The translations under genes were made by a program, and so were the position numbers. This document shows positions 1-64,000 of a DNA stretch of 64,000 nt, piece by piece. Position 1 is the first letter of the stretch; every line of letters starts with the position of its first letter. The notes under the pieces are model-generated. The model was not told the DNA's origin and searched no databases. It saw only the letters and a program-made list of their open reading frames with translations. This DNA comes from Isosphaera pallida ATCC 43644 (GTDB lineage Bacteria; Planctomycetota; Planctomycetia; Isosphaerales; Isosphaeraceae): the NCBI RefSeq assembly GCF_000186345.1, contig NC_014962.1, forward strand, positions 4,988,450 through 5,052,449. Reading direction: 5' to 3'.

Positions 1-596
1 GCTCCGAGCGGGCTGATCGTCTGGTGGGTGTGCTGGAGGCATTGGCCGAGGGCGGGGTGGATGTCGCTGAAGTGACGTTCACCGTGCCCAACGCCCTTGA
101 GGTGATTCAGGAGGCCCGCCGTCGCTTGGGAGATCGGATCAAGCTGGGAGCCGGCACGGTGTTGGATCCCGAAACCGCTCGCGCAGCGCTCTTGGCGGGC
201 GCATCGTTCGTGGTGGCACCCACCTTGAATCTGGAAGTGATCCGGTTATGCCGGCGTCATGGCGCGGTGGTGATGCCCGGAGCCTTCACCCCCACCGAAA
301 TTCTCACGGCTTGGGAAGCCGGGGCCGACGTGGTCAAGTTGTTCCCAGCCGATGTGGGAGGCCCCGCCTATCTCAAGGCGATCCGCGCGCCGTTGCCCCA
401 GGTCAAACTCATGCCGACCGGAGGGGTCGATCTGACTACGGCGCGGGCGTTTCTCGACGCCGGGGCCTGTTGTCTGGGAGTAGGCTCCGCGTTGGTGGAC
501 CCCAAGGCGATTGCCTCGGGAAACACCGATCGGCTCCGGGAATTGGCCCGCCAGTTCCGCGCAGTGGTTGACGAGTCGCCCATGGTCGGGAACTAG
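1..596 (+). CDS. eda: KDPG/KHG aldolase, 5'-truncated by window edge
   Basis: 2-dehydro-3-deoxy-phosphogluconate aldolase of the Entner-Doudoroff pathway, a class I aldolase that splits KDPG into pyruvate and glyceraldehyde-3-phosphate. The frame is open from base 3 to the left edge (SERADRLVGVLEAL...), so the native start lies outside the window and the GTG at 24 is internal. Family landmarks are visible: the VTFTVPNA strand, the GAGTVLDPETA segment, MPGAFTPTE, the Schiff-base lysine in VVKLFPAD, and the phosphate-binding MPTGGVD. Roughly 15-25 N-terminal residues are missing compared with the usual length of about 210. It converges on the DUF362 gene. Class I fold and family are secure. Substrate preference between KDPG and KHG cannot be told from sequence alone. 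Confidence 0.93.
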   Translation, partial: SERADRLVGVLEALAEGGVDVAEVTFTVPNALEVIQEARRRLGDRIKLGAGTVLDPETARAALLAGASFVVAPTLNLEVIRLCRRHGAVVMPGAFTPTEILTAWEAGADVVKLFPADVGGPAYLKAIRAPLPQVKLMPTGGVDLTTARAFLDAGACCLGVGSALVDPKAIASGNTDRLRELARQFRAVVDESPMVGN

Positions 597-673
597 GTTG
601 TGTTGACCATCACCCGAGTCGTTTCCACCAAGGTCCGACATTGATATTTGAAATTGTATTTTATGGGGTGAAT

Positions 674-1774
674 TTAATCTCGGAAGACTTTCATGCTTGG
701 ATGATCGACCAATTCGAAGCGTTGTTTGGAATCGGCGATGGTTTCGCCGCGTTGGTGGATGCGGTTCTCGGCGGTGGCTCCGAGGCGTCCGTCGGCCTGG
801 GCGAGGTACCAAACGCGGTTGGGGTCGATCTCCATGAGGCGGGCGCAGGTGGCATCCACGGCTGGGAGGTCGAAGCCCATCGTGATCAGGCCGGCCGGTT
901 TGGGGTTACCCATGATGGGACCATCGCCGTCCATGCCCACGATGCCGTCAACGATCGCCAGGTGGGGTCGGACGGTGGCGTTGATGTCAAGGATCGATTG
1001 CATGATCCCCTGGTAATGAAGGACGTTTTTGGGCCAACCGTAGCAGAGGCCGGGCATGACGCCAAACATATTCTTCATCGAGAGGGTCACGCCGGCCCAG
1101 TGGTGGGTCTTCATTTTGGGCAGCGAGACGATGAAGTCGGCCCGTTTGAGGGTGGCCGGCAGGAACAACTCGGGGAGGTTAGTGGCTCCCATCGGGTTGC
1201 GGGCGACGAAGATATCGTCGTGGTTGAGGTCGATGAACTCGATGCCGTCCTCGTCAAGGATGGCTTTGAGGCCCGACTGTTCCAGAACGTAGTCGGTGTC
1301 GCGGCAGTGACCTTGGCCCTCGGCGACCAGCACCTCGCCGGCGTCGAATTTGCGGAATGCCTCGGCCACTGCGCGAATGAAGCGGGGATGGGTGTTGATT
1401 TGAGGCGCGGCGGTGCTGGGTTCGACCAAGTTGGGTTTGAGCAGGATGGTTGCGCCGCGAACCCGATCCAGGTCGAGACCCAGTTCAACCAGGCCGCGGG
1501 AGATGGTGTCCACGAGCCGGGCGTCGTCGTCGTAGGAGGCGACGCGGGTGATCAGCACCTCGGCGGTGATGTTCGGCTGGGTGCGGGGCGGCAGTTGGGG
1601 GAGGCCGCGATGGCCAAAGACGCGGCTTAGAACCGCCGCGCCGCCGTTGGAGAGGGCCAGACCACCGGCAATCGCGGCGGTTCCCAACCCGGCGGCGGCC
1701 AGGAAGCCGCGGCGCGAGGTGGAAACGGGGCAGGATTCGGGAGTCTCCGGGGTGGGTGAGGTCTCAGAGTTCAT
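674..1774 (-). CDS. Tat-exported DUF362 domain protein
   Basis: A 366-residue DUF362 protein. The ATG at 1774 was chosen because it overlaps the TGA of the upstream gene in an ATGA quartet; longer in-frame starts would run deep into that gene. The N-terminus carries a twin-arginine signal (STSRRGFLAAAG, then a hydrophobic Ala/Gly stretch), so export in folded form is expected. The mature part contains ILLKPNLVEP, the LPKMKTHHWAGVTLSMKNMFG block and VDGIVGMDGDGP, which are typical DUF362 segments. Function is unknown; some family members carry Fe-S clusters, but no ferredoxin Cys cluster is visible here. Tight coupling to the squalene-cyclase-repeat protein suggests a joint role. Confidence 0.88.
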   Translation of the reverse strand: MNSETSPTPETPESCPVSTSRRGFLAAAGLGTAAIAGGLALSNGGAAVLSRVFGHRGLPQLPPRTQPNITAEVLITRVASYDDDARLVDTISRGLVELGLDLDRVRGATILLKPNLVEPSTAAPQINTHPRFIRAVAEAFRKFDAGEVLVAEGQGHCRDTDYVLEQSGLKAILDEDGIEFIDLNHDDIFVARNPMGATNLPELFLPATLKRADFIVSLPKMKTHHWAGVTLSMKNMFGVMPGLCYGWPKNVLHYQGIMQSILDINATVRPHLAIVDGIVGMDGDGPIMGNPKPAGLITMGFDLPAVDATCARLMEIDPNRVWYLAQADGRLGATAENRIHQRGETIADSKQRFELVDHPSMKVFRD

Positions 1775-2778
1775 CGGGGGAGTTCCCGGTGGGGGGACGG
1801 CGGCATGGTGGGGACGATTCCCAGCAATTCCAACGTGGTCTGGGCGAACTGGGCGGCAATCAGGTGCGCTAGACGCCACGGGTCGGCGCTGGCGGGGCGG
1901 CGGCGAAGATCCTCGGCCGATTCGCTCAACCAGGACGTGCTGAGGGTGGCTTGGTCGGTTTGACCCCAGGCAACCAGACCCAGAAGTCCCCAGCAGAGGG
2001 TGCAGGCGGCCCGGGTCTTCGGTAAACTGGTTCGAAGATAAGTCAATGCAGGGAGGATGATTTTGGCTGACGTGTCGCCGGGGAGACGTTCCGGGGCGAT
2101 TCCGGCCAGCAAGGCGAGGGTTTGGCCGGTGGGTCCCGGCTGGGGCCGCAGTTCGGTGCCGAAGACTTTGGTGTTGCCGTAGTTCCAGCCTCCCGAAGGC
2201 AACGCGCGGTCGAGGATCAGTTTGAGGGCCTCGGCGACTCGGTCGTGGTTCTCCATGCCGACCCTCTTGAGGGCCCAGACGGCCATGACGGTGGGTTCGA
2301 CCCAGGAGTGGGTGCCTTCGATCCAGGGCCAGCCGACGAGGTTGAAGTCGTGCCCGACGACGTCTTGTTGACCTCCTAGGGTCGTGCCGCGAACATTTAG
2401 CAGCCAGGAGACGGCGCGGCGGATCGGCTCGGTGAGCGGGGGGCCTTCGGTGATCTCATCGGCGAGGCTCCAAGCGAGGATCGCCCATGAAGTCGCCCAA
2501 GCGGGGCGGAGCAGTTCCGGGCGGGCCGCCACCGAGCCGTCGGCTTCCTGAAATGTTGTAAGCCAATCGGCGACCTCGCGCAGCATGCGGCCATCCGGGT
2601 CGCGTCCGGCGGCGTTCAGAGCCAGGCAGGCCATCACGGACGACTCCACCGCCGGACCGGCCCCACGGCGGTAACTCCAGGAGCGGCCTTGGATCCGTTG
2701 TTCAAGCAACCGTTCGCACGCCCAGGCCGTCCAGTCATCCTCGGTGGTCTGGCGTTCCTGAGGTGGGGGGGAAGACAT
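1771..2778 (-). CDS. Prenyltransferase/squalene-oxidase repeat protein
   Basis: A 335-residue protein built of alpha/alpha-barrel repeats like those of squalene-hopene cyclases and prenyltransferase subunits. Repeat signatures with W and G spacing are visible (VESSVMACLALNAAGRD, FQEADGSVAA, EPTVMAVWALKRVG, LPSGGWNYGN). The family DxDD cyclase motif is not apparent, so it is probably a non-cyclase repeat protein, common in planctomycetes. The start is taken at ATG 2778 (MSSPPPQ...), with a GGAG about 13 bases upstream; a start 12 codons earlier is possible. No signal peptide is evident. It is co-transcribed with the DUF362 gene through a 4-base overlap. Confidence 0.82.
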   Translation of the reverse strand: MSSPPPQERQTTEDDWTAWACERLLEQRIQGRSWSYRRGAGPAVESSVMACLALNAAGRDPDGRMLREVADWLTTFQEADGSVAARPELLRPAWATSWAILAWSLADEITEGPPLTEPIRRAVSWLLNVRGTTLGGQQDVVGHDFNLVGWPWIEGTHSWVEPTVMAVWALKRVGMENHDRVAEALKLILDRALPSGGWNYGNTKVFGTELRPQPGPTGQTLALLAGIAPERLPGDTSAKIILPALTYLRTSLPKTRAACTLCWGLLGLVAWGQTDQATLSTSWLSESAEDLRRRPASADPWRLAHLIAAQFAQTTLELLGIVPTMPPSPHRELPR

Positions 2779-2903
2779 GGTCGGGCGCTCCGCGTCGCGG
2801 GTTCGGTGGGACACGGCCGGACAACGATTCCAATCACGGTGAGGTCGCCGATCACTGGCCGCACCGCTCTCGCTTCAGGGAAGCCTGGTGAGCGAGTGGT
2901 CTA

Positions 2904-2928
2904 AGTCGAGTTTAGGTTCAACTCGACT
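2904..2928. repeat. 9-bp perfect inverted repeat upstream of the repeat-protein gene
   Basis: AGTCGAGTT and AACTCGACT flank a 7-base spacer, about 125 bases upstream of the start at 2778. It could be an operator or a 5'UTR hairpin. The rest of the 2779-3244 gap shows no convincing gene. Confidence 0.45.
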
Positions 2929-3136
2929 CTCCTGACAATTTCTCCTGAACTCACCCCAGTCATTTGAATCAAGGTCGGAGACACTTTCGGGACTTGAACG
3001 ATCCGAATGATGGTCACACGGTACGGCCGCGACTTCGCAAGCGGGTCGAGCCAATTCGCCGCGACGGGGAGGTGGTCCGAGTTGGGCCTTTGGGCCGGGC
3101 CGAGTCAAAGAGGGGGGCCACAACGCGCCAAGAGGA

Positions 3137-3180
3137 CCGCGCCGCCGGGGGAATCGGGTATTCCCGCCGACGGCGCGGCC
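3137..3180 (-). terminator. Imperfect long hairpin downstream of the subtilase
   Basis: An outer GCCGCGCC/GGCGCGGC stem and an inner GGGAAT/ATTCCC stem are separated by mismatches, about 65 bases past the subtilase stop. There is no U-tract on either strand, so a factor-dependent terminator or mRNA-stabilising hairpin is as likely as an intrinsic terminator. Confidence 0.35.
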
Positions 3181-3244
3181 GGTCAATCACGTCGGATCCA
3201 TCAAGCAAGACCGCGGAAGGGAGGCGGAGAGGTTCCCAGGTGGG

Positions 3245-6200
3245 TTAGACGCCCAGAAGCAGACGACGGGCGACATCCTCCCAACGCATGGTGTCGGCAA
3301 TGCGGGGGTCGAAGGCGCGGTGGCCGAAGCTGACCAGGGTGTCGTTGAGGGCGAAGATGCCCAAACGGCGCAGGTCCTGGGGCAGTGGGTTGAGTTGCCG
3401 CAGGGCGGCTTGGATCACCGCAGCTCGTTCACCGCCAGGGGTGGTGATGCCTTGTCCCTCGGCAACTCGATAGTTATGGATCTCCATGAGCAAACGGTTG
3501 TTGAAGTTAGTCAGGAATCGGGCTTGTTCGGCGGCCGAGGTGCTGCCGCCCAGCAGGGCCTCGAGGTTGAACGAGTCGTTGGGCTGGGCCGCGACCGGGG
3601 TGGTCGGCGTGACCGGAGCTGGAGTTGGGGGAGATGCGACAGCCGAGGGGGCTGGAGTCGTCGGAGCTGCGGCCGGGGTGGAGGCCACCGGTGTGACCGC
3701 GTTGCCGCCGGTCACTTCGACCACGCTTTGACCCGAAGTCAGCGTGGGCGTGGACGTGGGGGGAGTTGGAGCCGTGGTGGGCGTGGTTGGGGTCGTGGTG
3801 GCGGTTCCCACCGCGACGGCCTCGCCCGGCGTGTTGGTGGTCGTCGGAACCGTGGTCTCGACTGGGTTGACCGCGGCGGTGGACTCGTTCACCGGAGGGG
3901 AGGCCGAGTTGGTCCGCGGGGTGGGGGTGGGGTTGGGGTTGGCTGGAGGACGCGGGGTCTGGTTGGCTAGCACTGGGTTGTTGGGGTTGCCCGCCATGCT
4001 TGCTCGGGGGCGTCGGGCAATCTGATTGATGTCGGTGTTCAGCACCGGCTTGGCGCTGTTGAGTCGGAACAGGGTGAAGAACGGTCGAGTCGTGCCGGGG
4101 CGATCGCCGCGACCCACGCCGAACTGAGCCGGCGAGATGTTGCGGAATCGCGCCACCGCTTGGGGTGGCACGAAAACATAGCGCGGGCTGAGCCGCTGGA
4201 GGTCTTGATAGTTGCGCCGCGCGGTCGGCTCGATCAGGTTGCCGTTGGCCGAAGAGCGTTGGCGATCGACGATTACGAACGAATCCGGCTGAGGCAGCAG
4301 GCGGTGCGCCAGGGTATGGTACTGCTCGATCGAAATGACCCCGTCGCGTTGGCCGTCGATCACGTAGTCGAAGAAGTTGTAGCGGCGTTGCAGCGCCTCG
4401 GCTTGACCGGGGGTCTCGCCCAAGAAGGTTTCACCCAGCGGCGTGCCCACCTCGGAACCGCCGATCGGCGAGGAACCGGTGCCGCCCAGCAGGCGGGCCA
4501 TCGCTCGGGCTTCAGCGAACTCGGTCCCGACCGATCCATCCACGAAGTTCTGAATCTCCTGAGCCGTGATCAAGCCATTGTTGTTGGTGTCGATGACTCG
4601 CAGGAAGTCGTTGCGGATGAGGTAGTCCAGCGCGATTGCACCTTCAATGGCGGCCACCGCGTTGCCCACGTCGATCCGGGCGTAGTTGGGGAAGCCAGGG
4701 TTGAACAGATCGACTCCCTCGGGGCCGCGGCTGGGAATCTGACTGAGCAGCGGTTGTGGCGGATTGCCGGTCGAGAGGCCGTCGTCGTTGTCGGTAGCGG
4801 GCACCGCGGTCCATTGGAGGATCGAGTTGATCCCGTCGGGGTTGGCGTACACCGACAGATCGCGCAGTTGGTGCGGCCCGAAGTCCAGGGTGGTGACTCC
4901 CACCGGGGTAGTCAGGTAGGCGTCGGCGGTGAAGCCAACCTCGGCCAGGTCGCCCCAGTAATCCAGCGCTGAGGCCACCAAGGCGATCGAGCCGGTCACG
5001 ACCGCGGCGGACAGCGAGGTTCCCCCCTGATCCAGCACGTTGGTGGTCACCACGCCGGGGTTGGTGCGGGAGAAGGTGGGCAGATCGAGCGCGGGGGCAG
5101 CGAAGTCGGTGGTCACCGAGCGGTTGACCGCGCCTAGGAAGCGGTCGGCGTAGATGGCTCCGCCGGGTTCGAAGGCGACCAGGTCGATGAGATTGGCCAC
5201 GAAGTCACCGGCCTCGTCATCGAAGACGTTGATCGGTACCCCAGCGCGGTTGGTAGACAAGCCGGTGCGGTCGTTGGGGACCGACTGGCCGTCGCTGACA
5301 TATGGGAAGGGATAGACGCCCGTGACCGAGATTATCTCGTTGAGGGTGGCCAATAGCGACATCCCCTTGGTGTCGCCGGGGGTGGTGACGTCGGGCGGGG
5401 TGCCGATTTCGTTCTCGCCGGTGCCAATCTCCTGACCATTCTGGCCAGCCGGCGCGACGGTGGCGATGCCCAGGCGTCGCAGGCGGTGCAGACTGTTTTT
5501 AAAGGCGGCGACGATCTGTGGGAAGGAGCGGTAGGCGACCCCTTCGGTCTGGAAGGTTTCGTTGGTGCCAATGCCAACCGCGGCGGCAACCACGCGGGCC
5601 TGACGGTCGGGACGGATCGGGTCGCTGACGAACGGGTTGCGGGAGAGGTACTCGAAGCCGCGATAGAGGGTCTGCGCTGTCGTCGCACCGATGCCGGCAG
5701 CCTCGGCGACATCCGGAGTGGCACCCGGCACGGTTACGTCGATCGGCAGCAGGGTCGCCTGGGGCACGAACTGGTGGATCACCCCGGCGATCGGGGTACC
5801 GTGGCCCACCAACACACCTGACTGGTCGTCGTCGCCCCGACCGTTGTTGAACAGACGGCGGCCCGGCGCGACCCGGCCCCGGAACTGAGGCGTGCGGGCG
5901 TCGATGCCGGTGTCGATCACCGCCACGGCGCTGTCGCGTCCGTCGTAAGGCACGCCGAGGGTTCGCAGGTCGTCCAGACCCATGATTTGACCGGAGCTCG
6001 ATCCGGCCAGGCTCTCGGTGGTGCGGAACTGCCAGATCCCGTCGTTGTCCGAGGCGTACAAAATCGTGCCGTCGGCGGAGAAGCTGAGCGAGAGGTTTTG
6101 TTGCAGGAAGCTCTCGGCCGCCAGCAGGCCCTCGAAGGTGGTGTGAATCGACGCGCCGCCCTCGGTGGTCGGGAACAGCACTCGGAAGAATGGTTGGCCG

Positions 6201-7831
6201 CTTAGCGAGGCGGTGTCGAAGGTGTTGAAGTTCTCGGCAAAGTTGCGCACCGTGCCGGCTGGGTCGATGCGAACAATGCGTCCGCCAAACGCGCCATCGC
6301 TGCGATAACCACGTGCGATTGGGAGGTAGGTGTACTCAATGCCGACGGCAGTGCCAACGAAGACCGGGTTGCCGCCAGCATCGATGGGGATGGCGGTGAT
6401 GACGCCGTCGCCGATGACCGGCACGGTGATGGTGTCGGGGAAGGTGTCGGGATATTCCAAGCCGTCGAAGTCGGGGCGATCGAGGGTGACGGTCAGGCCT
6501 GTGGCGAGGTCGGCCACGAACAGCGATCCGGCGTTCTGGGGCAGGCCCACCGTGCCGTCGGCGGCGATGGTCCGGCCCAGCGAGAAGAAGCCGAACTGGT
6601 CGAACGAGGCGTCGATGAACCGGCGGTAGGGGGTGGTGGCCGCCTGGAAGGTGTCGGGGTTGAAGTCGCCGGACACGATGGCGTTGTCGAAGGTCTGAAC
6701 CTGATTTGGACCAATCAGGAATGAAAAGACGTTGGGGTTGAAGCCGGTCAATCCCTCCACGCCTGAGTAACGCGGGCTGCCCGGACCGTCAGGAGAGGTG
6801 GGACTGCCAAAGTCGGTGAACACCGAGTAAACCGGCTCGGGATAATCCCGGTTAGCCGAAACGATCGCCACCTGGGGACCAAAGCCCAGCGAGGTCAGTT
6901 CCACCCCGTCGGGCAGAATCGCCTTGTTGACCACCCGTTGAGTAGGCCGGAACGCATTGGCGTCGAAGTACAACGCGTTGAAGTCACGGCGGGGGAATTC
7001 GGGCACTAAGTTGCCGCCGACCGGCTCGTTGCTTTGACCGTCCCCAGCGATCACGCCCCGTAGAAAGGCTTGTTGATGAGCCGGCAACACATGGATCGCC
7101 GAGGGGTTGATGCTAAGGTTGTTGTTCTCCACCCCTTCGACGAACTGGGTGAACATGCCTAGGAACGAGCCGTCGGGACCAATCCGATAGATCGCGTTTT
7201 TACGTGGGTCGAGTTCATCGACCGAGGTGACGAACAACGAGGGGCGTCCGTCGAAATAGCCCTCGGTGTCGAAGCTCAGGTCGTACCAGTTGCCCAGGCC
7301 GGTGGCCACCGAGCGGGCGTCGTTGGTCGCGTCGTTGGGCGGGTCGAATGGGCCGGGATCGACAGCGGGCAACTGCGGCACCACGGTGTTGAGGTCGAAG
7401 AAAATCGACGCCTTGCCAGTGGCCGGATCGACCCGGTAGATCGTCCCCGGACGATTGATCGCCGGTCTGATCGGATTGGCCACCTGGGGCGCGCCTCGGG
7501 AGATCGCGTAGACCGCCCGACCAAACTCGCCGCCGGGACCGGCCTCGATCCGCACCATGTCGCCGCCGAACTGGTCCACCGGCGAGAGCAGACGCACCGA
7601 CGTCGTCGCCGCCGAACTCAGCAATTCGCCGTCCGGGGCGGATTCCGAAACGGCGATCTCGAACACGGTGTTCGAATCGTTCTGGTTGACGATCGTCACC
7701 ACCGGGTTGTTGACCGACACGATCGGCGAGAGGACCACGCGCTCCTCCAGCCGCATCACGCACTCGGGAATCAAGCTCTGCTTGCGACGCCGATCGGTCT
7801 GACGCGACCGCGGTCGGGAGGGCTGAGACAT
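3245..7831 (-). CDS. Giant secreted subtilase (S8) with LEPR-xLL-type N-terminus
   Basis: A 1528-residue S8-family serine protease. The start is ATG 7831, preceded by a strong AAGGAGAGAAGG ribosome-binding site. After a basic N-terminus comes MRLEERVVLS (about residues 25-35), the segment found at the start of many large planctomycete surface proteins. A long region of about 600 residues precedes the protease domain. The catalytic triad is predicted as Asp640 (VIDTGID), His677 (VGHGTPIAG) and Ser939 (GGTSLSAA). Two EF-hand/dockerin-like calcium loops follow: DTNNNGLITAQE near 1080, and a second, less regular one near 1165. Next is a Pro/Thr/Ala-rich linker of about 130 residues (around 1290-1420), then an 80-residue C-terminal module. 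No membrane anchor is obvious. Substrate unknown. Confidence 0.88.
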   Translation of the reverse strand: MSQPSRPRSRQTDRRRKQSLIPECVMRLEERVVLSPIVSVNNPVVTIVNQNDSNTVFEIAVSESAPDGELLSSAATTSVRLLSPVDQFGGDMVRIEAGPGGEFGRAVYAISRGAPQVANPIRPAINRPGTIYRVDPATGKASIFFDLNTVVPQLPAVDPGPFDPPNDATNDARSVATGLGNWYDLSFDTEGYFDGRPSLFVTSVDELDPRKNAIYRIGPDGSFLGMFTQFVEGVENNNLSINPSAIHVLPAHQQAFLRGVIAGDGQSNEPVGGNLVPEFPRRDFNALYFDANAFRPTQRVVNKAILPDGVELTSLGFGPQVAIVSANRDYPEPVYSVFTDFGSPTSPDGPGSPRYSGVEGLTGFNPNVFSFLIGPNQVQTFDNAIVSGDFNPDTFQAATTPYRRFIDASFDQFGFFSLGRTIAADGTVGLPQNAGSLFVADLATGLTVTLDRPDFDGLEYPDTFPDTITVPVIGDGVITAIPIDAGGNPVFVGTAVGIEYTYLPIARGYRSDGAFGGRIVRIDPAGTVRNFAENFNTFDTASLSGQPFFRVLFPTTEGGASIHTTFEGLLAAESFLQQNLSLSFSADGTILYASDNDGIWQFRTTESLAGSSSGQIMGLDDLRTLGVPYDGRDSAVAVIDTGIDARTPQFRGRVAPGRRLFNNGRGDDDQSGVLVGHGTPIAGVIHQFVPQATLLPIDVTVPGATPDVAEAAGIGATTAQTLYRGFEYLSRNPFVSDPIRPDRQARVVAAAVGIGTNETFQTEGVAYRSFPQIVAAFKNSLHRLRRLGIATVAPAGQNGQEIGTGENEIGTPPDVTTPGDTKGMSLLATLNEIISVTGVYPFPYVSDGQSVPNDRTGLSTNRAGVPINVFDDEAGDFVANLIDLVAFEPGGAIYADRFLGAVNRSVTTDFAAPALDLPTFSRTNPGVVTTNVLDQGGTSLSAAVVTGSIALVASALDYWGDLAEVGFTADAYLTTPVGVTTLDFGPHQLRDLSVYANPDGINSILQWTAVPATDNDDGLSTGNPPQPLLSQIPSRGPEGVDLFNPGFPNYARIDVGNAVAAIEGAIALDYLIRNDFLRVIDTNNNGLITAQEIQNFVDGSVGTEFAEARAMARLLGGTGSSPIGGSEVGTPLGETFLGETPGQAEALQRRYNFFDYVIDGQRDGVISIEQYHTLAHRLLPQPDSFVIVDRQRSSANGNLIEPTARRNYQDLQRLSPRYVFVPPQAVARFRNISPAQFGVGRGDRPGTTRPFFTLFRLNSAKPVLNTDINQIARRPRASMAGNPNNPVLANQTPRPPANPNPTPTPRTNSASPPVNESTAAVNPVETTVPTTTNTPGEAVAVGTATTTPTTPTTAPTPPTSTPTLTSGQSVVEVTGGNAVTPVASTPAAAPTTPAPSAVASPPTPAPVTPTTPVAAQPNDSFNLEALLGGSTSAAEQARFLTNFNNRLLMEIHNYRVAEGQGITTPGGERAAVIQAALRQLNPLPQDLRRLGIFALNDTLVSFGHRAFDPRIADTMRWEDVARRLLLGV

Positions 7832-8315
7832 CCTTCTCTCCTTCGTCGAACTCGTCCGTGTCCATCCTGGGGCTGTTGGGCTGGAAACCAGGCCGAGACT
7901 TGCCTCGAACCCGCCTCCAGGGCGCCCGTCGCCTCCCGATCGACTCGGCTCAATTCGACTCGTCTTGATTCGACTCGATCCGATCCAATCGCGACTCGAC
8001 GTGGTCAAACCACCGGAATCGCACCTTCGGCAAAGGCGGTGTCACCGGCGCGTCCTTGACCTCTCATCATCGTGAATCGACCGCCGTGTTGCCGAAGTTC
8101 AGCGAAATCATGCTTTTCGCGTGATTCACTCCAAACCCATCAAACCCATTGATCGCAACAAGCCGATCAGCGCGCAAAAACACGACCGAAGAACCCTCAA
8201 GGAGGGCCTTGGCCGTGTCGAAGCGATGGCTCTCAGTTTGGAAGGAGTCCACCGGTGTGGACGGTGAAGTCATCGCAATGCAATACACGACGACATCACT
8301 TCAATCCGCTGGACG
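7832..8315. other. Intergenic stretch, no supported gene
   Basis: This gap upstream of the subtilase holds degenerate TTCGACTCG repeats around 7938-7998 and a GTCCAC/GTGGAC hairpin at 8247-8262. Short open frames here lack ribosome-binding sites and family resemblance. Confidence 0.5.
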
Positions 8316-8358
8316 CCCTCGTGTTTCCGAGGGATGAGTGGCGTTCCCTTCCAACGCC
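8316..8358 (-). terminator. Double hairpin downstream of DUF3467 gene
   Basis: Two perfect 6-bp stem-loops follow the stop at 8390 on the minus strand: GGCGTT/AACGCC (8340-8358) and CCCTCG/CGAGGG (8316-8333). Neither has a U-tract. Their position immediately after the gene suggests 3'-end formation or protection. Confidence 0.4.
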
Positions 8359-8389
8359 CAGCGGGTTGGGGGTTGCCTTGGAGCCGCGG

Positions 8390-8788
8390 TTACTCGGTGG
8401 GGGCGATGCGGGGACCGCCAGGCTGGACCGAACCGCCAGTCGTCGCCATGCGGCGACGATTGACGTCCAGTTCGATCGTGCCGAAAAACTGCTCATGGCG
8501 AGCGATCGTCATATGCAGCGCCTGGAGCAAACGCTTGGCAGTGAAAAAGTTCATGACGATCCGTTGGCTGGCTTTGACATCCTGACGCCCCGGCGCATAC
8601 GGATTGGGATTCAAGCCGAAATCGACGATCACCTCCTCGGTGGTCGCCATCACTCGGGCGAAGTTGGTGTAAGAGGGCAAAGCTCCGCTGTCATCCACGT
8701 GGACTTCGGCCACCATCGGCTGGTTGGGGCTAGCTCCGCCCTGGGGAGCGGCGGCGCCGCCCGGACCTTCCATCATTTCCTCGGACAT
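8390..8788 (-). CDS. DUF3467 family protein
   Basis: A 132-residue small cytosolic protein of the DUF3467 family. The core (SYTNFARVMATTEEVIVDFGLNP ... SQRIVMNFFTAKRLLQAL) has the family's typical alternation of strand and helix. The start is ATG 8788 (MSEEMMEGPG), with a GGGAG upstream; an in-frame start 12 codons earlier has no ribosome-binding site. The first 35 residues are Gly/Ala/Pro-rich and probably disordered. Function is unknown. It appears monocistronic. Confidence 0.85.
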   Translation of the reverse strand: MSEEMMEGPGGAAAPQGGASPNQPMVAEVHVDDSGALPSYTNFARVMATTEEVIVDFGLNPNPYAPGRQDVKASQRIVMNFFTAKRLLQALHMTIARHEQFFGTIELDVNRRRMATTGGSVQPGGPRIAPTE

Positions 8789-9157
8789 CCCTGAATCTCC
8801 CGTCTGGTGTCGCGGTTTCCTCACGGTCGGCCAAGTCCGACGCGAGCAACAAGGCGCTTGGGAATGACCGACTCGGAGCGGCGAATCCTCTCACGATCCG
8901 ATCCGACTCCCGAACGTCGCCCTCGACTCGGTGACGGCCCGGTGAACCAGCCCCTCGATCCGACCCGTTTGATCGAACCCGTTCGACGCGGCCGATTCCT
9001 CCTCCAACGCGGTGGGAGGCCTTCTTATCAAGGGGGACGCGGCGGCGTTCGCAAGCGCCTCCGTCTCAATGAGTTTGCCCCAACCGCTCGGTTCGCACAA
9101 CCCGACTTCCCGCCAAGACACCCCTGGTTGACTGATCCCCATCGCTCACGGATGGTG
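8789..9157. other. Intergenic stretch, no supported gene
   Basis: About 370 bases between the DUF3467 start and the lipoprotein stop. It presumably holds the DUF3467 promoter, but no clear -10/-35 pair, repeat or coding signal was recognised. Confidence 0.5.
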
Positions 9158-9181
9158 CCAACCGCCAAGTTCAGCGGTTGG
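9158..9181 (-). terminator. Hairpin enclosing the lipoprotein stop codon
   Basis: CCAACCGC and GCGGTTGG form a perfect 8-bp stem whose 8-base loop contains the TGA stop codon of the minus-strand lipoprotein. No U-run follows. Confidence 0.45.
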
Positions 9182-9653
9182 AACGAGTCGTTGCCGACGA
9201 TTGAAAGTCGATTTTCAGATCCGACGACCCGCCTTGGGGAATCTCCACGATCAAATTGGTGAGGGTGGGATCCTTGTAAGAGTCGGGGATCCGGCTCGAA
9301 ATCGCTTTGTCCACCTGAAAGCTAGGCAGAATGGTCACCTTGTAGCGCCCTGGTTGTCCCCCTTTGCGACCGTCGGTGGTGCCGAGTTCAAAACGTCCCT
9401 CGGGTCCGGTGGTGGCGATAAGTCCCTCGCCGGTGTTGGGGTCCACCGGCACAAGTTGCAGGGACAGGTTTTCCACCGGCTTGCCGTCGAAGGTGGCCAC
9501 TCCCGAGGCTGGACTAAGCGCGCCGCTCAATCCCAGGCCGCCGCCAGGGCCTCCCGCACCTCCGCACCCAACCATCATCATTCCCAACGCCATCACTAGG
9601 CCAAGCGACCCGCCACGCCACATCGCGCAACTCGAACCAGTCCGTTTCGTCAT
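9171..9653 (-). CDS. Small lipoprotein with carboxypeptidase-regulatory-like fold
   Basis: A 160-residue predicted outer-surface lipoprotein. The start is ATG 9653, with GAGGGGG upstream. A hydrophobic signal ends in the lipobox MMVGC, making Cys30 the lipidated residue. The mature protein begins with a Gly-rich linker, followed by a beta-sandwich-like segment (GVATFDGKPVENLSLQLVPV ... GRFELGTTDGRKGGQPGRYKVTI). That pattern matches the transthyretin/carboxypeptidase-regulatory-like proteins that planctomycetes have in large numbers. Specific function unknown. Its upstream leader is the unusually structured gap at 9.8-10.2 kb. Confidence 0.8.
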   Translation of the reverse strand: MTKRTGSSCAMWRGGSLGLVMALGMMMVGCGGAGGPGGGLGLSGALSPASGVATFDGKPVENLSLQLVPVDPNTGEGLIATTGPEGRFELGTTDGRKGGQPGRYKVTILPSFQVDKAISSRIPDSYKDPTLTNLIVEIPQGGSSDLKIDFQSSATTRSNR

Positions 9654-9924
9654 CGTCCCCCTCGTGAGACTAAACCCAAAAATCATAGGTGGGATCGGAT
9701 TCGAACCGCCCTCCCGGAACGGTTCCCCCGCTCGATGCCACCATAACCTCCAAGACAGCTTGAAGAAAGAGGCCGGTTGGCCCCGCCACCCGCGGAACCG
9801 CGCTGCGGTTCGCTCTCAATACGTTTATATCAAATAATTTGAGAATACCAAGTAACTAGGAACGCGAGAACGGCCTCTCAAAGGAATGTTCTGGTCAATT
9901 GGACGATTGGGAGCGACGCCGCCG

Positions 9925-10156
9925 GTGACTCCTCAACGAATCGGCCAACGTGACCAATTCAGGAGTGTCACTTCCTCTTTTATGTAATTCGCCGGAGAGA
10001 GGAGCCGATTCCCCGGCCTTGAACTATGACCCAATCGGCCGGTGACGGAACCAAAGGAATCGGCTGATTGGCCACGCTGATCAACATGAAGAATGAAGAT
10101 GGTGAGTTCGATGCCAACAGCGGCGACCTGAAGATGGTTCCCCAATTGGAACCATC
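9925..10156. ncRNA. Candidate structured non-coding element (strand unknown)
   Basis: Three stem-loops lie in a 600-base gene-free gap. The first (9925-9971) pairs GTGACTCCT with AGGA-GT-GTCAC, leaving a 2-base bulge. The second (10003-10065) has a 10-bp outer stem AGCCGATTCC/GGAATCGGCT continuing on one side into a 6-bp CCGGCC/GGCCGG inner stem. The third (10133-10156) is a perfect 9-bp stem GATGGTTCC/GGAACCATC with a 6-base loop. AATCGGCC-like octamers recur five times in both orientations (9939, 10003, 10033, 10058, 10066). Possible explanations are an independent RNA, a long 5' leader of the lipoprotein gene, or the DUF1552 3' end. An AT-rich island (about 9822-9870) flanks it. Only sequence pairing supports this call. 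Confidence 0.35.
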
Positions 10157-10250
10157 TCCAGGCCGTGCATGGTTGAGTGGGCCAGCGTAGCCCAACACGT
10201 CATCGGCTCGGCGTTGCGGACAGCTGAACCCAGTTTTAGGTTCGGTTGGA

Positions 10251-11567
10251 TCAGCTCAGGGCCAACGGGCCGTCTTTGCAGTAGTCGGGATTGCCGAATT
10301 CCTTGAGGTCATGGCCCATGCCTTGAGCCAGCGAAAGCAGCAGCCGGTTGTGGGGCACTTTGGGGAACTTGAGCGACCGGCCCATGCCAAACCCCAGACC
10401 GTTGCCGACCAAAACAAACGGAATGTTGTCCAGGGTATGCGAATTGCCCTTGCCCAGTTCGTTGGTCCAGACGATCAGAGTGTGGTCCAACATGCTACCG
10501 ACTCCGCCGGGCTCGGGGGTCTCGGCGAGACGTTGGGCCAGGTAGGCCAGTTGTTCGCAATACCAGTGGTTGATCCGAGTCAGTTTTTCCTGGACCGCGT
10601 CGTTGCTGTCCGGCTCGTGCGAAAGCTCGTGGTGCCCTTCGTCCACGCCGAGCCAGCGCATCTTGGCGTTGCCCACCGAGTTGGTGTATTGCAGGGTGGC
10701 AACCCGCATGAAGTCGGCGGCGAAGGCTTGCACCATCAGGTCGATCTGGGCCTTGCTGATGCGGGGCAGGTTGTCGTTTTCCTCTTTGAGACCCGGCTCG
10801 AGCTGGGGAACCGGGTGATCCAGCTCCGCGCTCCGGGTTTCGGTCAGTTCGCGCTCCATGTCGCGGACGAAGGCCGCGTGTTCCTCCAGCAGGCGGCGAT
10901 CCTCGACGGAAACGGCGTCGCGGACTTTGTGCAGATCGGCAACCACGTCGTCCAGCACGCTCTTGAGGTGGCCGCGGTCCTTGGCACGACCGTAGAGTTT
11001 AGTGAACATCTGATAAGGATCGTCAATGGGCGTGACCGGCTTGTTGGGACCGGCGTACACCATGCGGGTCCAGGTGTCGGCTCGTTCGGGCACGAGGACG
11101 CCGAATTCCAGCGAGCCGAACCGGGTTTTGGTTTCAGGACGGCTTTGGAGAAAGTTCTTGATTTCCTGGTCGATCGAGATTCCTTTGGCCCAACCGGCCG
11201 GGGTGTGCGAACCACCTTGGATGTTGCCCGGAAACAGTTCGATGCCGGTCAATAGACAGCCCATGCCTCGCATGTGGTTGTCGCCGTCGCCTCGGATCTT
11301 GTCGCAGACCCCGTGCAGGATCAACGTCCGATCCTTGAATGGAGCCAGGGGAGTCAGGCTCTCTTTGAGGGTGAACTCCGATCCCTCCTCGTCAGGCCAG
11401 AAGGTCTTGGGCACGATGCCGTTGGGGCTGAACATGACCACGAGCCGCTTTTTGCGTTCGAGCTGGTTGGCGAAGCCCAGGCTGGGCAGGTTGAGCAGGA
11501 ACGGCGTCACCGCCGCGCTGAGGCCCAGGCGACGGAGGAACTCGCGGCGAGATCGGGGGGAGGTCAC
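10251..11567 (-). CDS. Tat-exported DUF1552 protein
   Basis: A 438-residue DUF1552 protein. It starts with GTG at 11567, preceded by GGAG about 10 bases upstream. The N-terminus [21 protein letters not shown] is a twin-arginine signal. Family features include [40 protein letters not shown] and the C-terminal [14 protein letters not shown] segment, which places it in the alkaline-phosphatase-like/DUF1501 superfamily. In planctomycetes DUF1552 genes typically sit next to DUF1592/DUF1588 cytochrome-like genes, as here (next gene upstream, same strand, gap about 280 bases). Both products are probably periplasmic partners; the reaction is not established. Confidence 0.92.
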
Positions 11568-11848
11568 GACGGAGATCTCCTAATGAAATGACTTATTCCA
11601 GTGGGGGGAGGGGAGGCGAGCCGCTCGGACGCAAGCGTGACGATCCGAAGCGGTGCGAGTAAGAAGCGCGACGAGCGCGGGACAGGGGGGAGAATCGGAC
11701 GAACACGTTCGGTCTGGAAGATTCGACGCTCATTTCGAGCCGAATGTTCCTCAAAATTTGAACAGCGTCAATTGCGTGCCGCCGGGCCAGGGTCGGTTTG
11801 GAGACCTTGCGACGTGGCGGAGGGTCAACCCCGTTGTGATCGCCGGGG

Positions 11849-14254
11849 TCATTCGGGGGTCGGCTGGGGGGGGGCGGCGAAGGCGGCGACCAGGGCAATC
11901 TCGGTTAGCAGATCGCGGATGCGGAACCCGCCCTCGACGAAGGTTCGTCTCAGGTCGGCAGAGGTTGAGGGGCCAAACGCCTGAATCGGCTGCTTGACCA
12001 GATAGTGAAACAGCTGTTCGACGAAGGCGCGATGCGCTTCGGGACTTTGAGCAAGGAAGGCGGCCAACGACCGCGCGCCTTGAAAGGTCACCAAGTCGCC
12101 CGAGCGGGTCAGGTAAGAGCCCGAGTCGTCAATGGGTTTGCCGTGGTCTTCGGTTCGGAGTCGTCCCACCGCGTCGAACTTCTCCAGGGGAAAGCCTAGG
12201 TTGTTGATCAAGCCGTGGCAGTTCATGCACGAGGAGGGGCTAGTTTGGAGAACGACTCGCTCGCGGGTGGTCAAGTCGGGGTGGAGGTCGGGGGCCAGGG
12301 GGGCGACCGCTTCGGGCGGCGGCTTGAGCGACCGTCCCAGAAGACTCCGCGAGACGAATACACCCCGATGGATTGGCGAACTAGTCGAGTGATAGGCGAA
12401 GCCCGCCAGCAGCAAGGGATGGGTCAACACCCCGGCTCGCTCGCCGGGGTCGAGTTCGTAGGGTCGGAAGTCGGCGGTGGCAGCCTCACCCTCGCCGGGT
12501 TCTAGGCCGTAGAACCGAGCCAGTCGCGCGTTGAGCGGCACTGTCTCGGCCAAAAGCAACCGGCGGTAGTCGGACGTCTCGCTCCAGATGATCTCGTCGA
12601 GCATCAGGTCGAGCGAGGTCTTGAGGTCGGACACCAACGCCGGGTCGAAGTCGGGGAACTGACTCGAATCTTTAGAGAGGTCGTGCAGATGATCGACTCG
12701 CAACCACTGGTGCAAAAACTCGCGGACCTTCACCTTGGCGCGGGGGTCGTCGAGCATCCGGCGGGCCTGTGCCTGGATTTGGTCGGGTTCGCGGAGTTGA
12801 CCGCGGGCGGCCGCCTCAAGCAAGTCCTCGTCGGGGATCGAGTCCCAAAGGGTGAACGAGAGCCGAGCCGCCACGTCGTAGTCGTCGCGGGGGCGGACGT
12901 CTCCGGGCGCGTTGGGGACCGGGTCGGCCACTTCGCGGTAGAGGAACCGGGGCGATTTGAGGATCAGCAGCAGCGCTCGTTTGAGACCCGCCTCGGGGTC
13001 GTCGGTGGTCTCGAACCAGCGATCGACGAAGAACCGCCGTTGGCTGTCGGTGAGGGGACGGCGGAAGGCGCGTTCGGCGAAGGTGGCGCAGAAGGACCGA
13101 ATCGCCTTGAGCTTGGTTTGGGCGTCGTCCTGCTCCTTGAACTTGGCCAGACGAGGCAAATTGGCCGCGACGTACCCGGCGATCTCTAGGGCCGCTTCGG
13201 TAGTGGCCTCGTGCCACTCGCGGGAAATAGCAGTACCGCGTTCGTAACCGGCGCTGCGGTCATCGGGGGGGAACGGAGTCGTTAGAGCGAACGCTGGCGG
13301 GCTCCATTCGGGACGCAATACACGGGCTGGAATCAGCTCTTCGACCCCGCCGGGCGGCTTCCATTTCAGCGCCAGGGCAGCCTTTGTGTCCTTCTCGCCC
13401 TTGAACCATTCCAAACGGATTCCATAACGCCGTCCGGCCACCATCTGGACTTCGGCTTCGTATTTCGTGTCGTCGCCGGACTTGACCCAGGCGTCAATCA
13501 GAGGGGTTCGGTTCTCCTCGTTGAACCAGAGTCGCGCGCCATTGTCGGCCTGGAGGATCAGGTCGTAGCGTCCGGTTTGGGGCGCGACGATCGAGCCTCG
13601 CCACTTGATGGCGAATGCCTTGGGGGGAATAAGTTCGGGGTCGGGGCTGCCTTGGCCGTCGTAGCGGAACTGGACGCTGGGATCGACCCGTTCGATCTTG
13701 CGATCCTGGTGGCGGAACTGCTGGGAGGCGTAGTATTCGGCGGCCAGCCCGTTGGGCAGGTCAGGCTTGCGTTCGGGGCCGGAGTTGAACGAGGCGATCA
13801 AGTCGGCGGCCACATTTTGATATTGCCGCACCGTTAGCCGCGCTAGTTCGATCCGGGCCGCTTGGCGCTGGGCGCGGGCCTCGTCGGAATAGAACGAGTC
13901 GTAGACGTAACGGGCGACCTTGCGGGCCTCTTCACCGACGATCGTGTGAGGATCGGCCTTGGGCATCGTCTGCTCAATGAGCCGTTCCAGATCGGCTAGG
14001 GGGCGATCCCCTTCCAAAGGCCAGGAGTCTTCAAGGTCGCCACCCTCACCCATCTCGCCGTGACAGGAGGCGCAATGCTTGAAGTAAATCTGTTCGCCAG
14101 TAAGATCGTTGGCGTTTGGGGATGTCGCCCCAGACGAAGTGATCGTCAACCCCCAAACTAAACTTCCCACCACGAAGCCGATCATAGAGCGACTTCCAAA
14201 CCAACATCGGCGGAGGGGAAGGCAGACTGGGACAACGAACGGACACGGAGTCAT
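11849..14254 (-). CDS. Exported c-type cytochrome PA14/DUF1592-DUF1588 protein
   Basis: An 801-residue exported multidomain protein. A cytochrome c heme-binding CASCH (residues 61-65) follows the signal segment. A PA14-like domain comes next (about 165-320; GLAAEYYASQQF ... GRYDLILQADNGARLWF). The DUF1587/1595/1592/1588/1585 suite occupies the rest, including LSFTLWDSIPDEDLL and a second CMNCH in TSPSSCMNCHGLINNLGFPLEKFDAVG. ATG 14254 has an AGGAG 10 bases upstream; ATG 14185 would give a shorter signal peptide. Two CxxCH sites suggest a diheme protein. The family is abundant in planctomycetes and probably works with the adjacent DUF1552 protein. Substrate unknown. Confidence 0.93.
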   Translation of the reverse strand: MTPCPFVVPVCLPLRRCWFGSRSMIGFVVGSLVWGLTITSSGATSPNANDLTGEQIYFKHCASCHGEMGEGGDLEDSWPLEGDRPLADLERLIEQTMPKADPHTIVGEEARKVARYVYDSFYSDEARAQRQAARIELARLTVRQYQNVAADLIASFNSGPERKPDLPNGLAAEYYASQQFRHQDRKIERVDPSVQFRYDGQGSPDPELIPPKAFAIKWRGSIVAPQTGRYDLILQADNGARLWFNEENRTPLIDAWVKSGDDTKYEAEVQMVAGRRYGIRLEWFKGEKDTKAALALKWKPPGGVEELIPARVLRPEWSPPAFALTTPFPPDDRSAGYERGTAISREWHEATTEAALEIAGYVAANLPRLAKFKEQDDAQTKLKAIRSFCATFAERAFRRPLTDSQRRFFVDRWFETTDDPEAGLKRALLLILKSPRFLYREVADPVPNAPGDVRPRDDYDVAARLSFTLWDSIPDEDLLEAAARGQLREPDQIQAQARRMLDDPRAKVKVREFLHQWLRVDHLHDLSKDSSQFPDFDPALVSDLKTSLDLMLDEIIWSETSDYRRLLLAETVPLNARLARFYGLEPGEGEAATADFRPYELDPGERAGVLTHPLLLAGFAYHSTSSPIHRGVFVSRSLLGRSLKPPPEAVAPLAPDLHPDLTTRERVVLQTSPSSCMNCHGLINNLGFPLEKFDAVGRLRTEDHGKPIDDSGSYLTRSGDLVTFQGARSLAAFLAQSPEAHRAFVEQLFHYLVKQPIQAFGPSTSADLRRTFVEGGFRIRDLLTEIALVAAFAAPPQPTPE

Positions 14255-14435
14255 GGGGAGGGGACTCCTCTTGGCCGGGGCCGTCTCCGTCGAGGCGGGG
14301 AGAGACGCGGGGCCGACCTGGAATGCGGGGGGGAATGGAACGAACGATGGAGGAAACCCAGGGCGTCGTCCGCGTGGGGTAGGTCAATGTGGGCCACTGT
14401 GCCCACCACTCAATTCAATTCAATTTGGTGTCAGG

Positions 14436-14465
14436 GCTATACTTATTCTACTTTCGGCGAGTCAA
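14436..14465 (-). promoter_or_regulatory. Candidate sigma70-type promoter for the DUF1592 gene
   Basis: On the minus strand TTGACT is followed after 18 bases by TATAGC, about 180 bases upstream of the start at 14254. A GTGGGC/GCCCAC hairpin (14389-14406) would lie in the leader. Confidence 0.38.
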
Positions 14466-14523
14466 CTGCGATTGTCAAGAGAATGCGCATCGGATTCGCG
14501 GATTGAAGAACAAAGCGTACCAA

Positions 14524-14567
14524 AACGCCCCCTCGACGACCACGCGCTCTTGATTCACCGGGGCGTT
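14524..14567 (+). promoter_or_regulatory. Inverted repeat in the rpmF leader region
   Basis: AACGCCCC and GGGGCGTT form a perfect 8-bp stem with a 28-base loop, about 140 bases before rpmF. A second palindrome (GCGCGC-A-GCGCGC, 14680-14692) ends just before the rpmF ribosome-binding site AGGAG. Either could take part in autoregulation of the ribosomal protein. This is inference from position only. Confidence 0.3.
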
Positions 14568-14707
14568 GTCATTAAGCTAATTCGCTTCGCGGAGTCGTTC
14601 TGAAGACACGACGCTCCGTTTGGTGGGTGGATTTCATTTCGTGATGAATCCTTGCGTCAACCGATTCGTTTTTCCGTTCGCGCGCAGCGCGCCCAGGAGC
14701 TTCCGGC

Positions 14708-14908
14708 GTGGCCGTTCCGAAACGAAGGAAGTCGATTTCCCGTAAAGGAACCCGACGAAGTCACGACTTCCTCACTGTTCCCGCCCTGACCATTTGCCCT
14801 CAATGCAAGCTCGCCGTCCCGCCTCACAAGGTATGCCATCTCGTTGAGGAGTGCGGCAATATCCAACGAAGCAAGCCACACGATCCTCAGAAGAAGGTGG
14901 ACGTTTAA
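14708..14908 (+). CDS. rpmF: Large-subunit ribosomal protein bL32
   Basis: A 66-residue ribosomal protein bL32 of the 50S subunit. It starts at GTG 14708 after AGGAG with 8-base spacing. The N-terminus MAVPKRRKSISRKGTRRSH is diagnostic. The zinc-ribbon region reads CPQC ... HKVCHLVEECGN: the first CxxC pair is canonical, while the second pair has five residues between the cysteines instead of two. A 3-residue insertion or lineage variation of the knuckle is implied. It is followed in the same direction by rpmB. Confidence 0.95.
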   Translation: MAVPKRRKSISRKGTRRSHDFLTVPALTICPQCKLAVPPHKVCHLVEECGNIQRSKPHDPQKKVDV

Positions 14909-15218
14909 CGCCAGGCCTCGGAGGAATCGACTGACTCAGCGCGATGCGTCTCCGCTCCACTTCCACCTCATTCGTTCCCGGCTCGGCGTGGGTTGTTAGC
15001 GGTGTCTTCGCCTCCCGCTCCTCTTTTCCCAACGCCCCGACGTGTGGCAATGGTCTCCTCTCAGATCGACGCAACGTCGGTTCGACGAGTCCCTTAGGTC
15101 CGATCAATCGCCGTGTCGGTACGCATGTTGGAGCGGTCGATTCGCACCCCTGACGCTTGCGAAGAGGAGTGCGATTCCTGTTATCGTCTTATGATTTTCG
15201 TCGCTGGGGAGATTGACC
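14909..15218. other. rpmF-rpmB intergenic region
   Basis: About 310 bases with no recognised gene or strong hairpin. rpmB probably has its own promoter here, but no convincing -10/-35 pair stands out. Confidence 0.5.
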
Positions 15219-15539
15219 ATGCCTCGTGTTTGCCAAGTCAGCGGCAAGAAGACCAGTTTTGGAAACCATGTCACGACCCGCGGCAAAGCCAAGTATCTGG
15301 GCGGAGTTGGGATCAAGACCACCGGGGTCAGTCGTCGGACGTTCCGGCCCAACCTGCAAAAAATTCGGGTTTGGCTGCCCAACGGTCAGATGCGAACCAT
15401 TCGGGTGGCCACCTCGGTTATCCGAAACGGCGTCTTGACCCTTGAGGTGGATGGGAAAATGCAAACCTTCCCGCTCATCAAGGCGAGCCGCGGCAGCGCT
15501 GCGGCGAAAGCCGCTCGGGGCAACCTCTACCCGATCTGA
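15219..15539 (+). CDS. rpmB: Large-subunit ribosomal protein bL28
   Basis: A 106-residue ribosomal protein bL28. ATG 15219 was chosen because GGGGAGA precedes it at proper spacing and the protein starts with the family's MPRVCQVSGKK. Further landmarks are GNHVTTRGKAKY, RTFRPNLQKIRVWLPNGQ and the VATSVIRNGVL segment. The usual zinc-binding cysteine pairs are reduced to a single Cys near the N-terminus, as in C-minus forms. The C-terminal tail (KASRGSAAAKAARGN) is rich in Ala and basic residues, and longer than in many bacteria. Confidence 0.96.
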   Translation: MPRVCQVSGKKTSFGNHVTTRGKAKYLGGVGIKTTGVSRRTFRPNLQKIRVWLPNGQMRTIRVATSVIRNGVLTLEVDGKMQTFPLIKASRGSAAAKAARGNLYPI

Positions 15540-16082
15540 TTGATCGTTTTAGCGCGGAAACGGGGTTGCGGTTCGGGTTGGCTTGTCCGCGCGACCGCGC
15601 CTCGCTCGATGCGATGCGATCCGATCGACAGTCCCGACATCGACTCCAACTGCGAAGTCCGCCATCACTTCACCGGGTTAGCACGCGCCGGCTTCGTAGT
15701 CCTACCGCGGCGGGGTTGGCGCGGGTTGAGTTGAGTTTCACTCAGCCCTCCACCTGCTTGGGTCGAGCCGATCCACCAGCGTTCTGGTTTCCGGGTTCTC
15801 GACGCGCTGTGATCTCTTGTCGAAGAGAAGCCCGAACCTTCGCCAACAGACCGGGGGATCGCATCAAAGCGAATCCAACGAGAACTACGACGGGGCGGCT
15901 CGAGTTTCGACCATGTCGAACCCGAGTCACCCCGAAGCTGGTTTTGCGAGAGGATCGCCAAGCAGGAAAGCTATCAGACCTAGCCGGATTGGGGATTGAG
16001 CAGAAGCCCTCGTTCCATTCCACCCTCCACTCAACCCCCGGCGATTAGATGACGACGTGACACTTGCAAGTGCGAGGAAACC
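15540..16082. other. Convergent intergenic region with hairpins
   Basis: About 540 bases between rpmB and the minus-strand secreted protein. It contains a 9-bp stem (GGGTTGAGT/ACTCAGCCC with one G-U pair, 15723-15748) and the 12-bp palindrome CACTTGCAAGTG (16061-16072) next to the downstream gene's stop. These may serve 3'-end formation on either strand. No real gene is supported. Confidence 0.45.
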
Positions 16083-17189
16083 TTAGTTAGGCCGACGAAT
16101 CCGCGAGGAGACTTTCTTGGGAGCCTCTTCAACCGGAGCCGGTTCGTCGGCTTCGGCGGCGGCCGGCTTGGCATCCTGACCTTCGCGGGCGTTGCGTTCG
16201 GCCACGTCCACCACCGAGCGCAGAGTCAACTTACTCATGTCGAACGGAGCGCCTTGAAGCCGTTCCCACGACTTTTTCTGGTTGCGGTTAAGGACCTTCA
16301 GGATGGCAGCGTTGATTTCCTCGCGGGTCTTTTCAACCTCGCTCATCGCCTTTTCCAACTCGGGACGGGCCTTCTCGAATTCCTGACGGAAGACATTGCC
16401 ACGTTCCTCGCGGTCAAGGTCGCGGACCCGGTCACCGATCGCCTTCATTTGCTCCATTCGGGTCTTCATTTGCGCCTCCATCGCCGAACGTTCGCGGGTG
16501 CGGCCGGTTTCGACGATTTGGCGGATATTCATTTGTTGAGGCGGCAGTAGGCCCACGGCGCGGGCCACGTCGTCGCGGACGAGAGCGGGGGGACCTTGGC
16601 GTTGGATGGCGATCTGTTCTAGACGCCGCACTTGGTCCTTGGTGAGGATCGAGCGAAGAATTTTCTCGGATTCCTGGCGGAACTGCTGCATCTGGGCGCG
16701 CCCTTGCTCCATCATGGCCCGCCAGGCTTCGGGGCCGCCCGCCGCGCCACCTTGCTCGCGCATTTGACGCATCCGTTCGGTCATCATGTCGCGTTGACGC
16801 TGATTGACATCCTTGCTGGCTTCTTCCCACTTCTTTTGCTGCTCGTCGGTGAACTTGATTTCCTCGCGGACTGCTGGATAGCGGATCAGATCGGCCAACG
16901 AGATGGGTTCGAACGGGTTGCGTAGCGCCCGGTCGCCCATGTTCATCATCCAGTTGCGGGCCGCTCGATCGCCGCCGGGGCCACCGAACATCCCGCCAAA
17001 ATCACCCATGCCGCCGGGGCCACGATCGCCGCCTCGGAACCCACCGAAGTCGCCCCGACCGCCACGCATTCCCTCTCGGTCGCCACGCTCGCCACGGGGA
17101 GGTTGAGCCAGCACCGTAGACAGTGTCAACATCGTGGCCGCCACCAGCGCGACGGCCTGAATCCAACGCGAAATCCCATACCGTTTCAT
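16083..17189 (-). CDS. Secreted Gly/Arg-rich protein with LTxxQ-like helices
   Basis: A 368-residue exported protein. The start is ATG 17189 (MKRYGISRW), with GGGAG upstream, followed by a signal peptide ending near VLAQPP. A Gly/Arg/Asp-rich low-complexity stretch (about residues 30-75) comes next. The rest is charged alpha-helix: FTDEQQKKWEEASKDVNQRQ, ILTKDQVRRLEQIAIQRQG, and a Glu/Lys/Arg-rich coiled-coil-like C-terminal half. The LTKDQ/FTDEQ elements resemble the LTxxQ repeats of Spy/CpxP periplasmic chaperones. That relation is an inference, not an assignment. Many planctomycete paralogs have this layout. It appears monocistronic. Confidence 0.72.
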   Translation of the reverse strand: MKRYGISRWIQAVALVAATMLTLSTVLAQPPRGERGDREGMRGGRGDFGGFRGGDRGPGGMGDFGGMFGGPGGDRAARNWMMNMGDRALRNPFEPISLADLIRYPAVREEIKFTDEQQKKWEEASKDVNQRQRDMMTERMRQMREQGGAAGGPEAWRAMMEQGRAQMQQFRQESEKILRSILTKDQVRRLEQIAIQRQGPPALVRDDVARAVGLLPPQQMNIRQIVETGRTRERSAMEAQMKTRMEQMKAIGDRVRDLDREERGNVFRQEFEKARPELEKAMSEVEKTREEINAAILKVLNRNQKKSWERLQGAPFDMSKLTLRSVVDVAERNAREGQDAKPAAAEADEPAPVEEAPKKVSSRIRRPN

Positions 17190-17463
17190 CTTGAGAAGGC
17201 TCCCGAACCAGAACACCGAACCCGGATGGCAACGCCACCCGCATCGGAAGACCGAACCCTTGAGGCAAGTAAGTGCGAGACGGAGAAAACCGATGGGGCC
17301 AACTCGAACCGATTTCGGGTGGAAAGAAGACTGGTTGGCGGAACCATTCGGTGGGAGGAAGGGACTTCCTAATCATACCAAGCGTCAAGGGAACCCGGGA
17401 CGTCCCTGAAAATTCCACCTCCCAATCATTTAATCCAGCATTCCGCGTGCCACCACGTTGGAA

Positions 17464-17487
17464 AACACCCCCTCATGCTTGGGTGTT
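17464..17487 (-). terminator. Candidate terminator of the beta-helix gene
   Basis: AACACCC and GGGTGTT form a perfect 7-bp stem with a 10-base loop, about 110 bases after the stop at 17595. On the minus strand it is followed by TTCC, a short U-tract. The rest of the 17190-17594 gap shows only one more small hairpin (AGGAAG/CTTCCT, 17356-17370). Confidence 0.45.
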
Positions 17488-17594
17488 GTCTAATGGTAAT
17501 GGTGAGGCCGTCTCGGTCCTTTCCGCCATCGATGCCCGTTTCCGATGGAATGAACCAAGCCGAGCGGGATCCTTTTGCGAGGAGAGTCGGACGG

Positions 17595-20500
17595 TTAGCG
17601 ACGAGCCTGCCGAGACCGTGGCGACCCAAGCCCCCTGGGCGCGCGGAGGAGAGGACGGAGTCGAGGGCGGGCATCCAATCGGGACGGGTGTTTCGAGGGC
17701 CGGGGCGACTCGCTCCGACTTTGGATTTGGTTTTGGGGAGGAGGTGGGGTTGAAGAGACTGCCGTCGGGCTAGACAGCGCGACGGTCTGGGTTGCGATTT
17801 CCGACGAGGGTGGCGTGAGACGAAGGAGGGGCCAGTTGAGCGTGGCGTCGCGTTCCACCCGACCATTGATCGTGGCTTTGGCAACGCGAACGCCGGGCGT
17901 AGAGGCGACGGGGATCGCCGAGGTCAGATGGAGACGGTTGCCGGTTTCGACTAGGTGGACTTCCCCTGGATCAAGTGCCTGGGCTGATCCGATCACCAGC
18001 GCCCACGTGGGGAGAGGGCCGGTTCGGGCTGGGGTGAAGACAAAAAGGTTGTCCCGCAGTTCGGCGTCTAAATAGCGTCGATCCCGCGTGCCGAAGCAGC
18101 CGTAACGGCGTTGCAGGATCAATTCGGAGGCGGCCTGAGCGTCTTCGATCCGGTTGCCCGTGATCCGCGCGCCGAAAATCGGGGTGAACGACCAGCCCCA
18201 GGGACCGGCCCCTTCCGTAGGCGAACTGAGAAGGCGCAGACCCCGGCGTCCGCCCCGGATGATATTGTCGGTAATGGTCAAGCCAAAGTGGTGGCCCGCG
18301 AGCACCAGGGAGTCGGCACGGCTGGCCTCGCCGTGGCTGGTCAGGTCGATCGTGTTGCCTTGAATCGTCAGGTCGAGGAAGCCCGACGCCACTGACAAGG
18401 CGGGCGGTTGGCCCGCGTGATCGAGCGCGATTGGTTCATCGAGCAGCAGGGTTCGGCGATCCAGCGCTTGGAGAACTCGTCTCCAGCTTCCGGCCTGGGG
18501 ACCGTCGAGAATCGCCACCGCGTCGCCGGCGCGGGGGGCGTCGCCTTGGGGTTCACCGATCCTCAACACCCGTCCGCCCTCGAACAGCGCGACGGCCTTG
18601 CCCTCGAACTTCAGGCGGTAGGCTTCGGTGAGCAGGATTTCGGGGGCGTTGAGGTCCAACGGGTCGTCATTTCGTTTGCCCAAACCCTGCGCTACGTTGC
18701 CAACGACCCGGATGTGGTGGCCCGACTGGGTCATCACCGCGAAGCGGTACAGTTGGCCCTCGATCCGTTTTCGACCGCCGGGGGGTTCGACCCGATTGTT
18801 GAGCACCTCGACGAAACGCCCATAACGCACGGCGAACGCGCCGTGGGACCACGACCCGGCGAATGGTCCGAAATGGAGGTTGTCGGCGATGCGCCAGGGT
18901 CCTCCCTCCACAGAAACCAACCCGCCCTGGAAGCGGTTGGATTCGATCACGCCCGACCCGGTGCGGCTCAAGCGGACCAGCCAGACCGCCTCCTGGTTGG
19001 CGGTGACCGGACTGGGCCCTTGAAGGTCCAGACCACGCAGGGTGACCGCCAGCTTGCGTTGATGGAATAACGGGATCGGGTCGGCGGCGTCGGAGTCGGC
19101 GATCACTGCCGGCTCCACCCCTTGGCGCGGTACGCCCCAGCGCGGCGAACCAGCGAACCGAACGGCGAAGCTCTCCAGCGTTACGTTGCCCGAGTGAATT
19201 TTGATCGCCGCGCTCCAGGGATCGGCGTGGGGAGGGGGTTGGAACAGCAGGGTTGTGCCCGGTTGTCCCACCAGCCGAACTGGCTTCGAGAGGATCAGCG
19301 GCGAGTTCAAGACATACGTTCCCGCCTGGAGCCGAACGGTGCCGAAGCGATCGACCAGGGTTTGCAGGGGGTCGCCGGGTCTGGCGGTGGTGGAAGCGGG
19401 CGAACGGGCCGGAAGGGTCAGGAGAGGGTTGGTCGCGCCCGCGGTCAAGCGGGCGGTGCGGATCGATCCGTCGTCCAGCGTCAGCATCAGATTGAGAGGA
19501 ACACCGGCGAGGTCGCGGTCGGGTTGAAAGAAGATGGAAAGAAGGCCGAGGTTGGGGTTGCCCGCGAGGACAAGGTTCCCTTCAGCCATCACTAGGTTGG
19601 AAGAATCGACATCCACGAACGGCAAACCCGAGGCGGTGTACCGCCAACGGGCGCGCGAGTCGTCGGTCAAGGTCGCGCTTAGGACTGTCCGACCCCGAGG
19701 CAAACCGCGGAGATCAACCCGGGCCGAGCCGGGTCCGGCTTGGGTCGAGCCAGTTTGACCGCGCCAGATCGCTCGAATTGCCGGGTCGTTCCAAACGAGG
19801 GGCGGGACGGGGTCGAGAGGAACCGTTGCGTTGGGGTCATGCGGGCCGGCGATCAGGTAGGCCGTTTGACGCGCTCCGTTGGCGAAGACGACGGTGACCC
19901 GCAATTCCGAGCCGGTCAATCCAACCGCGGGTCCGGGATCGAACCGGATCAGACCCTCGGTCGCCGCCGGTTCATCCCGACTCCATTCGGCTCGTCCGAC
20001 GCCCGAAGGGTTGGGGCCGCTTTCCCAGGTCTCCGCGGCCACGCCGCCGACGAGCCGCTCGACACGAACCAGGTCGATCGGCAGCCGGGATGGCAGGCCG
20101 CGGAGACCAATCAGCACATCCAACTGACCGTTCGGACCAGGCGCGGCGGTGGGACCCACCCGGTCCTCCGCGGCTTGACCTAGCCAAACCGCGCTGAGTC
20201 CGGGCTGAACAGCGCGATGGGGATCGGCCCAACCGCCGGGCAGGAACGCCTCGCGGCGCAGGCCGTCGGCCTCGACGACCACGATCTGAAACTCGCGTCC
20301 GGTTTCTACGAAGCGGGGGTCGATGAACAGGGTGGCTTGGTCGGAACCCTCGAGACGCTCGACGACCACCCGCCACTCACTCAACGGGGTGTCGCTGGTC
20401 CAGCGTCCATAGCCGTAACCGGCGACCTCCACGCGGTCGAGGGGCTGGTCGGGACGCAAGCCCGACACAGTCAATCGGATGTCCTCCACACCGTTGGGGC

Positions 20501-20681
20501 CGTGGGGACCGCCCGCCCGATCGTCCCCTACTTGTCCAACCCATTGACCTTGCAACAACGGAGTCGCGCTGAGCAGTTGCCGCGGTTCCAAAAGACGTGT
20601 CGCGGCGAGGCCGGGATGCCCAGGAGTCATCACTGGCGAGACCCGAGTCGCGCGGACGCGACGCATCGAGCGGTGGAGCAT
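17595..20681 (-). CDS. LEPR-xLL surface protein with Ig-like repeats and beta-helix
   Basis: A 1028-residue predicted exported protein. The N-terminal RLLEPRQLLS (about residues 30-38) is a clear LEPR-xLL segment, typical of large planctomycete surface proteins. Three related modules of about 130 residues follow, each with a GQ-W/G-Q ... LRGLP core (QGQWVGQVGDDR, SAVWLGQAAEDR, RAIWRGQTGS), apparently Ig-like. From about residue 440 a right-handed parallel beta-helix is likely (TVRLQAGTYVLNSPLILSKP, NVTLESFAVRF, GVIESNRFQGG, LTIQGNTIDLTS, LTITDNIIRGG), a pectate-lyase-like fold. The C-terminus is basic and low-complexity. No catalytic residues are recognised. ATG 20681 has no good ribosome-binding site, so the start is uncertain. 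Confidence 0.78.
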   Translation of the reverse strand: MLHRSMRRVRATRVSPVMTPGHPGLAATRLLEPRQLLSATPLLQGQWVGQVGDDRAGGPHGPNGVEDIRLTVSGLRPDQPLDRVEVAGYGYGRWTSDTPLSEWRVVVERLEGSDQATLFIDPRFVETGREFQIVVVEADGLRREAFLPGGWADPHRAVQPGLSAVWLGQAAEDRVGPTAAPGPNGQLDVLIGLRGLPSRLPIDLVRVERLVGGVAAETWESGPNPSGVGRAEWSRDEPAATEGLIRFDPGPAVGLTGSELRVTVVFANGARQTAYLIAGPHDPNATVPLDPVPPLVWNDPAIRAIWRGQTGSTQAGPGSARVDLRGLPRGRTVLSATLTDDSRARWRYTASGLPFVDVDSSNLVMAEGNLVLAGNPNLGLLSIFFQPDRDLAGVPLNLMLTLDDGSIRTARLTAGATNPLLTLPARSPASTTARPGDPLQTLVDRFGTVRLQAGTYVLNSPLILSKPVRLVGQPGTTLLFQPPPHADPWSAAIKIHSGNVTLESFAVRFAGSPRWGVPRQGVEPAVIADSDAADPIPLFHQRKLAVTLRGLDLQGPSPVTANQEAVWLVRLSRTGSGVIESNRFQGGLVSVEGGPWRIADNLHFGPFAGSWSHGAFAVRYGRFVEVLNNRVEPPGGRKRIEGQLYRFAVMTQSGHHIRVVGNVAQGLGKRNDDPLDLNAPEILLTEAYRLKFEGKAVALFEGGRVLRIGEPQGDAPRAGDAVAILDGPQAGSWRRVLQALDRRTLLLDEPIALDHAGQPPALSVASGFLDLTIQGNTIDLTSHGEASRADSLVLAGHHFGLTITDNIIRGGRRGLRLLSSPTEGAGPWGWSFTPIFGARITGNRIEDAQAASELILQRRYGCFGTRDRRYLDAELRDNLFVFTPARTGPLPTWALVIGSAQALDPGEVHLVETGNRLHLTSAIPVASTPGVRVAKATINGRVERDATLNWPLLRLTPPSSEIATQTVALSSPTAVSSTPPPPQNQIQSRSESPRPSKHPSRLDARPRLRPLLRAPRGLGSPRSRQARR

Positions 20682-21070
20682 GGGGAATTCTCAGGAGGGT
20701 TGCGACCACGCGCCAAACGAGGGAGCCGAACCCAAAGCCGTGCTTGGAGACGCGGGACTCCACGCCTCGCTCGACCCGATTCGGCGATGCCTGGTCTAAG
20801 AAGAAAAGATCAACACACCCGTGAAATCGAGCCGCTCCGCTTCTCCACCGACGTTCACCGACCGAACGCGGTCGAATCGAAGTGGATCGCCGATCCCTCG
20901 CGGAGTCCGTCTTGACCCTCCGTGCCGTTTGAATCGTAAGTTGGGGTGGGACGACCCGCAAGAGTTGTCCTCTAAATCAACACGATCGTTGCTGGTGGTT
21001 TGGTCGGAATATTCGGCTCGAACATTGGGATGAGTACACACGACGGTTCGCTTGCGCCGCGATGGGTCTT

Positions 21071-21124
21071 AAAAATCAACACGCCTCCACTTCGCCGAGG
21101 GGGGTTCGACGAGACGGAGGCGTG
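21071..21124 (-). terminator. Intrinsic terminator of the MFS gene
   Basis: CACGCCTCC and GGAGGCGTG form a 9-bp stem, with an inner CGTCGA/TCGGCG stem. On the minus strand it is followed by TTGATTTTT. It lies 40 bases after the MFS stop at 21164 and is the best Rho-independent terminator in the window. The remaining 20682-21070 shows no supported gene. Confidence 0.75.
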
Positions 21125-21163
21125 AAGGTGAGGGAGGCGATGGGATCGAGTCCCAGAGTGGAG

Positions 21164-22612
21164 TTATGAACTCAGCTTGATCTCTTCCTCGGGAAGGGGT
21201 TGGCCTTGAGTTTCGGGGGCGAAGGGAAGGGTGGCCAGGCCAATCAGCAGGAAGGCGCACATGGTCATGCCGGAGTAACGCAGCGCGTCTGCGCCAGCCC
21301 AGCCATACACGTTGTTGGAAAGGTATCCTAACATAAAGGGCCCAATAGCCGCGACCAGCCGGCCCACGTTGTAACAGAACGACACCCCGGTGCTGCGCAA
21401 ACGGGTGGGGAAGAGTTCAGGGAAGTAGATCGCGTAGCCGCCGAACAACGCCAGTTGGCAGAAGCCCATGAGCGGGATGAGGGTGAAGATGTGCCAAACC
21501 TCGCCCAGGAAGGCGAAGACCATCATGGTCGTGATGATCGCCAGCAGGAAGAAGAGGGCGAACGCGCCTCGGCGGCCCAACCGGGTGGTGACCACGGCGA
21601 AGGAGTAGATGCCGAAGAAGGCCCCGAGGTTCTGCATTGCCGAGATGACCCCGGTGTAGATCGTCAGCCAGTCGTTGACGTATTTGGTCTGAGCTTCTGC
21701 CTCCAGACCAATCGACTTGGCGTATGCCAGCAGTTGGGGGCGATAGACGTTGCGGGCCAAGTCGAAGCTGAAGAAGCCGATCCCCCAGACCGCCACGACC
21801 CCAGCGAAAGCCAGGGCCAGACCCACCAGGGTGTTGTGACGCCAACGGGGAATGCTGAAGAGATCCACGATCGAACCGGCCTGCGCCTGGGGATCGCCTG
21901 CCAGGCGGCCCTCCGCCCGCGCCTTGGCCATGTCCCGCCAGCGTTGCGGCTCCTCCAACCGTCGCATGATGAAGACCGCCAGCAGCGCCGGCAGCGCGCC
22001 CACCAAAAACATGATGCGCCAGGGAACCCCGCCTTGAAGCAGGCTGAACAACGCGAGGGTTCCCAGGCCGATCGTGGTGAAGGCGGCGATCATGTTGCCC
22101 AGCGCCGAGAACGCCTGGAAGGTGCCCAACGCCTTGGGACGGGAGCGGTCAGGCATGACCTCGGCCACCAGAGTTACCCCAGCCGCGAACGCGCCGCCGA
22201 CCCCAAGACCAGTGATGAACCGGTAGAAGGCGAAGTCCCAGAAGCCGAGCGAAAAAGCGCTTAGACCGGTGCAGAGCGAGTAGGTCAAGACGGTCAACAC
22301 CAGGGTCCGCGCCCGGCCGATCTTGTCGCCTAACACGCCGAAGAGGATGCCACCAATGGCCCATCCGGTCAGGAAGATTGAGGTGGCATAGCCGGCGTAT
22401 TGATCGACCAGGGGGTCGGTCGGTGCGACGTTCAACAGGTCGATCATCGCCGGTTTGCGGGCGAGGTTGAAGAACTGCTGATCCATCGTGTCGAACAGCC
22501 ACGCCAGGGTTGCCACGATCAAGACGAACCACTGGTAGCGGGACAACCCCTCGTACCATTTGAGGTTCGCGTCGGGTTGCAAGGCGGATGGGGACGGGGT
22601 GGGCGTGGCCAT
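21164..22612 (-). CDS. MFS transporter, sugar/organic-acid porter type
   Basis: A 482-residue inner-membrane major facilitator with about 12 predicted membrane helices. The first helix carries LAWLFDTMDQQFFNLA, resembling the D-x-M-D motif of the aromatic acid/H+ symporter and related sialate/phthalate porters. The loop 2-3 motif GVLGDKIGRARTL is the MFS signature and FGGYAIYFPELFPTRLRSTG is the C-half equivalent. A central loop (MRRLEEPQRWRDMAKARAEG) separates the halves. Substrate is unknown. The AKR gene upstream on the same strand (gap 340 bases with a 14-bp hairpin) is probably a separate transcript. Confidence 0.9.
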   Translation of the reverse strand: MATPTPSPSALQPDANLKWYEGLSRYQWFVLIVATLAWLFDTMDQQFFNLARKPAMIDLLNVAPTDPLVDQYAGYATSIFLTGWAIGGILFGVLGDKIGRARTLVLTVLTYSLCTGLSAFSLGFWDFAFYRFITGLGVGGAFAAGVTLVAEVMPDRSRPKALGTFQAFSALGNMIAAFTTIGLGTLALFSLLQGGVPWRIMFLVGALPALLAVFIMRRLEEPQRWRDMAKARAEGRLAGDPQAQAGSIVDLFSIPRWRHNTLVGLALAFAGVVAVWGIGFFSFDLARNVYRPQLLAYAKSIGLEAEAQTKYVNDWLTIYTGVISAMQNLGAFFGIYSFAVVTTRLGRRGAFALFFLLAIITTMMVFAFLGEVWHIFTLIPLMGFCQLALFGGYAIYFPELFPTRLRSTGVSFCYNVGRLVAAIGPFMLGYLSNNVYGWAGADALRYSGMTMCAFLLIGLATLPFAPETQGQPLPEEEIKLSS

Positions 22613-22821
22613 CGTCAGCGGTACTCCAGAGACTCGACTAAGGACAAGAAGACGACGGGCAGAGAGGGATTGAAGTGGGACGAGGCCGCCTCATCCCACC
22701 ACGCGCGTCAACGCTTGGCAACCCATTCGTGCCGATCGTTTCTCGGCCTTGATCTGATCGCGCGGCCCAACCAAATCCAAATCCTTGAGAGCCGCTTAGG
22801 TTCAGGCTTCGAAACGCCGAC

Positions 22822-22871
22822 CGCCGGTGTCGCGCCGTTTCCCTTCGGGGTGGATCAGCGCGACACCGGCG
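22822..22871 (-). terminator. Perfect 14-bp inverted repeat downstream of the AKR gene
   Basis: CGCCGGTGTCGCGC and its exact complement GCGCGACACCGGCG are separated by 22 bases. It lies about 80 bases after the AKR stop (22953) and 210 bases before the MFS start. No U-tract follows. It is the longest perfect stem I found in the window. A terminator or barrier between the two genes is likely; an operator is possible. Confidence 0.5.
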
Positions 22872-22952
22872 ATAAGGTCGAGTCAAGCCAACGCGAGTCG
22901 GATGGAGTGAAATCCAACCCGAATCCGCTGAAGAAATGAGATCCCAATCGAA

Positions 22953-24236
22953 TTAGGCGAGGTTGCGATCGACCTGGGGCAGAATCGAGGCGAAGTCGAG
23001 CTTGCGAGGGCAGGCTTCGCGGGCGGCGATCAAGTCGGCCCCGGTCCAATCCCGTTCCTCGGGAGACAACTCAGCGTAACGCTCGCGGGCCACCGAGCGA
23101 TAGCCGTGATGCTCATGATAGGTGTGGAACCGCGCGAGATCGCCCAGGCGGGCGGTGGTGCCGGCAGCTCGGGAGCAGCGGCCGTCGCAGTCAGCGCACA
23201 TGGTGGGCCGGGCCGCGATGCACGCTTCGCGCAGACGATCGAGACTGGCTTGGTCCATCGGCCGGAACTTGCGGGCCGCCTCGACATTCTCGTTGATCTG
23301 ATCGAGGTTGCGCATCGAGACGCAGACGCTGGCGATTCGTTCGTCAGTCCAGATCGCGTGCAGCAACGCCTGATAGGGTGTATATCCCTTTTCCTTGAGT
23401 TCGGGCATTCGTTTGAACACTTCGTTGTAGATCGCCTGACCGCCGAAGCCGGCGACCTGCTTCATCGAGATCAGGCCAATCCCCCGGGCGTGGCAGGCGT
23501 CGAGCGCCTTGTTGAGCGGCGAGTCGGCCTCCAAGAATGGCGAGTATTGCAGCATGATCGCATCGACAAACCCGCCTTCGGCAGCCGCCTGGATGATTTC
23601 AGCCCGTCGGGGGTGATGGGTCGAGAAACCAACGAGCTTGGCCTTGCCTGACTTGCGGATCGTCTCGCAGACGGCCTTGAACTCCTTGCTTTTGGGCCAT
23701 TTCAGACCGTTTTCGATCGAGGAATCGCCCAGCGCGTGGACGAACAGTAGATCGACCCAATCGACCTGGAGGGTTTCAAGCCGTCTGTCGAGCATCTCGA
23801 CGAGTTGCTTGGGTTCAGAGGGGGAATCCTTGGTCACCAGGAAGATGTTTTTGCGGACCTCGGGCATGGCTTTGAACCAGCGAGACAAGCCGGGTTCGGA
23901 GCCGTAGGACTTGGCGGTATCGTAGTAGCGGATCCCCTGGGCATAGGCGTAGCGCACCAGACGATCCAGGGCCGGACTACGCCAGGTACCCTGGTTGAGG
24001 ATGGTCACCTCGACGCCGGTTTTGCCCAAGGGACGCCGAGGCAGCTCCTTGGGCGGAGTGGCGGTCTTGTTCCCCTTCTCATCGTCGCGGCGGGCGACTG
24101 GTTCGATGCAGACGGCGGCCCGCGCCGTCGAGACCGCGCCGATCACGGCGGCAGTGGTGGCCGCGGTCACGCCGAGCTTGAGTGCGTCGCGCCGGGTCGG
24201 GTTCGTTGGATTGTCGAGGCCCACGGGTTCGGACAT
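22953..24236 (-). CDS. Tat-exported aldo/keto reductase
   Basis: A 427-residue NAD(P)-linked oxidoreductase of the AKR fold with a twin-arginine-like signal (NPTRRDALKLGVTAATTAAV). The start at ATG 24236 has AAGAGGG upstream; the longer open frame lacks one. The catalytic tetrad is Asp106 and Tyr111 (YYDTAKSYG), Lys136 (LVTKDS) and His167 (LLFVHALGD). A short cysteine cluster CADCDGRC near residue 370 resembles the C-terminal Fe-S region of some AKR paralogs but lacks a full 4Cys motif. Substrate unknown. Exported AKRs of this kind are typical of planctomycetes. Confidence 0.9.
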   Translation of the reverse strand: MSEPVGLDNPTNPTRRDALKLGVTAATTAAVIGAVSTARAAVCIEPVARRDDEKGNKTATPPKELPRRPLGKTGVEVTILNQGTWRSPALDRLVRYAYAQGIRYYDTAKSYGSEPGLSRWFKAMPEVRKNIFLVTKDSPSEPKQLVEMLDRRLETLQVDWVDLLFVHALGDSSIENGLKWPKSKEFKAVCETIRKSGKAKLVGFSTHHPRRAEIIQAAAEGGFVDAIMLQYSPFLEADSPLNKALDACHARGIGLISMKQVAGFGGQAIYNEVFKRMPELKEKGYTPYQALLHAIWTDERIASVCVSMRNLDQINENVEAARKFRPMDQASLDRLREACIAARPTMCADCDGRCSRAAGTTARLGDLARFHTYHEHHGYRSVARERYAELSPEERDWTGADLIAAREACPRKLDFASILPQVDRNLA

Positions 24237-24739
24237 CGTTCGCGCCCTCTTAGACGGACTGGACTGGAGTAACGTGAAGGTGAGTGAAACACCCGCCGCG
24301 TCCCAAATCAACTCGCCGTGATCGAGACAACGCCGTGAGGTTCGCAACAGGATCCCAATCCCAAACAAAAGCATCAGAACCAGGCGAGTCCAACGACGAT
24401 GGTCGAGTGAGTCGAGCGAAGCGGATCTAACCCGATCCCCAGCGTTTCATGGTACACCACAAGCTAGTGCGCGTCAGCCTCGTTGGCCGCGCTCCACTTC
24501 CACTCACTCGGCACGCTGGGTCTGGGTTTTGATCGCGTGATGGCGACGTCCCGATTCAAGGAACGCAAACGTTGGGTGTTTGTCGCAATCGAAATGGTCC
24601 CTACGATGGATCGGAATTGGCTTGGTCGCTTTGGTCGTTGAAGTGATTGAGTTAAGATGATTGAATTGATCCGACCGCCAGTCGCGCTGCGGGTTCTCAG
24701 ATGGTCTTGGAACGAGGTTCATGGAACCTTAAACACAAT

Positions 24740-24768
24740 ATCCCACCCCGGGGAAACCGGAGTGGGAT
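24740..24768 (-). terminator. Terminator of csrA
   Basis: ATCCCACCCCGG and CCGGAGTGGGAT form a 12-bp stem with one mismatch and a 5-base GGAAA/TTTCC loop. On the minus strand it is followed by ATTGTGTTT. It lies 95 bases beyond the csrA stop. The rest of 24237-24862 shows no gene. Confidence 0.6.
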
Positions 24769-24862
24769 GAACAAAGCCCCTCTCTGGAATCAAATCGAGG
24801 CTGGGTGAAAAAGGGAATTGGTCACGCCATCGCGGCCGGGTCGGCGGCACGCTTGGAGATAC

Positions 24863-25108
24863 TCAGCCGCGTGTCACCGGGACGGGCACAGCAGCAAGGC
24901 AGGCCGGCGTGTTCGCTTGGGAAGACGCATGGGAAGCCTGTTCCTCCCGCGACACCTTTTCGTCGAGCAGCTCCTTACGGAAGACCGGCACCGAATTCGG
25001 CGCTTCGATCCCGATGCGGACCTGATGACGGTCGATCTTGACGATCGTCAGCACGATGTCGTCGCCGATCAGGATCTTTTCATTGAGTTTGCGGCTCAGC
25101 ACCAGCAT
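24863..25108 (-). CDS. csrA: Carbon storage regulator CsrA
   Basis: An 81-residue RNA-binding global post-transcriptional regulator that acts on GGA motifs in mRNA leaders. ATG 25108 is set by the strong AAGGAGGATGCAACC leader and by the family start MLVLSRKLNEKILIGDDI. Core strands IVLTIVKIDRHQVRIGIEAP and the VPVFRKELL helix are intact, including the Leu4/Arg6 N-terminus and an Arg in VRIGIEAP. The C-terminal tail (about 25 residues, Ser/Ala/Pro-rich) is longer than in E. coli. No fliW or flagellar gene is adjacent. Because its own ribosome-binding site contains AGGAGGA, CsrA autoregulation is possible. Confidence 0.95.
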   Translation of the reverse strand: MLVLSRKLNEKILIGDDIVLTIVKIDRHQVRIGIEAPNSVPVFRKELLDEKVSREEQASHASSQANTPACLAAVPVPVTRG

Positions 25109-25206
25109 GGTTGCATCCTCCTTGTCGCGGTATCGAGAGCGGTCGAGCAGCTTGGGAGTCTGAGAGGCGTCATCGTGGCGATCGTCAACCCGGTCGCGTT
25201 GGCCCG

Positions 25207-25234
25207 ATTGTGGACCAGTCGGAGCGAAAAACAA
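25207..25234 (-). promoter_or_regulatory. Candidate csrA promoter
   Basis: On the minus strand TTGTTT, a 16-base spacer and CACAAT (followed by CGGG) precede csrA by about 100 bases. The -10 context resembles the TACAATCGAG promoter upstream of the DUF1501 gene. The remaining gap to 25624 holds a tandem GAAGGGTAGAG repeat (about 25488-25508) and GTTGC triplets (25611-25625), but no gene. Confidence 0.4.
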
Positions 25235-25624
25235 GTGAGTGACGATATCGAAACGAGAAGTTACGCGAGCCGTGGTGAGAACGTGACAGGATCTCGAATG
25301 CGGGTTCCTCGTGGCGTCTCAGCGATTCGTGGTTCACGCAACCTATTGTGTGAGGTCTGTCAAGGGGTGGTCGTGATAATTTGAGGCCGCTTGGTGGAGT
25401 TGTGTCAAAAACACCGAAAAAACAGGCGAATTTCAAGGCGTTTGAAGCGTGGGAAACAACCTTGCGGAAGTGGTTGAGACACCTTGGAAGGGTAGAGGAA
25501 GGGTAGAGGGAACCAAGACCTAGTCGGGGAGGGCATCCTCCTCGTCGTGGTCTGGGAGGATTCGTCGGGGAATCGAGTCACGCTCGCTCGAGGTCCAATT
25601 GAGTTGAGGTTGCGTTGCGTTGCG

Positions 25625-26341
25625 TTAGCCAAGTTGGTCGAGTTGGTTCCGAGCGGATTGCTTGAGGGCGTCAAGTTGGAGATTCAAGTCGTCCCAACGC
25701 CGTTGACCAACGAGCTCGCTAAACTCGCCGCCGAGCCGGGCCAGGTCGGTGAGTCCCAACGACTCAGCCATTCCCGCAATCTGGCGTCCGAACGAGGTGA
25801 GAACCGCCTCGTTGCGGTCCCGCATCGCCTGATGAAATGAACTCGAGGAGTCGGGCAGGTCGATGAGAAACTGAAGCAGGTTGCGAATCGCACGTAGGTT
25901 CTCGGCGGGGGTTGGCCAGCAGGCCAACCGGGGGCGATTGGCCGGGATGTGACGCTGGATGGTCTCGCGCAACTGCTGGAGTGTCATGGGCTTGGTTACC
26001 AGGTCGTCGAATCCAGCCAGGTGGTGTTTGTGTTCCAGCCATTGGGGTTCGGCCGTGAGGGCCACGATAGGGCGATCATAGCCGAGGCGGCGCAGTTTGG
26101 AGGCGGCCTCCAGACCACTGAGCCGAGGCATTCGGAGGTCCATCAGGATCAAGTCGTAAGGGTCGGCGCTGGCGGCTTCGAGAGCTTGTTGGCCGTCCGT
26201 GGCAAAGTCGGCCTGCAATTCAAGTCGATTCAGAAAATAACGCATGATCGGCCACTGGTTGGTGTCGTCCTCGGCCACCAGCAGCCTCAGCGGGGCCGAT
26301 TCGCTCCAGTCGATCTTAGCGGTATCCATCTCGGTCGCCAT
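25625..26341 (-). CDS. Response regulator with degenerate HPt-like C-terminus
   Basis: A 238-residue cytosolic protein. The receiver domain (about residues 17-135) has the acidic pair Glu24-Asp25 (VAEDD), phospho-acceptor Asp68 (LILMDLRMP), Thr96 (VALTAEP) and Lys117 (LVTKP), so it should be phosphorylatable. The C-terminal 85 residues form a helical region reminiscent of an HPt module (FHQAMRDRNEAVLTSFGRQIAGMAESLGL). The usual H-x-x-K-G phospho-His motif is absent, which leaves a receiver-binding or dimerisation role. ATG 26341 is preceded by GAGGGAG; earlier ATGs lack one. No kinase is adjacent. Confidence 0.82.
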   Translation of the reverse strand: MATEMDTAKIDWSESAPLRLLVAEDDTNQWPIMRYFLNRLELQADFATDGQQALEAASADPYDLILMDLRMPRLSGLEAASKLRRLGYDRPIVALTAEPQWLEHKHHLAGFDDLVTKPMTLQQLRETIQRHIPANRPRLACWPTPAENLRAIRNLLQFLIDLPDSSSSFHQAMRDRNEAVLTSFGRQIAGMAESLGLTDLARLGGEFSELVGQRRWDDLNLQLDALKQSARNQLDQLG

Positions 26342-26518
26342 GCCGATTGGTCTCCCTCGTTCCACACTGTGCGGTGTTTCAACGATGCGCGTCAAATCGG
26401 TGACGCCATTCAAACTTCCAGAATGAATGATCATAGGCCGCGTCGCATTGCGAGGCGAGAGCACATTCCGACTTGATAGGCAGAAACCATCATGCGCTAA
26501 CGTAAACGAGAACATAAT

Positions 26519-26575
26519 CTAGGGAAAACCCTAGGAGAACCGCCGACCCGGATAACAAGTTGACATTCACGTGAA
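26519..26575. promoter_or_regulatory. Hairpin and palindrome between the response regulator and the fusion gene
   Basis: CTAGGG-AAAA-CCCTAG (26519-26534) is a perfect 6-bp hairpin. On the minus strand it is followed by ATTATGTTCT and could end the upstream fusion transcript. TTCACGTGAA (26566-26575) is a 10-bp perfect palindrome following a TTGACA. The region is AT-rich for this genome. It could hold the response-regulator promoter and an operator. Confidence 0.38.
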
Positions 26576-26659
26576 CAGGTTAGGAGATCATCGAAAAGGG
26601 TTCTTGGTGGATATTTTTAGCCAGCTTTCGTTTGGTTGGCGAGGTTCTCGCATGGGTGT

Positions 26660-27865
26660 TTACGCGCTAGGCAGGGGGTGGTCGTCGTTGTGATGAAGGG
26701 CGAGCAGGTCGTCGAGGCGTTGGCGGATAAACGACTCGATATTAGCGGCGACGCGTTCGTAGTCGTGGGCGTCGCCGCCGAAGGGGTCGGCCACGTCGCA
26801 ACCCTGGGGATCAAGCAGCGTAACCTTAGGTTCCAGTTCAGGCAGGTGGTCGATCAGGGCCTCAGCGTGGGCGGCGGTCATGGTTAAAATCCAGTCGGCC
26901 TGGCGGACCAATTCCAGCGAGATGGGCTGGCTGAGGTGGTCTTCCAGGTGGATGTTCCGCCGTTTCATGGCGTCGATGGCGTGTTCGGAGGCGGGTTGCT
27001 GCCAGTGGGCGGCGAGCCCCGCGGAGGCGATGACGAAGCCGCGTTGGGGCAGTTCCTCGGGAGGGCAACCCAAACGTTCAGCCAGAAGTTTTCGGCAGAG
27101 CGCCTGGGCCATTGGGCTGCGACAGGTGTTGCCGGTGCAGACGAAGAGGACGAAGATGCCGGCCATGCGTTGCAGCTGCTCCAACGAGAAGGTGCCGGGT
27201 TGGGTGATCCGCCAGCCAGTCGTGCTGAGCGTCACCTCGGTGACGCGCTGTAGACCGAATCGGGGACCGTCATCCAAAATCAAATCAGCTCCCCTGGGGG
27301 ATTCGCAAGAACGGGGGGGTGGGGGGTCCGTCTTGGCTGAGGGGGGGGACTCCAAGAGTTGGCGGGCCCGATCCGGGGTCAGACAGGCCAACACCACAGG
27401 ACCGGAGGTCCAGCGGATCAGATCGCGCGGGAGGGAGTGGCCAGGCGAACGGAATGTCCAGCGGCCGTCGCCGCCGCGGAGGCGTCGTCGTTGCTCGGGT
27501 GTCAGCGCCTGGGGCAGGCGTTCGGCGGTCCACGCGCCGGGTTCCCAGGTCAGCGTCAGGGGGCCTGGCCAGGCGCGTCGCGCTAAACGTCGGCCCACCC
27601 GCGAGTCGGTTGCGATCCAGTCCTCCAGTTCCTCGGCGGTCCTCAAGGCGATCGGGAGCGGGTCGTCGTCTGGCAACCCCGCCAACTGTCGGAGGCGATC
27701 CAGCGCCGGGGTGGCTAGCGCCGAGGCGGCCGCAGCGTAACCGGTTTCGGTGGGGAGCACCGCCACGCCTCCCCGGGACAAGCAGGCCACCGCCCGGAAC
27801 ACCTCGTCGAGGCGATCGACCGACTTGCTCAGATCGATCGTCTCGACCGCCCGTTTGGGTGCCAT
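26660..27865 (-). CDS. Fusion: degenerate TsaC/YrdC domain + LMW protein-tyrosine phosphatase
   Basis: A 401-residue two-domain protein. ATG 27865 follows GGAGGG with 7-base spacing. Residues 20-225 match the Sua5/YciO/YrdC (threonylcarbamoyl-AMP synthase) fold: LPTETGYAAAA, RAWPGPLTLTW, FRSPGHSLP, LILDDGP. However, the nucleotide-binding KxR is replaced by AGL (62-64) and the SAN motif by LAC in VVLACLTP, so tRNA t6A synthesis is unlikely. Residues 238-401 are a complete low-molecular-weight phosphatase: P-loop Cys243-TGNTC-Arg249 (VCTGNTCRS) and general-acid Asp360 (DVADPFGGD). Separate sua5-like (ywlC) and LMW-PTP (ywlE) genes are neighbours in Bacillus, so the fusion mirrors known linkage. 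Confidence 0.88.
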   Translation of the reverse strand: MAPKRAVETIDLSKSVDRLDEVFRAVACLSRGGVAVLPTETGYAAAASALATPALDRLRQLAGLPDDDPLPIALRTAEELEDWIATDSRVGRRLARRAWPGPLTLTWEPGAWTAERLPQALTPEQRRRLRGGDGRWTFRSPGHSLPRDLIRWTSGPVVLACLTPDRARQLLESPPSAKTDPPPPRSCESPRGADLILDDGPRFGLQRVTEVTLSTTGWRITQPGTFSLEQLQRMAGIFVLFVCTGNTCRSPMAQALCRKLLAERLGCPPEELPQRGFVIASAGLAAHWQQPASEHAIDAMKRRNIHLEDHLSQPISLELVRQADWILTMTAAHAEALIDHLPELEPKVTLLDPQGCDVADPFGGDAHDYERVAANIESFIRQRLDDLLALHHNDDHPLPSA

Positions 27866-28244
27866 CACGCGACCCTCCGAACTTCTACTGTCCGCTTAAC
27901 GTTGGGAGATGACCCAGTTCCCCGCGCCTGGATGTCGCCTTGGTCGCGTCGCGTCGGGGGTTCCAATCATCGGTTGTCTGCTCGAAAGACGAAGCCAGCT
28001 CCCACTGCACTGACACGCGGGGAGCGCGCCGGTGTCGGTCGGTCACGGCTCGGCGCTCTGGACCGAGGGACGATTGGTTACCCCCCCTTAGCTCGATGGT
28101 ATTGGCGGGGAAAGAAAAGAACCACCCTCTTCAGATCCAAGCTCGTTAGGAATTCTAGGGACCAACTTCTAACTTGGCCAGTCCCGCGTCGGTCGAAACG
28201 CGGCCGGTCACCCTGCCCCACTCCACCGTTTGAGGCCGAGCGGT
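27866..28244. other. Intergenic stretch, no supported gene
   Basis: About 380 bases upstream of the fusion gene. It contains a loose GCGCCG/CGGCGC pairing (28026-28056). No promoter could be called with confidence. Confidence 0.5.
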
Positions 28245-28526
28245 TCACATCACGAGCTTGATGCCGGCGACCTCGCGGAGGCGGGCGTAGATTCGCAAGA
28301 CCTGGTCGGAACTCTGGACTGCCAGGTCCAGAGTCACCGAAACATGGCGGCGGTCGTTGGTCCAACGTTCGCTGTAATCCAGATCGGAAGGCACGGCCAA
28401 CTCGGTGCGGGCCGCTTCCAGCACCCGTTCCACGAAGTCGTCCGCGGCGCTGCCGATGGCTTTGATGCAGTAGGAGCCGGGGAAGGCGTGCTGGGATTCC
28501 AAGAGTTCGGCGAGGTCGAGCCTCAT
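28245..28526 (-). CDS. DUF493 (YbeD-like) protein
   Basis: A 93-residue protein of the DUF493/YbeD family, with an ACT-like alpha/beta fold. The start at ATG 28526 (MRLDLAELLESQHAFPGSY) matches the family's typical N-terminus. The core has CIKAIGSAADDFVERVL, HVSVTLDLAVQSSDQVLRIYARL and a short ending VAGIKLVM (typically ...VxxVL). Cytosolic and possibly regulatory; YbeD sits near lipB in enterobacteria, but no lipB is here. It is divergent from rph. Confidence 0.85.
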   Translation of the reverse strand: MRLDLAELLESQHAFPGSYCIKAIGSAADDFVERVLEAARTELAVPSDLDYSERWTNDRRHVSVTLDLAVQSSDQVLRIYARLREVAGIKLVM

Positions 28527-28619
28527 AGCGGGGCAGCTCCGGCGAGTTGGACGAAGACGGTGATGGCAACGGAAGCGGGGGACGCGATTGGAGAACACCT
28601 ATTCCGGGGCGCTCAATAC

Positions 28620-28650
28620 GGCGAACAGGGTTCGCCATTGGCCTATTCTA
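28620..28650 (-). promoter_or_regulatory. -10 box and 5'UTR hairpin of DUF493 gene
   Basis: TAGAAT on the minus strand (28645-28650) is a good -10; no clear -35 was found. A perfect 7-bp hairpin GGCGAAC-AGG-GTTCGCC (28620-28636) would begin within a few bases of the predicted transcript start. Confidence 0.35.
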
Positions 28651-28888
28651 GCGGACTCGGCCACCATCCTGCGCGACGGAGGCTTGCACGGGTCGGGATC
28701 AATGGCGACACTGGCCCAGTCCGGTCCGTTGCGACGGGGTTGGATGAGAAGCTGCGTTGAGCCGTTGGTCTGGTCGTGTGACACCTCATTCGCCGCCGTG
28801 AATTGCAGCATGTCGAGAGGATTCCGATGATTTCAATCAACGTGGATGAATGCAATGGGTGTCGAGAGCGAGATGGAGAGCCGAACCG

Positions 28889-29611
28889 ATGATGCGACAC
28901 GATGGACGAACCCCCCAGGAGATCCGTCCGGTTCGGTTCGAGCGTGGGTTCGCCGCCGCCAGCGCTGGGAGCGTTCTGGTGCGATCCGGCTCGACAGTGA
29001 TTCTGGTGACCGCCAACCTGGTGGATCAGGTACCGCCGTTTCTCGAGGGTCGGGGGACCGGCTGGTTGACCGCTGAGTACGCCATGTTGCCCGGCTCCAC
29101 CCCGAGCCGCAAACCCCGCAAGGTTGATGGGCGTTGCACGGAGATTCAACGTCTCATTGGTCGCTCGTTGCGGGCGATGGTCGATCTAGAGCGGTTGGGT
29201 CCCCGAACCCTGCATCTCGACGCCGACGTGATTCAAGCCGACGGCGGCACCCGAACCGCGGCGATCACCGCCGCCTGCGTCGCCACCGCCGACGCCTTGA
29301 ACAAATGCTTAGGGGCCGAGGAGGCCCGAGCCATCCTCAAGGGCCGTTTGGCCGCGGTCAGTGTGGGAGTGGTGGATGGAGTGGGGCTGCTCGATCTGGA
29401 TTATTCCGAGGATGTTCGGGCCGAAGTTGATCTCAATGTGGTTAGGCTGGGACCACGCGGCCTGGTGGAGGTTCAGGGCACCGCCGAGGGGGCTCCGTTT
29501 GATCGTCGCCGCCTGGAAGAATTGCTCGACCTGGCCGATCAGGGGATTGACCGCCTCATGGCCCTCCAGCTGGACGCGGTGGGGCCGGGCGTGTTCCCGC
29601 CGGAGGAGTAG
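28889..29611 (+). CDS. rph: Ribonuclease PH
   Basis: A 240-residue phosphorolytic 3'-5' exoribonuclease that trims tRNA 3' ends. The start is ATG 28889 (a second ATG follows at once), with GGAGAG upstream. Landmarks are MRHDGRTPQEIRPVRFERGF, GSVLVRSGSTVILVTANL, ML-PGSTPSRKPRKVDGRCTEIQRLIGRSLRA, LDADVIQADGGTRTAAI and LLDLDYSEDVRAEVDLNVV. All are conserved, so activity is expected. It heads a plus-strand series that includes rdgB 1.7 kb downstream; rph-rdgB linkage is widespread in bacteria. Confidence 0.97.
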   Translation: MMRHDGRTPQEIRPVRFERGFAAASAGSVLVRSGSTVILVTANLVDQVPPFLEGRGTGWLTAEYAMLPGSTPSRKPRKVDGRCTEIQRLIGRSLRAMVDLERLGPRTLHLDADVIQADGGTRTAAITAACVATADALNKCLGAEEARAILKGRLAAVSVGVVDGVGLLDLDYSEDVRAEVDLNVVRLGPRGLVEVQGTAEGAPFDRRRLEELLDLADQGIDRLMALQLDAVGPGVFPPEE

Positions 29612-29843
29612 TGGGGGCGTGGGGACGAAGGCCGAGCCGCCAGGCCAGGCCAGGCGCGCCAAGTCGGTCTGGTCCAATTCTTGGTGGGATGTTAGGGTCG
29701 CGCCGGTTCGGTTCGATTCGATCCCGCCCAGGTGGGGCGGCCAATAGTCATGTCGAAGAGCGTGACGCCGAGCCGAGCCAAGCTAAACCGAACCGAACCA
29801 CGGATGGAATCTCGGTTTTCCGTCAATCAAGGGAGTGGTTGCC

Positions 29844-31148
29844 ATGACGCGCGCGCCTCAACACATGCACGTCGCTCGGGGCCCGCACGCGGGTCTTGGT
29901 CGGAAGGAGGGGGTCGGAATCGCGGCTTGCCGTTCGGGGTTGGCGACGCGGGCCGTGGTCGTCGCGGTTTTGCTGACGGCGCTGGGGGCGGGGGCGGGTC
30001 TGCCGGGTCCCTCGCCTGCCTCGGCTCAGCTTGGCGGCGTCTTTGGCCGTCGCGACGCCAAGCCGCCCGCTCAACCACCTCAGGACCGCAAGATCATCAC
30101 TGCCGCGGATCAAATTCCCGAACCTCTGGACCCTTCACAGATTCCACCAGCTCAGATCGCTCTCCCTACCGAGCCGATCGACCCTTATCTGCTGCCGAAA
30201 GAGGCTGGTCCCTTCATGGTGCTGGCTCACACCTTCCGAGGACCCGACGCGGCCGCCTACGCTCAACTGCTGGCGATGGAGTTGCGAAAAGCGTTCGGAT
30301 TGCCGGCCTGGGTCTACTATCAGAAAATCAAGCCCGGCGGCAGCAACATCCAGGGCGTCCCCCCCACCGTCACCGAGGAAAACGCCGTCGCCGAACAATC
30401 GCTCAAAGGTCAGGAACGCTATCGCATCTACGATGAAGCCGCTGTCCTGGTAGGCGAGTGTGCCTCGGTTGACGAAGGCGAAGCGCTGCTCAAAAAGGTC
30501 AAGAAACTCAAGCCCGAATGTCTTCAGCACATCCCCACGATTCTCCCGTGGCGCAAGAAGGACTTGAGCCGGGCGATTCTCACGGTCAATCCCTACGTGC
30601 CGGCCGAGAAGCTCATGACCCGCAAGAAGGATCCGCTGATCGACCGGATGAACCAAGGCCCCTACTCGATCTTGAAGAATCCGGGCCCGTTCACCCTTCA
30701 GGTCGTGGAGTTCTCGGGGCGGTCTGCCTACATGCTCAATGGCGATCGACTGCTCCAGGATAAGGAGTCGTTCAAGGATTCCCCGTTGAACGACGCGGCC
30801 GACAACGCGGTGCGTCTGGCGGAGCGGTTGGCGTCCGACCCGGAATTCCGCAAGCTGGGAATCGACGTGTATGTGTATCACGACCGCAACAGCAGCCGGG
30901 TGACCGTCGGCGCTTTGCCCACCGACAATCCAGACGATCCCCGCTCGCTGGCCCTGGCCAAGAAAATGATGGAGATCGTCACCCGGTTGAGCGTTGAAGG
31001 ACTTGATCCCGCCAAGCTTCAGAACAAGGTCGATGGCCGGGTCGCCCGCGCGGGATTGGCCGTGAGGCTGACCAACGACCTGTTTGGCAGCAAGAAGCTC
31101 GACGCTCCGATCATTTTCACCCCCACGATCCTGCCGGTTCCCCGTTGA
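29844..31148 (+). CDS. Secreted protein with SPOR-like segments, function unknown
   Basis: A 434-residue exported protein. ATG 29844 follows GGGAG. The N-terminus is long and basic before a hydrophobic signal stretch (ATRAVVVAVLLTALGAGAGLPG) that ends near ASAQLGG. A Pro-rich linker follows, then mixed alpha/beta sequence. YDEAAVLVGECASVDEGEALLKKVKKLKP has the strand-helix pattern of a SPOR-type domain, and SRVTVGALPTDNPDDPRSLALAKKM may be a second copy. That resemblance is an inference. It lies between rph and rdgB, a linkage that may be lineage-specific. Confidence 0.72.
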   Translation: MTRAPQHMHVARGPHAGLGRKEGVGIAACRSGLATRAVVVAVLLTALGAGAGLPGPSPASAQLGGVFGRRDAKPPAQPPQDRKIITAADQIPEPLDPSQIPPAQIALPTEPIDPYLLPKEAGPFMVLAHTFRGPDAAAYAQLLAMELRKAFGLPAWVYYQKIKPGGSNIQGVPPTVTEENAVAEQSLKGQERYRIYDEAAVLVGECASVDEGEALLKKVKKLKPECLQHIPTILPWRKKDLSRAILTVNPYVPAEKLMTRKKDPLIDRMNQGPYSILKNPGPFTLQVVEFSGRSAYMLNGDRLLQDKESFKDSPLNDAADNAVRLAERLASDPEFRKLGIDVYVYHDRNSSRVTVGALPTDNPDDPRSLALAKKMMEIVTRLSVEGLDPAKLQNKVDGRVARAGLAVRLTNDLFGSKKLDAPIIFTPTILPVPR

Positions 31149-31313
31149 GCGGTTTGACGACGAACCATTCCCAATCCGCCGGGATGACTCCGCCGCCGTC
31201 CTTGGGTCGTCTCTCGGCCCCGCTTGACGGGCCGGCGACGATTGGACGGCCAAATCACCCAGTTGCGATTCCGTCGCAAGGCAAGGTTTCGACCCGAAGC
31301 AAGGTGGGATGTC

Positions 31314-31988
31314 ATGGCGTCGGTTTCGGTTCCCCGCCGGGAGTTGGTGTTGGGCACCCGCAACCTCAAGAAGCGGGGCGAGATGGTCCAACTGCTCTGC
31401 CCTCCCTGGGAGGATCATCCCCGCCTGAGCCGCTTGGTGATATTGACCCTCGACGAGGCTGGCGCGACCGGCGAGGTTGAGGAGGACGCCCCCGACTTCG
31501 CCGGCAACGCCCGCAAGAAGGCCGCCGAGTTCGCCCGCATGATCGGACGTTGGGTTCTGGCCGACGACTCCGGCTTGATGGTGGACGCCCTCCAAGGCGC
31601 GCCTGGCGTCCTCTCGGCCCGCTACGCAGGAACGCACGGCGACGACGCGGCCAACAACCGTAAGCTCTTGAATGAGTTGGGGACACTCCCTCCCGACCAA
31701 CGCGGAGCCGCCTTCGTCTGCGCCTTGGCGCTGGCTGATCCTACCGGTGCGATCCGGGCCGAGAGTGTGGGCCAGTGTCGGGGCCGCATCGTTACCGAGC
31801 TTCGCGGGTCGGGGGGGTTCGGCTATGATCCGCTCTTCCTCATCCCCGAATATCACGCCACCTTCGGCGAACTTCCCGCTGCTGTCAAGCATCGGATTAG
31901 TCACCGCGCCCGGGCCTTCGATCACCTTCGTCCCCTGATCGATCGCCTTTTGGTCCAGAACGCCTGGGAACTCCAACCTAACGCCTGA
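31314..31988 (+). CDS. rdgB: XTP/dITP diphosphatase (RdgB/HAM1)
   Basis: A 224-residue house-cleaning nucleotide pyrophosphatase that hydrolyses dITP, XTP and ITP to the monophosphates. ATG 31314 has AAGGTGGG upstream. Motifs: LVLGTRNLKKRGEM (substrate loop), FAGNARKKAAEFARM, LADDSGLMVDALQGAPGVLSARYAG (catalytic Asp and metal site), GGFGYDPLFLIPEYHATFGEL and KHRISHRARAFDHL. All canonical residues are present. It is followed after 82 bases by two phosphatase genes on the same strand. Confidence 0.96.
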   Translation: MASVSVPRRELVLGTRNLKKRGEMVQLLCPPWEDHPRLSRLVILTLDEAGATGEVEEDAPDFAGNARKKAAEFARMIGRWVLADDSGLMVDALQGAPGVLSARYAGTHGDDAANNRKLLNELGTLPPDQRGAAFVCALALADPTGAIRAESVGQCRGRIVTELRGSGGFGYDPLFLIPEYHATFGELPAAVKHRISHRARAFDHLRPLIDRLLVQNAWELQPNA

Positions 31989-32070
31989 GTGAAACAAAAC
32001 GCGCTGATTCAATTGTGGGACGATTCTTCGATTGAGATGGGCTGCGTCACGGTCCTTGACGAGGAGGCTC

Positions 32071-32766
32071 ATGGCGACAAGGAGGGCGGCTGGACCAATT
32101 CGTTTTGGTTTCCGTGCAACGTTGCTACTCCAAGCGGGGTGGGCAAGACGAGCCTGGACGCTCACGCTTATCTGCGCGGGATGGGCCGCCTGGTTGTGGT
32201 GGGACGATTGGTTCGAGAAACGGGTCGTCGTGATCGAGCCGGGGGGACTGGTGCGGGGAGCCTGGCAAAAACCCGGTCCGTTGCGCAGACTCCTGGAACG
32301 CGAGGGAATTCGGTCGATCGTCACCTTGACCGCTATCAATCCCGATGACCCCAAGTATGTCGGTCAAGCCAACGCGCTGGCCGGGGTGGGTCGGCCGATC
32401 CGCTGGATTCAGCTCGATTGGCGTGGCTCCACCGCGACGCTGGAACAAATGGCTCAGGCGGCCGATCTGTTGGCCGATCAGTCGTTGAGGCCGATCTTTT
32501 TCCACTGCGTGGCGGGCCATCACCGCACCGGGCTGGCTCATGCGGCCTATCTGATTCGGCATCGCGGTTTCACCGCGGCGCAAGCCTGGGACCAGTTAAG
32601 TCGGTTGCCCTGGACCGATCCCGACCATCCCCGCGATCGGGCCGATCGAGAGTTGATCCGCCGATTCGAGGCGTGGAATGCGCAGCAGTCACGCCCAATT
32701 TATGTTCACGTGAACCACGACGGTCCCCCTCAGGCGAAGCCCGGCGATCGGCGGCGAGGATTATGA
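32071..32766 (+). CDS. Membrane-anchored dual-specificity phosphatase, copy 1
   Basis: A 231-residue protein. GAGGAGGCTC before ATG 32071 decides the start. One N-terminal membrane helix (about residues 27-45, TLTLICAGWAAWLWW) anchors a catalytic domain with the PTP/DSP P-loop HCVAGHHRTG (Cys146, Arg152). The family opening motif VIEPGGLVRGAWQKP and the central LTAINPDDPKY loop are visible. It belongs to the planctomycete tyrosine phosphatase/DSP group. Four bases separate it from copy 2, so the pair is one transcription unit, probably with rdgB. Topology, cytosolic or periplasmic, is not settled. Confidence 0.85.
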   Translation: MATRRAAGPIRFGFRATLLLQAGWARRAWTLTLICAGWAAWLWWDDWFEKRVVVIEPGGLVRGAWQKPGPLRRLLEREGIRSIVTLTAINPDDPKYVGQANALAGVGRPIRWIQLDWRGSTATLEQMAQAADLLADQSLRPIFFHCVAGHHRTGLAHAAYLIRHRGFTAAQAWDQLSRLPWTDPDHPRDRADRELIRRFEAWNAQQSRPIYVHVNHDGPPQAKPGDRRRGL

Positions 32767-32770
32767 TGAC

Positions 32771-33568
32771 ATGACGCTCCAGAAACGAGTGAGGAATGGG
32801 CTCGACATCCGAGGACACCATCGCACGACCACGCGGCCGCGTCCCGGCTGGCGGGTCTGGGCGGGGCGTCTGATGCTGCTGGCGGGGTTGGCGGTGGCGG
32901 GGTTTGTCGGTTGGCGTGTGGCGATCGGCAACTTCGCGGTCATCGAGCCGGGCGAGCTGTATCGCTCAGCCCAACTCTCCGCGGCCCAACTCGATCGCGT
33001 CATTGCCGATCACGGCATCCGCGCCGTCCTCAACCTTCGCGGACACAACCCCGACGAACCGTGGTATCGCAACGAAGTCGCCACCACATTGAAACGAGGC
33101 GCGACCCAAATCGATGTGGCCATGTCGTCGTGCGACTGGGCTTCGCGCGCTCAGATGAACGAAATTGTGCGCATTCTCGAGACCGCCCCGCGGCCGTTGT
33201 TGATTCACTGCTGGCACGGTTCGGAACGTACCGGCTTGGTTTCGGCTCTAGCGATTCTGCTGCGTCCTGGATCGACTTTGGAGGAAGCCGAACGCCAATT
33301 TTCCTGGCGCTATTTGTATGTGCCGTTCGGTGATGGCGTGACCACCTACGCGCACCTGAAGCAGTACAAACATTGGTTGGAGCGAACCAGACGCCCCCAC
33401 ACCCCCGAAACCCTCAAGGACTGGGTCGGCAATCATTTCCGGCCAGGATTTCCCAGCCGCGAGCATTGGCCCTACGATCCGTATCCCTTGAGCGTGATTA
33501 CGCGGGTTGAACCAAGTTCAGAGGCGCGAACAGCCGTGAACTCGGAGTCCCCACCCCGATGGCGTTGA
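32771..33568 (+). CDS. Membrane-anchored dual-specificity phosphatase, copy 2
   Basis: A 265-residue paralog of the preceding gene. One N-terminal membrane helix (about residues 30-52, LMLLAGLAVAGFVGW) is followed by the shared FAVIEPGELYRSAQL opening, VLNLRGHNPDEPWY, a candidate general acid Asp122 (SSCDWAS) and the P-loop HCWHGSERTG (Cys147, Arg153). It carries a C-terminal extension of about 70 residues (HTPETLKDWVGNHFRPGFP...) absent from copy 1. The two copies are diverged in sequence, so the duplication is not recent. Substrate, protein or lipid/phosphoinositide, is unknown. Confidence 0.86.
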   Translation: MTLQKRVRNGLDIRGHHRTTTRPRPGWRVWAGRLMLLAGLAVAGFVGWRVAIGNFAVIEPGELYRSAQLSAAQLDRVIADHGIRAVLNLRGHNPDEPWYRNEVATTLKRGATQIDVAMSSCDWASRAQMNEIVRILETAPRPLLIHCWHGSERTGLVSALAILLRPGSTLEEAERQFSWRYLYVPFGDGVTTYAHLKQYKHWLERTRRPHTPETLKDWVGNHFRPGFPSREHWPYDPYPLSVITRVEPSSEARTAVNSESPPRWR

Positions 33569-33657
33569 ACGTCGGTCCCGATCGCGGTCCGGTGACTCGT
33601 CTTCGGACAACTGAACTAAATGGACTCGATTGATTGATCCAAGCGGGTTCACGCAGT

Positions 33658-34524
33658 TCAGCCCACAAATTGGATGTCGAGCGGACCGGGCACTAATCCT
33701 TCGGCAGCGGCCAGGTCAAGCAGCGTCCGCACCGCCTGGCGGCCGATGTCCCCGTAGTCGAGGGTCCAGTGGTTGACGTACATACCTACGAAGCGGTCGG
33801 CGCGGGCCGGGTCAACGTCGTGGGCGTACTTCATGGCATACTCCAGCGCCTCGGCGCGATGGTCCAGGGCGTACTGAATGCTTTGCCTAAGCAGGGTGGC
33901 GACCCGTTGGATCAGATCCTCGCCCAGATCCCGGCGCACCACGTTGCCCCCTAGGGGAAGGGGCAGTCCGGTGCGCTGACGCCACCAGACTCCCAGATCG
34001 ACCGCTAAATGAACGCCGGCGTCCTGGTAGGTCACTTGACCTTCATGGATGATCAACCCGGCGGGAATCTCGCCGCGGATCACGGCCGGCATGATGGCGT
34101 CGAACGGCATCACGGTGACCGGATGATCCTTGCCCAGACAGAGTTGCAGCGTCAGGTACGCCGTGGTCAGATGACCGGGGATCGCCACTGGTACCCGACG
34201 AGCGCGGATCTCCTCCAGAGGCAGCGGCTCACGGGTGACCACGATCGGGCCGTAGTTATCTCCCATGCTGGAGCCCGAGGCCAGCAGCGCGTAGGTGGTG
34301 GTCAAGTGAGCATAAGCGTGGATGCTGACGGCTGAAACTTCCAACTCGCCCCGGAGGGCGCGTTGGTTGAGGGTCTGGATATCCTCGAGTTGGTGGAGGA
34401 ATGTGAGACCGCCGGTATCGATCTTATCATGGGTCAGGGCGTAGAACATGAAGGCGTCGTCAGCGTCGGGGCTGTGCCCGACCCGCAGCACGACAGGTGG
34501 CGAGGCAGTGGCGGCCGGGGTCAT
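33658..34524 (-). CDS. mqnD: 1,4-dihydroxy-6-naphthoate synthase (futalosine pathway)
   Basis: A 288-residue enzyme of the alternative (futalosine) menaquinone pathway, converting cyclic dehypoxanthinyl futalosine to 1,4-dihydroxy-6-naphthoate. ATG 34524 overlaps the upstream TGA in ATGA. The hallmark LRVGHSPDADDAFMFYAL near the N-terminus, ELEVSAVSIHAYAHL, SSMGDNYGPIVV, VAIPGHLTTAYLTLQL and LIIHEGQVTYQDAGVHLAVDLG are all present. Other mqn genes are not in the window. It is the last gene behind an ABC-2 exporter permease and an unknown membrane protein, an unusual operon context. Confidence 0.95.
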   Translation of the reverse strand: MTPAATASPPVVLRVGHSPDADDAFMFYALTHDKIDTGGLTFLHQLEDIQTLNQRALRGELEVSAVSIHAYAHLTTTYALLASGSSMGDNYGPIVVTREPLPLEEIRARRVPVAIPGHLTTAYLTLQLCLGKDHPVTVMPFDAIMPAVIRGEIPAGLIIHEGQVTYQDAGVHLAVDLGVWWRQRTGLPLPLGGNVVRRDLGEDLIQRVATLLRQSIQYALDHRAEALEYAMKYAHDVDPARADRFVGMYVNHWTLDYGDIGRQAVRTLLDLAAAEGLVPGPLDIQFVG

Positions 34525-35984
34525 TCCAGGGTGTCCTCGGCGGAGGCGGAGGCGTTGGCGGACGTGCCTCTGCGGAAGCGTTCTTGGATCGACTGATAAA
34601 GCGAGTCGGGGATTTCCTCCAGCGCGTCGAACGGGTCGCGGACCCGCTCGTTGGCGTAGCGTTGACCCAGTTCGAGGAACGGGGTATCGGCGGGAATCTC
34701 CCGTCCGTCCTGCTTGAGGGCGCGGATGTAGTAGTTGACGATTTGGCCGGTGTCCTGCTGGTTGATCGTGTCCTCGCGGAACGAGTCGAAGCGGTCCAGC
34801 AATTCCTTCCAAAGCGCCAAGCCCGCAGCGTAGGCTTCGATCGAGGCGACGAAGTCCCCTTCCTTGAGGGCTTTGCGGCCCTTGTAGAACAGTTCGCGGG
34901 CTTTGAGTCCCTCGTCCTCCATCTCGGCCTGGGCGCGTTGCTTCCAGTAGGGGTAATTCATCTGGGTGGCCCAGCGGTCGGTCCAGTAGCGCCGGGTTTC
35001 GGGCAGCTTGGCGAACTCTTCAGGGGGCAGGGTGTAATCGTCGAGATACACCTTGTTGCCTTGGGGGTCGTTGAAGGCATCGAACTCGCGGCGTCCAAAG
35101 CCGGGGCCCTGCCACTCGTTGAGGGCGTTTTGCCAGGCCAGACGGGCAACTTCGCCAAACTGGGGCCGGATGCCTAGCTTCGACTCCTTCTCCAGGTAAA
35201 TGGCGTACTTGGTCAACGAGTGCGACGGCATCGAGTGGAACGCGAGGTCGCCGGGCTTGCCTTTGTGCTGTTCGGGCGGATCGACGAAGTCGATTTTGGC
35301 CTTGAGGTCGGTCTTCTGGTTGAGGCCGCTATCCACCAAATGTTGTGAGCGGACGAACCAGCCGAAGGCCAGGCGGAAGTTGTCGTCGTAGGCAGGACTC
35401 AGCACATTGTCGGCCCGGACATCGACATAGCGGCGGAAGTCCTCGTCGATGTCGTCGTGAAACAACCGACGCAGGAAAATCGCTTCGTCAGCATAGCCGA
35501 TCTTATGATAATAGGTCCAGGCGGTATCCCACATCAGATCGGGGGTGGTCCGGTTTTTGGAGACTCCTTTTTGGAGGAACTTGATGCCGCGTTTGATCCA
35601 GTCGTACTTGTCCTTGACGTCGTCCCATTCGACCGAGACGTTGTAAGCAAGGTTCCAACCCTGGTAGGTCCAGACGGTCAGGTAGTGGGGTTGGAGTTTG
35701 GTGATCAGATCAACTTTGGCGTCGAGTTGGTCGTAATCCTGGGCGATTTGGTGGTCGCGGGCCTGCATCCAGAGTTGGTTGACGGCCATGCCCCGGAACC
35801 CACCGATGAGGGCGAGGTTGAGCATGAAGTCGCCGGCGTCCACTTGGCCGAGTTGGGCTTCACCCAGGTCGTATTCGGCTTTGACTCCGTCGAGGTAGAT
35901 GGAGTAGGGGATCATCGCCACGAAGATGGCTAGGATCAGCGCGGCGTACAGCAATTTGCGGTACTGCGAGGCGCGGGGGTTCAT
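34521..35984 (-). CDS. Membrane-anchored protein of unknown function with TPR-like C-terminus
   Basis: A 487-residue protein whose ATG overlaps the permease stop (ATGA) and whose stop overlaps mqnD. One N-terminal membrane helix (LLYAALILAIFVAMIPYSIYL) is followed by a soluble, probably periplasmic, helical region rich in Trp and Tyr: GGFRGMAVNQLWMQARDH, YLTVWTYQGWNLAYNVSVEWDD, DLMWDTAWTYYHKIGYADEAIFLRR. The C-terminal LKARELFYKGRKALKEGDFVASI looks like a TPR helix pair. No named family is recognised. Coupling makes it a likely accessory subunit of the ABC exporter. Confidence 0.8.
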   Translation of the reverse strand: MNPRASQYRKLLYAALILAIFVAMIPYSIYLDGVKAEYDLGEAQLGQVDAGDFMLNLALIGGFRGMAVNQLWMQARDHQIAQDYDQLDAKVDLITKLQPHYLTVWTYQGWNLAYNVSVEWDDVKDKYDWIKRGIKFLQKGVSKNRTTPDLMWDTAWTYYHKIGYADEAIFLRRLFHDDIDEDFRRYVDVRADNVLSPAYDDNFRLAFGWFVRSQHLVDSGLNQKTDLKAKIDFVDPPEQHKGKPGDLAFHSMPSHSLTKYAIYLEKESKLGIRPQFGEVARLAWQNALNEWQGPGFGRREFDAFNDPQGNKVYLDDYTLPPEEFAKLPETRRYWTDRWATQMNYPYWKQRAQAEMEDEGLKARELFYKGRKALKEGDFVASIEAYAAGLALWKELLDRFDSFREDTINQQDTGQIVNYYIRALKQDGREIPADTPFLELGQRYANERVRDPFDALEEIPDSLYQSIQERFRRGTSANASASAEDTLE

Positions 35985-38677
35985 GCGGCGACCTCACGCT
36001 TGTTGAAGATAAAGTAAGCCAAAATGCTGAACGGCAAGGCGTAGGCCAGGGCCAAACCCGTGTTCAACAGGAGTTGGTCCCAGCCGATGGCGTAGCCTTC
36101 GGCCACGAGGTCGGCGGTGGACAGGGCGGGGAAGTTGGGGATGACGAAAGCCATGGTCGCCAGGATGGGGGTGAACACGGCGTCCAGCGACTTGGCCGTC
36201 AACACCCCGGGCGTGGCCGCCAGGTCGCTGATTTGATTCTGGTGGGTCAACAACCGCACCAACGACTCGAACGGGCCGCCGCCCAGGTAGTTTTGCTCGA
36301 AGAACAGCGTCAGCACTCCAAAGCCCAGGTAGCCGGCCAGGAAGAAGCCGACCGTGGCTAGGAGTGCCACCCGCCACTTCAAAAAGCTGGAGACGCACAC
36401 CGCCACGCAGGTGATCACCAACGCCTGGAGCCAAATCCCAAACAGCGCCTTGGCGAAGTTCTCGGTGAAGCCACCGCGCGACTGGACAATGTACAGGTCG
36501 CTTTCGGACACCCCCAGGTATTGCGAGGGGGTCACGCACATCACCTCGACGATCAGGTTCCCGCCTGAACCGACCAGCAGACCAGCAGGAACCTCGAAGT
36601 CGTTGGTGTAGTATTCCAGGATCGGCAAGGTGAGCCGCTGTTGGGGACGGACCCGTTCACGGTCCCGGAGTTTGGCGCTGGGATCGTCCGGCTCGATCAT
36701 CGCCTGGGCGTCGGGGTCGCGGTTAGGGTTGATGATGTCGAAGGTCGCCAGCACCGCTTCGCCCACCGACGACAGCCCCTTGGTGGTGCGGTAGATGATG
36801 AAGGTTGATTCGAAGGTGAGATTGGGCGCGTGCAGGCGGGCCGATTCGTTGTAGAGCCGATCGGCTGCGGCGAGATCCCCGGCTGCTTCGGCCTGGGCCG
36901 CCTTGGTGAGGAGTTCGTGATCCTGGGCCTTGATCGCTTTGATTTGACGGATCAGAGCGTCCAGCTCGCCTCGCAGCCGGTTGGCCCGCTCCCGCAGCCG
37001 GTTGGCTTCAGTGGGGTTGGTGGCGGCTCGATCCCGGGACTGTTGCTCAAGCTGGTTGATCTCGCGCACTTGGTTGTAGAACCGATCCTCCAGCGCCTCG
37101 ATCGTGTTGCCGCCCAAGAGGGCGTTCATCGGGATCGGGCGGCTAATGGTGCGAACCGGCACCCGCGCCGGGTCGATCCCCCGCTTGGCCAACAGGTCGC
37201 GGCGGAATTCGTCGATGGGATCGTTGAGCTTGTCGCCGAACACCCAAATCGCCTTGGCGTCGGTCGCTCCTTCGATGTGTGAGCGCTTCTCCTGCTCCTG
37301 GCCCACGTCGATGCCCCGCACCTGTTTGTTGCCTCGGGAGTCGGTGAACCGCAGCGAGCCTTTGATCGGCACCCGCGCCGAGCTTCGGACCTTCAGCTCA
37401 TCTACCTGGTCGCGCAGCTTTTCTGCCTTGAACGGATCGGTGTCCTGGATCGTTGCGATTTCCCTCTCGGTGCGGTCGATGGCGTTGCTCACCACTCGGT
37501 TGAGGTAAACGCCGCTGACGATCCCGAAGAACAAAATCACGAGGGTCACCACCGCCATGACCCCGGCCACCCGTCCCCAGATGATCTCGAGACGGCGTAC
37601 CGGTTTGGTCACCACGGTGTACACCGTCTGGTTCTCAATGTCGCGGGGCAGACTCAGGGGCAGAACGATGCAGACCATCATGCAGACGAGGAACGTCACC
37701 AAAACCATGATGGCGGTGACGTATCGCCGGGTCAGTTCGGCGGCCCGCAACTCTTCAGGAGGCTGGATGAAGTAGTGGGTGAACGCCAGGACCACCAAGA
37801 AGACCGCCACTAGCACGTAGGGCGCTCGCATCACCCGGGCCGCCTCACGGAAGGTCAGCCCGGCGATCGCCGTCACCCGCGCTAGACGTATCCGAAACAC
37901 CTCGTCCAGCACCCTTAACACCACCCCCACGAAGAGCATCAATCCCATGTAGGTCACACCAACTCGGAACCCTTGGGGAATGATGTCGATGGGAAGCAGG
38001 TAGCCCAGCCGCGAACCCAGGAACGCCACCACGAATCCCAAGCCCAGCGCCAGGTGCAAGACGATCAGCGAGAAAATCGCCCAACCGCGTTCGGAAGCCC
38101 GCAGCGCCGTGGTCCAAAGGGTAAACTCCACCCACAATCCGATCAAACCGATCCCCAAGCCCCCCAACAGGCTAGAGGCGGTCAATCCCCCGACTAACGT
38201 TTGGCGCTCGATGGCTCCGGTCTCGAACGAGGTTTGGACGAAGATCGAAGCCAGACCCAGAATCAGACCGGCGATCAAACCATAGTCAATCCACTCCACC
38301 CCGCGGCGTTGGCGCACTGAGTCGGCCACTCGTCCAACAATCCAGGCCAGCACACTCAACCAGGCCAACACCTTGATCCAGGTCATGGTGTGAGCGAACC
38401 AGATGCCGTAGGTTGAGTCAGTCTGGTTGGGATCGCCCCAAACGATCATCCACTGCAGCGGCACGATCATCCATTGAGGGATCGGGGTGGATTCGGGCAG
38501 CACCGGGGCGAATCCGGTCTGGTTGGGAGCGACCTCGGCGGTGGCCGTGGCCGTGGCGGCCTGAGCCGGTTCAGGCTCGACCAGGCGGGTCGGAGAAGAT
38601 GGGTCGGTCGGGGAAACCTGGGCCAACAGGCACCAGAATCCCATCCACAACGACAACGCCGCTTGCGGCGCGGACAT
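35981..38677 (-). CDS. ABC-2 type transporter permease with large extracytoplasmic insert
   Basis: An 898-residue membrane protein. ATG 38677 follows GAGGAG. Five to six N-terminal membrane helices precede an ABC-2-like half (TAIAGLTFREAARVMRAPYVLVAV, then YVTAIMVLVTFLVCMMVCIVLPLSLPRDIENQTVYTVV around residue 330). A hydrophilic segment of about 290 residues (roughly 410-700) follows and includes a Gln/Arg-rich coiled coil (REINQLEQQSRDRAATNPTE). Four C-terminal helices end at AYFIFNKREVAA. It is about three times the normal permease length, so it may be a fusion of a membrane module with a permease. The ATPase is encoded 290 bases upstream on the same strand. Confidence 0.87.
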   Translation of the reverse strand: MSAPQAALSLWMGFWCLLAQVSPTDPSSPTRLVEPEPAQAATATATAEVAPNQTGFAPVLPESTPIPQWMIVPLQWMIVWGDPNQTDSTYGIWFAHTMTWIKVLAWLSVLAWIVGRVADSVRQRRGVEWIDYGLIAGLILGLASIFVQTSFETGAIERQTLVGGLTASSLLGGLGIGLIGLWVEFTLWTTALRASERGWAIFSLIVLHLALGLGFVVAFLGSRLGYLLPIDIIPQGFRVGVTYMGLMLFVGVVLRVLDEVFRIRLARVTAIAGLTFREAARVMRAPYVLVAVFLVVLAFTHYFIQPPEELRAAELTRRYVTAIMVLVTFLVCMMVCIVLPLSLPRDIENQTVYTVVTKPVRRLEIIWGRVAGVMAVVTLVILFFGIVSGVYLNRVVSNAIDRTEREIATIQDTDPFKAEKLRDQVDELKVRSSARVPIKGSLRFTDSRGNKQVRGIDVGQEQEKRSHIEGATDAKAIWVFGDKLNDPIDEFRRDLLAKRGIDPARVPVRTISRPIPMNALLGGNTIEALEDRFYNQVREINQLEQQSRDRAATNPTEANRLRERANRLRGELDALIRQIKAIKAQDHELLTKAAQAEAAGDLAAADRLYNESARLHAPNLTFESTFIIYRTTKGLSSVGEAVLATFDIINPNRDPDAQAMIEPDDPSAKLRDRERVRPQQRLTLPILEYYTNDFEVPAGLLVGSGGNLIVEVMCVTPSQYLGVSESDLYIVQSRGGFTENFAKALFGIWLQALVITCVAVCVSSFLKWRVALLATVGFFLAGYLGFGVLTLFFEQNYLGGGPFESLVRLLTHQNQISDLAATPGVLTAKSLDAVFTPILATMAFVIPNFPALSTADLVAEGYAIGWDQLLLNTGLALAYALPFSILAYFIFNKREVAA

Positions 38678-38965
38678 GGTCGATCGGCTCCTCGGTCAGG
38701 TGAATAAAACGCGGGTCGGGGCGACCTCGGCGGCGGGGTGGGGGAAAGACCGTCACGTAAGAATGAGTGAGCGACTTATCCAAACACGACAACGCGATTC
38801 CATCTCCTTCATCCGCCCCCAACGACGCGCTGAGGCGGGACGCCCCGGCGCGAAGTTCCAACTCCAACCGCAATCCCATCGGCGTGTTTCGATCCAGTCA
38901 GGGTGTCGGGGATGGGGATCGTCGAAGTCGAAGATGAAGATTGGCTCATGGGGTGGCGATTCAGC

Positions 38966-39934
38966 TCAGTTCCTCGCGGCCTCTCCCCCGTTGTCGCTGG
39001 GGACGCCGGCCAGGACTGGCCGGGCGGCTTGGGCAGCGGCCTCCTGCTCCTCACCGATCTTGCGCAGACCAGGTCGGGCTTCACTTTCCCGCACGATTCG
39101 GAGGAACAGTTCCTCCAGGGTGGTGGTGGGATGGTCGATCGCTTCGAGTGAAGCGTCTGGGAAACGGGCCAGCACTTCGCGGATGGCTTCTTTGCCTTCC
39201 TCGGGCAGGTTCCGTATCTTGAACTGGGTGATGTCTTGAACCGTCAGCAGTTCGGAAACTTTGCCGATCTCCCGCAGTTCGCCCCGGTGAAGGATGGCGA
39301 TCCGGTCGCAGATGTCCTGCATGTCGGCCAGAAGGTGGCCGGATAGCACGATGGTTTTACCTTCGGCGCGGAGGTTGCGGATGGTATCTTTGATCTCGGC
39401 GGTGCCGATCGGGTCCAGACCTGAGGTCGGTTCGTCCAGCAGGATCAACTCGGGGTCGTTGATGAGGGCTTGAGCCAAACCGATCCGTCGTTGCATCCCT
39501 TTGGAGTATTCCCGCAATTGGCGTTTGCGGGCCGCCTTGAGGCCGACCCGCTCGATGAGCTGATCGACCCGCCGCCGCCGTTCCTGGGGCGCGATTTTGA
39601 AGAGCTTGCCATAAAACTCCAAAGTTTCCTCGGCGTTGAGAAACTTGTAGAGATACGACTCTTCAGGCAGATAGCCGATCCGTTCGTTCTTAGCCACGTT
39701 GGTAGTCGGCTCGCCGAAGATCAGCGATTCCCCTTCGGTGGGGAACAACAGACCCAGCAGCAGTTTGATCGTGGTGGTCTTGCCCGAGCCGTTGGGTCCG
39801 AGCAGGCCGAAGATCTCGCCGCGATAGACCTTGAGGTCGAGCGCTTTGAGGGCCTGGACCTTGGGACGGCCCCAGAAGTCCCGATACACCTTGGTCAGGT
39901 TTCGCGTCTCGATGACGACCTCGTGCGCGCTCAT
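38966..39934 (-). CDS. ABC transporter ATP-binding protein
   Basis: A 322-residue NatA/CcmA-type ATPase. ATG 39934 ([23 protein letters not shown]) is supported by a weak GAGGCGG. Walker A is GPNGSGKT (46-53), the Q-loop region is YLPEESYLY, the signature is [16 protein letters not shown], Walker B is [13 protein letters not shown] and the switch His is in VLSGHLL. A C-terminal extension of about 80 residues ([17 protein letters not shown]...) resembles the regulatory tail of ABC-2 exporters. It pairs with the permease encoded just downstream; the cargo is unknown. Confidence 0.92.
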
Positions 39935-40349
39935 CGTGCCGGTTCCGCCTCGTCTGGCTAGTGCAGGGGGGGAAGAGGAATCCACGCCCAATCGGGATCG
40001 GCTTTGAAATTCGGCAAAGGAAGCGATCCGGTGGGTTTGATTCGATCGGTCGAGGACCGTGAAAGCCGTGGGCCGGGCGTCGGGATTCCGCCGGGCGACA
40101 GGGAGCCAACGTGGTTCACGTCGGCACCCTTCCCGGCCCCAGCGACGCGCTCCGATCGGGATGATTGCCTTACGCCCGATTCGAGGCGAAGGTTCGATCA
40201 CCTTACATGAGCAGTCAAATCGGCTCCACGTCCGATTCGAATCGTTCCGCCCGCGCGTCCTCCACGTTCGTTCGTTGTCTCATCCCTGGGGAGGGAGGGT
40301 GGCGGAGGCGGCGAAACGCACCCGCCCTCCGAGGGAAAGCCAGCGCGGG
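39935..40349. other. Intergenic stretch upstream of the ABC operon
   Basis: About 415 bases. It should contain the ABC operon promoter, but no convincing -10/-35 pair or perfect stem longer than 5 bp was seen. No gene is supported. Confidence 0.5.
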
Positions 40350-40892
40350 TCAGTCACCCAACGACGAGTACACCACCGAGGTGGGTTTGGCCTCAACCCG
40401 TCCTCTGAACAAAGGCAGGGGCACCTGGATCCCTGCGGAGCTGACCTCCCGATAGGGAAAAACGGGGAAGAGGAGTCCAGGGGGGAATTGGTTGTAGGGG
40501 ATGTAACGCTGGCCCTGGGTTTGGTAGGGGTTGTAGTAGGTTGAAAGGAACGCCTGACGGGCCGGCAGGGCGTACCAGCGTGGGAAGTAGTAGTCGGGGG
40601 TACGGGCGTCTCCCAGTGGCAGAGTGAAGCTGGTGTCGTACCAACCGTAGCCGTCCGGCGGACCGACGGGGGACGCGGGCATGTCCAGACCAGGGATTGT
40701 CGCGGGCAGGCGAGCCGCTTCGCCAAGCGGGCGTGGGGCGTCTTGCGTGCCGCGTTCCGGGTCGCGGGATCCGGAAGGCGGCGGTGAAACTTCTTCCAAG
40801 GGTTCGGCGGCGAGCAACGCCTCGGGCGGGTCGATGACTTCGGGAGGCTGGGCGAGTCCCAACAGCCCCAGGGTCAAGAGAATCGCGTTCAT
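40350..40892 (-). CDS. Small secreted Pro/Tyr-rich protein
   Basis: A 180-residue predicted exported protein. ATG 40892 (MNAILLTLGLLGLAQPPE) has GGGAG upstream and begins directly with a short signal peptide. An acidic/Pro-rich linker precedes a Tyr- and Pro-rich C-terminal half (GYGWYDTSFTLPLGDA, RQAFLSTYYNPYQTQGQRY, LLFPVFPYREVSSAG). No family is recognised. It is divergent from the trpG-moeA operon. Confidence 0.65.
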   Translation of the reverse strand: MNAILLTLGLLGLAQPPEVIDPPEALLAAEPLEEVSPPPSGSRDPERGTQDAPRPLGEAARLPATIPGLDMPASPVGPPDGYGWYDTSFTLPLGDARTPDYYFPRWYALPARQAFLSTYYNPYQTQGQRYIPYNQFPPGLLFPVFPYREVSSAGIQVPLPLFRGRVEAKPTSVVYSSLGD

Positions 40893-41084
40893 CCGTGAGA
40901 CTCCCATCGAGATCGTGGTGAGGGCGCGTCCGGCTTGTTCGCAAGGTCTCGAATCTCCACCGAACGGCTTCGCTTCGCGCGGCGACGCGCCGAGCGAGTG
41001 GGAAGAGGTGGCGCAGGGCCGATCTTCCCCTCTTCAATGTCCGACCGCGAGAGGCTCCAAGGCGCGGGATTCCACCACGCTCTC

Positions 41085-41114
41085 TTGGACGCGCGGGGCG
41101 ATCCGTCGTAAACT
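41085..41114 (+). promoter_or_regulatory. Candidate promoter of the trpG/pabA-moeA operon
   Basis: TTGGAC, an 18-base spacer and TAAACT lie about 85 bases before the ATG at 41198. The rest of the 40893-41197 gap has no other recognised feature. Confidence 0.5.
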
Positions 41115-41197
41115 GGCGATCGTACCGACCCGAGGAGTCCCGCGCGTCCAGCTCCATCGTCGAGTCGGTTCTCTTGTGTCCTCCTCAATCACCCGGC

Positions 41198-41776
41198 ATG
41201 ATTCTTCTGATCGACAATTACGACTCCTTCACCTACAACTTGGTTCAGCGGTTAGGCGAGATCGATCCGACTTTGGAGGTGAAGGTGGTTCGTAACGACC
41301 AAATCGACCCCGACGGGGTCGCCGCCCTCCAACCGTCGCGGATTCTGATTTCACCGGGGCCGTGCACCCCGCGCGAGGCGGGCGTCTCCAACGAGCTGAT
41401 CCTTCGCTTCGGCCCCACGATTCCGATTCTGGGAGTCTGTTTGGGTCATCAGTGCATCGGTCATGCTCTAGGCGCGGTGGTCCGTCGAGCTGACCGGATC
41501 ATGCACGGCAAGACCTCGATGATTTACCACGACGGCCTCGGTGTGTTTCGCGGCCTTCCCGAGCCGTTCGAGGCGACCCGCTACCACAGCCTGATCATCG
41601 ACCCAGCGACGTTGCCCCCTGAGCTCGTCGTCACCGCCCACACTGATCAAGGCGAGGTCATGGGGGTTCGGCACCTTCACTGGCCGCTCGAAGGGGTCCA
41701 GTTCCACCCTGAGAGTTTCCTCACCGCCGAGGCCGGTGTTCGCCTGCTCAAGAACTTCGTAGGTAACGCCCGATGA
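41198..41776 (+). CDS. trpG: Anthranilate/aminodeoxychorismate synthase glutamine amidotransferase
   Basis: A 192-residue class I glutamine amidotransferase that supplies ammonia to chorismate-using synthases (TrpE or PabB). MILLIDNYDSFTYNLVQ sets the start at ATG 41198; no Shine-Dalgarno is visible. Motifs: ISPGPCTPREAG (oxyanion), nucleophile Cys81 (GVCLGHQCIGHALG) and His170 with Glu172 (VQFHPESF). Without the partner in the window, trpG versus pabA cannot be decided; many bacteria use one for both. Its TGA overlaps the moeA ATG (ATGA). Confidence 0.93.
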   Translation: MILLIDNYDSFTYNLVQRLGEIDPTLEVKVVRNDQIDPDGVAALQPSRILISPGPCTPREAGVSNELILRFGPTIPILGVCLGHQCIGHALGAVVRRADRIMHGKTSMIYHDGLGVFRGLPEPFEATRYHSLIIDPATLPPELVVTAHTDQGEVMGVRHLHWPLEGVQFHPESFLTAEAGVRLLKNFVGNAR

Positions 41777-43173
41777 GCATGAGCGACCGCTCCGCCGCTT
41801 CGCCGGCCCGCCTGCTGACGATCGCCGAGGCGCTGGAGGTGGTGCGAACCCACGCCCACCCTCTGGAGGCGGTTCGCGTGCCTCTCGTCGCCGCTTGGGA
41901 CTGTGCGCTGGCCGAGCCGATCCGGGCCGACCGCGACAGCCCGCCGTTTGACAAGGCGCTGATGGACGGCTACGCCATCCGCTCCGCTGACGCCGGCGAT
42001 CGTCGGGAGTTCGAGGTTCTTGTGGTCGAAGAGATTCCCGCTGGCACAGTACCCAGCCGACAGTTGGGCCAAGGCGAATCGGCCCTGATCATGACCGGCG
42101 CGCCGCTGCCCGAGGGAGCCGATGCCGTGGTGCCCCGCGAATGGGCTGACGATCCCGCCCAGGGGCGGCAAACCGATCGCCCTTTGCCCCGCCTGGTCCG
42201 CCTGCGTCCCCCCACGCCGGTGGTCCCTGGCGTCAACGTCATGGTTCGCGGCCGGGAGATGACCGCGGGCGAGCAGGTGCTGACCCCCCCCGTCCAACTC
42301 ACTGCGGTTCGTTTGGGCCTTCTGGCCTCGCTGGGGGTGGCCCGACCATTGGTGACCCGACGTCCCCGTCTGATCGTCGTCCCCACCGGTGACGAATTGG
42401 TGGAGCCGGACCAACCCCCCGGACCCGGCCGGATCCGCAACTCCAACGCCTTCACCCTGGCCGCCCTGGCGCGTCGGGCCGGAGCCGCCTCCCGGATCGC
42501 CCCCATCGTCCCTGATCGGCTCGACGACCTCCGCGAGGCGCTGAGGCAAGCCCTGGACTGGGCCGACGTGGTGTTGGTGACCGGCGGCGTCTCGGCGGGA
42601 GACCGCGACCTCGTGCCCGCGGCGCTGGAGTCCCTGGGGGTGCGGACCCTCTTCCACAAGGTCCACCTCAAGCCGGGCAAACCGCTATTGTTCGGGGTTG
42701 GTCCTGAGCGAACCGCCGCGACCAGCGAGGCTGCCCCGGATCACCCGGCCGCCTTCGCCCCCGGCACGGATCGCCCGCCTGCCTTGGTCTTCGGCCTGCC
42801 AGGGAACCCAGTCAGCGGGATTGTCGGCTTTTTGCTCTTCGTCCAACCGGCCCTGCGGCTTCTGAGCCGTTGCGAGGAGGACGGGACCACCGAGAGCCGG
42901 AACCTTCAAGTTCGGCTGGCGACCCAGTTCACCCACCGTGGCGACCGACCCACCTACCATCCGGCCCGCTTCGTCGCCCAACCCCATCTGGTTCCCTCAC
43001 CCCACGGCTTGGACCAAGCCCGTCAAGATCAAGGCGGCCCCTGGGTCGAACCCCTGGCCTGGGCCGGTTCGGCCGATCTGCGAACCCTTGCCCAAGCCGA
43101 CGGCTTCGTCGTCTTCGAGCCGGGCGACGCGGTTTATCCCATAGGGGCGTCGCGTCCGTTCCTTTCGCTCTGA
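41773..43173 (+). CDS. moeA: Molybdopterin molybdenumtransferase MoeA
   Basis: A 466-residue enzyme that inserts molybdate into adenylylated molybdopterin. It begins at the ATGA overlap with trpG. Motifs: PPFDKALMDGYAIRSAD, GAPLPEGADAVVPREW, the MoeA/MogA domain with VVPTGDELVEP and GRIRNSNAF, VTGGVSAGDRDLVPAALE, and FGLPGNPVSGIVGF. The segment between residues 310 and 340 is Pro/Ala-rich and longer than usual. Coupling to a glutaminase gene is not a standard arrangement and may reflect shared expression only. Confidence 0.95.
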   Translation: MSMSDRSAASPARLLTIAEALEVVRTHAHPLEAVRVPLVAAWDCALAEPIRADRDSPPFDKALMDGYAIRSADAGDRREFEVLVVEEIPAGTVPSRQLGQGESALIMTGAPLPEGADAVVPREWADDPAQGRQTDRPLPRLVRLRPPTPVVPGVNVMVRGREMTAGEQVLTPPVQLTAVRLGLLASLGVARPLVTRRPRLIVVPTGDELVEPDQPPGPGRIRNSNAFTLAALARRAGAASRIAPIVPDRLDDLREALRQALDWADVVLVTGGVSAGDRDLVPAALESLGVRTLFHKVHLKPGKPLLFGVGPERTAATSEAAPDHPAAFAPGTDRPPALVFGLPGNPVSGIVGFLLFVQPALRLLSRCEEDGTTESRNLQVRLATQFTHRGDRPTYHPARFVAQPHLVPSPHGLDQARQDQGGPWVEPLAWAGSADLRTLAQADGFVVFEPGDAVYPIGASRPFLSL

Positions 43174-43320
43174 GCGAATACCTCAACTTTGGACGCTCGT
43201 TTGGTTCGCGGCTCGCTTCTGTTCGCTCGACTCGGTCTGGTGTTCGCTCGAAATCGACTTCCAGGCGGTCCGCTCCGCTCGGAGTGGATGCCATCCTCCC
43301 AAGGACTCGGACCCGTTGCA

Positions 43321-45045
43321 ATGACGACCCCGTCCGACGCTTCATCTGTCCCGCCGCTGGCCCGCTTCAACCCGTTGGCGCTGGCCTTGGGGTCGTCAGC
43401 GTTGTTCGTGGCCTCGTTTCCACTGGTCGGGGCGGACCATCTGGCCTGGGTGGCGTTGACGCCTCTCTTTGCGTTGGCCCACTCGCCCGCCCGTCTTCGG
43501 CTGATCCTGCCGGCCGCCTATGTGGGCGGTCTGGCCTTCTGGTTGCCGATGATCTACTGGGTCAACGCGGCCGATCCCAGCGTCTTGCCCGGATGGTTGC
43601 TGATGGCCGCGGTGTTGGCCTTCTCCTGGCCGGTGGCCGTGGCGCTTCTGAGGCTTTTGGTGGGTCGCTTCGGCTGGCCACTGATGCTGGCCGCGCCGTT
43701 AGTCTGGGTCGCGGTGGAACATGTTCGCGCTTACGAGTTCACCGGCTTCCCTTGGTACAACTTGGCGCACACCCAGGCCGATCGCCTTTGCCTGATTCAA
43801 AGTTGCGACCTAGCCGGCACCCTGGGCTTGACCGCGATCCTCGCGGTGGTCAACGCCGCACTGGTCGATCCGCTCGGACTCGGCGGCTGGCCGGATCGGG
43901 CCCGTTTGCGCCGCTTGGGGATCGCAGCCCTGCTGGTCGCGGCGACGGTGGTCTACGGGATGATCCGCCTCGACCACGACTCGTTCCGACCCGGTCCCCG
44001 CGTGGCGTTGATCCAAACCGATTTTCCTCAACGCTTCAACAGTTCCCAAACCCGCGATCCCGAGGAGTCGGTGGAGATCCTCCTACGCCTGACGCGACGG
44101 GCGTTGGATTTGGAACCAGACAAACGGCCCAATTTGGTAGTCTGGCCCGAGACCTCCTACCCCTACATCGTGGGCGAGTTACCCGACAACCTGTCCGATG
44201 AACGGCTCGCCGCGATCACCCAGGGGCACGCCAGTGGCCAAACCCCCTCGGAGTGGCGCGCTTCGGTTCGACAGCTCAACGGCTTTCTTCAAGAGACGGC
44301 CAGGGCCTTCCAAACCCCGCTGATCGTCGGGGCCACCCGCTACCGCTTCCGCCCCGAACGGCTCGACAAGTATAATTCGGCGATTCTGTTCGAGCCGGAC
44401 GGCTCCTTCAACCAAGTTTACGACAAGCTCCATTTGGTGCCGTTCGGCGAATATGTTCCGCTGATCGAGTCGATGCCGTTCCTGGTGGCGCTGACCCCCT
44501 ACCGAGGCACGCTGATTCCCTCGCTCCAGTTTGGTTCGTGTCCACAGTGGTTCGAGTGGAACGGCTTGCGGATGGCCGCTGCGATCTGTTTCGAGGACAC
44601 CGTGCCCCAGGTGGTGCGGCGCTTGGTCCACGAGACGCCCGACCAAAAACCACCCGATCTGCTCATCAACCTCTCCAACGATGGGTGGTTCCGCGGCACC
44701 CAGGAACAGGGGGATCATCTCAACTTCGCCCGCTTTCGCTGCGTGGAGCATCGGTTGCCAATGGTCCGCGCTGTCAACACCGGAATTTCGGCGGTGATCG
44801 ATGGCGATGGCCGGATCGTCGCCCAACTCGAACCCGCCACCAGCGGGGTTCTCAGCCAGGTTGTACCGCTGGACGATCGCCGTTCGCTTTACACGCTCAC
44901 CGGCGAATGGTTGGGGCCGTTGGCCGTGACGCTCTCCCTAGGCGCAGCGCTGGTTGGTTGGGTCGGAGCAATTCGCGACCGCCGCCGGCTTGGTCGATCC
45001 GCCAAACCGGTTGAGGAATCGACCAATTCGCCTCCGACGTTGTGA
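43321..45045 (+). CDS. lnt: Apolipoprotein N-acyltransferase
   Basis: A 574-residue inner-membrane enzyme that N-acylates the lipidated cysteine of lipoproteins, the third step after Lgt and LspA. About seven N-terminal membrane helices include FLVASFPLVGADHLAWVAL-like and YVGGLAFWLPMIYWV segments, then AWVAVEHVRAYEFTGFPWYNL-like sequence. The nitrilase-fold domain carries the triad Glu277 (VWPETSYP), Lys369 (DKLHLVPFGEYVP) and Cys423 (AAICFEDTVP). ATG 43321 is chosen; ATG 43288, with GGAG close upstream, is an alternative. It ends 17 bases from the convergent DnaA-like gene. The window's lipoproteins at 9.2 and 56 kb are natural substrates. Confidence 0.93.
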   Translation: MTTPSDASSVPPLARFNPLALALGSSALFVASFPLVGADHLAWVALTPLFALAHSPARLRLILPAAYVGGLAFWLPMIYWVNAADPSVLPGWLLMAAVLAFSWPVAVALLRLLVGRFGWPLMLAAPLVWVAVEHVRAYEFTGFPWYNLAHTQADRLCLIQSCDLAGTLGLTAILAVVNAALVDPLGLGGWPDRARLRRLGIAALLVAATVVYGMIRLDHDSFRPGPRVALIQTDFPQRFNSSQTRDPEESVEILLRLTRRALDLEPDKRPNLVVWPETSYPYIVGELPDNLSDERLAAITQGHASGQTPSEWRASVRQLNGFLQETARAFQTPLIVGATRYRFRPERLDKYNSAILFEPDGSFNQVYDKLHLVPFGEYVPLIESMPFLVALTPYRGTLIPSLQFGSCPQWFEWNGLRMAAAICFEDTVPQVVRRLVHETPDQKPPDLLINLSNDGWFRGTQEQGDHLNFARFRCVEHRLPMVRAVNTGISAVIDGDGRIVAQLEPATSGVLSQVVPLDDRRSLYTLTGEWLGPLAVTLSLGAALVGWVGAIRDRRRLGRSAKPVEESTNSPPTL

Positions 45046-45062
45046 GGAGCGAACCGCTTGGA

Positions 45063-46382
45063 TCAATGGCGATCGAGATGATCTAGCAACGCGGCGTAGG
45101 CGGGATCGGTGGCCCGTCGCGCATCGGCGACGGTTCGGGCGTGGCGGATCGTCGCCGGGTCGCGTCCTCCTAGGGCTCGTCCGACTCCGGCGATGGTCGC
45201 GCCGGGCACCCTCAGCGCCAGCCACACGGCTGTCGCTCGCGCTTGAGCGATTCGTTGCGAGCGTCGCGGCCCGCGCAGTTCGGTTGGCTTGAGGCCGAAC
45301 GCCTTGGCCGTCGCCGCGATTCGGGCGGCAATCCTAGCGGTGGAATCGGGGACCGCCGATCCCTCGTGGCGCTTCGAATCGTTGGGTTTGGTTGAGACGT
45401 CGGGGGTGACGAGATCGGTCAACCAGTCGGCGACGTCAGCGCGGTCAACAATTCGGGGGGAGGAGCCGAGGCCGCCCTGAAGCGACGCCATGAGCCGGAC
45501 CCGATAGAACAAGCCGTCGAGTTCAGGCAACGTGGTGGCGTGGGCGGCCAACCATTCAATCGCGTCGGTGTTGAGCACCACAACCGAACCGATCTGGCCG
45601 GCTCGTTCCAGCGCGGCCCGGCGGCGGGTTTCCAGGCTGGGAGGCTCGAGGCGAACCGCCAGACCGCCCACTAACCGATTCACCAACCGCCGTGACCAAC
45701 CCTGGGCGGCTAACCGCGCTGGCGAACCCCGCGCTGTGACCGCCGCGACCCCCCCATGCTCACGGAGGGCGTCCAGGGTGGCGATCAATTCGCGTTGGGC
45801 AACCCGCGACGCCCGCAAGCCTTCCAGGTCGTCCAACGCCAGCAATCCCACGCTGCGGATTCGCCGTCGCAGCCGTTCCCATCCCGCGATTCCCGCCCGC
45901 TCAGCCCGTTCGCAGGCGGTCCCGAACCCCTCAGCGGTCATCCAGACGGTCCGGTGCCGCGCGACGACCTCGGATTGAGGAGGCGAGGAGGCCACGAACG
46001 TGAGTTCCCGACCCGCGGCTGCGTCGAGCCAATCGCCAGCGAGTCCAGCCAGCACTCGGGTTTTGCCAACCCCCGGCGGCCCAAACAACACCAAAGGCGA
46101 AGCCGCCCGCCGCGCCTGTTCGATCGTGGCGGACGGCCCCGCAGTGTCCACCAACTCCCGAGCGCACGCCACCGCCCGCGCCGTTTCGGGGCCGTCGATC
46201 CAACCGCGCCAGGCTCCTTGAGGCGGCGCGAGGATCAAATCATCGAAGTGGCAATCATGCTCCGACCCTTTCCCGACCCGTCCCAATTCCTCCAATGCCG
46301 GTTGACTTGGCTCCCGCCGCGCCACACGCGCCAGGGCTTCAGCAACGGCGATTGGTTGTGGCGGGTCGTGGTCAAGCTCCAA
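45063..46382 (-). CDS. Orphan DnaA-like AAA+ protein
   Basis: A 439-residue protein starting at TTG 46382 behind GGGAGAGG. The AAA+ domain has Walker A GPPGVGKT (101-108), a Walker B-like LLALDDLEGL near 183, and an Arg-rich lid. The C-terminal about 95 residues are DnaA domain IV: RRSQRIAQARATAVWLALRV and the helix-turn-helix signature LGGRDPATIRHARTVADA, where E. coli has GGRDHTTVLHA. The N-terminal oligomerisation domain is not recognisable. No dnaN, recF, gyrB or DnaA-box cluster is nearby, so it may be a divergent DnaA paralog rather than the main initiator. The alternative is the sole DnaA away from oriC. Confidence 0.82.
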   Translation of the reverse strand: MELDHDPPQPIAVAEALARVARREPSQPALEELGRVGKGSEHDCHFDDLILAPPQGAWRGWIDGPETARAVACARELVDTAGPSATIEQARRAASPLVLFGPPGVGKTRVLAGLAGDWLDAAAGRELTFVASSPPQSEVVARHRTVWMTAEGFGTACERAERAGIAGWERLRRRIRSVGLLALDDLEGLRASRVAQRELIATLDALREHGGVAAVTARGSPARLAAQGWSRRLVNRLVGGLAVRLEPPSLETRRRAALERAGQIGSVVVLNTDAIEWLAAHATTLPELDGLFYRVRLMASLQGGLGSSPRIVDRADVADWLTDLVTPDVSTKPNDSKRHEGSAVPDSTARIAARIAATAKAFGLKPTELRGPRRSQRIAQARATAVWLALRVPGATIAGVGRALGGRDPATIRHARTVADARRATDPAYAALLDHLDRH

Positions 46383-46418
46383 GGCTAACCTCTCCCGAAC
46401 ATAAACAGGTAGGAATCA

Positions 46419-46424
46419 ATTGTA
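46419..46424 (-). promoter_or_regulatory. Probable -10 box of the DnaA-like gene
   Basis: TACAAT on the minus strand lies 37 bases upstream of the TTG start, giving a leader of about 30 bases. No good -35 hexamer is present. Confidence 0.33.
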
Positions 46425-46563
46425 GGATTACGGGGGCGAGGACACGCTATGCAGTTTTGGGAAGAAGTCCCCTGGTTCTGTCTCCAGCGCGGATCTGGAA
46501 CCAACGGAACCAAGCGTTTATTGCATCGGCGATCGGGTGACCGGGGATTGAGTTGAGGCCAGG

Positions 46564-47421
46564 TTAGGCAAAGGCAGCGCGTTGCACCAGGTCGTCGAGA
46601 GTGAGGGGTTGGCCGGTGGGGAAGAGGCAGTAAGCCGGTTGGGCGAGGGTGCCGTCGATGATGAGTTGGCGGTGGTTGGGCGACTGGAAGCCGGTGTCGG
46701 GGCAGGGGGTGTGGCCATTGATGAACAGGTCGGCGTCCATGATGTGGGCAAAGCGATCGACCGTCTCGGGCCGGAAGTCGCGGCCCCAGGTCAGCGCGTA
46801 GATCGTGCCGCCGCGCTGGGCGTCGGCCAGGGTCCAGCGGCCGGTTTCCAACACGGTGGGGTTGAAGGTCTCGAAATCCGACTCCTCGGGAATGGTGTGA
46901 CAAATCAGAATCCGGTTGGGCGCGCGCACCATGACGGGCAGGGATGTAAAAAGTTCTTGATATGCTCTGTGGACCTCGGCGGCGCGGTCGTGGTGGGCGG
47001 TGGTCAGACCACGAAAGAACAGCTCGTTGAGCAAGTTGCCACCTTTGGCGATTCGTCGGCCGGTGACTTCAGCGAGTTCATGGTTGCCCAGGATCAGGTG
47101 GACCTGACGGGGGTGGCGGCACTTCAGCGCGCACACGGCGTCCACCAGTTGATGCGACTGGTCGCCCCCTTCCTCGGGGTACATCGTTTTGCCGTGGACC
47201 AGTTCCTGGAGGACCAAGTGACGGTGGGGGTGGTGTTCGAGGTCAGCCTTGCGCAGCGCCCGTGCGAAGCCGGCGAGGTTACCGTGGAGGTCGCCGACGA
47301 CCATGACCTCCTCGACCGAGTCGTCCAAGTGGACAATCGCCCCTTTGCGGCCCGGAGTGCCCCGGAACAGCGTCGCGGCCCGTCGGATCAGGGGCAACAG
47401 TTTGTCGGTTTCCAAAATCAT
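46564..47421 (-). CDS. Metallophosphoesterase with altered second metal motif
   Basis: A 285-residue calcineurin-like phosphoesterase. ATG 47421 (MILETDKLLPLIRRA) is taken; no ribosome-binding site is clear. Motif I GDLHGN (43-48), GNHE (112-115) and the C-terminal ICHT and INGHTPCP histidines are conserved. Where STP-type enzymes have GDxxDRG, this protein reads LVLQELVHGKTMYPEEGG (about 70-87), so the bridging Asp is replaced by Glu or lost. It resembles bis(5'-nucleosyl)-tetraphosphatase/STP-like proteins, but the substrate is uncertain. Confidence 0.82.
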   Translation of the reverse strand: MILETDKLLPLIRRAATLFRGTPGRKGAIVHLDDSVEEVMVVGDLHGNLAGFARALRKADLEHHPHRHLVLQELVHGKTMYPEEGGDQSHQLVDAVCALKCRHPRQVHLILGNHELAEVTGRRIAKGGNLLNELFFRGLTTAHHDRAAEVHRAYQELFTSLPVMVRAPNRILICHTIPEESDFETFNPTVLETGRWTLADAQRGGTIYALTWGRDFRPETVDRFAHIMDADLFINGHTPCPDTGFQSPNHRQLIIDGTLAQPAYCLFPTGQPLTLDDLVQRAAFA

Positions 47422-47645
47422 GAGGAGCGGTTCGCCGGGCTGGAAGGAAGGGAGAAGGGGATCGCGGGGCGTCGTGGAACAACCGTGGCGGACGTGAGGG
47501 GTTTCGAGCTCAATCAGGCGTGACACGCTCCGCCGCGCCCCTGCGTGACGCGCCACATCGCGTCGCTTCAGATCGAATCGAGTCGTTCGTTCGGATCGCT
47601 TTGATGGCTTTGGGCGGAGCAATTCGGTTGGGGCGAGGGGTTTGA

Positions 47646-48350
47646 TCAGGGTTGATCGCCGGGGGTGGATTCGGGGGCCGGTTTGCGTTCCAGGGTCCAG
47701 CCGTCGATCCAGGTGAGGGTCCCGATGCGATCGCGTCCTGATCCACTCCGAAGGTAGGTGTGGAAGAACAAGGCGGTATTGAGGGCGCGCAAACGTTGAA
47801 CCGATTGGTCGCCGTTGACGATGCCGTGGCCCTGGCCTTTGGCGATGGTGAGGAACTTATCGCTGGTTTCGGGGTAGCGGTCGAATGGCTGGCGACGCTA
47901 GGTGGGGGATTCCAGCGATCCGCAGATCAGATAGACCGGAATGCGGATTTCGCTCCAGCTGTTGTCGTCGGGTCCATTGTCGTAGCCGCCCAAGCGTAGA
48001 GCGCCCTGGGGGGAGATGGGCACCATGGCGTCGATGCGGGAGTCGCGGAAGTGGCGGACGCCTTGGGTGGGGGTCCAGATGGCTCCGGCGACGGCGTGGG
48101 CAGTGAACGCGCCGAAGGAGTGGCCGAGGAGGCCGACGTGATCGACGTTGGGCGTTCCGGGACAGTCCTTGGGCCTGGGGAATGCGTCGTCGCCGCCTCC
48201 GGGGATGCGAAGGTCGGCGGCCTTGAGAACCGGCGGGAGGTTGCGGGGCGGATCGGTCTCGGGTCGCTCCTCCTGAGCAGGCACGCGAGTTGGAAAAGCC
48301 AACGCCACGCCTACGGCCAGCATGGTCAAGCAAGAGCTAAGAGGGGTCAT
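47646..48350 (-). pseudogene. Decayed alpha/beta-hydrolase with in-frame amber stop
   Basis: The frame starts at ATG 48350 (signal peptide MTPLSSCLTMLAVGVALAF..., GAAGG upstream) and runs through the nucleophile elbow GLLGHSFGAFTAHAV to ICGSLESPT, then TAG at 47898-47900. In the same frame, without shift, sequence typical of the family continues: RRQPFDRYPETSDKFLTIAKGQGHG (candidate catalytic His), QRLRALNTALFFHTYL, ending at TGA 47646. Only about 75 residues separate the signal peptide from GHSFG. The N-terminal half of the fold, including the oxyanion HG region, is therefore also missing. Deletion plus nonsense mutation points to a pseudogene; stop read-through is less likely. Relatives are secreted chlorophyllase/dienelactone-hydrolase-like proteins. 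Confidence 0.75.
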
Positions 48351-48433
48351 AGTGAATAAACCTTCAGGTGGCGAACGTGGCGGGTGGAACGAAATGGCGC
48401 GAGAACTCAATCCAACCAAGCGGGGGGGACGAC

Positions 48434-50368
48434 TCAGGCGTTGAGTTCCAGCGCTTCCTCCCAATGAGCGTAGAGGCGTTCAAGGTCGGCGGTGAGTTGG
48501 TCGTGGCGGAGTTTGCATGCTTTGGCGCGTTCGGGGTTTTTGTAGGTCTCGGGATCGGCGAGTTGGACCTCCAGCTCGGCGAGTTGGGCTTCGGCGTGGG
48601 CAATGTCGGCCTCGACCTCTTTGGGACGGCGGTAGGGGAATTTTCGCTTGCGTTTCTCCTTGCCCTTGGCGTCGCCGGCCGCGGAGGCGACGCTGGAGCG
48701 TCCCGCGCCGTTGGGGTGGGCGTTGGCCTGGCGGCGGACCTCGGCGGCGTCGGCCGCCTCCTTGCGTTCCTTGACCAGACGTTGATAGGTCTCGTAATCC
48801 CCCTCAACCACCTCGGCCCGCCCGTTGTCCACCACGATGAGCCGATCGGCCACCTGGTTGAGGAAGTAGCGGTCGTGACTGACCACCAGCACCGTCCCCT
48901 CGAATTCTTGAATCGAGCGTTCCAGCGCCTGACAAGACCAAATGTCCAGGTGATTGGTGGGTTCGTCCATCACTAGCAGGTTGGCTCCGGTGGCGGCCAA
49001 GCGGGCGAGGGCTGCTTTGCCTTTCTCGCCGCCAGAGAGTTGACCCACTTGACGGTGGGCGATGTCGCCGGTGAGACCGAATTTCGCCAAATGAGTCCGC
49101 ACCTCGGTCTCGACCCAGCCGGGATCGTTTTCGGGCCAGACCGCACGCAGGACCTCCATGTCGGCGGGCAGTTCCTCCAACTTTTGATCGTAGTAGCCGA
49201 TTTGGACCTTGTGGCCGATTTTGACCTGGCCAGAGTCGGGCTTCAAGCGACCGATGAGGGTTTTCAACAGGGTGGATTTACCAGCGCCGTTGGGACCCAT
49301 GACCGCGACGCACTGGCCGCGGAGGATGGTGATGTTGAAGTTCTTGAACAAGGGGGGACCGCCGAAGCCTTTGGTAAGGTCACGGGCTTCGATGACAATG
49401 TCGCCGGAGCGTTCCACCTCGTCGAAGCCCATGACGGGGCCGACAATGTCGCTCAGGGTTTCGACCTGTTCGATGCGGGCCAGCTTCTTTTCGCGGTCGT
49501 GGGCCTGCTTGGCTTTCTGGCCGGCGGCATTGCGGCGGATGAAGTCCTGAAGGTCGGCAATCTCCTCGGCCTGCTTTTGGGCTTGGCGCTCCAAGACTTT
49601 GGCCCGTTCCTCACGCAGCCGCCAGTACTGGGTATAGTTGCCAGGGTAAGCGGTGATCTTGCCCTCGTGGAGTTCCCAGATTTTGGTGACAACGCGATCA
49701 AGAAAGTAGCGGTCGTGGCTGACAATCACCATCGCGGCCGATTGGCGGGCCAGGTAGCTTTCCAGCCAGGCGGTGGTGGTGATGTCAAGGTGGTTGGACG
49801 GTTCATCCAGTAGCATGAGGTCGGGAGCTTGGAGCAGCAGCTTGGCCAGCATCAACCGGGACTGTTGCCCGCCGGAGAAGGTCGAGGCGGGCCGGTCGTA
49901 GTCGGCCGGATCAAACCCCAGCCCCGAGAGGACTTCCTCAACCCGGTGATCCAACGAGTAACCATCCTGATGGTTGAGCCGGTCGTTGAGTTCGTCGTAG
50001 CGGGCCGCGGCGCGTCGGCGGTCCTCCTCGTCCTCGGCCTCGGCCAGTTCGCGCGCTGCCTCGGCAACTTGGTCCTGCAACTCCAGAAGGCTGGCCAGGC
50101 CGGAACGGGCCACCTCCTTGAGCGTCAACCTGGGATCGAAGTCCGGCTCCTGTTTGAGATGACCCACTCGAATGCCGGGCCGGATGAACACCGAACCATA
50201 ATCGGGTTGATCCTCGCCGGAGATCAACCGAATCAGAGTCGATTTGCCCGCGCCGTTGGTCCCCACTAGACCGATTCGCTCGCCCGCCCGAATCTCGAAA
50301 CGCACGTCGAGGAAGATCGGATCGCCCGAATACTGCCGTCCCAGACCTTGACCCGTCGCCAAAATCAT
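48434..50368 (-). CDS. ABC-F family ATPase
   Basis: A 644-residue soluble protein with two ABC domains and no membrane helices, of the ribosome-associated ABC-F (Uup/EttA-like) class. ATG 50368 (MILATGQGLGRQYSGD). First domain: Walker A GTNGAGKST, signature TFSGGQQSRLMLAKL, Walker B LMLLDEPSNHLD. A linker follows with RLREERAKVLERQAQKQAEEI (P-site tRNA-interaction motif region, about 250-310). Second domain: GPNGAGKST, QLSGGEKGKAALARL, LLVMDEPTNHLD. The C-terminal about 90 residues are a charged coiled coil (YRRPKEVEADIAHAEAQL) like the Uup DNA-binding tail. Confidence 0.94.
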   Translation of the reverse strand: MILATGQGLGRQYSGDPIFLDVRFEIRAGERIGLVGTNGAGKSTLIRLISGEDQPDYGSVFIRPGIRVGHLKQEPDFDPRLTLKEVARSGLASLLELQDQVAEAARELAEAEDEEDRRRAAARYDELNDRLNHQDGYSLDHRVEEVLSGLGFDPADYDRPASTFSGGQQSRLMLAKLLLQAPDLMLLDEPSNHLDITTTAWLESYLARQSAAMVIVSHDRYFLDRVVTKIWELHEGKITAYPGNYTQYWRLREERAKVLERQAQKQAEEIADLQDFIRRNAAGQKAKQAHDREKKLARIEQVETLSDIVGPVMGFDEVERSGDIVIEARDLTKGFGGPPLFKNFNITILRGQCVAVMGPNGAGKSTLLKTLIGRLKPDSGQVKIGHKVQIGYYDQKLEELPADMEVLRAVWPENDPGWVETEVRTHLAKFGLTGDIAHRQVGQLSGGEKGKAALARLAATGANLLVMDEPTNHLDIWSCQALERSIQEFEGTVLVVSHDRYFLNQVADRLIVVDNGRAEVVEGDYETYQRLVKERKEAADAAEVRRQANAHPNGAGRSSVASAAGDAKGKEKRKRKFPYRRPKEVEADIAHAEAQLAELEVQLADPETYKNPERAKACKLRHDQLTADLERLYAHWEEALELNA

Positions 50369-50831
50369 GTTCGTAATCCGTTGAGATCCACAAGCGATGG
50401 GATGAAATTCCTTCGGCGCGTCGCGTCCTGGTTCACGATGTCCCGATCCGGCGAGATCGTCAAGCCGAACCGGTTCGGGCGCGATCCGCGCCATTGCGCC
50501 CCGGAGAGGTCGCGGAGCGAACCTGGCTCAGGATTGACCCCGCCCTCTTGGACGAAAAACGAAGTTGGAACTGGAACCGAACGAACCGGCTCGACCACGT
50601 TATGATACCCCATCGCGCCAAGAGGTGGGGCGACGCGGCAAAGCCGCCCCTTGAGTCCGCGACGTCCGCAGCCCACAATCGAGAACCACCCTCATCAATG
50701 CCCAACCCCAACGCCCAAGTTCCAACCTGGTCCTTGGTTGGTCGGCCGGTGCAAACCGTGGGGTTCGGATGGGGACGCCTCTCCTGGCTTCTCTTCTTCT
50801 CTTCACTCGATCCTTTATTCCATTTCGCGCG
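50369..50831. other. Divergent intergenic region
   Basis: About 460 bases between the ABC-F gene and the cysteine-protease-fold gene. A GGGGCG/CGCCCC pairing sits at about 50627-50650. A start for the downstream gene at 50769 would shorten this gap. No other feature is supported. Confidence 0.45.
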
Positions 50832-51494
50832 ATGACGAATCATTGGCTTGCCACCCTCGGAATGGTTGTTGGCGTCGCGGTCACGTGGGATCCGCTGGGG
50901 TCGCTGTCGCCCGTCCAAGAGGCGGAAACGACCGCGCGACCCGATCTCAACGCGCGGGTTCTGGCCTTCTGCCGGGAAGCGTTGGGCACCTCCGTGGGCG
51001 ACGGGGAATGTTATGCTTTGGCCGACCACGCCTTGAGGGCCGCCGGAGCCAAACGCGCGATCCATTATCCCCAGGAACCCAATCGGGGCGATTATGTCTG
51101 GGGCGAGCGAGTGGTCGCCTGGTCGATCGCGCCTAACGGCAAGCGGACACGTCAGGGCCACCCCCGCGACGTCAGACCCGGCGACATCGTGCAGTTCCGC
51201 GACGCCGTCTTCGAGCGCCGCGGCGCGCGGTCGATCTCGTTCCGTTCCGCCGACCATCACACCGCCGTGGTCGAGCGAATCACTGGCGAGACCCTCACTG
51301 TGTTGCATCAAAATTCCAACGGACGCCGCGACGTGACCCGCGAGACCTATCGCCTGAGCGACCTCAAGCGGGGTTGGGTGCGGGTCGATCGTCCCCAAGC
51401 CGACGACGGCAGCGACCCGTTCGGCTTGCGTCGTTCGCCGCCTCTGGTCCTCCCGCCAGAGCAATCCGACCCGGCGTCTCCACCCGGACCCTGA
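50832..51494 (+). CDS. Secreted protein with cysteine-protease-like (BBC1/AIM3 or CHAP-type) fold
   Basis: A 220-residue exported protein. ATG 50832 gives a clean signal peptide (MTNHWLATLGMVVGVAV); ATG 50769 is the alternative. A candidate nucleophile is Cys60 in VGDGECYALADHALRAAG. A YVWGERVVAW segment, the PGDIVQFRDAVF motif and His142-His143 in SADHHTAVVERI follow, ending with LTVLHQNSNGR. The C-helix / G-D-hydrophobic / H order matches papain-like NlpC/P60, CHAP and BBC1/AIM3 folds. Whether it is catalytic is unknown. The C-terminus is Pro-rich. Confidence 0.68.
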   Translation: MTNHWLATLGMVVGVAVTWDPLGSLSPVQEAETTARPDLNARVLAFCREALGTSVGDGECYALADHALRAAGAKRAIHYPQEPNRGDYVWGERVVAWSIAPNGKRTRQGHPRDVRPGDIVQFRDAVFERRGARSISFRSADHHTAVVERITGETLTVLHQNSNGRRDVTRETYRLSDLKRGWVRVDRPQADDGSDPFGLRRSPPLVLPPEQSDPASPPGP

Positions 51495-51552
51495 GCCAAG
51501 AAGAGGCCGCGTTTTTCTTCGTCCCTCCCCCCACGAGGTTTAAGCCGCCCCC

Positions 51553-51873
51553 ATGCCTGCGCCGTCCCGCATCGTGTTGAACCCGGTTGATCGTCCCGAT
51601 GCCCCCGCTTTGCCGATCAGCGAGCGTCTGAGGGGGCAACTCGTCTACTTTCTTACCCCCGCCGACACCCCCGGCCTGCCTCCCCTAGGAGAGAACGAAT
51701 ATTGGTTCGCCGCCGATGAGGTGGCCCGCTGGCTCGAGGACGGCGTGATCCGCCTGGTTTCCCCCCTCGACACCGCCAACCTCACCGAAGTCGAACTCAC
51801 CGAGGAACAGGAGGCGTTTCTCGGCTGGCTCAAGACGTACAACATTCGTCATGTGAAAGTGAACGAGGGATGA
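51553..51873 (+). CDS. Small protein of unknown function
   Basis: A 106-residue acidic cytosolic protein, with its TGA overlapping the next gene's ATG (ATGA). The middle part YWFAADEVARWLEDGVIRLVSPLDTANLTEVELTEEQEAFL looks like a helix-strand module, and the C-terminus WLKTYNIRHVKVNE is conserved-looking. No ribosome-binding site of note precedes it. The family is not recognised. Translational coupling to a GH17-like hydrolase is the only functional hint. Confidence 0.7.
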   Translation: MPAPSRIVLNPVDRPDAPALPISERLRGQLVYFLTPADTPGLPPLGENEYWFAADEVARWLEDGVIRLVSPLDTANLTEVELTEEQEAFLGWLKTYNIRHVKVNEG

Positions 51874-52892
51874 TCTCCGCGACCGCTCGGCTGGGATTCG
51901 CGCTGATTGGCGGGTGGTTGGTCGTTGGCCCAGAGATGGGGAGCGCGGGCGTGGCTTGGGGCCAACGGGAACCCACTCCCCCCGCGACATTGTCCCGGGA
52001 ATCCCCCTTCCGGCTGTTCCGGGAACTGACCGGCCCGCGTCCGCCGCGGTTGATCTCGTATTCCCCCTCCCAGCTCGACCCTCGCAACCCAGCCAATCAG
52101 AACGCCCTGGCCACGACCTCGTTGCAGAACGACCTCAAGACGCTCAAGGCAGCGGGATTCGACGGCTTGATCCTTTACGGTTACAACGAGTCGGTTGGTC
52201 CACGGATCGCGGCGCTGGCCAAAATCGAGGGATTCACGATTCTCTTACCGGGAATCTGGGATCTTCGCTCGTCCAACGAGATCGATGGGGTGGCCAAGCT
52301 CGTCCAGTTGCATCGGGACGACTTCGCCCTGGGAGTGGTGGTGGGCAACGAGGGGATCACCTTCGGGCGATATGAACCGATCGACCTGGAAATCGCCGCG
52401 GCCCGGTTGCGTGCCCAGCTGCCGCCGGGGATTCCCCTGACGACCAGCGAGCCGCTAGGGAGTTACGACGCCGAATTCGTGCGGACCTTCGGCGACTTCC
52501 TCGCCCCCAACATCCATCCGGTCTTCGATCAACCCGAGCTGAACCCGGTTCAAGCGGCGTCCTGGACCCGCACGCAGGCCGCCGACCTGGCCCAACGCGC
52601 TGGCAAACCGGTGCTGGTCAAGGAGACCGGGTTTCCTCACGCCGGCAAGCCGTCCTACACCCCCGAGACCCAAAAGCAGTTCTGGGAAGCGTATTTGCGT
52701 CCCGGTCTGCTGGCCCGCGACCCCGGACACCCCGACCTTTGGCGCTACCACGGGGTCGCCTTCGAGGCGTTCGACCTGCCCTGGAAGGCCGAGGCGTCCC
52801 AACTGCCAATCGAAAAGTCCTGGGGGCTGTTCGACAACAACCGCCGACCCCAACCGGCACTAGAGGTCTGGCGCATATCCCGCCCACGCTAA
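51870..52892 (+). CDS. Secreted GH17-like glycoside hydrolase
   Basis: A 340-residue exported TIM-barrel protein. The signal segment is residues 1-31 (ending near VAWGQ). Barrel elements: ISYSPSQLDPRN at strand 1, LKTLKAAGFDGLILYGY, FTILLPGIWD and FALGVVVGNEGI. Predicted acid/base is Glu161 (VVGNEGI) and predicted nucleophile is Glu252 (LVKETGFP), the pattern of family 17 beta-1,3-glucanase-like proteins. LAPNIHPVFD is another conserved segment. It ends with a Trp-rich region (GLFDNNRRPQPALEVW) typical of the family. Activity on beta-1,3-glucan is an inference. It is coupled to the preceding small gene. Confidence 0.82.
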   Translation: MISATARLGFALIGGWLVVGPEMGSAGVAWGQREPTPPATLSRESPFRLFRELTGPRPPRLISYSPSQLDPRNPANQNALATTSLQNDLKTLKAAGFDGLILYGYNESVGPRIAALAKIEGFTILLPGIWDLRSSNEIDGVAKLVQLHRDDFALGVVVGNEGITFGRYEPIDLEIAAARLRAQLPPGIPLTTSEPLGSYDAEFVRTFGDFLAPNIHPVFDQPELNPVQAASWTRTQAADLAQRAGKPVLVKETGFPHAGKPSYTPETQKQFWEAYLRPGLLARDPGHPDLWRYHGVAFEAFDLPWKAEASQLPIEKSWGLFDNNRRPQPALEVWRISRPR

Positions 52893-52997
52893 CCCAACAC
52901 CCACCTAAAACCACCCGCCGCGCCGAGTCCACGCAATCCCCGTGTTCTTCAACTGATTGGAGAGTTTTATTCTTCGTTTAGACAAACTTCTTAGAAG

Positions 52998-53087
52998 ATG
53001 AGTAATAACCAGGCGATCGCCGACTTCGGGGCCAAGAAGGCGATCCGTGCCGGGGTGGCCCGGTTGAGTTCGACGAGGAGGGCGTGA
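52998..53087 (+). CDS. Possible 29-residue small protein
   Basis: ATG 52998 opens a short frame beginning MSNNQAIADFGAKKAIRAG and ending at TGA 53085-53087, inside the loop of a 7-bp hairpin. No proper ribosome-binding site is present (AGAAG abuts the ATG). It could be chance or a leader peptide of rhaB. Confidence 0.2.
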   Translation: MSNNQAIADFGAKKAIRAGVARLSSTRRA

Positions 53088-53094
53088 CGCCCTC
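53078..53094. terminator. GAGGGCG-TGA-CGCCCTC hairpin
   Basis: A perfect 7-bp stem with a 3-base loop, between the GH17-like gene and rhaB. No U-tract follows on either strand. It may end the upstream operon or fold in the rhaB leader. Confidence 0.4.
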
Positions 53095-53234
53095 GCCAAC
53101 CGACGAAGCGGGCCGTATGATGGCCGATCGGTTCGCCGGGACGGGGCTTGGCGAACCGGCCGCACCCCTCTTGTCTTTTCCTCTTCCTTTCCCGCGACGT
53201 TCCGACTCGACTCGATTCGACGCGAGGCTGCGCC

Positions 53235-54725
53235 ATGACCGCCACCAGTGATTATCTGGCCCTTGATCTAGGGGCCGAAAGCGGCCGGGGTTTGCTGGGT
53301 CGTTTCGACGGCCACCGCCTGACCCTGGAGGAAGTGCATCGCTTCCCCAACGTGCCGGTGCGTTTGATGCGGACGCTGCACTGGGATTTGCCCCGGTTGT
53401 TCAACGACATCAAGGACACAATCCGCAAAGCGCGGCTCAACCAAGCGCGGCTGGACGCGGTGGGTGTGGACACTTGGGGGGTCGATTTCGGCCTGATCGG
53501 CAAGGGCGACACCCTGCTGGGCAATCCGGTCCACTATCGGGACGAACGCACTCAGGGCATCCCCGAGAAGGTCTTCGAGACGCTGCCCCGCGAAGAATTG
53601 TACAACCTCACGGGCCTTCAGATTCTTCCATTCAACACGGTCTTTCAACTCATCGCCATGAAGCGGGCCGAGTCGCCGCTGCTGGAATGCGCCGAGACTC
53701 TCTTGATGATGCCCGACCTCGTCAACTGGTTGCTCACGGGGCGGCGGGTCTGCGAATACACTGATTCCAGCACTAGTCAATTGCTCGACCCCCGGACCCG
53801 CAACTGGTCCGACGAGGTCTGTCGGCGTCTGGACCTACCCCGCTCCATCCTGCCGGACCTGATCCCGCCGGGGACCGAGTTGGGCACCTTGCTGCCCTCG
53901 GTCGCCGAGGAGACCGGTGCCCACGGCTTGGCGGTCATCGCGCCGGCGACTCACGACACCGCCTCGGCTGTTGCGGCTGTGCCGGCCCGGGGCGACTCCG
54001 ATTGGTGCTACCTGAGTTCGGGAACCTGGTCGCTCATGGGGATCGAAACCCCTGCGCCAATCATTAATGAAACCACGTCCCAGCTCAACTTCACCAACGA
54101 GGGCGGAATCGACGGCACCACCCGCGTTCTCAAGAATATCATGGGACTTTGGATCGTTCAGGAGTGCCGCCGCGCTTGGGAACGCTCGACCGGGCGGGAA
54201 TGGACCTACGACGACTTAATCCCCCGCGCCTATTCAGCTGCGCCGTTCGTCTCGTTGATTGACCCGGACGACCCCCGGTTTCTCCCACCCGGCGACATGC
54301 CGGGACGGATCGCGGCCCTCTGCCGCGAAACTGGCCAGCCCGAACCAGCCGACGAGGGGGCGGTGTTGCGTTGCGCGATGGAGAGCCTGGCGCTCAAGTA
54401 TCGCGTGGTGGTCGAGATGCTGGAACGGATCTCGGGCCGGCCGATCCGTACCATTCACATCGTCGGCGGCGGAACTCAAAACACCCTGCTGTGTCAATTC
54501 ACCGCCGACGCGACCGGTCGGGTCGTGCTGGCCGGACCGATCGAGGCCACGGCGATCGGCAATCTATTGGTGCAGGCCATGGGGCGGGGCAAGCTCTCGG
54601 GTCTCAAGGAGCTGCGTGAGGTGGTCGCTCGCTCCTTCCCCCTGGCCGAGTACGAGCCACGCGACCGCGCCGCCTGGGACGACGCGGCCGGACGTTTCGC
54701 CGAGTTAACCGCCCGTCGCGGTTGA
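53235..54725 (+). CDS. rhaB: Rhamnulokinase (FGGY carbohydrate kinase)
   Basis: A 496-residue kinase phosphorylating L-rhamnulose. ATG 53235 has GAGG 9-10 bases upstream, and MTATSDYLALDLGAESGRGLLGRFDG is the family start. Motifs: DAVGVDTWGVDFGLIG, HYRDERTQGIPEKVFE, PFNTVFQLIAMK, LLMMPDLVNWLLTG, VIAPATHDTASAVAAVP, YLSSGTWSLMGIE and the nucleotide-binding IHIVGGGTQNTLLCQF. The gene stands alone: no rhaA, rhaD or regulator is nearby. Planctomycete sugar catabolism of sulfated fucose/rhamnose polymers is a plausible context. Confidence 0.94.
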   Translation: MTATSDYLALDLGAESGRGLLGRFDGHRLTLEEVHRFPNVPVRLMRTLHWDLPRLFNDIKDTIRKARLNQARLDAVGVDTWGVDFGLIGKGDTLLGNPVHYRDERTQGIPEKVFETLPREELYNLTGLQILPFNTVFQLIAMKRAESPLLECAETLLMMPDLVNWLLTGRRVCEYTDSSTSQLLDPRTRNWSDEVCRRLDLPRSILPDLIPPGTELGTLLPSVAEETGAHGLAVIAPATHDTASAVAAVPARGDSDWCYLSSGTWSLMGIETPAPIINETTSQLNFTNEGGIDGTTRVLKNIMGLWIVQECRRAWERSTGREWTYDDLIPRAYSAAPFVSLIDPDDPRFLPPGDMPGRIAALCRETGQPEPADEGAVLRCAMESLALKYRVVVEMLERISGRPIRTIHIVGGGTQNTLLCQFTADATGRVVLAGPIEATAIGNLLVQAMGRGKLSGLKELREVVARSFPLAEYEPRDRAAWDDAAGRFAELTARRG

Positions 54726-54752
54726 GGACCATCTTCAACCAACAACCTTTTT
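54720..54752 (+). terminator. Weak terminator overlapping the rhaB stop codon
   Basis: GGTTGA and TCAACC form a 6-bp stem that includes the TGA stop, followed after 7 bases by CTTTTT. A second CCCACCG/CGGTGGG pairing (54753-54787) lies just beyond and could serve the convergent PEP-CTERM gene. Confidence 0.45.
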
Positions 54753-54851
54753 CCCACCGGCGCGACCGGACGCAGCGTGTCGGTGGGAGGATCGAATTGA
54801 ACGGTTTAGTTCAGCTCAGTTCAGTTCAACGGGATTGCGAGCTCGCCGTGG

Positions 54852-55568
54852 TCAGGACAAACGGGACGCGCAGCGGGGACGACGATTCCAACCAGTCAAC
54901 GCCACCAGACCGACCAAAGTGGTTAGGCCCAGGGTGGACGGTTCGGGAATCGCGTTGCCGGGATCGCCATTGAGCGGTTGAGCCGTGAGGCGAGCATTGA
55001 TGTTGGAAATCGGGACGTTGTTGGTGTCCAGCAGCGTCCCGGTGGCGTAGGTGCCATCGGTTTGGATCACCCAGAAGAAATTGGCGCTGGAGGATCCAAT
55101 GGTCGGCGGGGTGAACACGCTCAAGTTGGGAGCCGCACCGCCGGTGATGTTGGTGAACTCCAGAAAGAAGATGAGGTTGTCGGGGACAGCCTGGTTGAGT
55201 CCGGTGAACTCGACATCCACCAGGTCGAAGGTGTCGGGCAGGGCGATATTGGTCAGGGTCACAGGCGAACCAATGGGCGTGCCCACGAAACTACCCGAGA
55301 CATTGAAGAGCGCCAGGGTCAGGTCGGTGGTCCCGACCGTGCCCGAAGTATTGAAGATCTGGGTGAAGAAGCTGGTCAAGAGCCGATTGGTGCCGCCCAG
55401 GGTGATCTGGTCGCCGCCAGCGCGAGTGCCGTCCACAAGGGCATCGTAGCCCAAGAACGTATCGTTTGTGGTGTTGTCGTAGACCACTTCCGCCTGAATG
55501 GAAGGGGCAACTATGAAGGTTGCCAGAACCCACATGAGAAGCAAGCGAACCGGGGTGAAAGACTTCAC
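54852..55568 (-). CDS. PEP-CTERM secreted protein
   Basis: A 238-residue protein destined for the PEP-CTERM/exosortase system. The GTG at 55568 is the start: it is preceded by AAGGAGGTC with 7-base spacing and followed by a clean signal peptide (VKSFTPVRLLLMWVLATFIV). The central part is a beta-rich choice-of-anchor type domain (YDNTTNDTFLGYDALVDG, TLALFNVSGSFVGTPIG, FFWVIQTDGTYATGTL). The C-terminus has the sorting signal IPEPSTLGLTTLVGLVAL followed by a basic tail (NRRPR). No exosortase is in the window. Surface or extracellular location is expected. Confidence 0.87.
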   Translation of the reverse strand: MKSFTPVRLLLMWVLATFIVAPSIQAEVVYDNTTNDTFLGYDALVDGTRAGGDQITLGGTNRLLTSFFTQIFNTSGTVGTTDLTLALFNVSGSFVGTPIGSPVTLTNIALPDTFDLVDVEFTGLNQAVPDNLIFFLEFTNITGGAAPNLSVFTPPTIGSSSANFFWVIQTDGTYATGTLLDTNNVPISNINARLTAQPLNGDPGNAIPEPSTLGLTTLVGLVALTGWNRRPRCASRLS

Positions 55569-55813
55569 CAGCGAGACCTCCTTGAGATTGAGAAACGTGG
55601 AGATCAAACGAGACCAGGCCCGTGTGAGAAACGGCGTCGTGACGGTTGGGACGAAACGATCGAGGAGTTTGGCGGCTTGCATCATCCCGCTCCGGGTTGC
55701 TGAGATGGCGAGGCCAGTGGCGACGTATGTTGCCAGGTCGGAGAAGGGAACGCAAACCGGAGTTGCCGAAAAATAAACCGCACGAGCCGGGGCCAGATGG
55801 TGTCCGAGGGGGG

Positions 55814-56884
55814 TCATGGAGCCAGGAATTCGGTTTCAAGAAAGGCGGCAGCGCGGTCGAAGGCGTCGGCAGCCTGGGAGAATTCGACGGTCATGGGGTG
55901 AACGGTGGCAGGGGTTTCGATCCCTTGAGGGCCCGCGACCCCGGCGATGACCGGAATCTGGGCCGAGGGACCAGCGGCCAGACGGGCTTCGACCTCGGCG
56001 GTCAGCAACGCATCGGCCAGGGCGCGGGCCGCTTCAGGATGCGGGGCGTTTTTGAGGATGGCGATCGTGTTGGGGATGAACAAGGTGCCGAGTTGGTCGG
56101 GCCGGCGGTCGGGATAGACAATCGCCACGGGCTTGCCGTCGCGCTGTTCAATGATGGCGTCGTCGGTATCGGTTAGGCCGAAGGCGAGTTGGCCGTCGGC
56201 CACGGCGCGGGCGACCGTTTTGTTACCCGCCAGGATTTGGACTTGGTTGGCCTTGAGCCGTCGGAAATAGTCCTTGGCTTTGGCGTCGCCCCAGACTACG
56301 AAGAGGCAAGCGGCGTGCGAGGCGGTGGTACCGAACAACGGCTTGGCCAGGCCAATTCGCCCCTTCCAGGCCGGGTCGGCCAGGCTCTCGATCGAGTCGG
56401 GCCGTTGGTCCTCGGGCACGAGGTCGGTGTTGACGATCAGCACCCGGGCGCGGGCCGCGAAGCCATGCCAGGTCCCCTCGGGGTCCTTGAAGGCGTCCGG
56501 AATCGCCTCGGCCCCCTTGGGGCGATACACGGCTAGCAGTCCCCGCTTCTTGAGCCGCAGGGTGTTGACGATCTCGTTGTTCCAAAACAGGTCGCAACGC
56601 GGATTGTCGGCCTCCAAAATGATGGCGTTAGTCAGGCCGACCGTCTTGGTACTTTCCACGTCGTACTTGGCCTGAATCTCCAAGCCCTCGCGTTGACCAA
56701 TCGCCTCCAAAATCGGCTCGGAAAATTCCCGATCGAGCGCCACATAAGGCACCACCCGGCGGGTCGCCAAGCCCGGCTCGGTCGTTGGTTGGCCACCGCA
56801 GCCGACGACCACCAGCACTAGCGGGGAGAACAGCGCGATCGCCAGACCTAACGTCTGGTGGCGGGGGAAGGTGATCGGGGTCAT
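55814..56884 (-). CDS. Orphan Fe(III)-type ABC substrate-binding lipoprotein
   Basis: A 356-residue periplasmic binding protein of the FbpA/AfuA class. ATG 56884 begins a lipoprotein signal ending in VVVGCGG (lipobox Cys near residue 29). Landmarks: VVPYVALDREFSEPILEAI, ADNPRCDLFWNNEIVNTLRL, GLLAVYRPKGAEAIPDAFKDPEGTWHGFAARAR-like strand, LADPAWKGRIGLAKPLFGTT, GQLAFGLTDTDDAII and TLFIPNTIAILKNAPHPEAARALADALL. No permease or ATPase gene is adjacent, so its transporter is encoded elsewhere, or it acts as a solute sensor for the adjacent kinase (speculative). Confidence 0.9.
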   Translation of the reverse strand: MTPITFPRHQTLGLAIALFSPLVLVVVGCGGQPTTEPGLATRRVVPYVALDREFSEPILEAIGQREGLEIQAKYDVESTKTVGLTNAIILEADNPRCDLFWNNEIVNTLRLKKRGLLAVYRPKGAEAIPDAFKDPEGTWHGFAARARVLIVNTDLVPEDQRPDSIESLADPAWKGRIGLAKPLFGTTASHAACLFVVWGDAKAKDYFRRLKANQVQILAGNKTVARAVADGQLAFGLTDTDDAIIEQRDGKPVAIVYPDRRPDQLGTLFIPNTIAILKNAPHPEAARALADALLTAEVEARLAAGPSAQIPVIAGVAGPQGIETPATVHPMTVEFSQAADAFDRAAAFLETEFLAP

Positions 56885-57014
56885 AGGGTCAAACCGTCCG
56901 AGAACATGAGGATGGCGGCCCGAATTCCTTCGGGGAGGGTGATCAATCAGTTCAGTTAGTGGGCGAGGCGTCGTCAAGGGGAGAGCGTGGGATGAGACGG
57001 GGGAAGGTCGGTGG

Positions 57015-59594
57015 TTATTGGTTTTCGCGTTGGATGACGATGAACCAATGAAAATGGTTCAAGGCGCGTTTGGGGAGGAGGACTTCTTCGAAGGCAGCCA
57101 GTTGGGGGGGGTGTTCGGGGTGGAGTGGATTGACGAAATCGGGCAGGAGGTTGGGCAAGCCGTTGGAGAGATCACCGTCGGAGGAGCGGCGGTATTGTTT
57201 GAAGAGTTTGAGCGTGCGGTCGTCGATCCGAAAGATGGGTTCGTCGGCGTCGGCGTCGTTACGCGCTTCGATTTCCCTGTGGTGGAGGACGAGACCCTGC
57301 TGCGGTTCGACGAATCGGTTGGGATCGTTTTGGTTGGGGGCGAGTTGGTCGTTGCCGAGGTTGATGATCATGACCGACTGATTGGTGCCGTTGAGGTCGT
57401 CCTCAAGGAAGGCGAAGTAGCCTAGGGGGAGGGTCATGGCCAGGGTGCCCAGGATTTGGGAGGGGTCGCGATTGGCTCGGGCCTCGTTGTTGGCGTAGAT
57501 CGGGGTGGAAAAGGCGATTTTGAGCCGTCTGTCGTTGGCGCTTCGGTAGGGGATGGAGATGTGCGAGAATAGGATGCGCGGCCGCTCGGAGCCGACCTGG
57601 TTTGGGAGCATGTCTTGACCGCTGCCGTGGAAATGGTCGCGGTAAAAGAAGGTGTTGCCGAGTTGTCTGGGGTCGTCGGGGACGCGGGCGAGTTGGCGGC
57701 CGGCGGCGTCGAAGATCACACAGCTGTCGATGCCTTTTTTTCCGCTCCGTTGTTGAGCGCCGGGGAGTTGGTCTTTGATCTTGTCGATGCGATAGCCGAT
57801 CCACTCGTCGAGTTTGCCCAGGACGCCTTGTTTGAGAGCGGCGATTCGATCTGGTTTGATGGGGGGGGCAGGCAGGTTGGGCGGAGGTTCCTCGCGGGCG
57901 AAGTCAGTCATCAAGCGACGGAGTTCCTCGTCGGCGGCCTGTTGCTCCAGGACCCGGAGATGTTCCTCCAGCACGCTGCCCACATTCTTGGCGGCCAGAC
58001 GGGCCGAGAGGACCATCAGCCGTTCCCGCGATTGTTCGGCTTGGGCGCGCGCTTCGGCCTCGCGGTTGGCCAGCATGTTCAGGAATCCCGCCGACATGAT
58101 CGCCACCAGCGCTACGACGACTAGCCCCAGCCCAAAGCCAACGGTCGCCCCGCGATGCCGACGGCTCCAGCGGCCCAGACGTTCCCAGCGGGGTTCGGCG
58201 TAGGCGTGAACCTTTTCGTCGGCGAGGAAGCGTTCCACCTCGTCGGCCAGTTCCTTGGCCGAGCGGTAGCGGTCTTCGGGTTGGACCTTCATTGCCTTGA
58301 GGCAGATCGCCTCCAGAGCCGGCGCAATTCCCGGCTTGAGTTGACGGGGACAGGGGAAATCGCCTCGAGGGATCGCTTCAATCACCCGATCCACTCCTTG
58401 CTGCTTGGGCAGGTAGGGCGGGCGTCCGGTAAGGATCTCAAACAGGATCGTCCCCAGCGCGTACAGGTCGCTGGCCGGTGTGAGAGGCTGACCGGTGATC
58501 TGTTCGGGCGACATGTAGGGCAGGGTGCCAGCGCCGTCGTTACGGGGCGGGGCTGGTTGACTGGCCGGAGAAGAACCTTCCCCGGTGGCCGAGAGGGAAG
58601 TAGCCCGCTCCCGGATCAACTTTTCGAGCTCGGGCTGGGTAAGCGGCACCGTCTGCACCTGATCGGGCAGCCCGTCCACCTGCTCCTTGGTGAGAATCTG
58701 GGCCAGTCCCCAATCGACCACCAAGGTCTCGTCGAACTTGCCCAGCATGATGTTGCGCGGCTTGAGGTCGCGGTGGATGACCCGCTTGCTGTGCGCATAC
58801 GCGATCGTGTTGCAGATCGACACGAATTGGGTCAATAAGGTGTGGAACTTGACCCGACGTTCGCGGCGCTGCTCTTCGGTCAAATCATCCAGACGGTGAT
58901 ATTCGTGGATCGCTTTGGAAAGGTCGCGGCCCTGGATGAGCCGCATCACATAAAACGGCGGGTCGTTGGAATCTCTGCCGGGAGAGAGGGCGTACACTGG
59001 CACAATGCCGGGATGGTCCAGGCGTCCGGTGATAATCGCCTCGTGGTGAAACCGTCGGTACGCCTCCTGGAGACCGCCCTCCATTTTCCCGGCCGAATCG
59101 GGGCGAATCACCTTGATGGCCACCCGGCGATTGAGGACGCGGTCGCGGGCAATGAAGACCTGGCCCAACCCGCCTTTGCCGTGCGCGAGCATTCGGAACT
59201 TATCATAGCGGAGGCGAATCTCACACTTGCCCTGGCCCGGCAGGATCGCCCGGAGTTCTGGAGGCACGGTGTCCTCCCCCTCCTGATCCTCCTCCTCTTC
59301 CCCGACCGACCCCATGCCCGCTGGCCAGTGGGGGGGCCGCATCTCCGAGTCGCTAGACCTTCTCGTCCCCGAATCCCCCGATCCACCGACCGGGTGGTGG
59401 GGGTGGTGTGAGATGGTCGGGGGGCAGACTTGCTCGGCGCTCTCCGTCTCCGCCGGTTGCCCGAACTGGGGTGGGCCCACCGCCAGACTCGACTCCGAAA
59501 CCAACGTTGCCGGGGTATACGTCCGAGTCTTGTTGCCTTCCCCGTCGGTTTCGTCGGGAGGGGGGGAGGTGTTGGGGAGGGATGGGTCGGACAT
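57015..59594 (-). CDS. Receptor-like Ser/Thr protein kinase with extracytoplasmic Cache-like domain
   Basis: An 859-residue membrane kinase. A disordered N-terminus (1-120) leads to a Hanks-type kinase domain (about 130-465): Gly loop GKGGLGQVF, Lys161 (VAIKVI), catalytic HRDLKPRN (274-281, Asp276), D294-W295-G296 in place of DFG (common in planctomycetes), a Pro/Ser-rich insert, then GTLPYMSPEQ and DLYALGTILFEILTG. One membrane helix (about 483-508) is followed by a predicted periplasmic sensor whose sequence (IFDAAGRQLARVPDDPRQLGNTFFYRDHFHG ... KIAFSTPIY) resembles a Cache domain. No separate ligand or partner is proven. It is divergent from the haloperoxidase-like gene. Confidence 0.93.
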   Translation of the reverse strand: MSDPSLPNTSPPPDETDGEGNKTRTYTPATLVSESSLAVGPPQFGQPAETESAEQVCPPTISHHPHHPVGGSGDSGTRRSSDSEMRPPHWPAGMGSVGEEEEDQEGEDTVPPELRAILPGQGKCEIRLRYDKFRMLAHGKGGLGQVFIARDRVLNRRVAIKVIRPDSAGKMEGGLQEAYRRFHHEAIITGRLDHPGIVPVYALSPGRDSNDPPFYVMRLIQGRDLSKAIHEYHRLDDLTEEQRRERRVKFHTLLTQFVSICNTIAYAHSKRVIHRDLKPRNIMLGKFDETLVVDWGLAQILTKEQVDGLPDQVQTVPLTQPELEKLIRERATSLSATGEGSSPASQPAPPRNDGAGTLPYMSPEQITGQPLTPASDLYALGTILFEILTGRPPYLPKQQGVDRVIEAIPRGDFPCPRQLKPGIAPALEAICLKAMKVQPEDRYRSAKELADEVERFLADEKVHAYAEPRWERLGRWSRRHRGATVGFGLGLVVVALVAIMSAGFLNMLANREAEARAQAEQSRERLMVLSARLAAKNVGSVLEEHLRVLEQQAADEELRRLMTDFAREEPPPNLPAPPIKPDRIAALKQGVLGKLDEWIGYRIDKIKDQLPGAQQRSGKKGIDSCVIFDAAGRQLARVPDDPRQLGNTFFYRDHFHGSGQDMLPNQVGSERPRILFSHISIPYRSANDRRLKIAFSTPIYANNEARANRDPSQILGTLAMTLPLGYFAFLEDDLNGTNQSVMIINLGNDQLAPNQNDPNRFVEPQQGLVLHHREIEARNDADADEPIFRIDDRTLKLFKQYRRSSDGDLSNGLPNLLPDFVNPLHPEHPPQLAAFEEVLLPKRALNHFHWFIVIQRENQ

Positions 59595-60030
59595 CGCAGC
59601 GCGGTTCCAATTCGAGAAGGCGTCTTGAAACGGCGTCCTCTGGTGGGTTGGGTTTTGGAGGCCGGGCTCAACGAGAGGATCGACAGGACGACGAGCTCCT
59701 CCAGCTTAATCGGAGAACGAGGGATCGGGCAACCCGACGAGGCCCAGAAAAAGTCGGTATAGGCATATGGGTTAGATCGAGCGCGACGGAGATCCCGTGA
59801 TCTTGAATACTCGGGACGCGCGACTGGTTTTTCCGTCGCAACCGTTGTCCAGGTTCGTTGGTTTGCTCCGATCCAGCGGGGGAGTTTGGGGAAATCCTTC
59901 GAAGACAAAGTAAGACTAAGTGGATCGCAAGGGCAGCGATCGGCGACCAAGCCGTGCCCGCGCCCGTTGAAGCGTCCAGAAGGGAAATGGCGTGGCGAGG
60001 GAAACCCAAAGGTCAAGAGGACGGTCCCTA
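59595..60030. other. Divergent promoter region, kinase / haloperoxidase-like genes
   Basis: About 435 bases. TATACC on the minus strand (59757-59762) is a possible -10 for the kinase, but no -35 is clear. No gene or long inverted repeat is seen. Confidence 0.4.
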
Positions 60031-62301
60031 ATGAAACCATGGTGGCTGGGCAAGGCTCGTTCCCGGCGTCAAAGCCGTCCCGAGGTCGTGGAGTGCGAGC
60101 GCCGGCGCGTGCTGACGATCGGGCCGCGACCCTTCGCGGAGGTTATTCTGGAACGCGACGCCGCGGCGCTCGAACTGAATCTCGCCGAGGCGGCGATCCG
60201 TCCAGGCGGTCCGGCGTCGGGTTTGGGGGTGGTGCTGTCGCTGGACGCCACGCCGATCGATTCCGCTCCCTTCGCCGGGTTGAGGGTGACGCGAGCCGCC
60301 GCGGACTCGGTTCCCCGGCGTGGGGTCGCTCCCCGAGCGATCGTGCGGGTTCATGGACTGCCCACCCAACCGACCACGGAGCGTCTTTTGATTCAAACGG
60401 GTCTCGTTCCGTTGAGGCTGACCCGCCTAGGGGTTCCCCCCGCCGCTCAGGTGCCGCTGGACGACCCGGCCTTCAACCCGACGATCGGCCCCGAGTTGGT
60501 CCTGCGTCTGGGTCTGGCGGGCGATGTCAATGGAGATTTTCAGGTCAACAACCAGGATATTCAGCAGATTCGGTCCCGCATAGGAGCACGAGCCGATGTC
60601 CAGTCGTCTGCCTCTGCCGGCGAGGAGGGCAACCGTCCCCCACGTCGCGCCCGTCCCCTTCCCAACCGCCTTCCCTATCTTGCGCGCGCGGATGTGGACG
60701 GCGACGGACGCATCACTTCGCGCGACTTGGATTTCGCCCAGCGCAATCTAGGCACTCGGGTTTTTCCGCAACCTCTGACCATCCAGGCTGGTCTCGATCC
60801 GTCGTCCGACCCCAACGGCGACGGCGTGGCAATCCGCGCCCGCGAGACTCTGATGGTTCGCACCAGGCCCTGGGCGCAGGTCGCGCTCGATCTCGACGGC
60901 GATGGCCATTTCGATCGTTTCACCCAGGCCAATGGCCGGGGCGTAGCGCGTCTGACTAACCTCCCGCTGGCCGACGGATTCAACCCATTCGCTCTGAGGG
61001 TGGTTGATCCCCTGGGACGGCGGGTCGATCAACTGGTCACGCTGCAACGGATCGACCCCCTCGCGCGGATCAACCAGGCGACCCTAGAGGCGATTGCCGC
61101 GGCCAACGCACCGACTCCAGTGGCGGCGCGGGCGGCGGCGATGGTGCATTTAGCGGTGTTCGACGCCATCAATGCGATCACCAACCAGTTCGTGGGGTAT
61201 CGGTTTGCCGCCTCGCCGGGCTTGTCGGCGTCGGTCGAGGCCGCGGCGATTGCGGCCGGTCATCGGATGCTTACGGGGTTGTTCCCTGAGCAGGCCGCTC
61301 GGTTCGATGCGTTACGCGCGGGGTTGCTCGCCCAACTGCCCGACGACCCGGCGCGTCTTCAGGGAGCCGCGGCAGGGATTCAGGCCGCCGAGGCTCTATT
61401 GGCCGACCGGCTTTTCGATGGTGCGGCCACCGCGGGCGTTCCGTTGCCGGGACCAACGCCGGTGCCCAGTCCGGTCGGCCTCTGGGAACCGACGCCTCCC
61501 CAGTTGCGGCCGGCGTTGCTGCCTCGCTGGGGACAGGTGCGGCCCTTCGGCGTGGCGATCGCGGCGGGAATTTTGGGAAGGCCCCCTGCGCTGGACGATC
61601 CCACCTACGCCCAGGCGTGGGCCAACGTGCGCGACCTCGGTTCAGCCGTCTCGACCCAACGCGATGCTGACCAGAGCGACCAGGCCCGTTTCTGGGACGC
61701 TCCTATCGGCACCACGACTCCAGTGGGTCAATGGAACCGGGTGGCCGACGCCTGGTTGCGGCACCATCCCGCCCGATTCGACCCAACCTCCTCGGCTCGC
61801 GTCTTCGCCCTACTCAACACGGCGCTGGCCGACGCGGCGATCCTTGCTTGGTCAGTCCAATACGACGAACAGTTTTGGCGTCCGATCTCGGCGATCCGGC
61901 GAGCCGACGAGGACGGCAACCCTCAAACCGCCTCGCAAACCGAGTGGACACCGTTGCTGATCACCCCCGCCTCCCCCTCCTTCCCTAGCGACCACGCCTT
62001 GCTCGCCGGGGCTGCCGAGACCGTCTTGACCAGCCTTCTGGGCGACCAACCTCCGCCCGAGGGCTTCACCCTGACCCCCGAAGGACCCGCCGCGGCCCTT
62101 GTCGCTCCCAGACGGTTCGAGACCCTCGCCCAGGCGGTCAACGAGGCCGCTCAAAGCCGCGTGCTAGGCGGCGTCAACTTCCCCTTTGATGTCGAGCGGG
62201 GACTCCAGGCCGGCCGCGCTCTGGGACGCGCCACCGTCGAGGAACTGCTCCAACCCCCCAACCTCCCGTTGCCCTCGGCGTCCTTATCACCAAAAGTTTA
62301 A
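60031..62301 (+). CDS. Dockerin plus vanadium-haloperoxidase/PAP2-like protein, ligand residues substituted
   Basis: A 756-residue predicted exported protein. ATG 60031 (MKPWWLGKARSRRQ) has AGAGGA upstream; GTG 59992 is an alternative. Near the N-terminus EVVECERRRVLT is a degenerate LEPR-xLL segment. A dockerin-like calcium pair (GDVNGDFQVNNQDIQQI, ADVDGDGRITSRDLDFAQ) lies at about 165-250. The C-terminal half (about 350-745) is the vanadium-haloperoxidase fold. Its active-site motifs read QYDEQFWRP (Gln610 where Lys is expected), PSDH (652-655, intact) and SRVLGGVNFPFD (Asn716 where the vanadate-coordinating His is expected). Peroxidase or phosphatase activity is therefore doubtful; a structural role is possible. 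Confidence 0.85.
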   Translation: MKPWWLGKARSRRQSRPEVVECERRRVLTIGPRPFAEVILERDAAALELNLAEAAIRPGGPASGLGVVLSLDATPIDSAPFAGLRVTRAAADSVPRRGVAPRAIVRVHGLPTQPTTERLLIQTGLVPLRLTRLGVPPAAQVPLDDPAFNPTIGPELVLRLGLAGDVNGDFQVNNQDIQQIRSRIGARADVQSSASAGEEGNRPPRRARPLPNRLPYLARADVDGDGRITSRDLDFAQRNLGTRVFPQPLTIQAGLDPSSDPNGDGVAIRARETLMVRTRPWAQVALDLDGDGHFDRFTQANGRGVARLTNLPLADGFNPFALRVVDPLGRRVDQLVTLQRIDPLARINQATLEAIAAANAPTPVAARAAAMVHLAVFDAINAITNQFVGYRFAASPGLSASVEAAAIAAGHRMLTGLFPEQAARFDALRAGLLAQLPDDPARLQGAAAGIQAAEALLADRLFDGAATAGVPLPGPTPVPSPVGLWEPTPPQLRPALLPRWGQVRPFGVAIAAGILGRPPALDDPTYAQAWANVRDLGSAVSTQRDADQSDQARFWDAPIGTTTPVGQWNRVADAWLRHHPARFDPTSSARVFALLNTALADAAILAWSVQYDEQFWRPISAIRRADEDGNPQTASQTEWTPLLITPASPSFPSDHALLAGAAETVLTSLLGDQPPPEGFTLTPEGPAAALVAPRRFETLAQAVNEAAQSRVLGGVNFPFDVERGLQAGRALGRATVEELLQPPNLPLPSASLSPKV

Positions 62302-62308
62302 CGATTGG

Positions 62309-62336
62309 TTGACCGTCGCGCGTCTGCTGCTACAAT
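62309..62336 (+). promoter_or_regulatory. Strong sigma70-type promoter of the DUF1501 gene
   Basis: TTGACC, a 16-base spacer and TACAAT (followed by CGAG) give a predicted leader of about 120 bases before ATG 62461. This supports the start at 62461 rather than an upstream in-frame codon. Confidence 0.7.
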
Positions 62337-62460
62337 CGAGCGGCTTGGTTTCCGCGGGGCCGACGGACGGAGGTTTGCCGGCCGACCGAACTGGAGGATC
62401 GGTCTGGCTGAACCGGGTACCATCAGTTCCCTCTGCTGCCAACCGCGCTGGAGTCTTCCT

Positions 62461-63828
62461 ATGTTGCGCCTTTCGGGACGCCCGATCGACTCGTTTTGTG
62501 ATCGCCACAGCCGCCGCCACTTTTTGAAGATTGGTGCCTTGGGGTTGGGGGGATTGGCGCTTCCAGAGGTGTTCCGAGCGCAGGCGGCGTCGGTCAACCC
62601 ACCCCGGTTGCCCTCAGGGGGGCTAGGCCACAAAGCGGTCATTATGATCTATCTTCCGGGCGGTCCATCGCATCAGGATATGTACGACCTGAAGATGGAC
62701 GCTCCGATCGAGATTCGCGGCGAGTTCAAGCCGATTCCCACGAATGTGCCGGGGATTGAGATTTGCGAGCATTTGCCGCGTCTGGCTAAGATGATGGATA
62801 AATTTGCCATCATTCGTTCGTTGTACGGCGGGGTCGATCAACACGCCTCGGACATGTGCCTGAGTGGTTGGCCGATCGGTCCCGGCGGCAATCAGAGCGG
62901 GCGTCCCTCGCTAGGTTCGGCGGTGTCGCGGATTCAGGGGCCGGTGGACCCGACGGTGCCGCCGTTTGTGGGGCTGACGATCAAGACCGGGCACGCGCCC
63001 TATTCCAATCCGGGGCAACCCGGTTTCCTCGGGCCAGCGCACGCGGCGTTCCGTCCCGACGGCGAGAGCATGGCCAACATGCGTCTGCGGGGGATCACGC
63101 TGGATCAACTGCGGGATCGTCGGGCGTTGTTGACCAGCTTCGACCAATTTCGTCGGGAACGGGATTTCGACGCGCGAATGGAGTCGGTCGATGTGGCGAC
63201 CCGCAAGGCGTTTGACGTGTTGACCTCTAGCAAGCTGGTCGAGGCGTTCGACTTGGACCGCGAACCGGCGGCGGTGCGTGACCGCTATGGCCGGGGCGGT
63301 CCCGAACCGGCCTTCGGCGAGGACGCCGGTCCCCACTGGATGGATCAATTCCTTCTGGCGCGTCGCCTGGTCGAGGCCGGGGTGCGGTGCGTGACCCTCT
63401 CCTTCGGCAGCTGGGACCGCCACCATTCCAACTTTACCCGCTTGCCTGCGCAGCTCGATCGGTTCGATCAGGGCATCACCGCTTTAGTCCAGGATCTCCA
63501 TGATCGGGGCCTCGATCAAGACGTCACGGTGATCGCCTGGGGCGAGTTCGGCCGGACCCCTCGGATCAACAAGGACGCCGGACGTGACCACTGGCCCCAG
63601 GTCGCCAGCGCGCTTTTGGCTGGCGGAGGTTTGCGGACCGGCCAGGTGATCGGATCGACCAACCGTCTGGGGGAAGTGCCTAAGGATCGCCCGGTTCACT
63701 TCCAGGAGGTCTTCGCCACCTTATACAACCGTCTGGGAATCGACGTGGGTTCCGTCACGGTGGAGGATCCCTCTGGACGTCCCCGCTACCTGCTGGATCA
63801 TCTCAACCCGATCCGTGAGTTGATCTAA
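62461..63828 (+). CDS. Tat-exported DUF1501 protein
   Basis: A 455-residue DUF1501 protein of the alkaline-phosphatase-like superfamily. ATG 62461 has GGAG about 11 bases upstream. The Tat signal is SRRHFLKIGALGLGGLALPEVF. Family blocks: AVIMIYLPGGPSHQDMYDLKMDAP, EIRGEFKPIPTNVPGIEICEHLP-like region, FAIIRSLYGGVDQHASDMCLSG, FGSWDRHHSNF, VIAWGEFGRTPRINKDAGRDHW and GEVPKDRPVHFQEVFATLY. In planctomycetes these genes are usually next to DUF1549/DUF1553 cytochrome-like genes. Here the partner, if any, lies outside the window. Function unproven. Confidence 0.94.
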   Translation: MLRLSGRPIDSFCDRHSRRHFLKIGALGLGGLALPEVFRAQAASVNPPRLPSGGLGHKAVIMIYLPGGPSHQDMYDLKMDAPIEIRGEFKPIPTNVPGIEICEHLPRLAKMMDKFAIIRSLYGGVDQHASDMCLSGWPIGPGGNQSGRPSLGSAVSRIQGPVDPTVPPFVGLTIKTGHAPYSNPGQPGFLGPAHAAFRPDGESMANMRLRGITLDQLRDRRALLTSFDQFRRERDFDARMESVDVATRKAFDVLTSSKLVEAFDLDREPAAVRDRYGRGGPEPAFGEDAGPHWMDQFLLARRLVEAGVRCVTLSFGSWDRHHSNFTRLPAQLDRFDQGITALVQDLHDRGLDQDVTVIAWGEFGRTPRINKDAGRDHWPQVASALLAGGGLRTGQVIGSTNRLGEVPKDRPVHFQEVFATLYNRLGIDVGSVTVEDPSGRPRYLLDHLNPIRELI

Positions 63829-63890
63829 CTCGACCGACCCCGAACGCGAACCCGAGCGATTCCCGCTTCCCAACACGGTCCCACCCGAAC

Positions 63891-63956
63891 CCGCGGGGCG
63901 TCCGCGGCGTTGGGGAAGGCCAGCGCGGTTGCCGAACCGGGCGATCATGCTAGAAT
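63891..63956 (+). promoter_or_regulatory. Hairpin and promoter at the right edge
   Basis: A CCGCGG-GGCGT-CCGCGG hairpin (63891-63907) follows the DUF1501 gene. TTGCCG, a 16-base spacer and TAGAAT followed by CGAG (63929-63956) form a promoter of the same design as the one at 62309. It presumably drives a plus-strand gene beyond the window. Confidence 0.5.
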
Positions 63957-64000
63957 CGAGCCTTTCTGGACGGGTCGCCGGGAAGCGATCGGGGTGGGAA

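Follow-up and report, generated by a model that had tools for sequence, protein, structure and literature searches.

In the window analysed here, a stretch of 64,000 nucleotides, a single gene encodes a protein in which a domain of the YrdC/TsaC fold is followed by a low-molecular-weight (LMW) phosphatase, and this locus raises the question of what such a protein does when its first half has lost its catalytic residues. The reading that we consider quite probable, judging from sequence, is that it is a YwlE-type protein-arginine phosphatase with a retired TsaC domain at its N-terminus, and that it descends from a bifunctional ancestor in which the first activity was displaced by Sua5.

Architecture of the fusion gene

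The gene occupies positions 26660-27868 of the window on the minus strand, stop codon included, in a single and uninterrupted frame that encodes 402 aa from a GTG start; an in-frame ATG at 27865, one codon after the GTG, is the end that the first-pass annotation had given to it. Both halves are recognized by Pfam, with PF01300 (Sua5_yciO_yrdC) matching residues 30-160 (8.5e-16, 58 bits, model positions 3-122 of 178) and PF01451 (LMWPc) matching residues 240-383 (7.7e-27, 95 bits). The YrdC/TsaC-fold half, which is catalytically degenerate, comprises residues 8-237 (27158-27847, minus strand), as delimited by PF01300, a TIGR00057 match below its cut-off and VIA-align, and the LMW-PTP half, of the YwlE type, comprises residues 238-395 (26684-27157, minus strand), as delimited by PF01451, VIA-align and the closest solved sequence, B. 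subtilis YwlE (7e-20). An AlphaFold2 model of the fusion (pLDDT 91.7) contains both folds, with a low-confidence segment at residues 183-189, and the YrdC half aligns with P. abyssi Sua5 (6f89_B) at a VIA-align Z of 21.6 over 203 residues. Homologues spanning both halves, mostly at 35-46% identity, are found in most of 99 related genomes, and these, together with the confident model of the two folds, argue that the fusion is not a product of chance. The first-pass annotation, which had proposed a fusion of this kind and a YrdC half that keeps its fold, is borne out on both points.

The neighbourhood of the gene is uninformative, as of the seven neighbouring genes that were followed DUF493 alone recurs, at 9 of 49 loci extending over 9 kb or more, and an Rfam search of the 64-kb window gave no match. 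Elsewhere in the window, on the plus strand, two adjoining genes at 32032-33568 each match dual-specificity-type phosphatase families, and a 437-aa open reading frame at 29835-31148, located between genes of the RNase PH and Ham1 families, has no Pfam match.

The TsaC active site and the presence of Sua5

Synthases of threonylcarbamoyl-AMP (TC-AMP) carry a tetrad formed by KxR and SxN that has been used as a family filter (PMC10321239). In alignments of the window protein, AGL (residues 63-65; 27674-27682, minus strand) stands at the place of KxR and CLT (residues 162-164; 27377-27385, minus strand) at the place of SxN, where the Sua5 of the same genome reads KGR and SAN, respectively, and PTETGY (residues 39-44) and WPGPLTL (residues 100-106) are both kept, just as had been described from the sequence at first sight. 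An insert at residues 165-178, directly after CLT and near the low-confidence segment of the model, is absent from 98% of retired copies and from all aligned intact relatives. With TIGR00057 (cut-off 123.2) the window copy fails at 55 bits, whereas the genome's own Sua5, at C2:1629497, passes at 184.7 bits, as do the two intact fusions tested (153 and 155 bits). The window copy consequently has the YrdC fold of a TC-AMP synthase and neither the tetrad nor the family score. The second intact gene for which a search had been proposed is present, which rules out the fusion as the genome's sole tsaC. Coexistence of TsaC and Sua5 has been described as rare and unstable (PMC10321239).

Full-length matches to the fusion occur in many of the 294 Planctomycetota genomes searched, to which a scan of named genomes added Neorhodopirellula, Rubripirellula and Phycisphaera-type records, and single-frame fusions are also present in Candidatus Omnitrophota. 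When genomes judged too incomplete were excluded, SxN was kept in 63 of 63 fusions from genomes where no standalone Sua5 was found, as against 6 of 70 from genomes that have one (Fisher 3e-31). An apparent exception, G062, with a degenerate fusion and seemingly no Sua5, turned out to hold a C-terminal piece of Sua5 at one end of a contig of 4,519 bases, and it was counted among the 70 Sua5-bearing genomes because its Sua5 is cut by the contig end; before this reassignment the figures were 63 of 64 versus 6 of 69 (1e-29). When families are counted instead, the ratio of SxN kept to lost is 32:0 without Sua5 and 2:7 with it (p 1.6e-6). These sequences are not independent and the association partly reflects shared ancestry, since on the well-supported branches of a short, 154-column phosphatase-domain tree only four independent contrasts remain, 2.4 of them on average in the expected direction and none in the opposite one (p 0.5). 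Parsimony on the best tree, without regard to direction, gives 12 changes of SxN and 17 changes of Sua5 presence.

Fusions that keep SxN, and mostly KxR as well, are found in the Planctomycetia groups f6, f7, f8 and f11 and the greater part of f5, as well as in the majority of the genomes sampled from other classes. In these SxN-keeping genomes PF01300 detected no other TsaC/Sua5, the fusion occurring either alone or with a long HypF-size frame, and a recheck with a Sua5 query was negative in 19 of the 20 genomes of this kind to which it was applied, several of them closed, and positive in all three controls. As a marker KxR is less reliable than SxN, its Arg being absent from 9 of the 63 fusions without Sua5. 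The first-pass annotation had suggested a survey of homologues for shared loss of KxR and the SAN loop, and had regarded retention of KxR as evidence against its reading. The loss is indeed shared by most Sua5-bearing genomes, but many homologous fusions retain both motifs. Most of the latter come from genomes in which the searches gave no further TsaC/Sua5, and they account for the degeneration instead of speaking against it.

Two further observations concern individual genomes. Five fusions, L066 (G074), L056 (G092), L153 (G120), L160 (G302) and L170 (G322), keep K, S and N next to a standalone Sua5, the one in G322 reading SCN, and the six Sua5-bearing genomes with SxN kept could represent transitional states or contamination of metagenome-assembled genomes (MAGs). 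In addition, near-identical and strongly diverged fusions occur in two genera (L072 in G016 and L077 in G015, the latter genome having a second, ordinary copy), a likeness that may be due to bin contamination.

The fusion, the lost motifs and their association with Sua5, the YwlE-type P-loop and the presence of McsB can be read directly from sequence. From these we infer that the planctomycete ancestor of the protein probably had two functions, its TsaC half supplying threonylcarbamoyl-AMP to TsaD for t6A synthesis and its YwlE half probably reversing the arginine phosphorylation carried out by McsB. In lineages bearing Sua5, that of the window included, the TC-AMP active site of the fusion would have been mostly lost while the fold and the phosphatase stayed under selection. 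In the organism of the window, TC-AMP would presumably come from Sua5, and the fusion would dephosphorylate the phospho-arginine proteins of McsA/McsB.

The retired YrdC half

Retired YrdC halves do not behave as pseudo-domains, because their fold is kept and their dN/dS is below 1, ranging from 0.04 to 0.47 in 15 measurable pairs and lying well below 1 in most close pairs. Inactivating drift of this half was rejected on the same values, of which that of one pair reaches 0.47. Within the band of 40-50% phosphatase identity, YrdC halves are 27% identical if retired and 37% if intact, and W100, P101, G225, G33 and other residues are conserved at 86-100% in retired copies; D18 and R98 are likewise better conserved in the retired copies of Planctomycetia than in the intact fusions of other classes. 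Most simply, the YrdC half of the window protein would serve as a structural or docking module.

It has been reported that TsaD of B. subtilis is phosphorylated at Arg282 by McsB, protected by YwlE and degraded by ClpCP (PMC7546277), and this control provides a reason for joining TsaC and YwlE. A narrower proposal is that the retired half docks onto TsaD or other t6A proteins and so aims the phosphatase at them. The B. subtilis case speaks for it, as do the succession of TsaC and TsaD in the pathway and the selection still acting on the fold; TsaD and TsaB are both present in the genome of the window, but tsaD is located at C2:464194, far from the fusion, and docking of this particular kind is conceivable yet rather doubtful.

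The first-pass annotation favoured a sensor or regulatory domain controlling the phosphatase, and in the form of a ligand sensor, for a nucleotide, threonine or tRNA, we regard this as unlikely. Such a role would be consistent with a fold that is confidently kept at dN/dS below 1, and also with the conservation of D18 and R98 at 93% and 97% in retired Planctomycetia copies (83% and 100% in intact ones), even though the genome's own Sua5 does without these residues; among the intact fusions of other classes no residue prevails at position 18, where the commonest letter reaches 27%, and R98 drops to 55%. On the other hand, the old pocket positions 63, 65, 105, 162-164 and 209 drift in retired copies without a new consensus, unlike what a repurposed pocket would show. 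The data are explained more economically if Sua5 displaced the domain and its fold was retained for structure or docking.

Arginine phosphorylation and relation to known systems

In the phosphatase half of what we take to be a YwlE-type enzyme with a retired TsaC domain, the P-loop CTGNTCRS (residues 244-251; 27116-27139, minus strand) and the general acid Asp361-Pro362 (26783-26788, minus strand; DPFG from 361) are retained, as had been noted earlier. It has been shown that position PX5 of the P-loop sets selectivity, with Thr, as in YwlE, favouring phosphoarginine and Ile, as in PtpA, favouring phosphotyrosine (PMC8001253); the residue of the window protein is Thr248. Thr is found at this position in 124 of 133 aligned homologues and in 63 of the 64 that have lost SxN and belong to Sua5-bearing genomes, all 64 of which carry the DP acid. 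In structural comparison YwlE (4etn) ranks first (VIA-align Z 25.3, rmsd 1.2, 144 residues, 35% identity), with other LMW-PTPs scoring close behind.

The putative substrates of this activity would be generated by a kinase that the genome also encodes, its McsB passing NF002194 at 424.8 bits (cut-off 385). Upstream of mcsB lies a McsA-like gene whose match, at 115.8 bits under the cut-off of 210, spans nearly the whole length, and the fusion is the only LMWPc protein of the genome above cut-off. Between mcsA and mcsB a second McsA-like gene of 231 aa (L275:2769-3464, minus strand) shows weak McsA and UVR matches. The McsB family was detected in 98 of 99 relatives of the same family or class and in 60 of 60 genomes of other classes, by a search whose negatives are imperfect, as it missed B. 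subtilis in the control set (0/14); with McsB present nearly throughout the phylum, finding it in a given genome is in itself hardly informative. Four Planctomycetia genomes have McsB and no match to the fusion, and carry smaller separate LMWPc-domain proteins instead.

A mirror image of the window protein is provided by two closed genomes of one genus (G256 and G267), in which the TsaC half is intact, being in G256 the sole PF01300 match, and the phosphatase half of the fusions (L189, L288) retains neither the P-loop Arg, the loop reading CEANTLSS, nor the general acid, where EP is found. The McsB proteins of these genomes (L286, L287) lack SxRxR, the NEED motif, the Arg after GTG and the RGLxGEG motif, which we take to be catalytic motifs of phosphagen kinases, and the sister genus (G185) retains all these phosphatase and McsB motifs. 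This joint decay, which counts as one event, supports the McsB pathway as the role of the phosphatase, and the lineage seems to have abandoned arginine phosphorylation while retaining both proteins.

The initial designation as a tyrosine phosphatase has therefore to be revised. A conventional protein-tyrosine phosphatase akin to Wzb or PtpA, to which a vestigial domain is attached, would belong to the same LMW-PTP family, and the best NCBIfam match of the phosphatase half is in fact Wzb, although at 61 bits it falls far under the cut-off of 243; with Thr in place of Ile in the P-loop, YwlE as the best match in both sequence and structure, mcsA-mcsB in the genome and the joint degeneration just described, this alternative is improbable, and the phosphatase half is probably a protein-arginine phosphatase. 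To our knowledge, most of what has been reported on protein-arginine phosphorylation comes from Gram-positive bacteria; a kinase-phosphatase pair for protein arginine is here predicted in most Planctomycetota genomes examined.

The fusion links this phosphatase with the enzyme that starts a universal tRNA modification, and it is an independent reason to take the control of B. subtilis TsaD by McsB/YwlE seriously. As a tentative extension, the TsaC-YwlE fusion of Planctomycetota and Omnitrophota might directly couple t6A synthesis to arginine phosphorylation, with the retired TsaC of Sua5-bearing lineages aiming the phosphatase at TsaD. It also represents a natural experiment on retention after catalysis, in which a universal enzyme has shed its active site in the presence of a second copy and persists as a folded domain. 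Planctomycete proteins annotated by one half only, as Sua5/YciO/YrdC family or as LMW protein-tyrosine phosphatase, would have to be sorted into three classes, namely bifunctional, phosphatase-only and TsaC-only.

TsaC-like domains have been described in fusion with SUA5, HypF and TobZ (PMC10321239). In a search of the open literature no paper was found that names both 'TsaC' and 'YwlE', and titles and opening lines of abstracts yielded no description of a YrdC-LMW-PTP fusion; each domain is known, and the bifunctional fusion, its breadth and its two-way degeneration appear to be undescribed there. The LMW-PTP of T. tengcongensis (4egs), which matches the fold at Z 25.2, bears the PDB molecule name RpiB, which points to a second enzyme, but this is ribose-5-phosphate isomerase and not YrdC. 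With TsaC/Sua5 (TIGR00057) the window protein shares the YrdC fold, and intact fusions among its relatives score above the family cut-off and are the sole member found in many genomes, whereas the window copy lacks KxR and SxN, scores under the cut-off and stands beside an intact Sua5. That it still makes TC-AMP or a related carbamoyl-adenylate through altered residues is highly improbable, for even though PTET and WPGP are present and some fusions without Sua5 lack the KxR Arg yet presumably must work, none of K, R, S and N remains here, Sua5 is intact and TIGR00057 fails.

The closest counterpart of the preferred reading, a YwlE-type phosphatase behind a retired TsaC domain, is YwlE of B. 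subtilis (4etn, 4kk3), which has the same LMW-PTP fold, CTGNTCRS with Thr, the DP acid and McsA/McsB in the genome, but stands alone, at about 150 aa, and is not fused behind a YrdC/TsaC-fold domain. The same two activities are also paired in some Firmicutes, as Sua5-YwlE fusions of 536-549 aa of the Candidatus Fermentithermobacillus type (L254, L264) and as adjacent separate genes in Peptococcaceae (L249) and Christensenella (L253); adjacent Sua5/TsaC and YwlE genes occur as well in a Gemmatimonadetes MAG and one Omnitrophota MAG, so that the pairing of TsaC/Sua5 with YwlE is a recurrent one. The fused protein L254 is a full-length Sua5 with a SUA5 domain, whereas the fused part in Planctomycetota is of the TsaC type and without this domain, and the Firmicutes fusions possibly have a separate origin.
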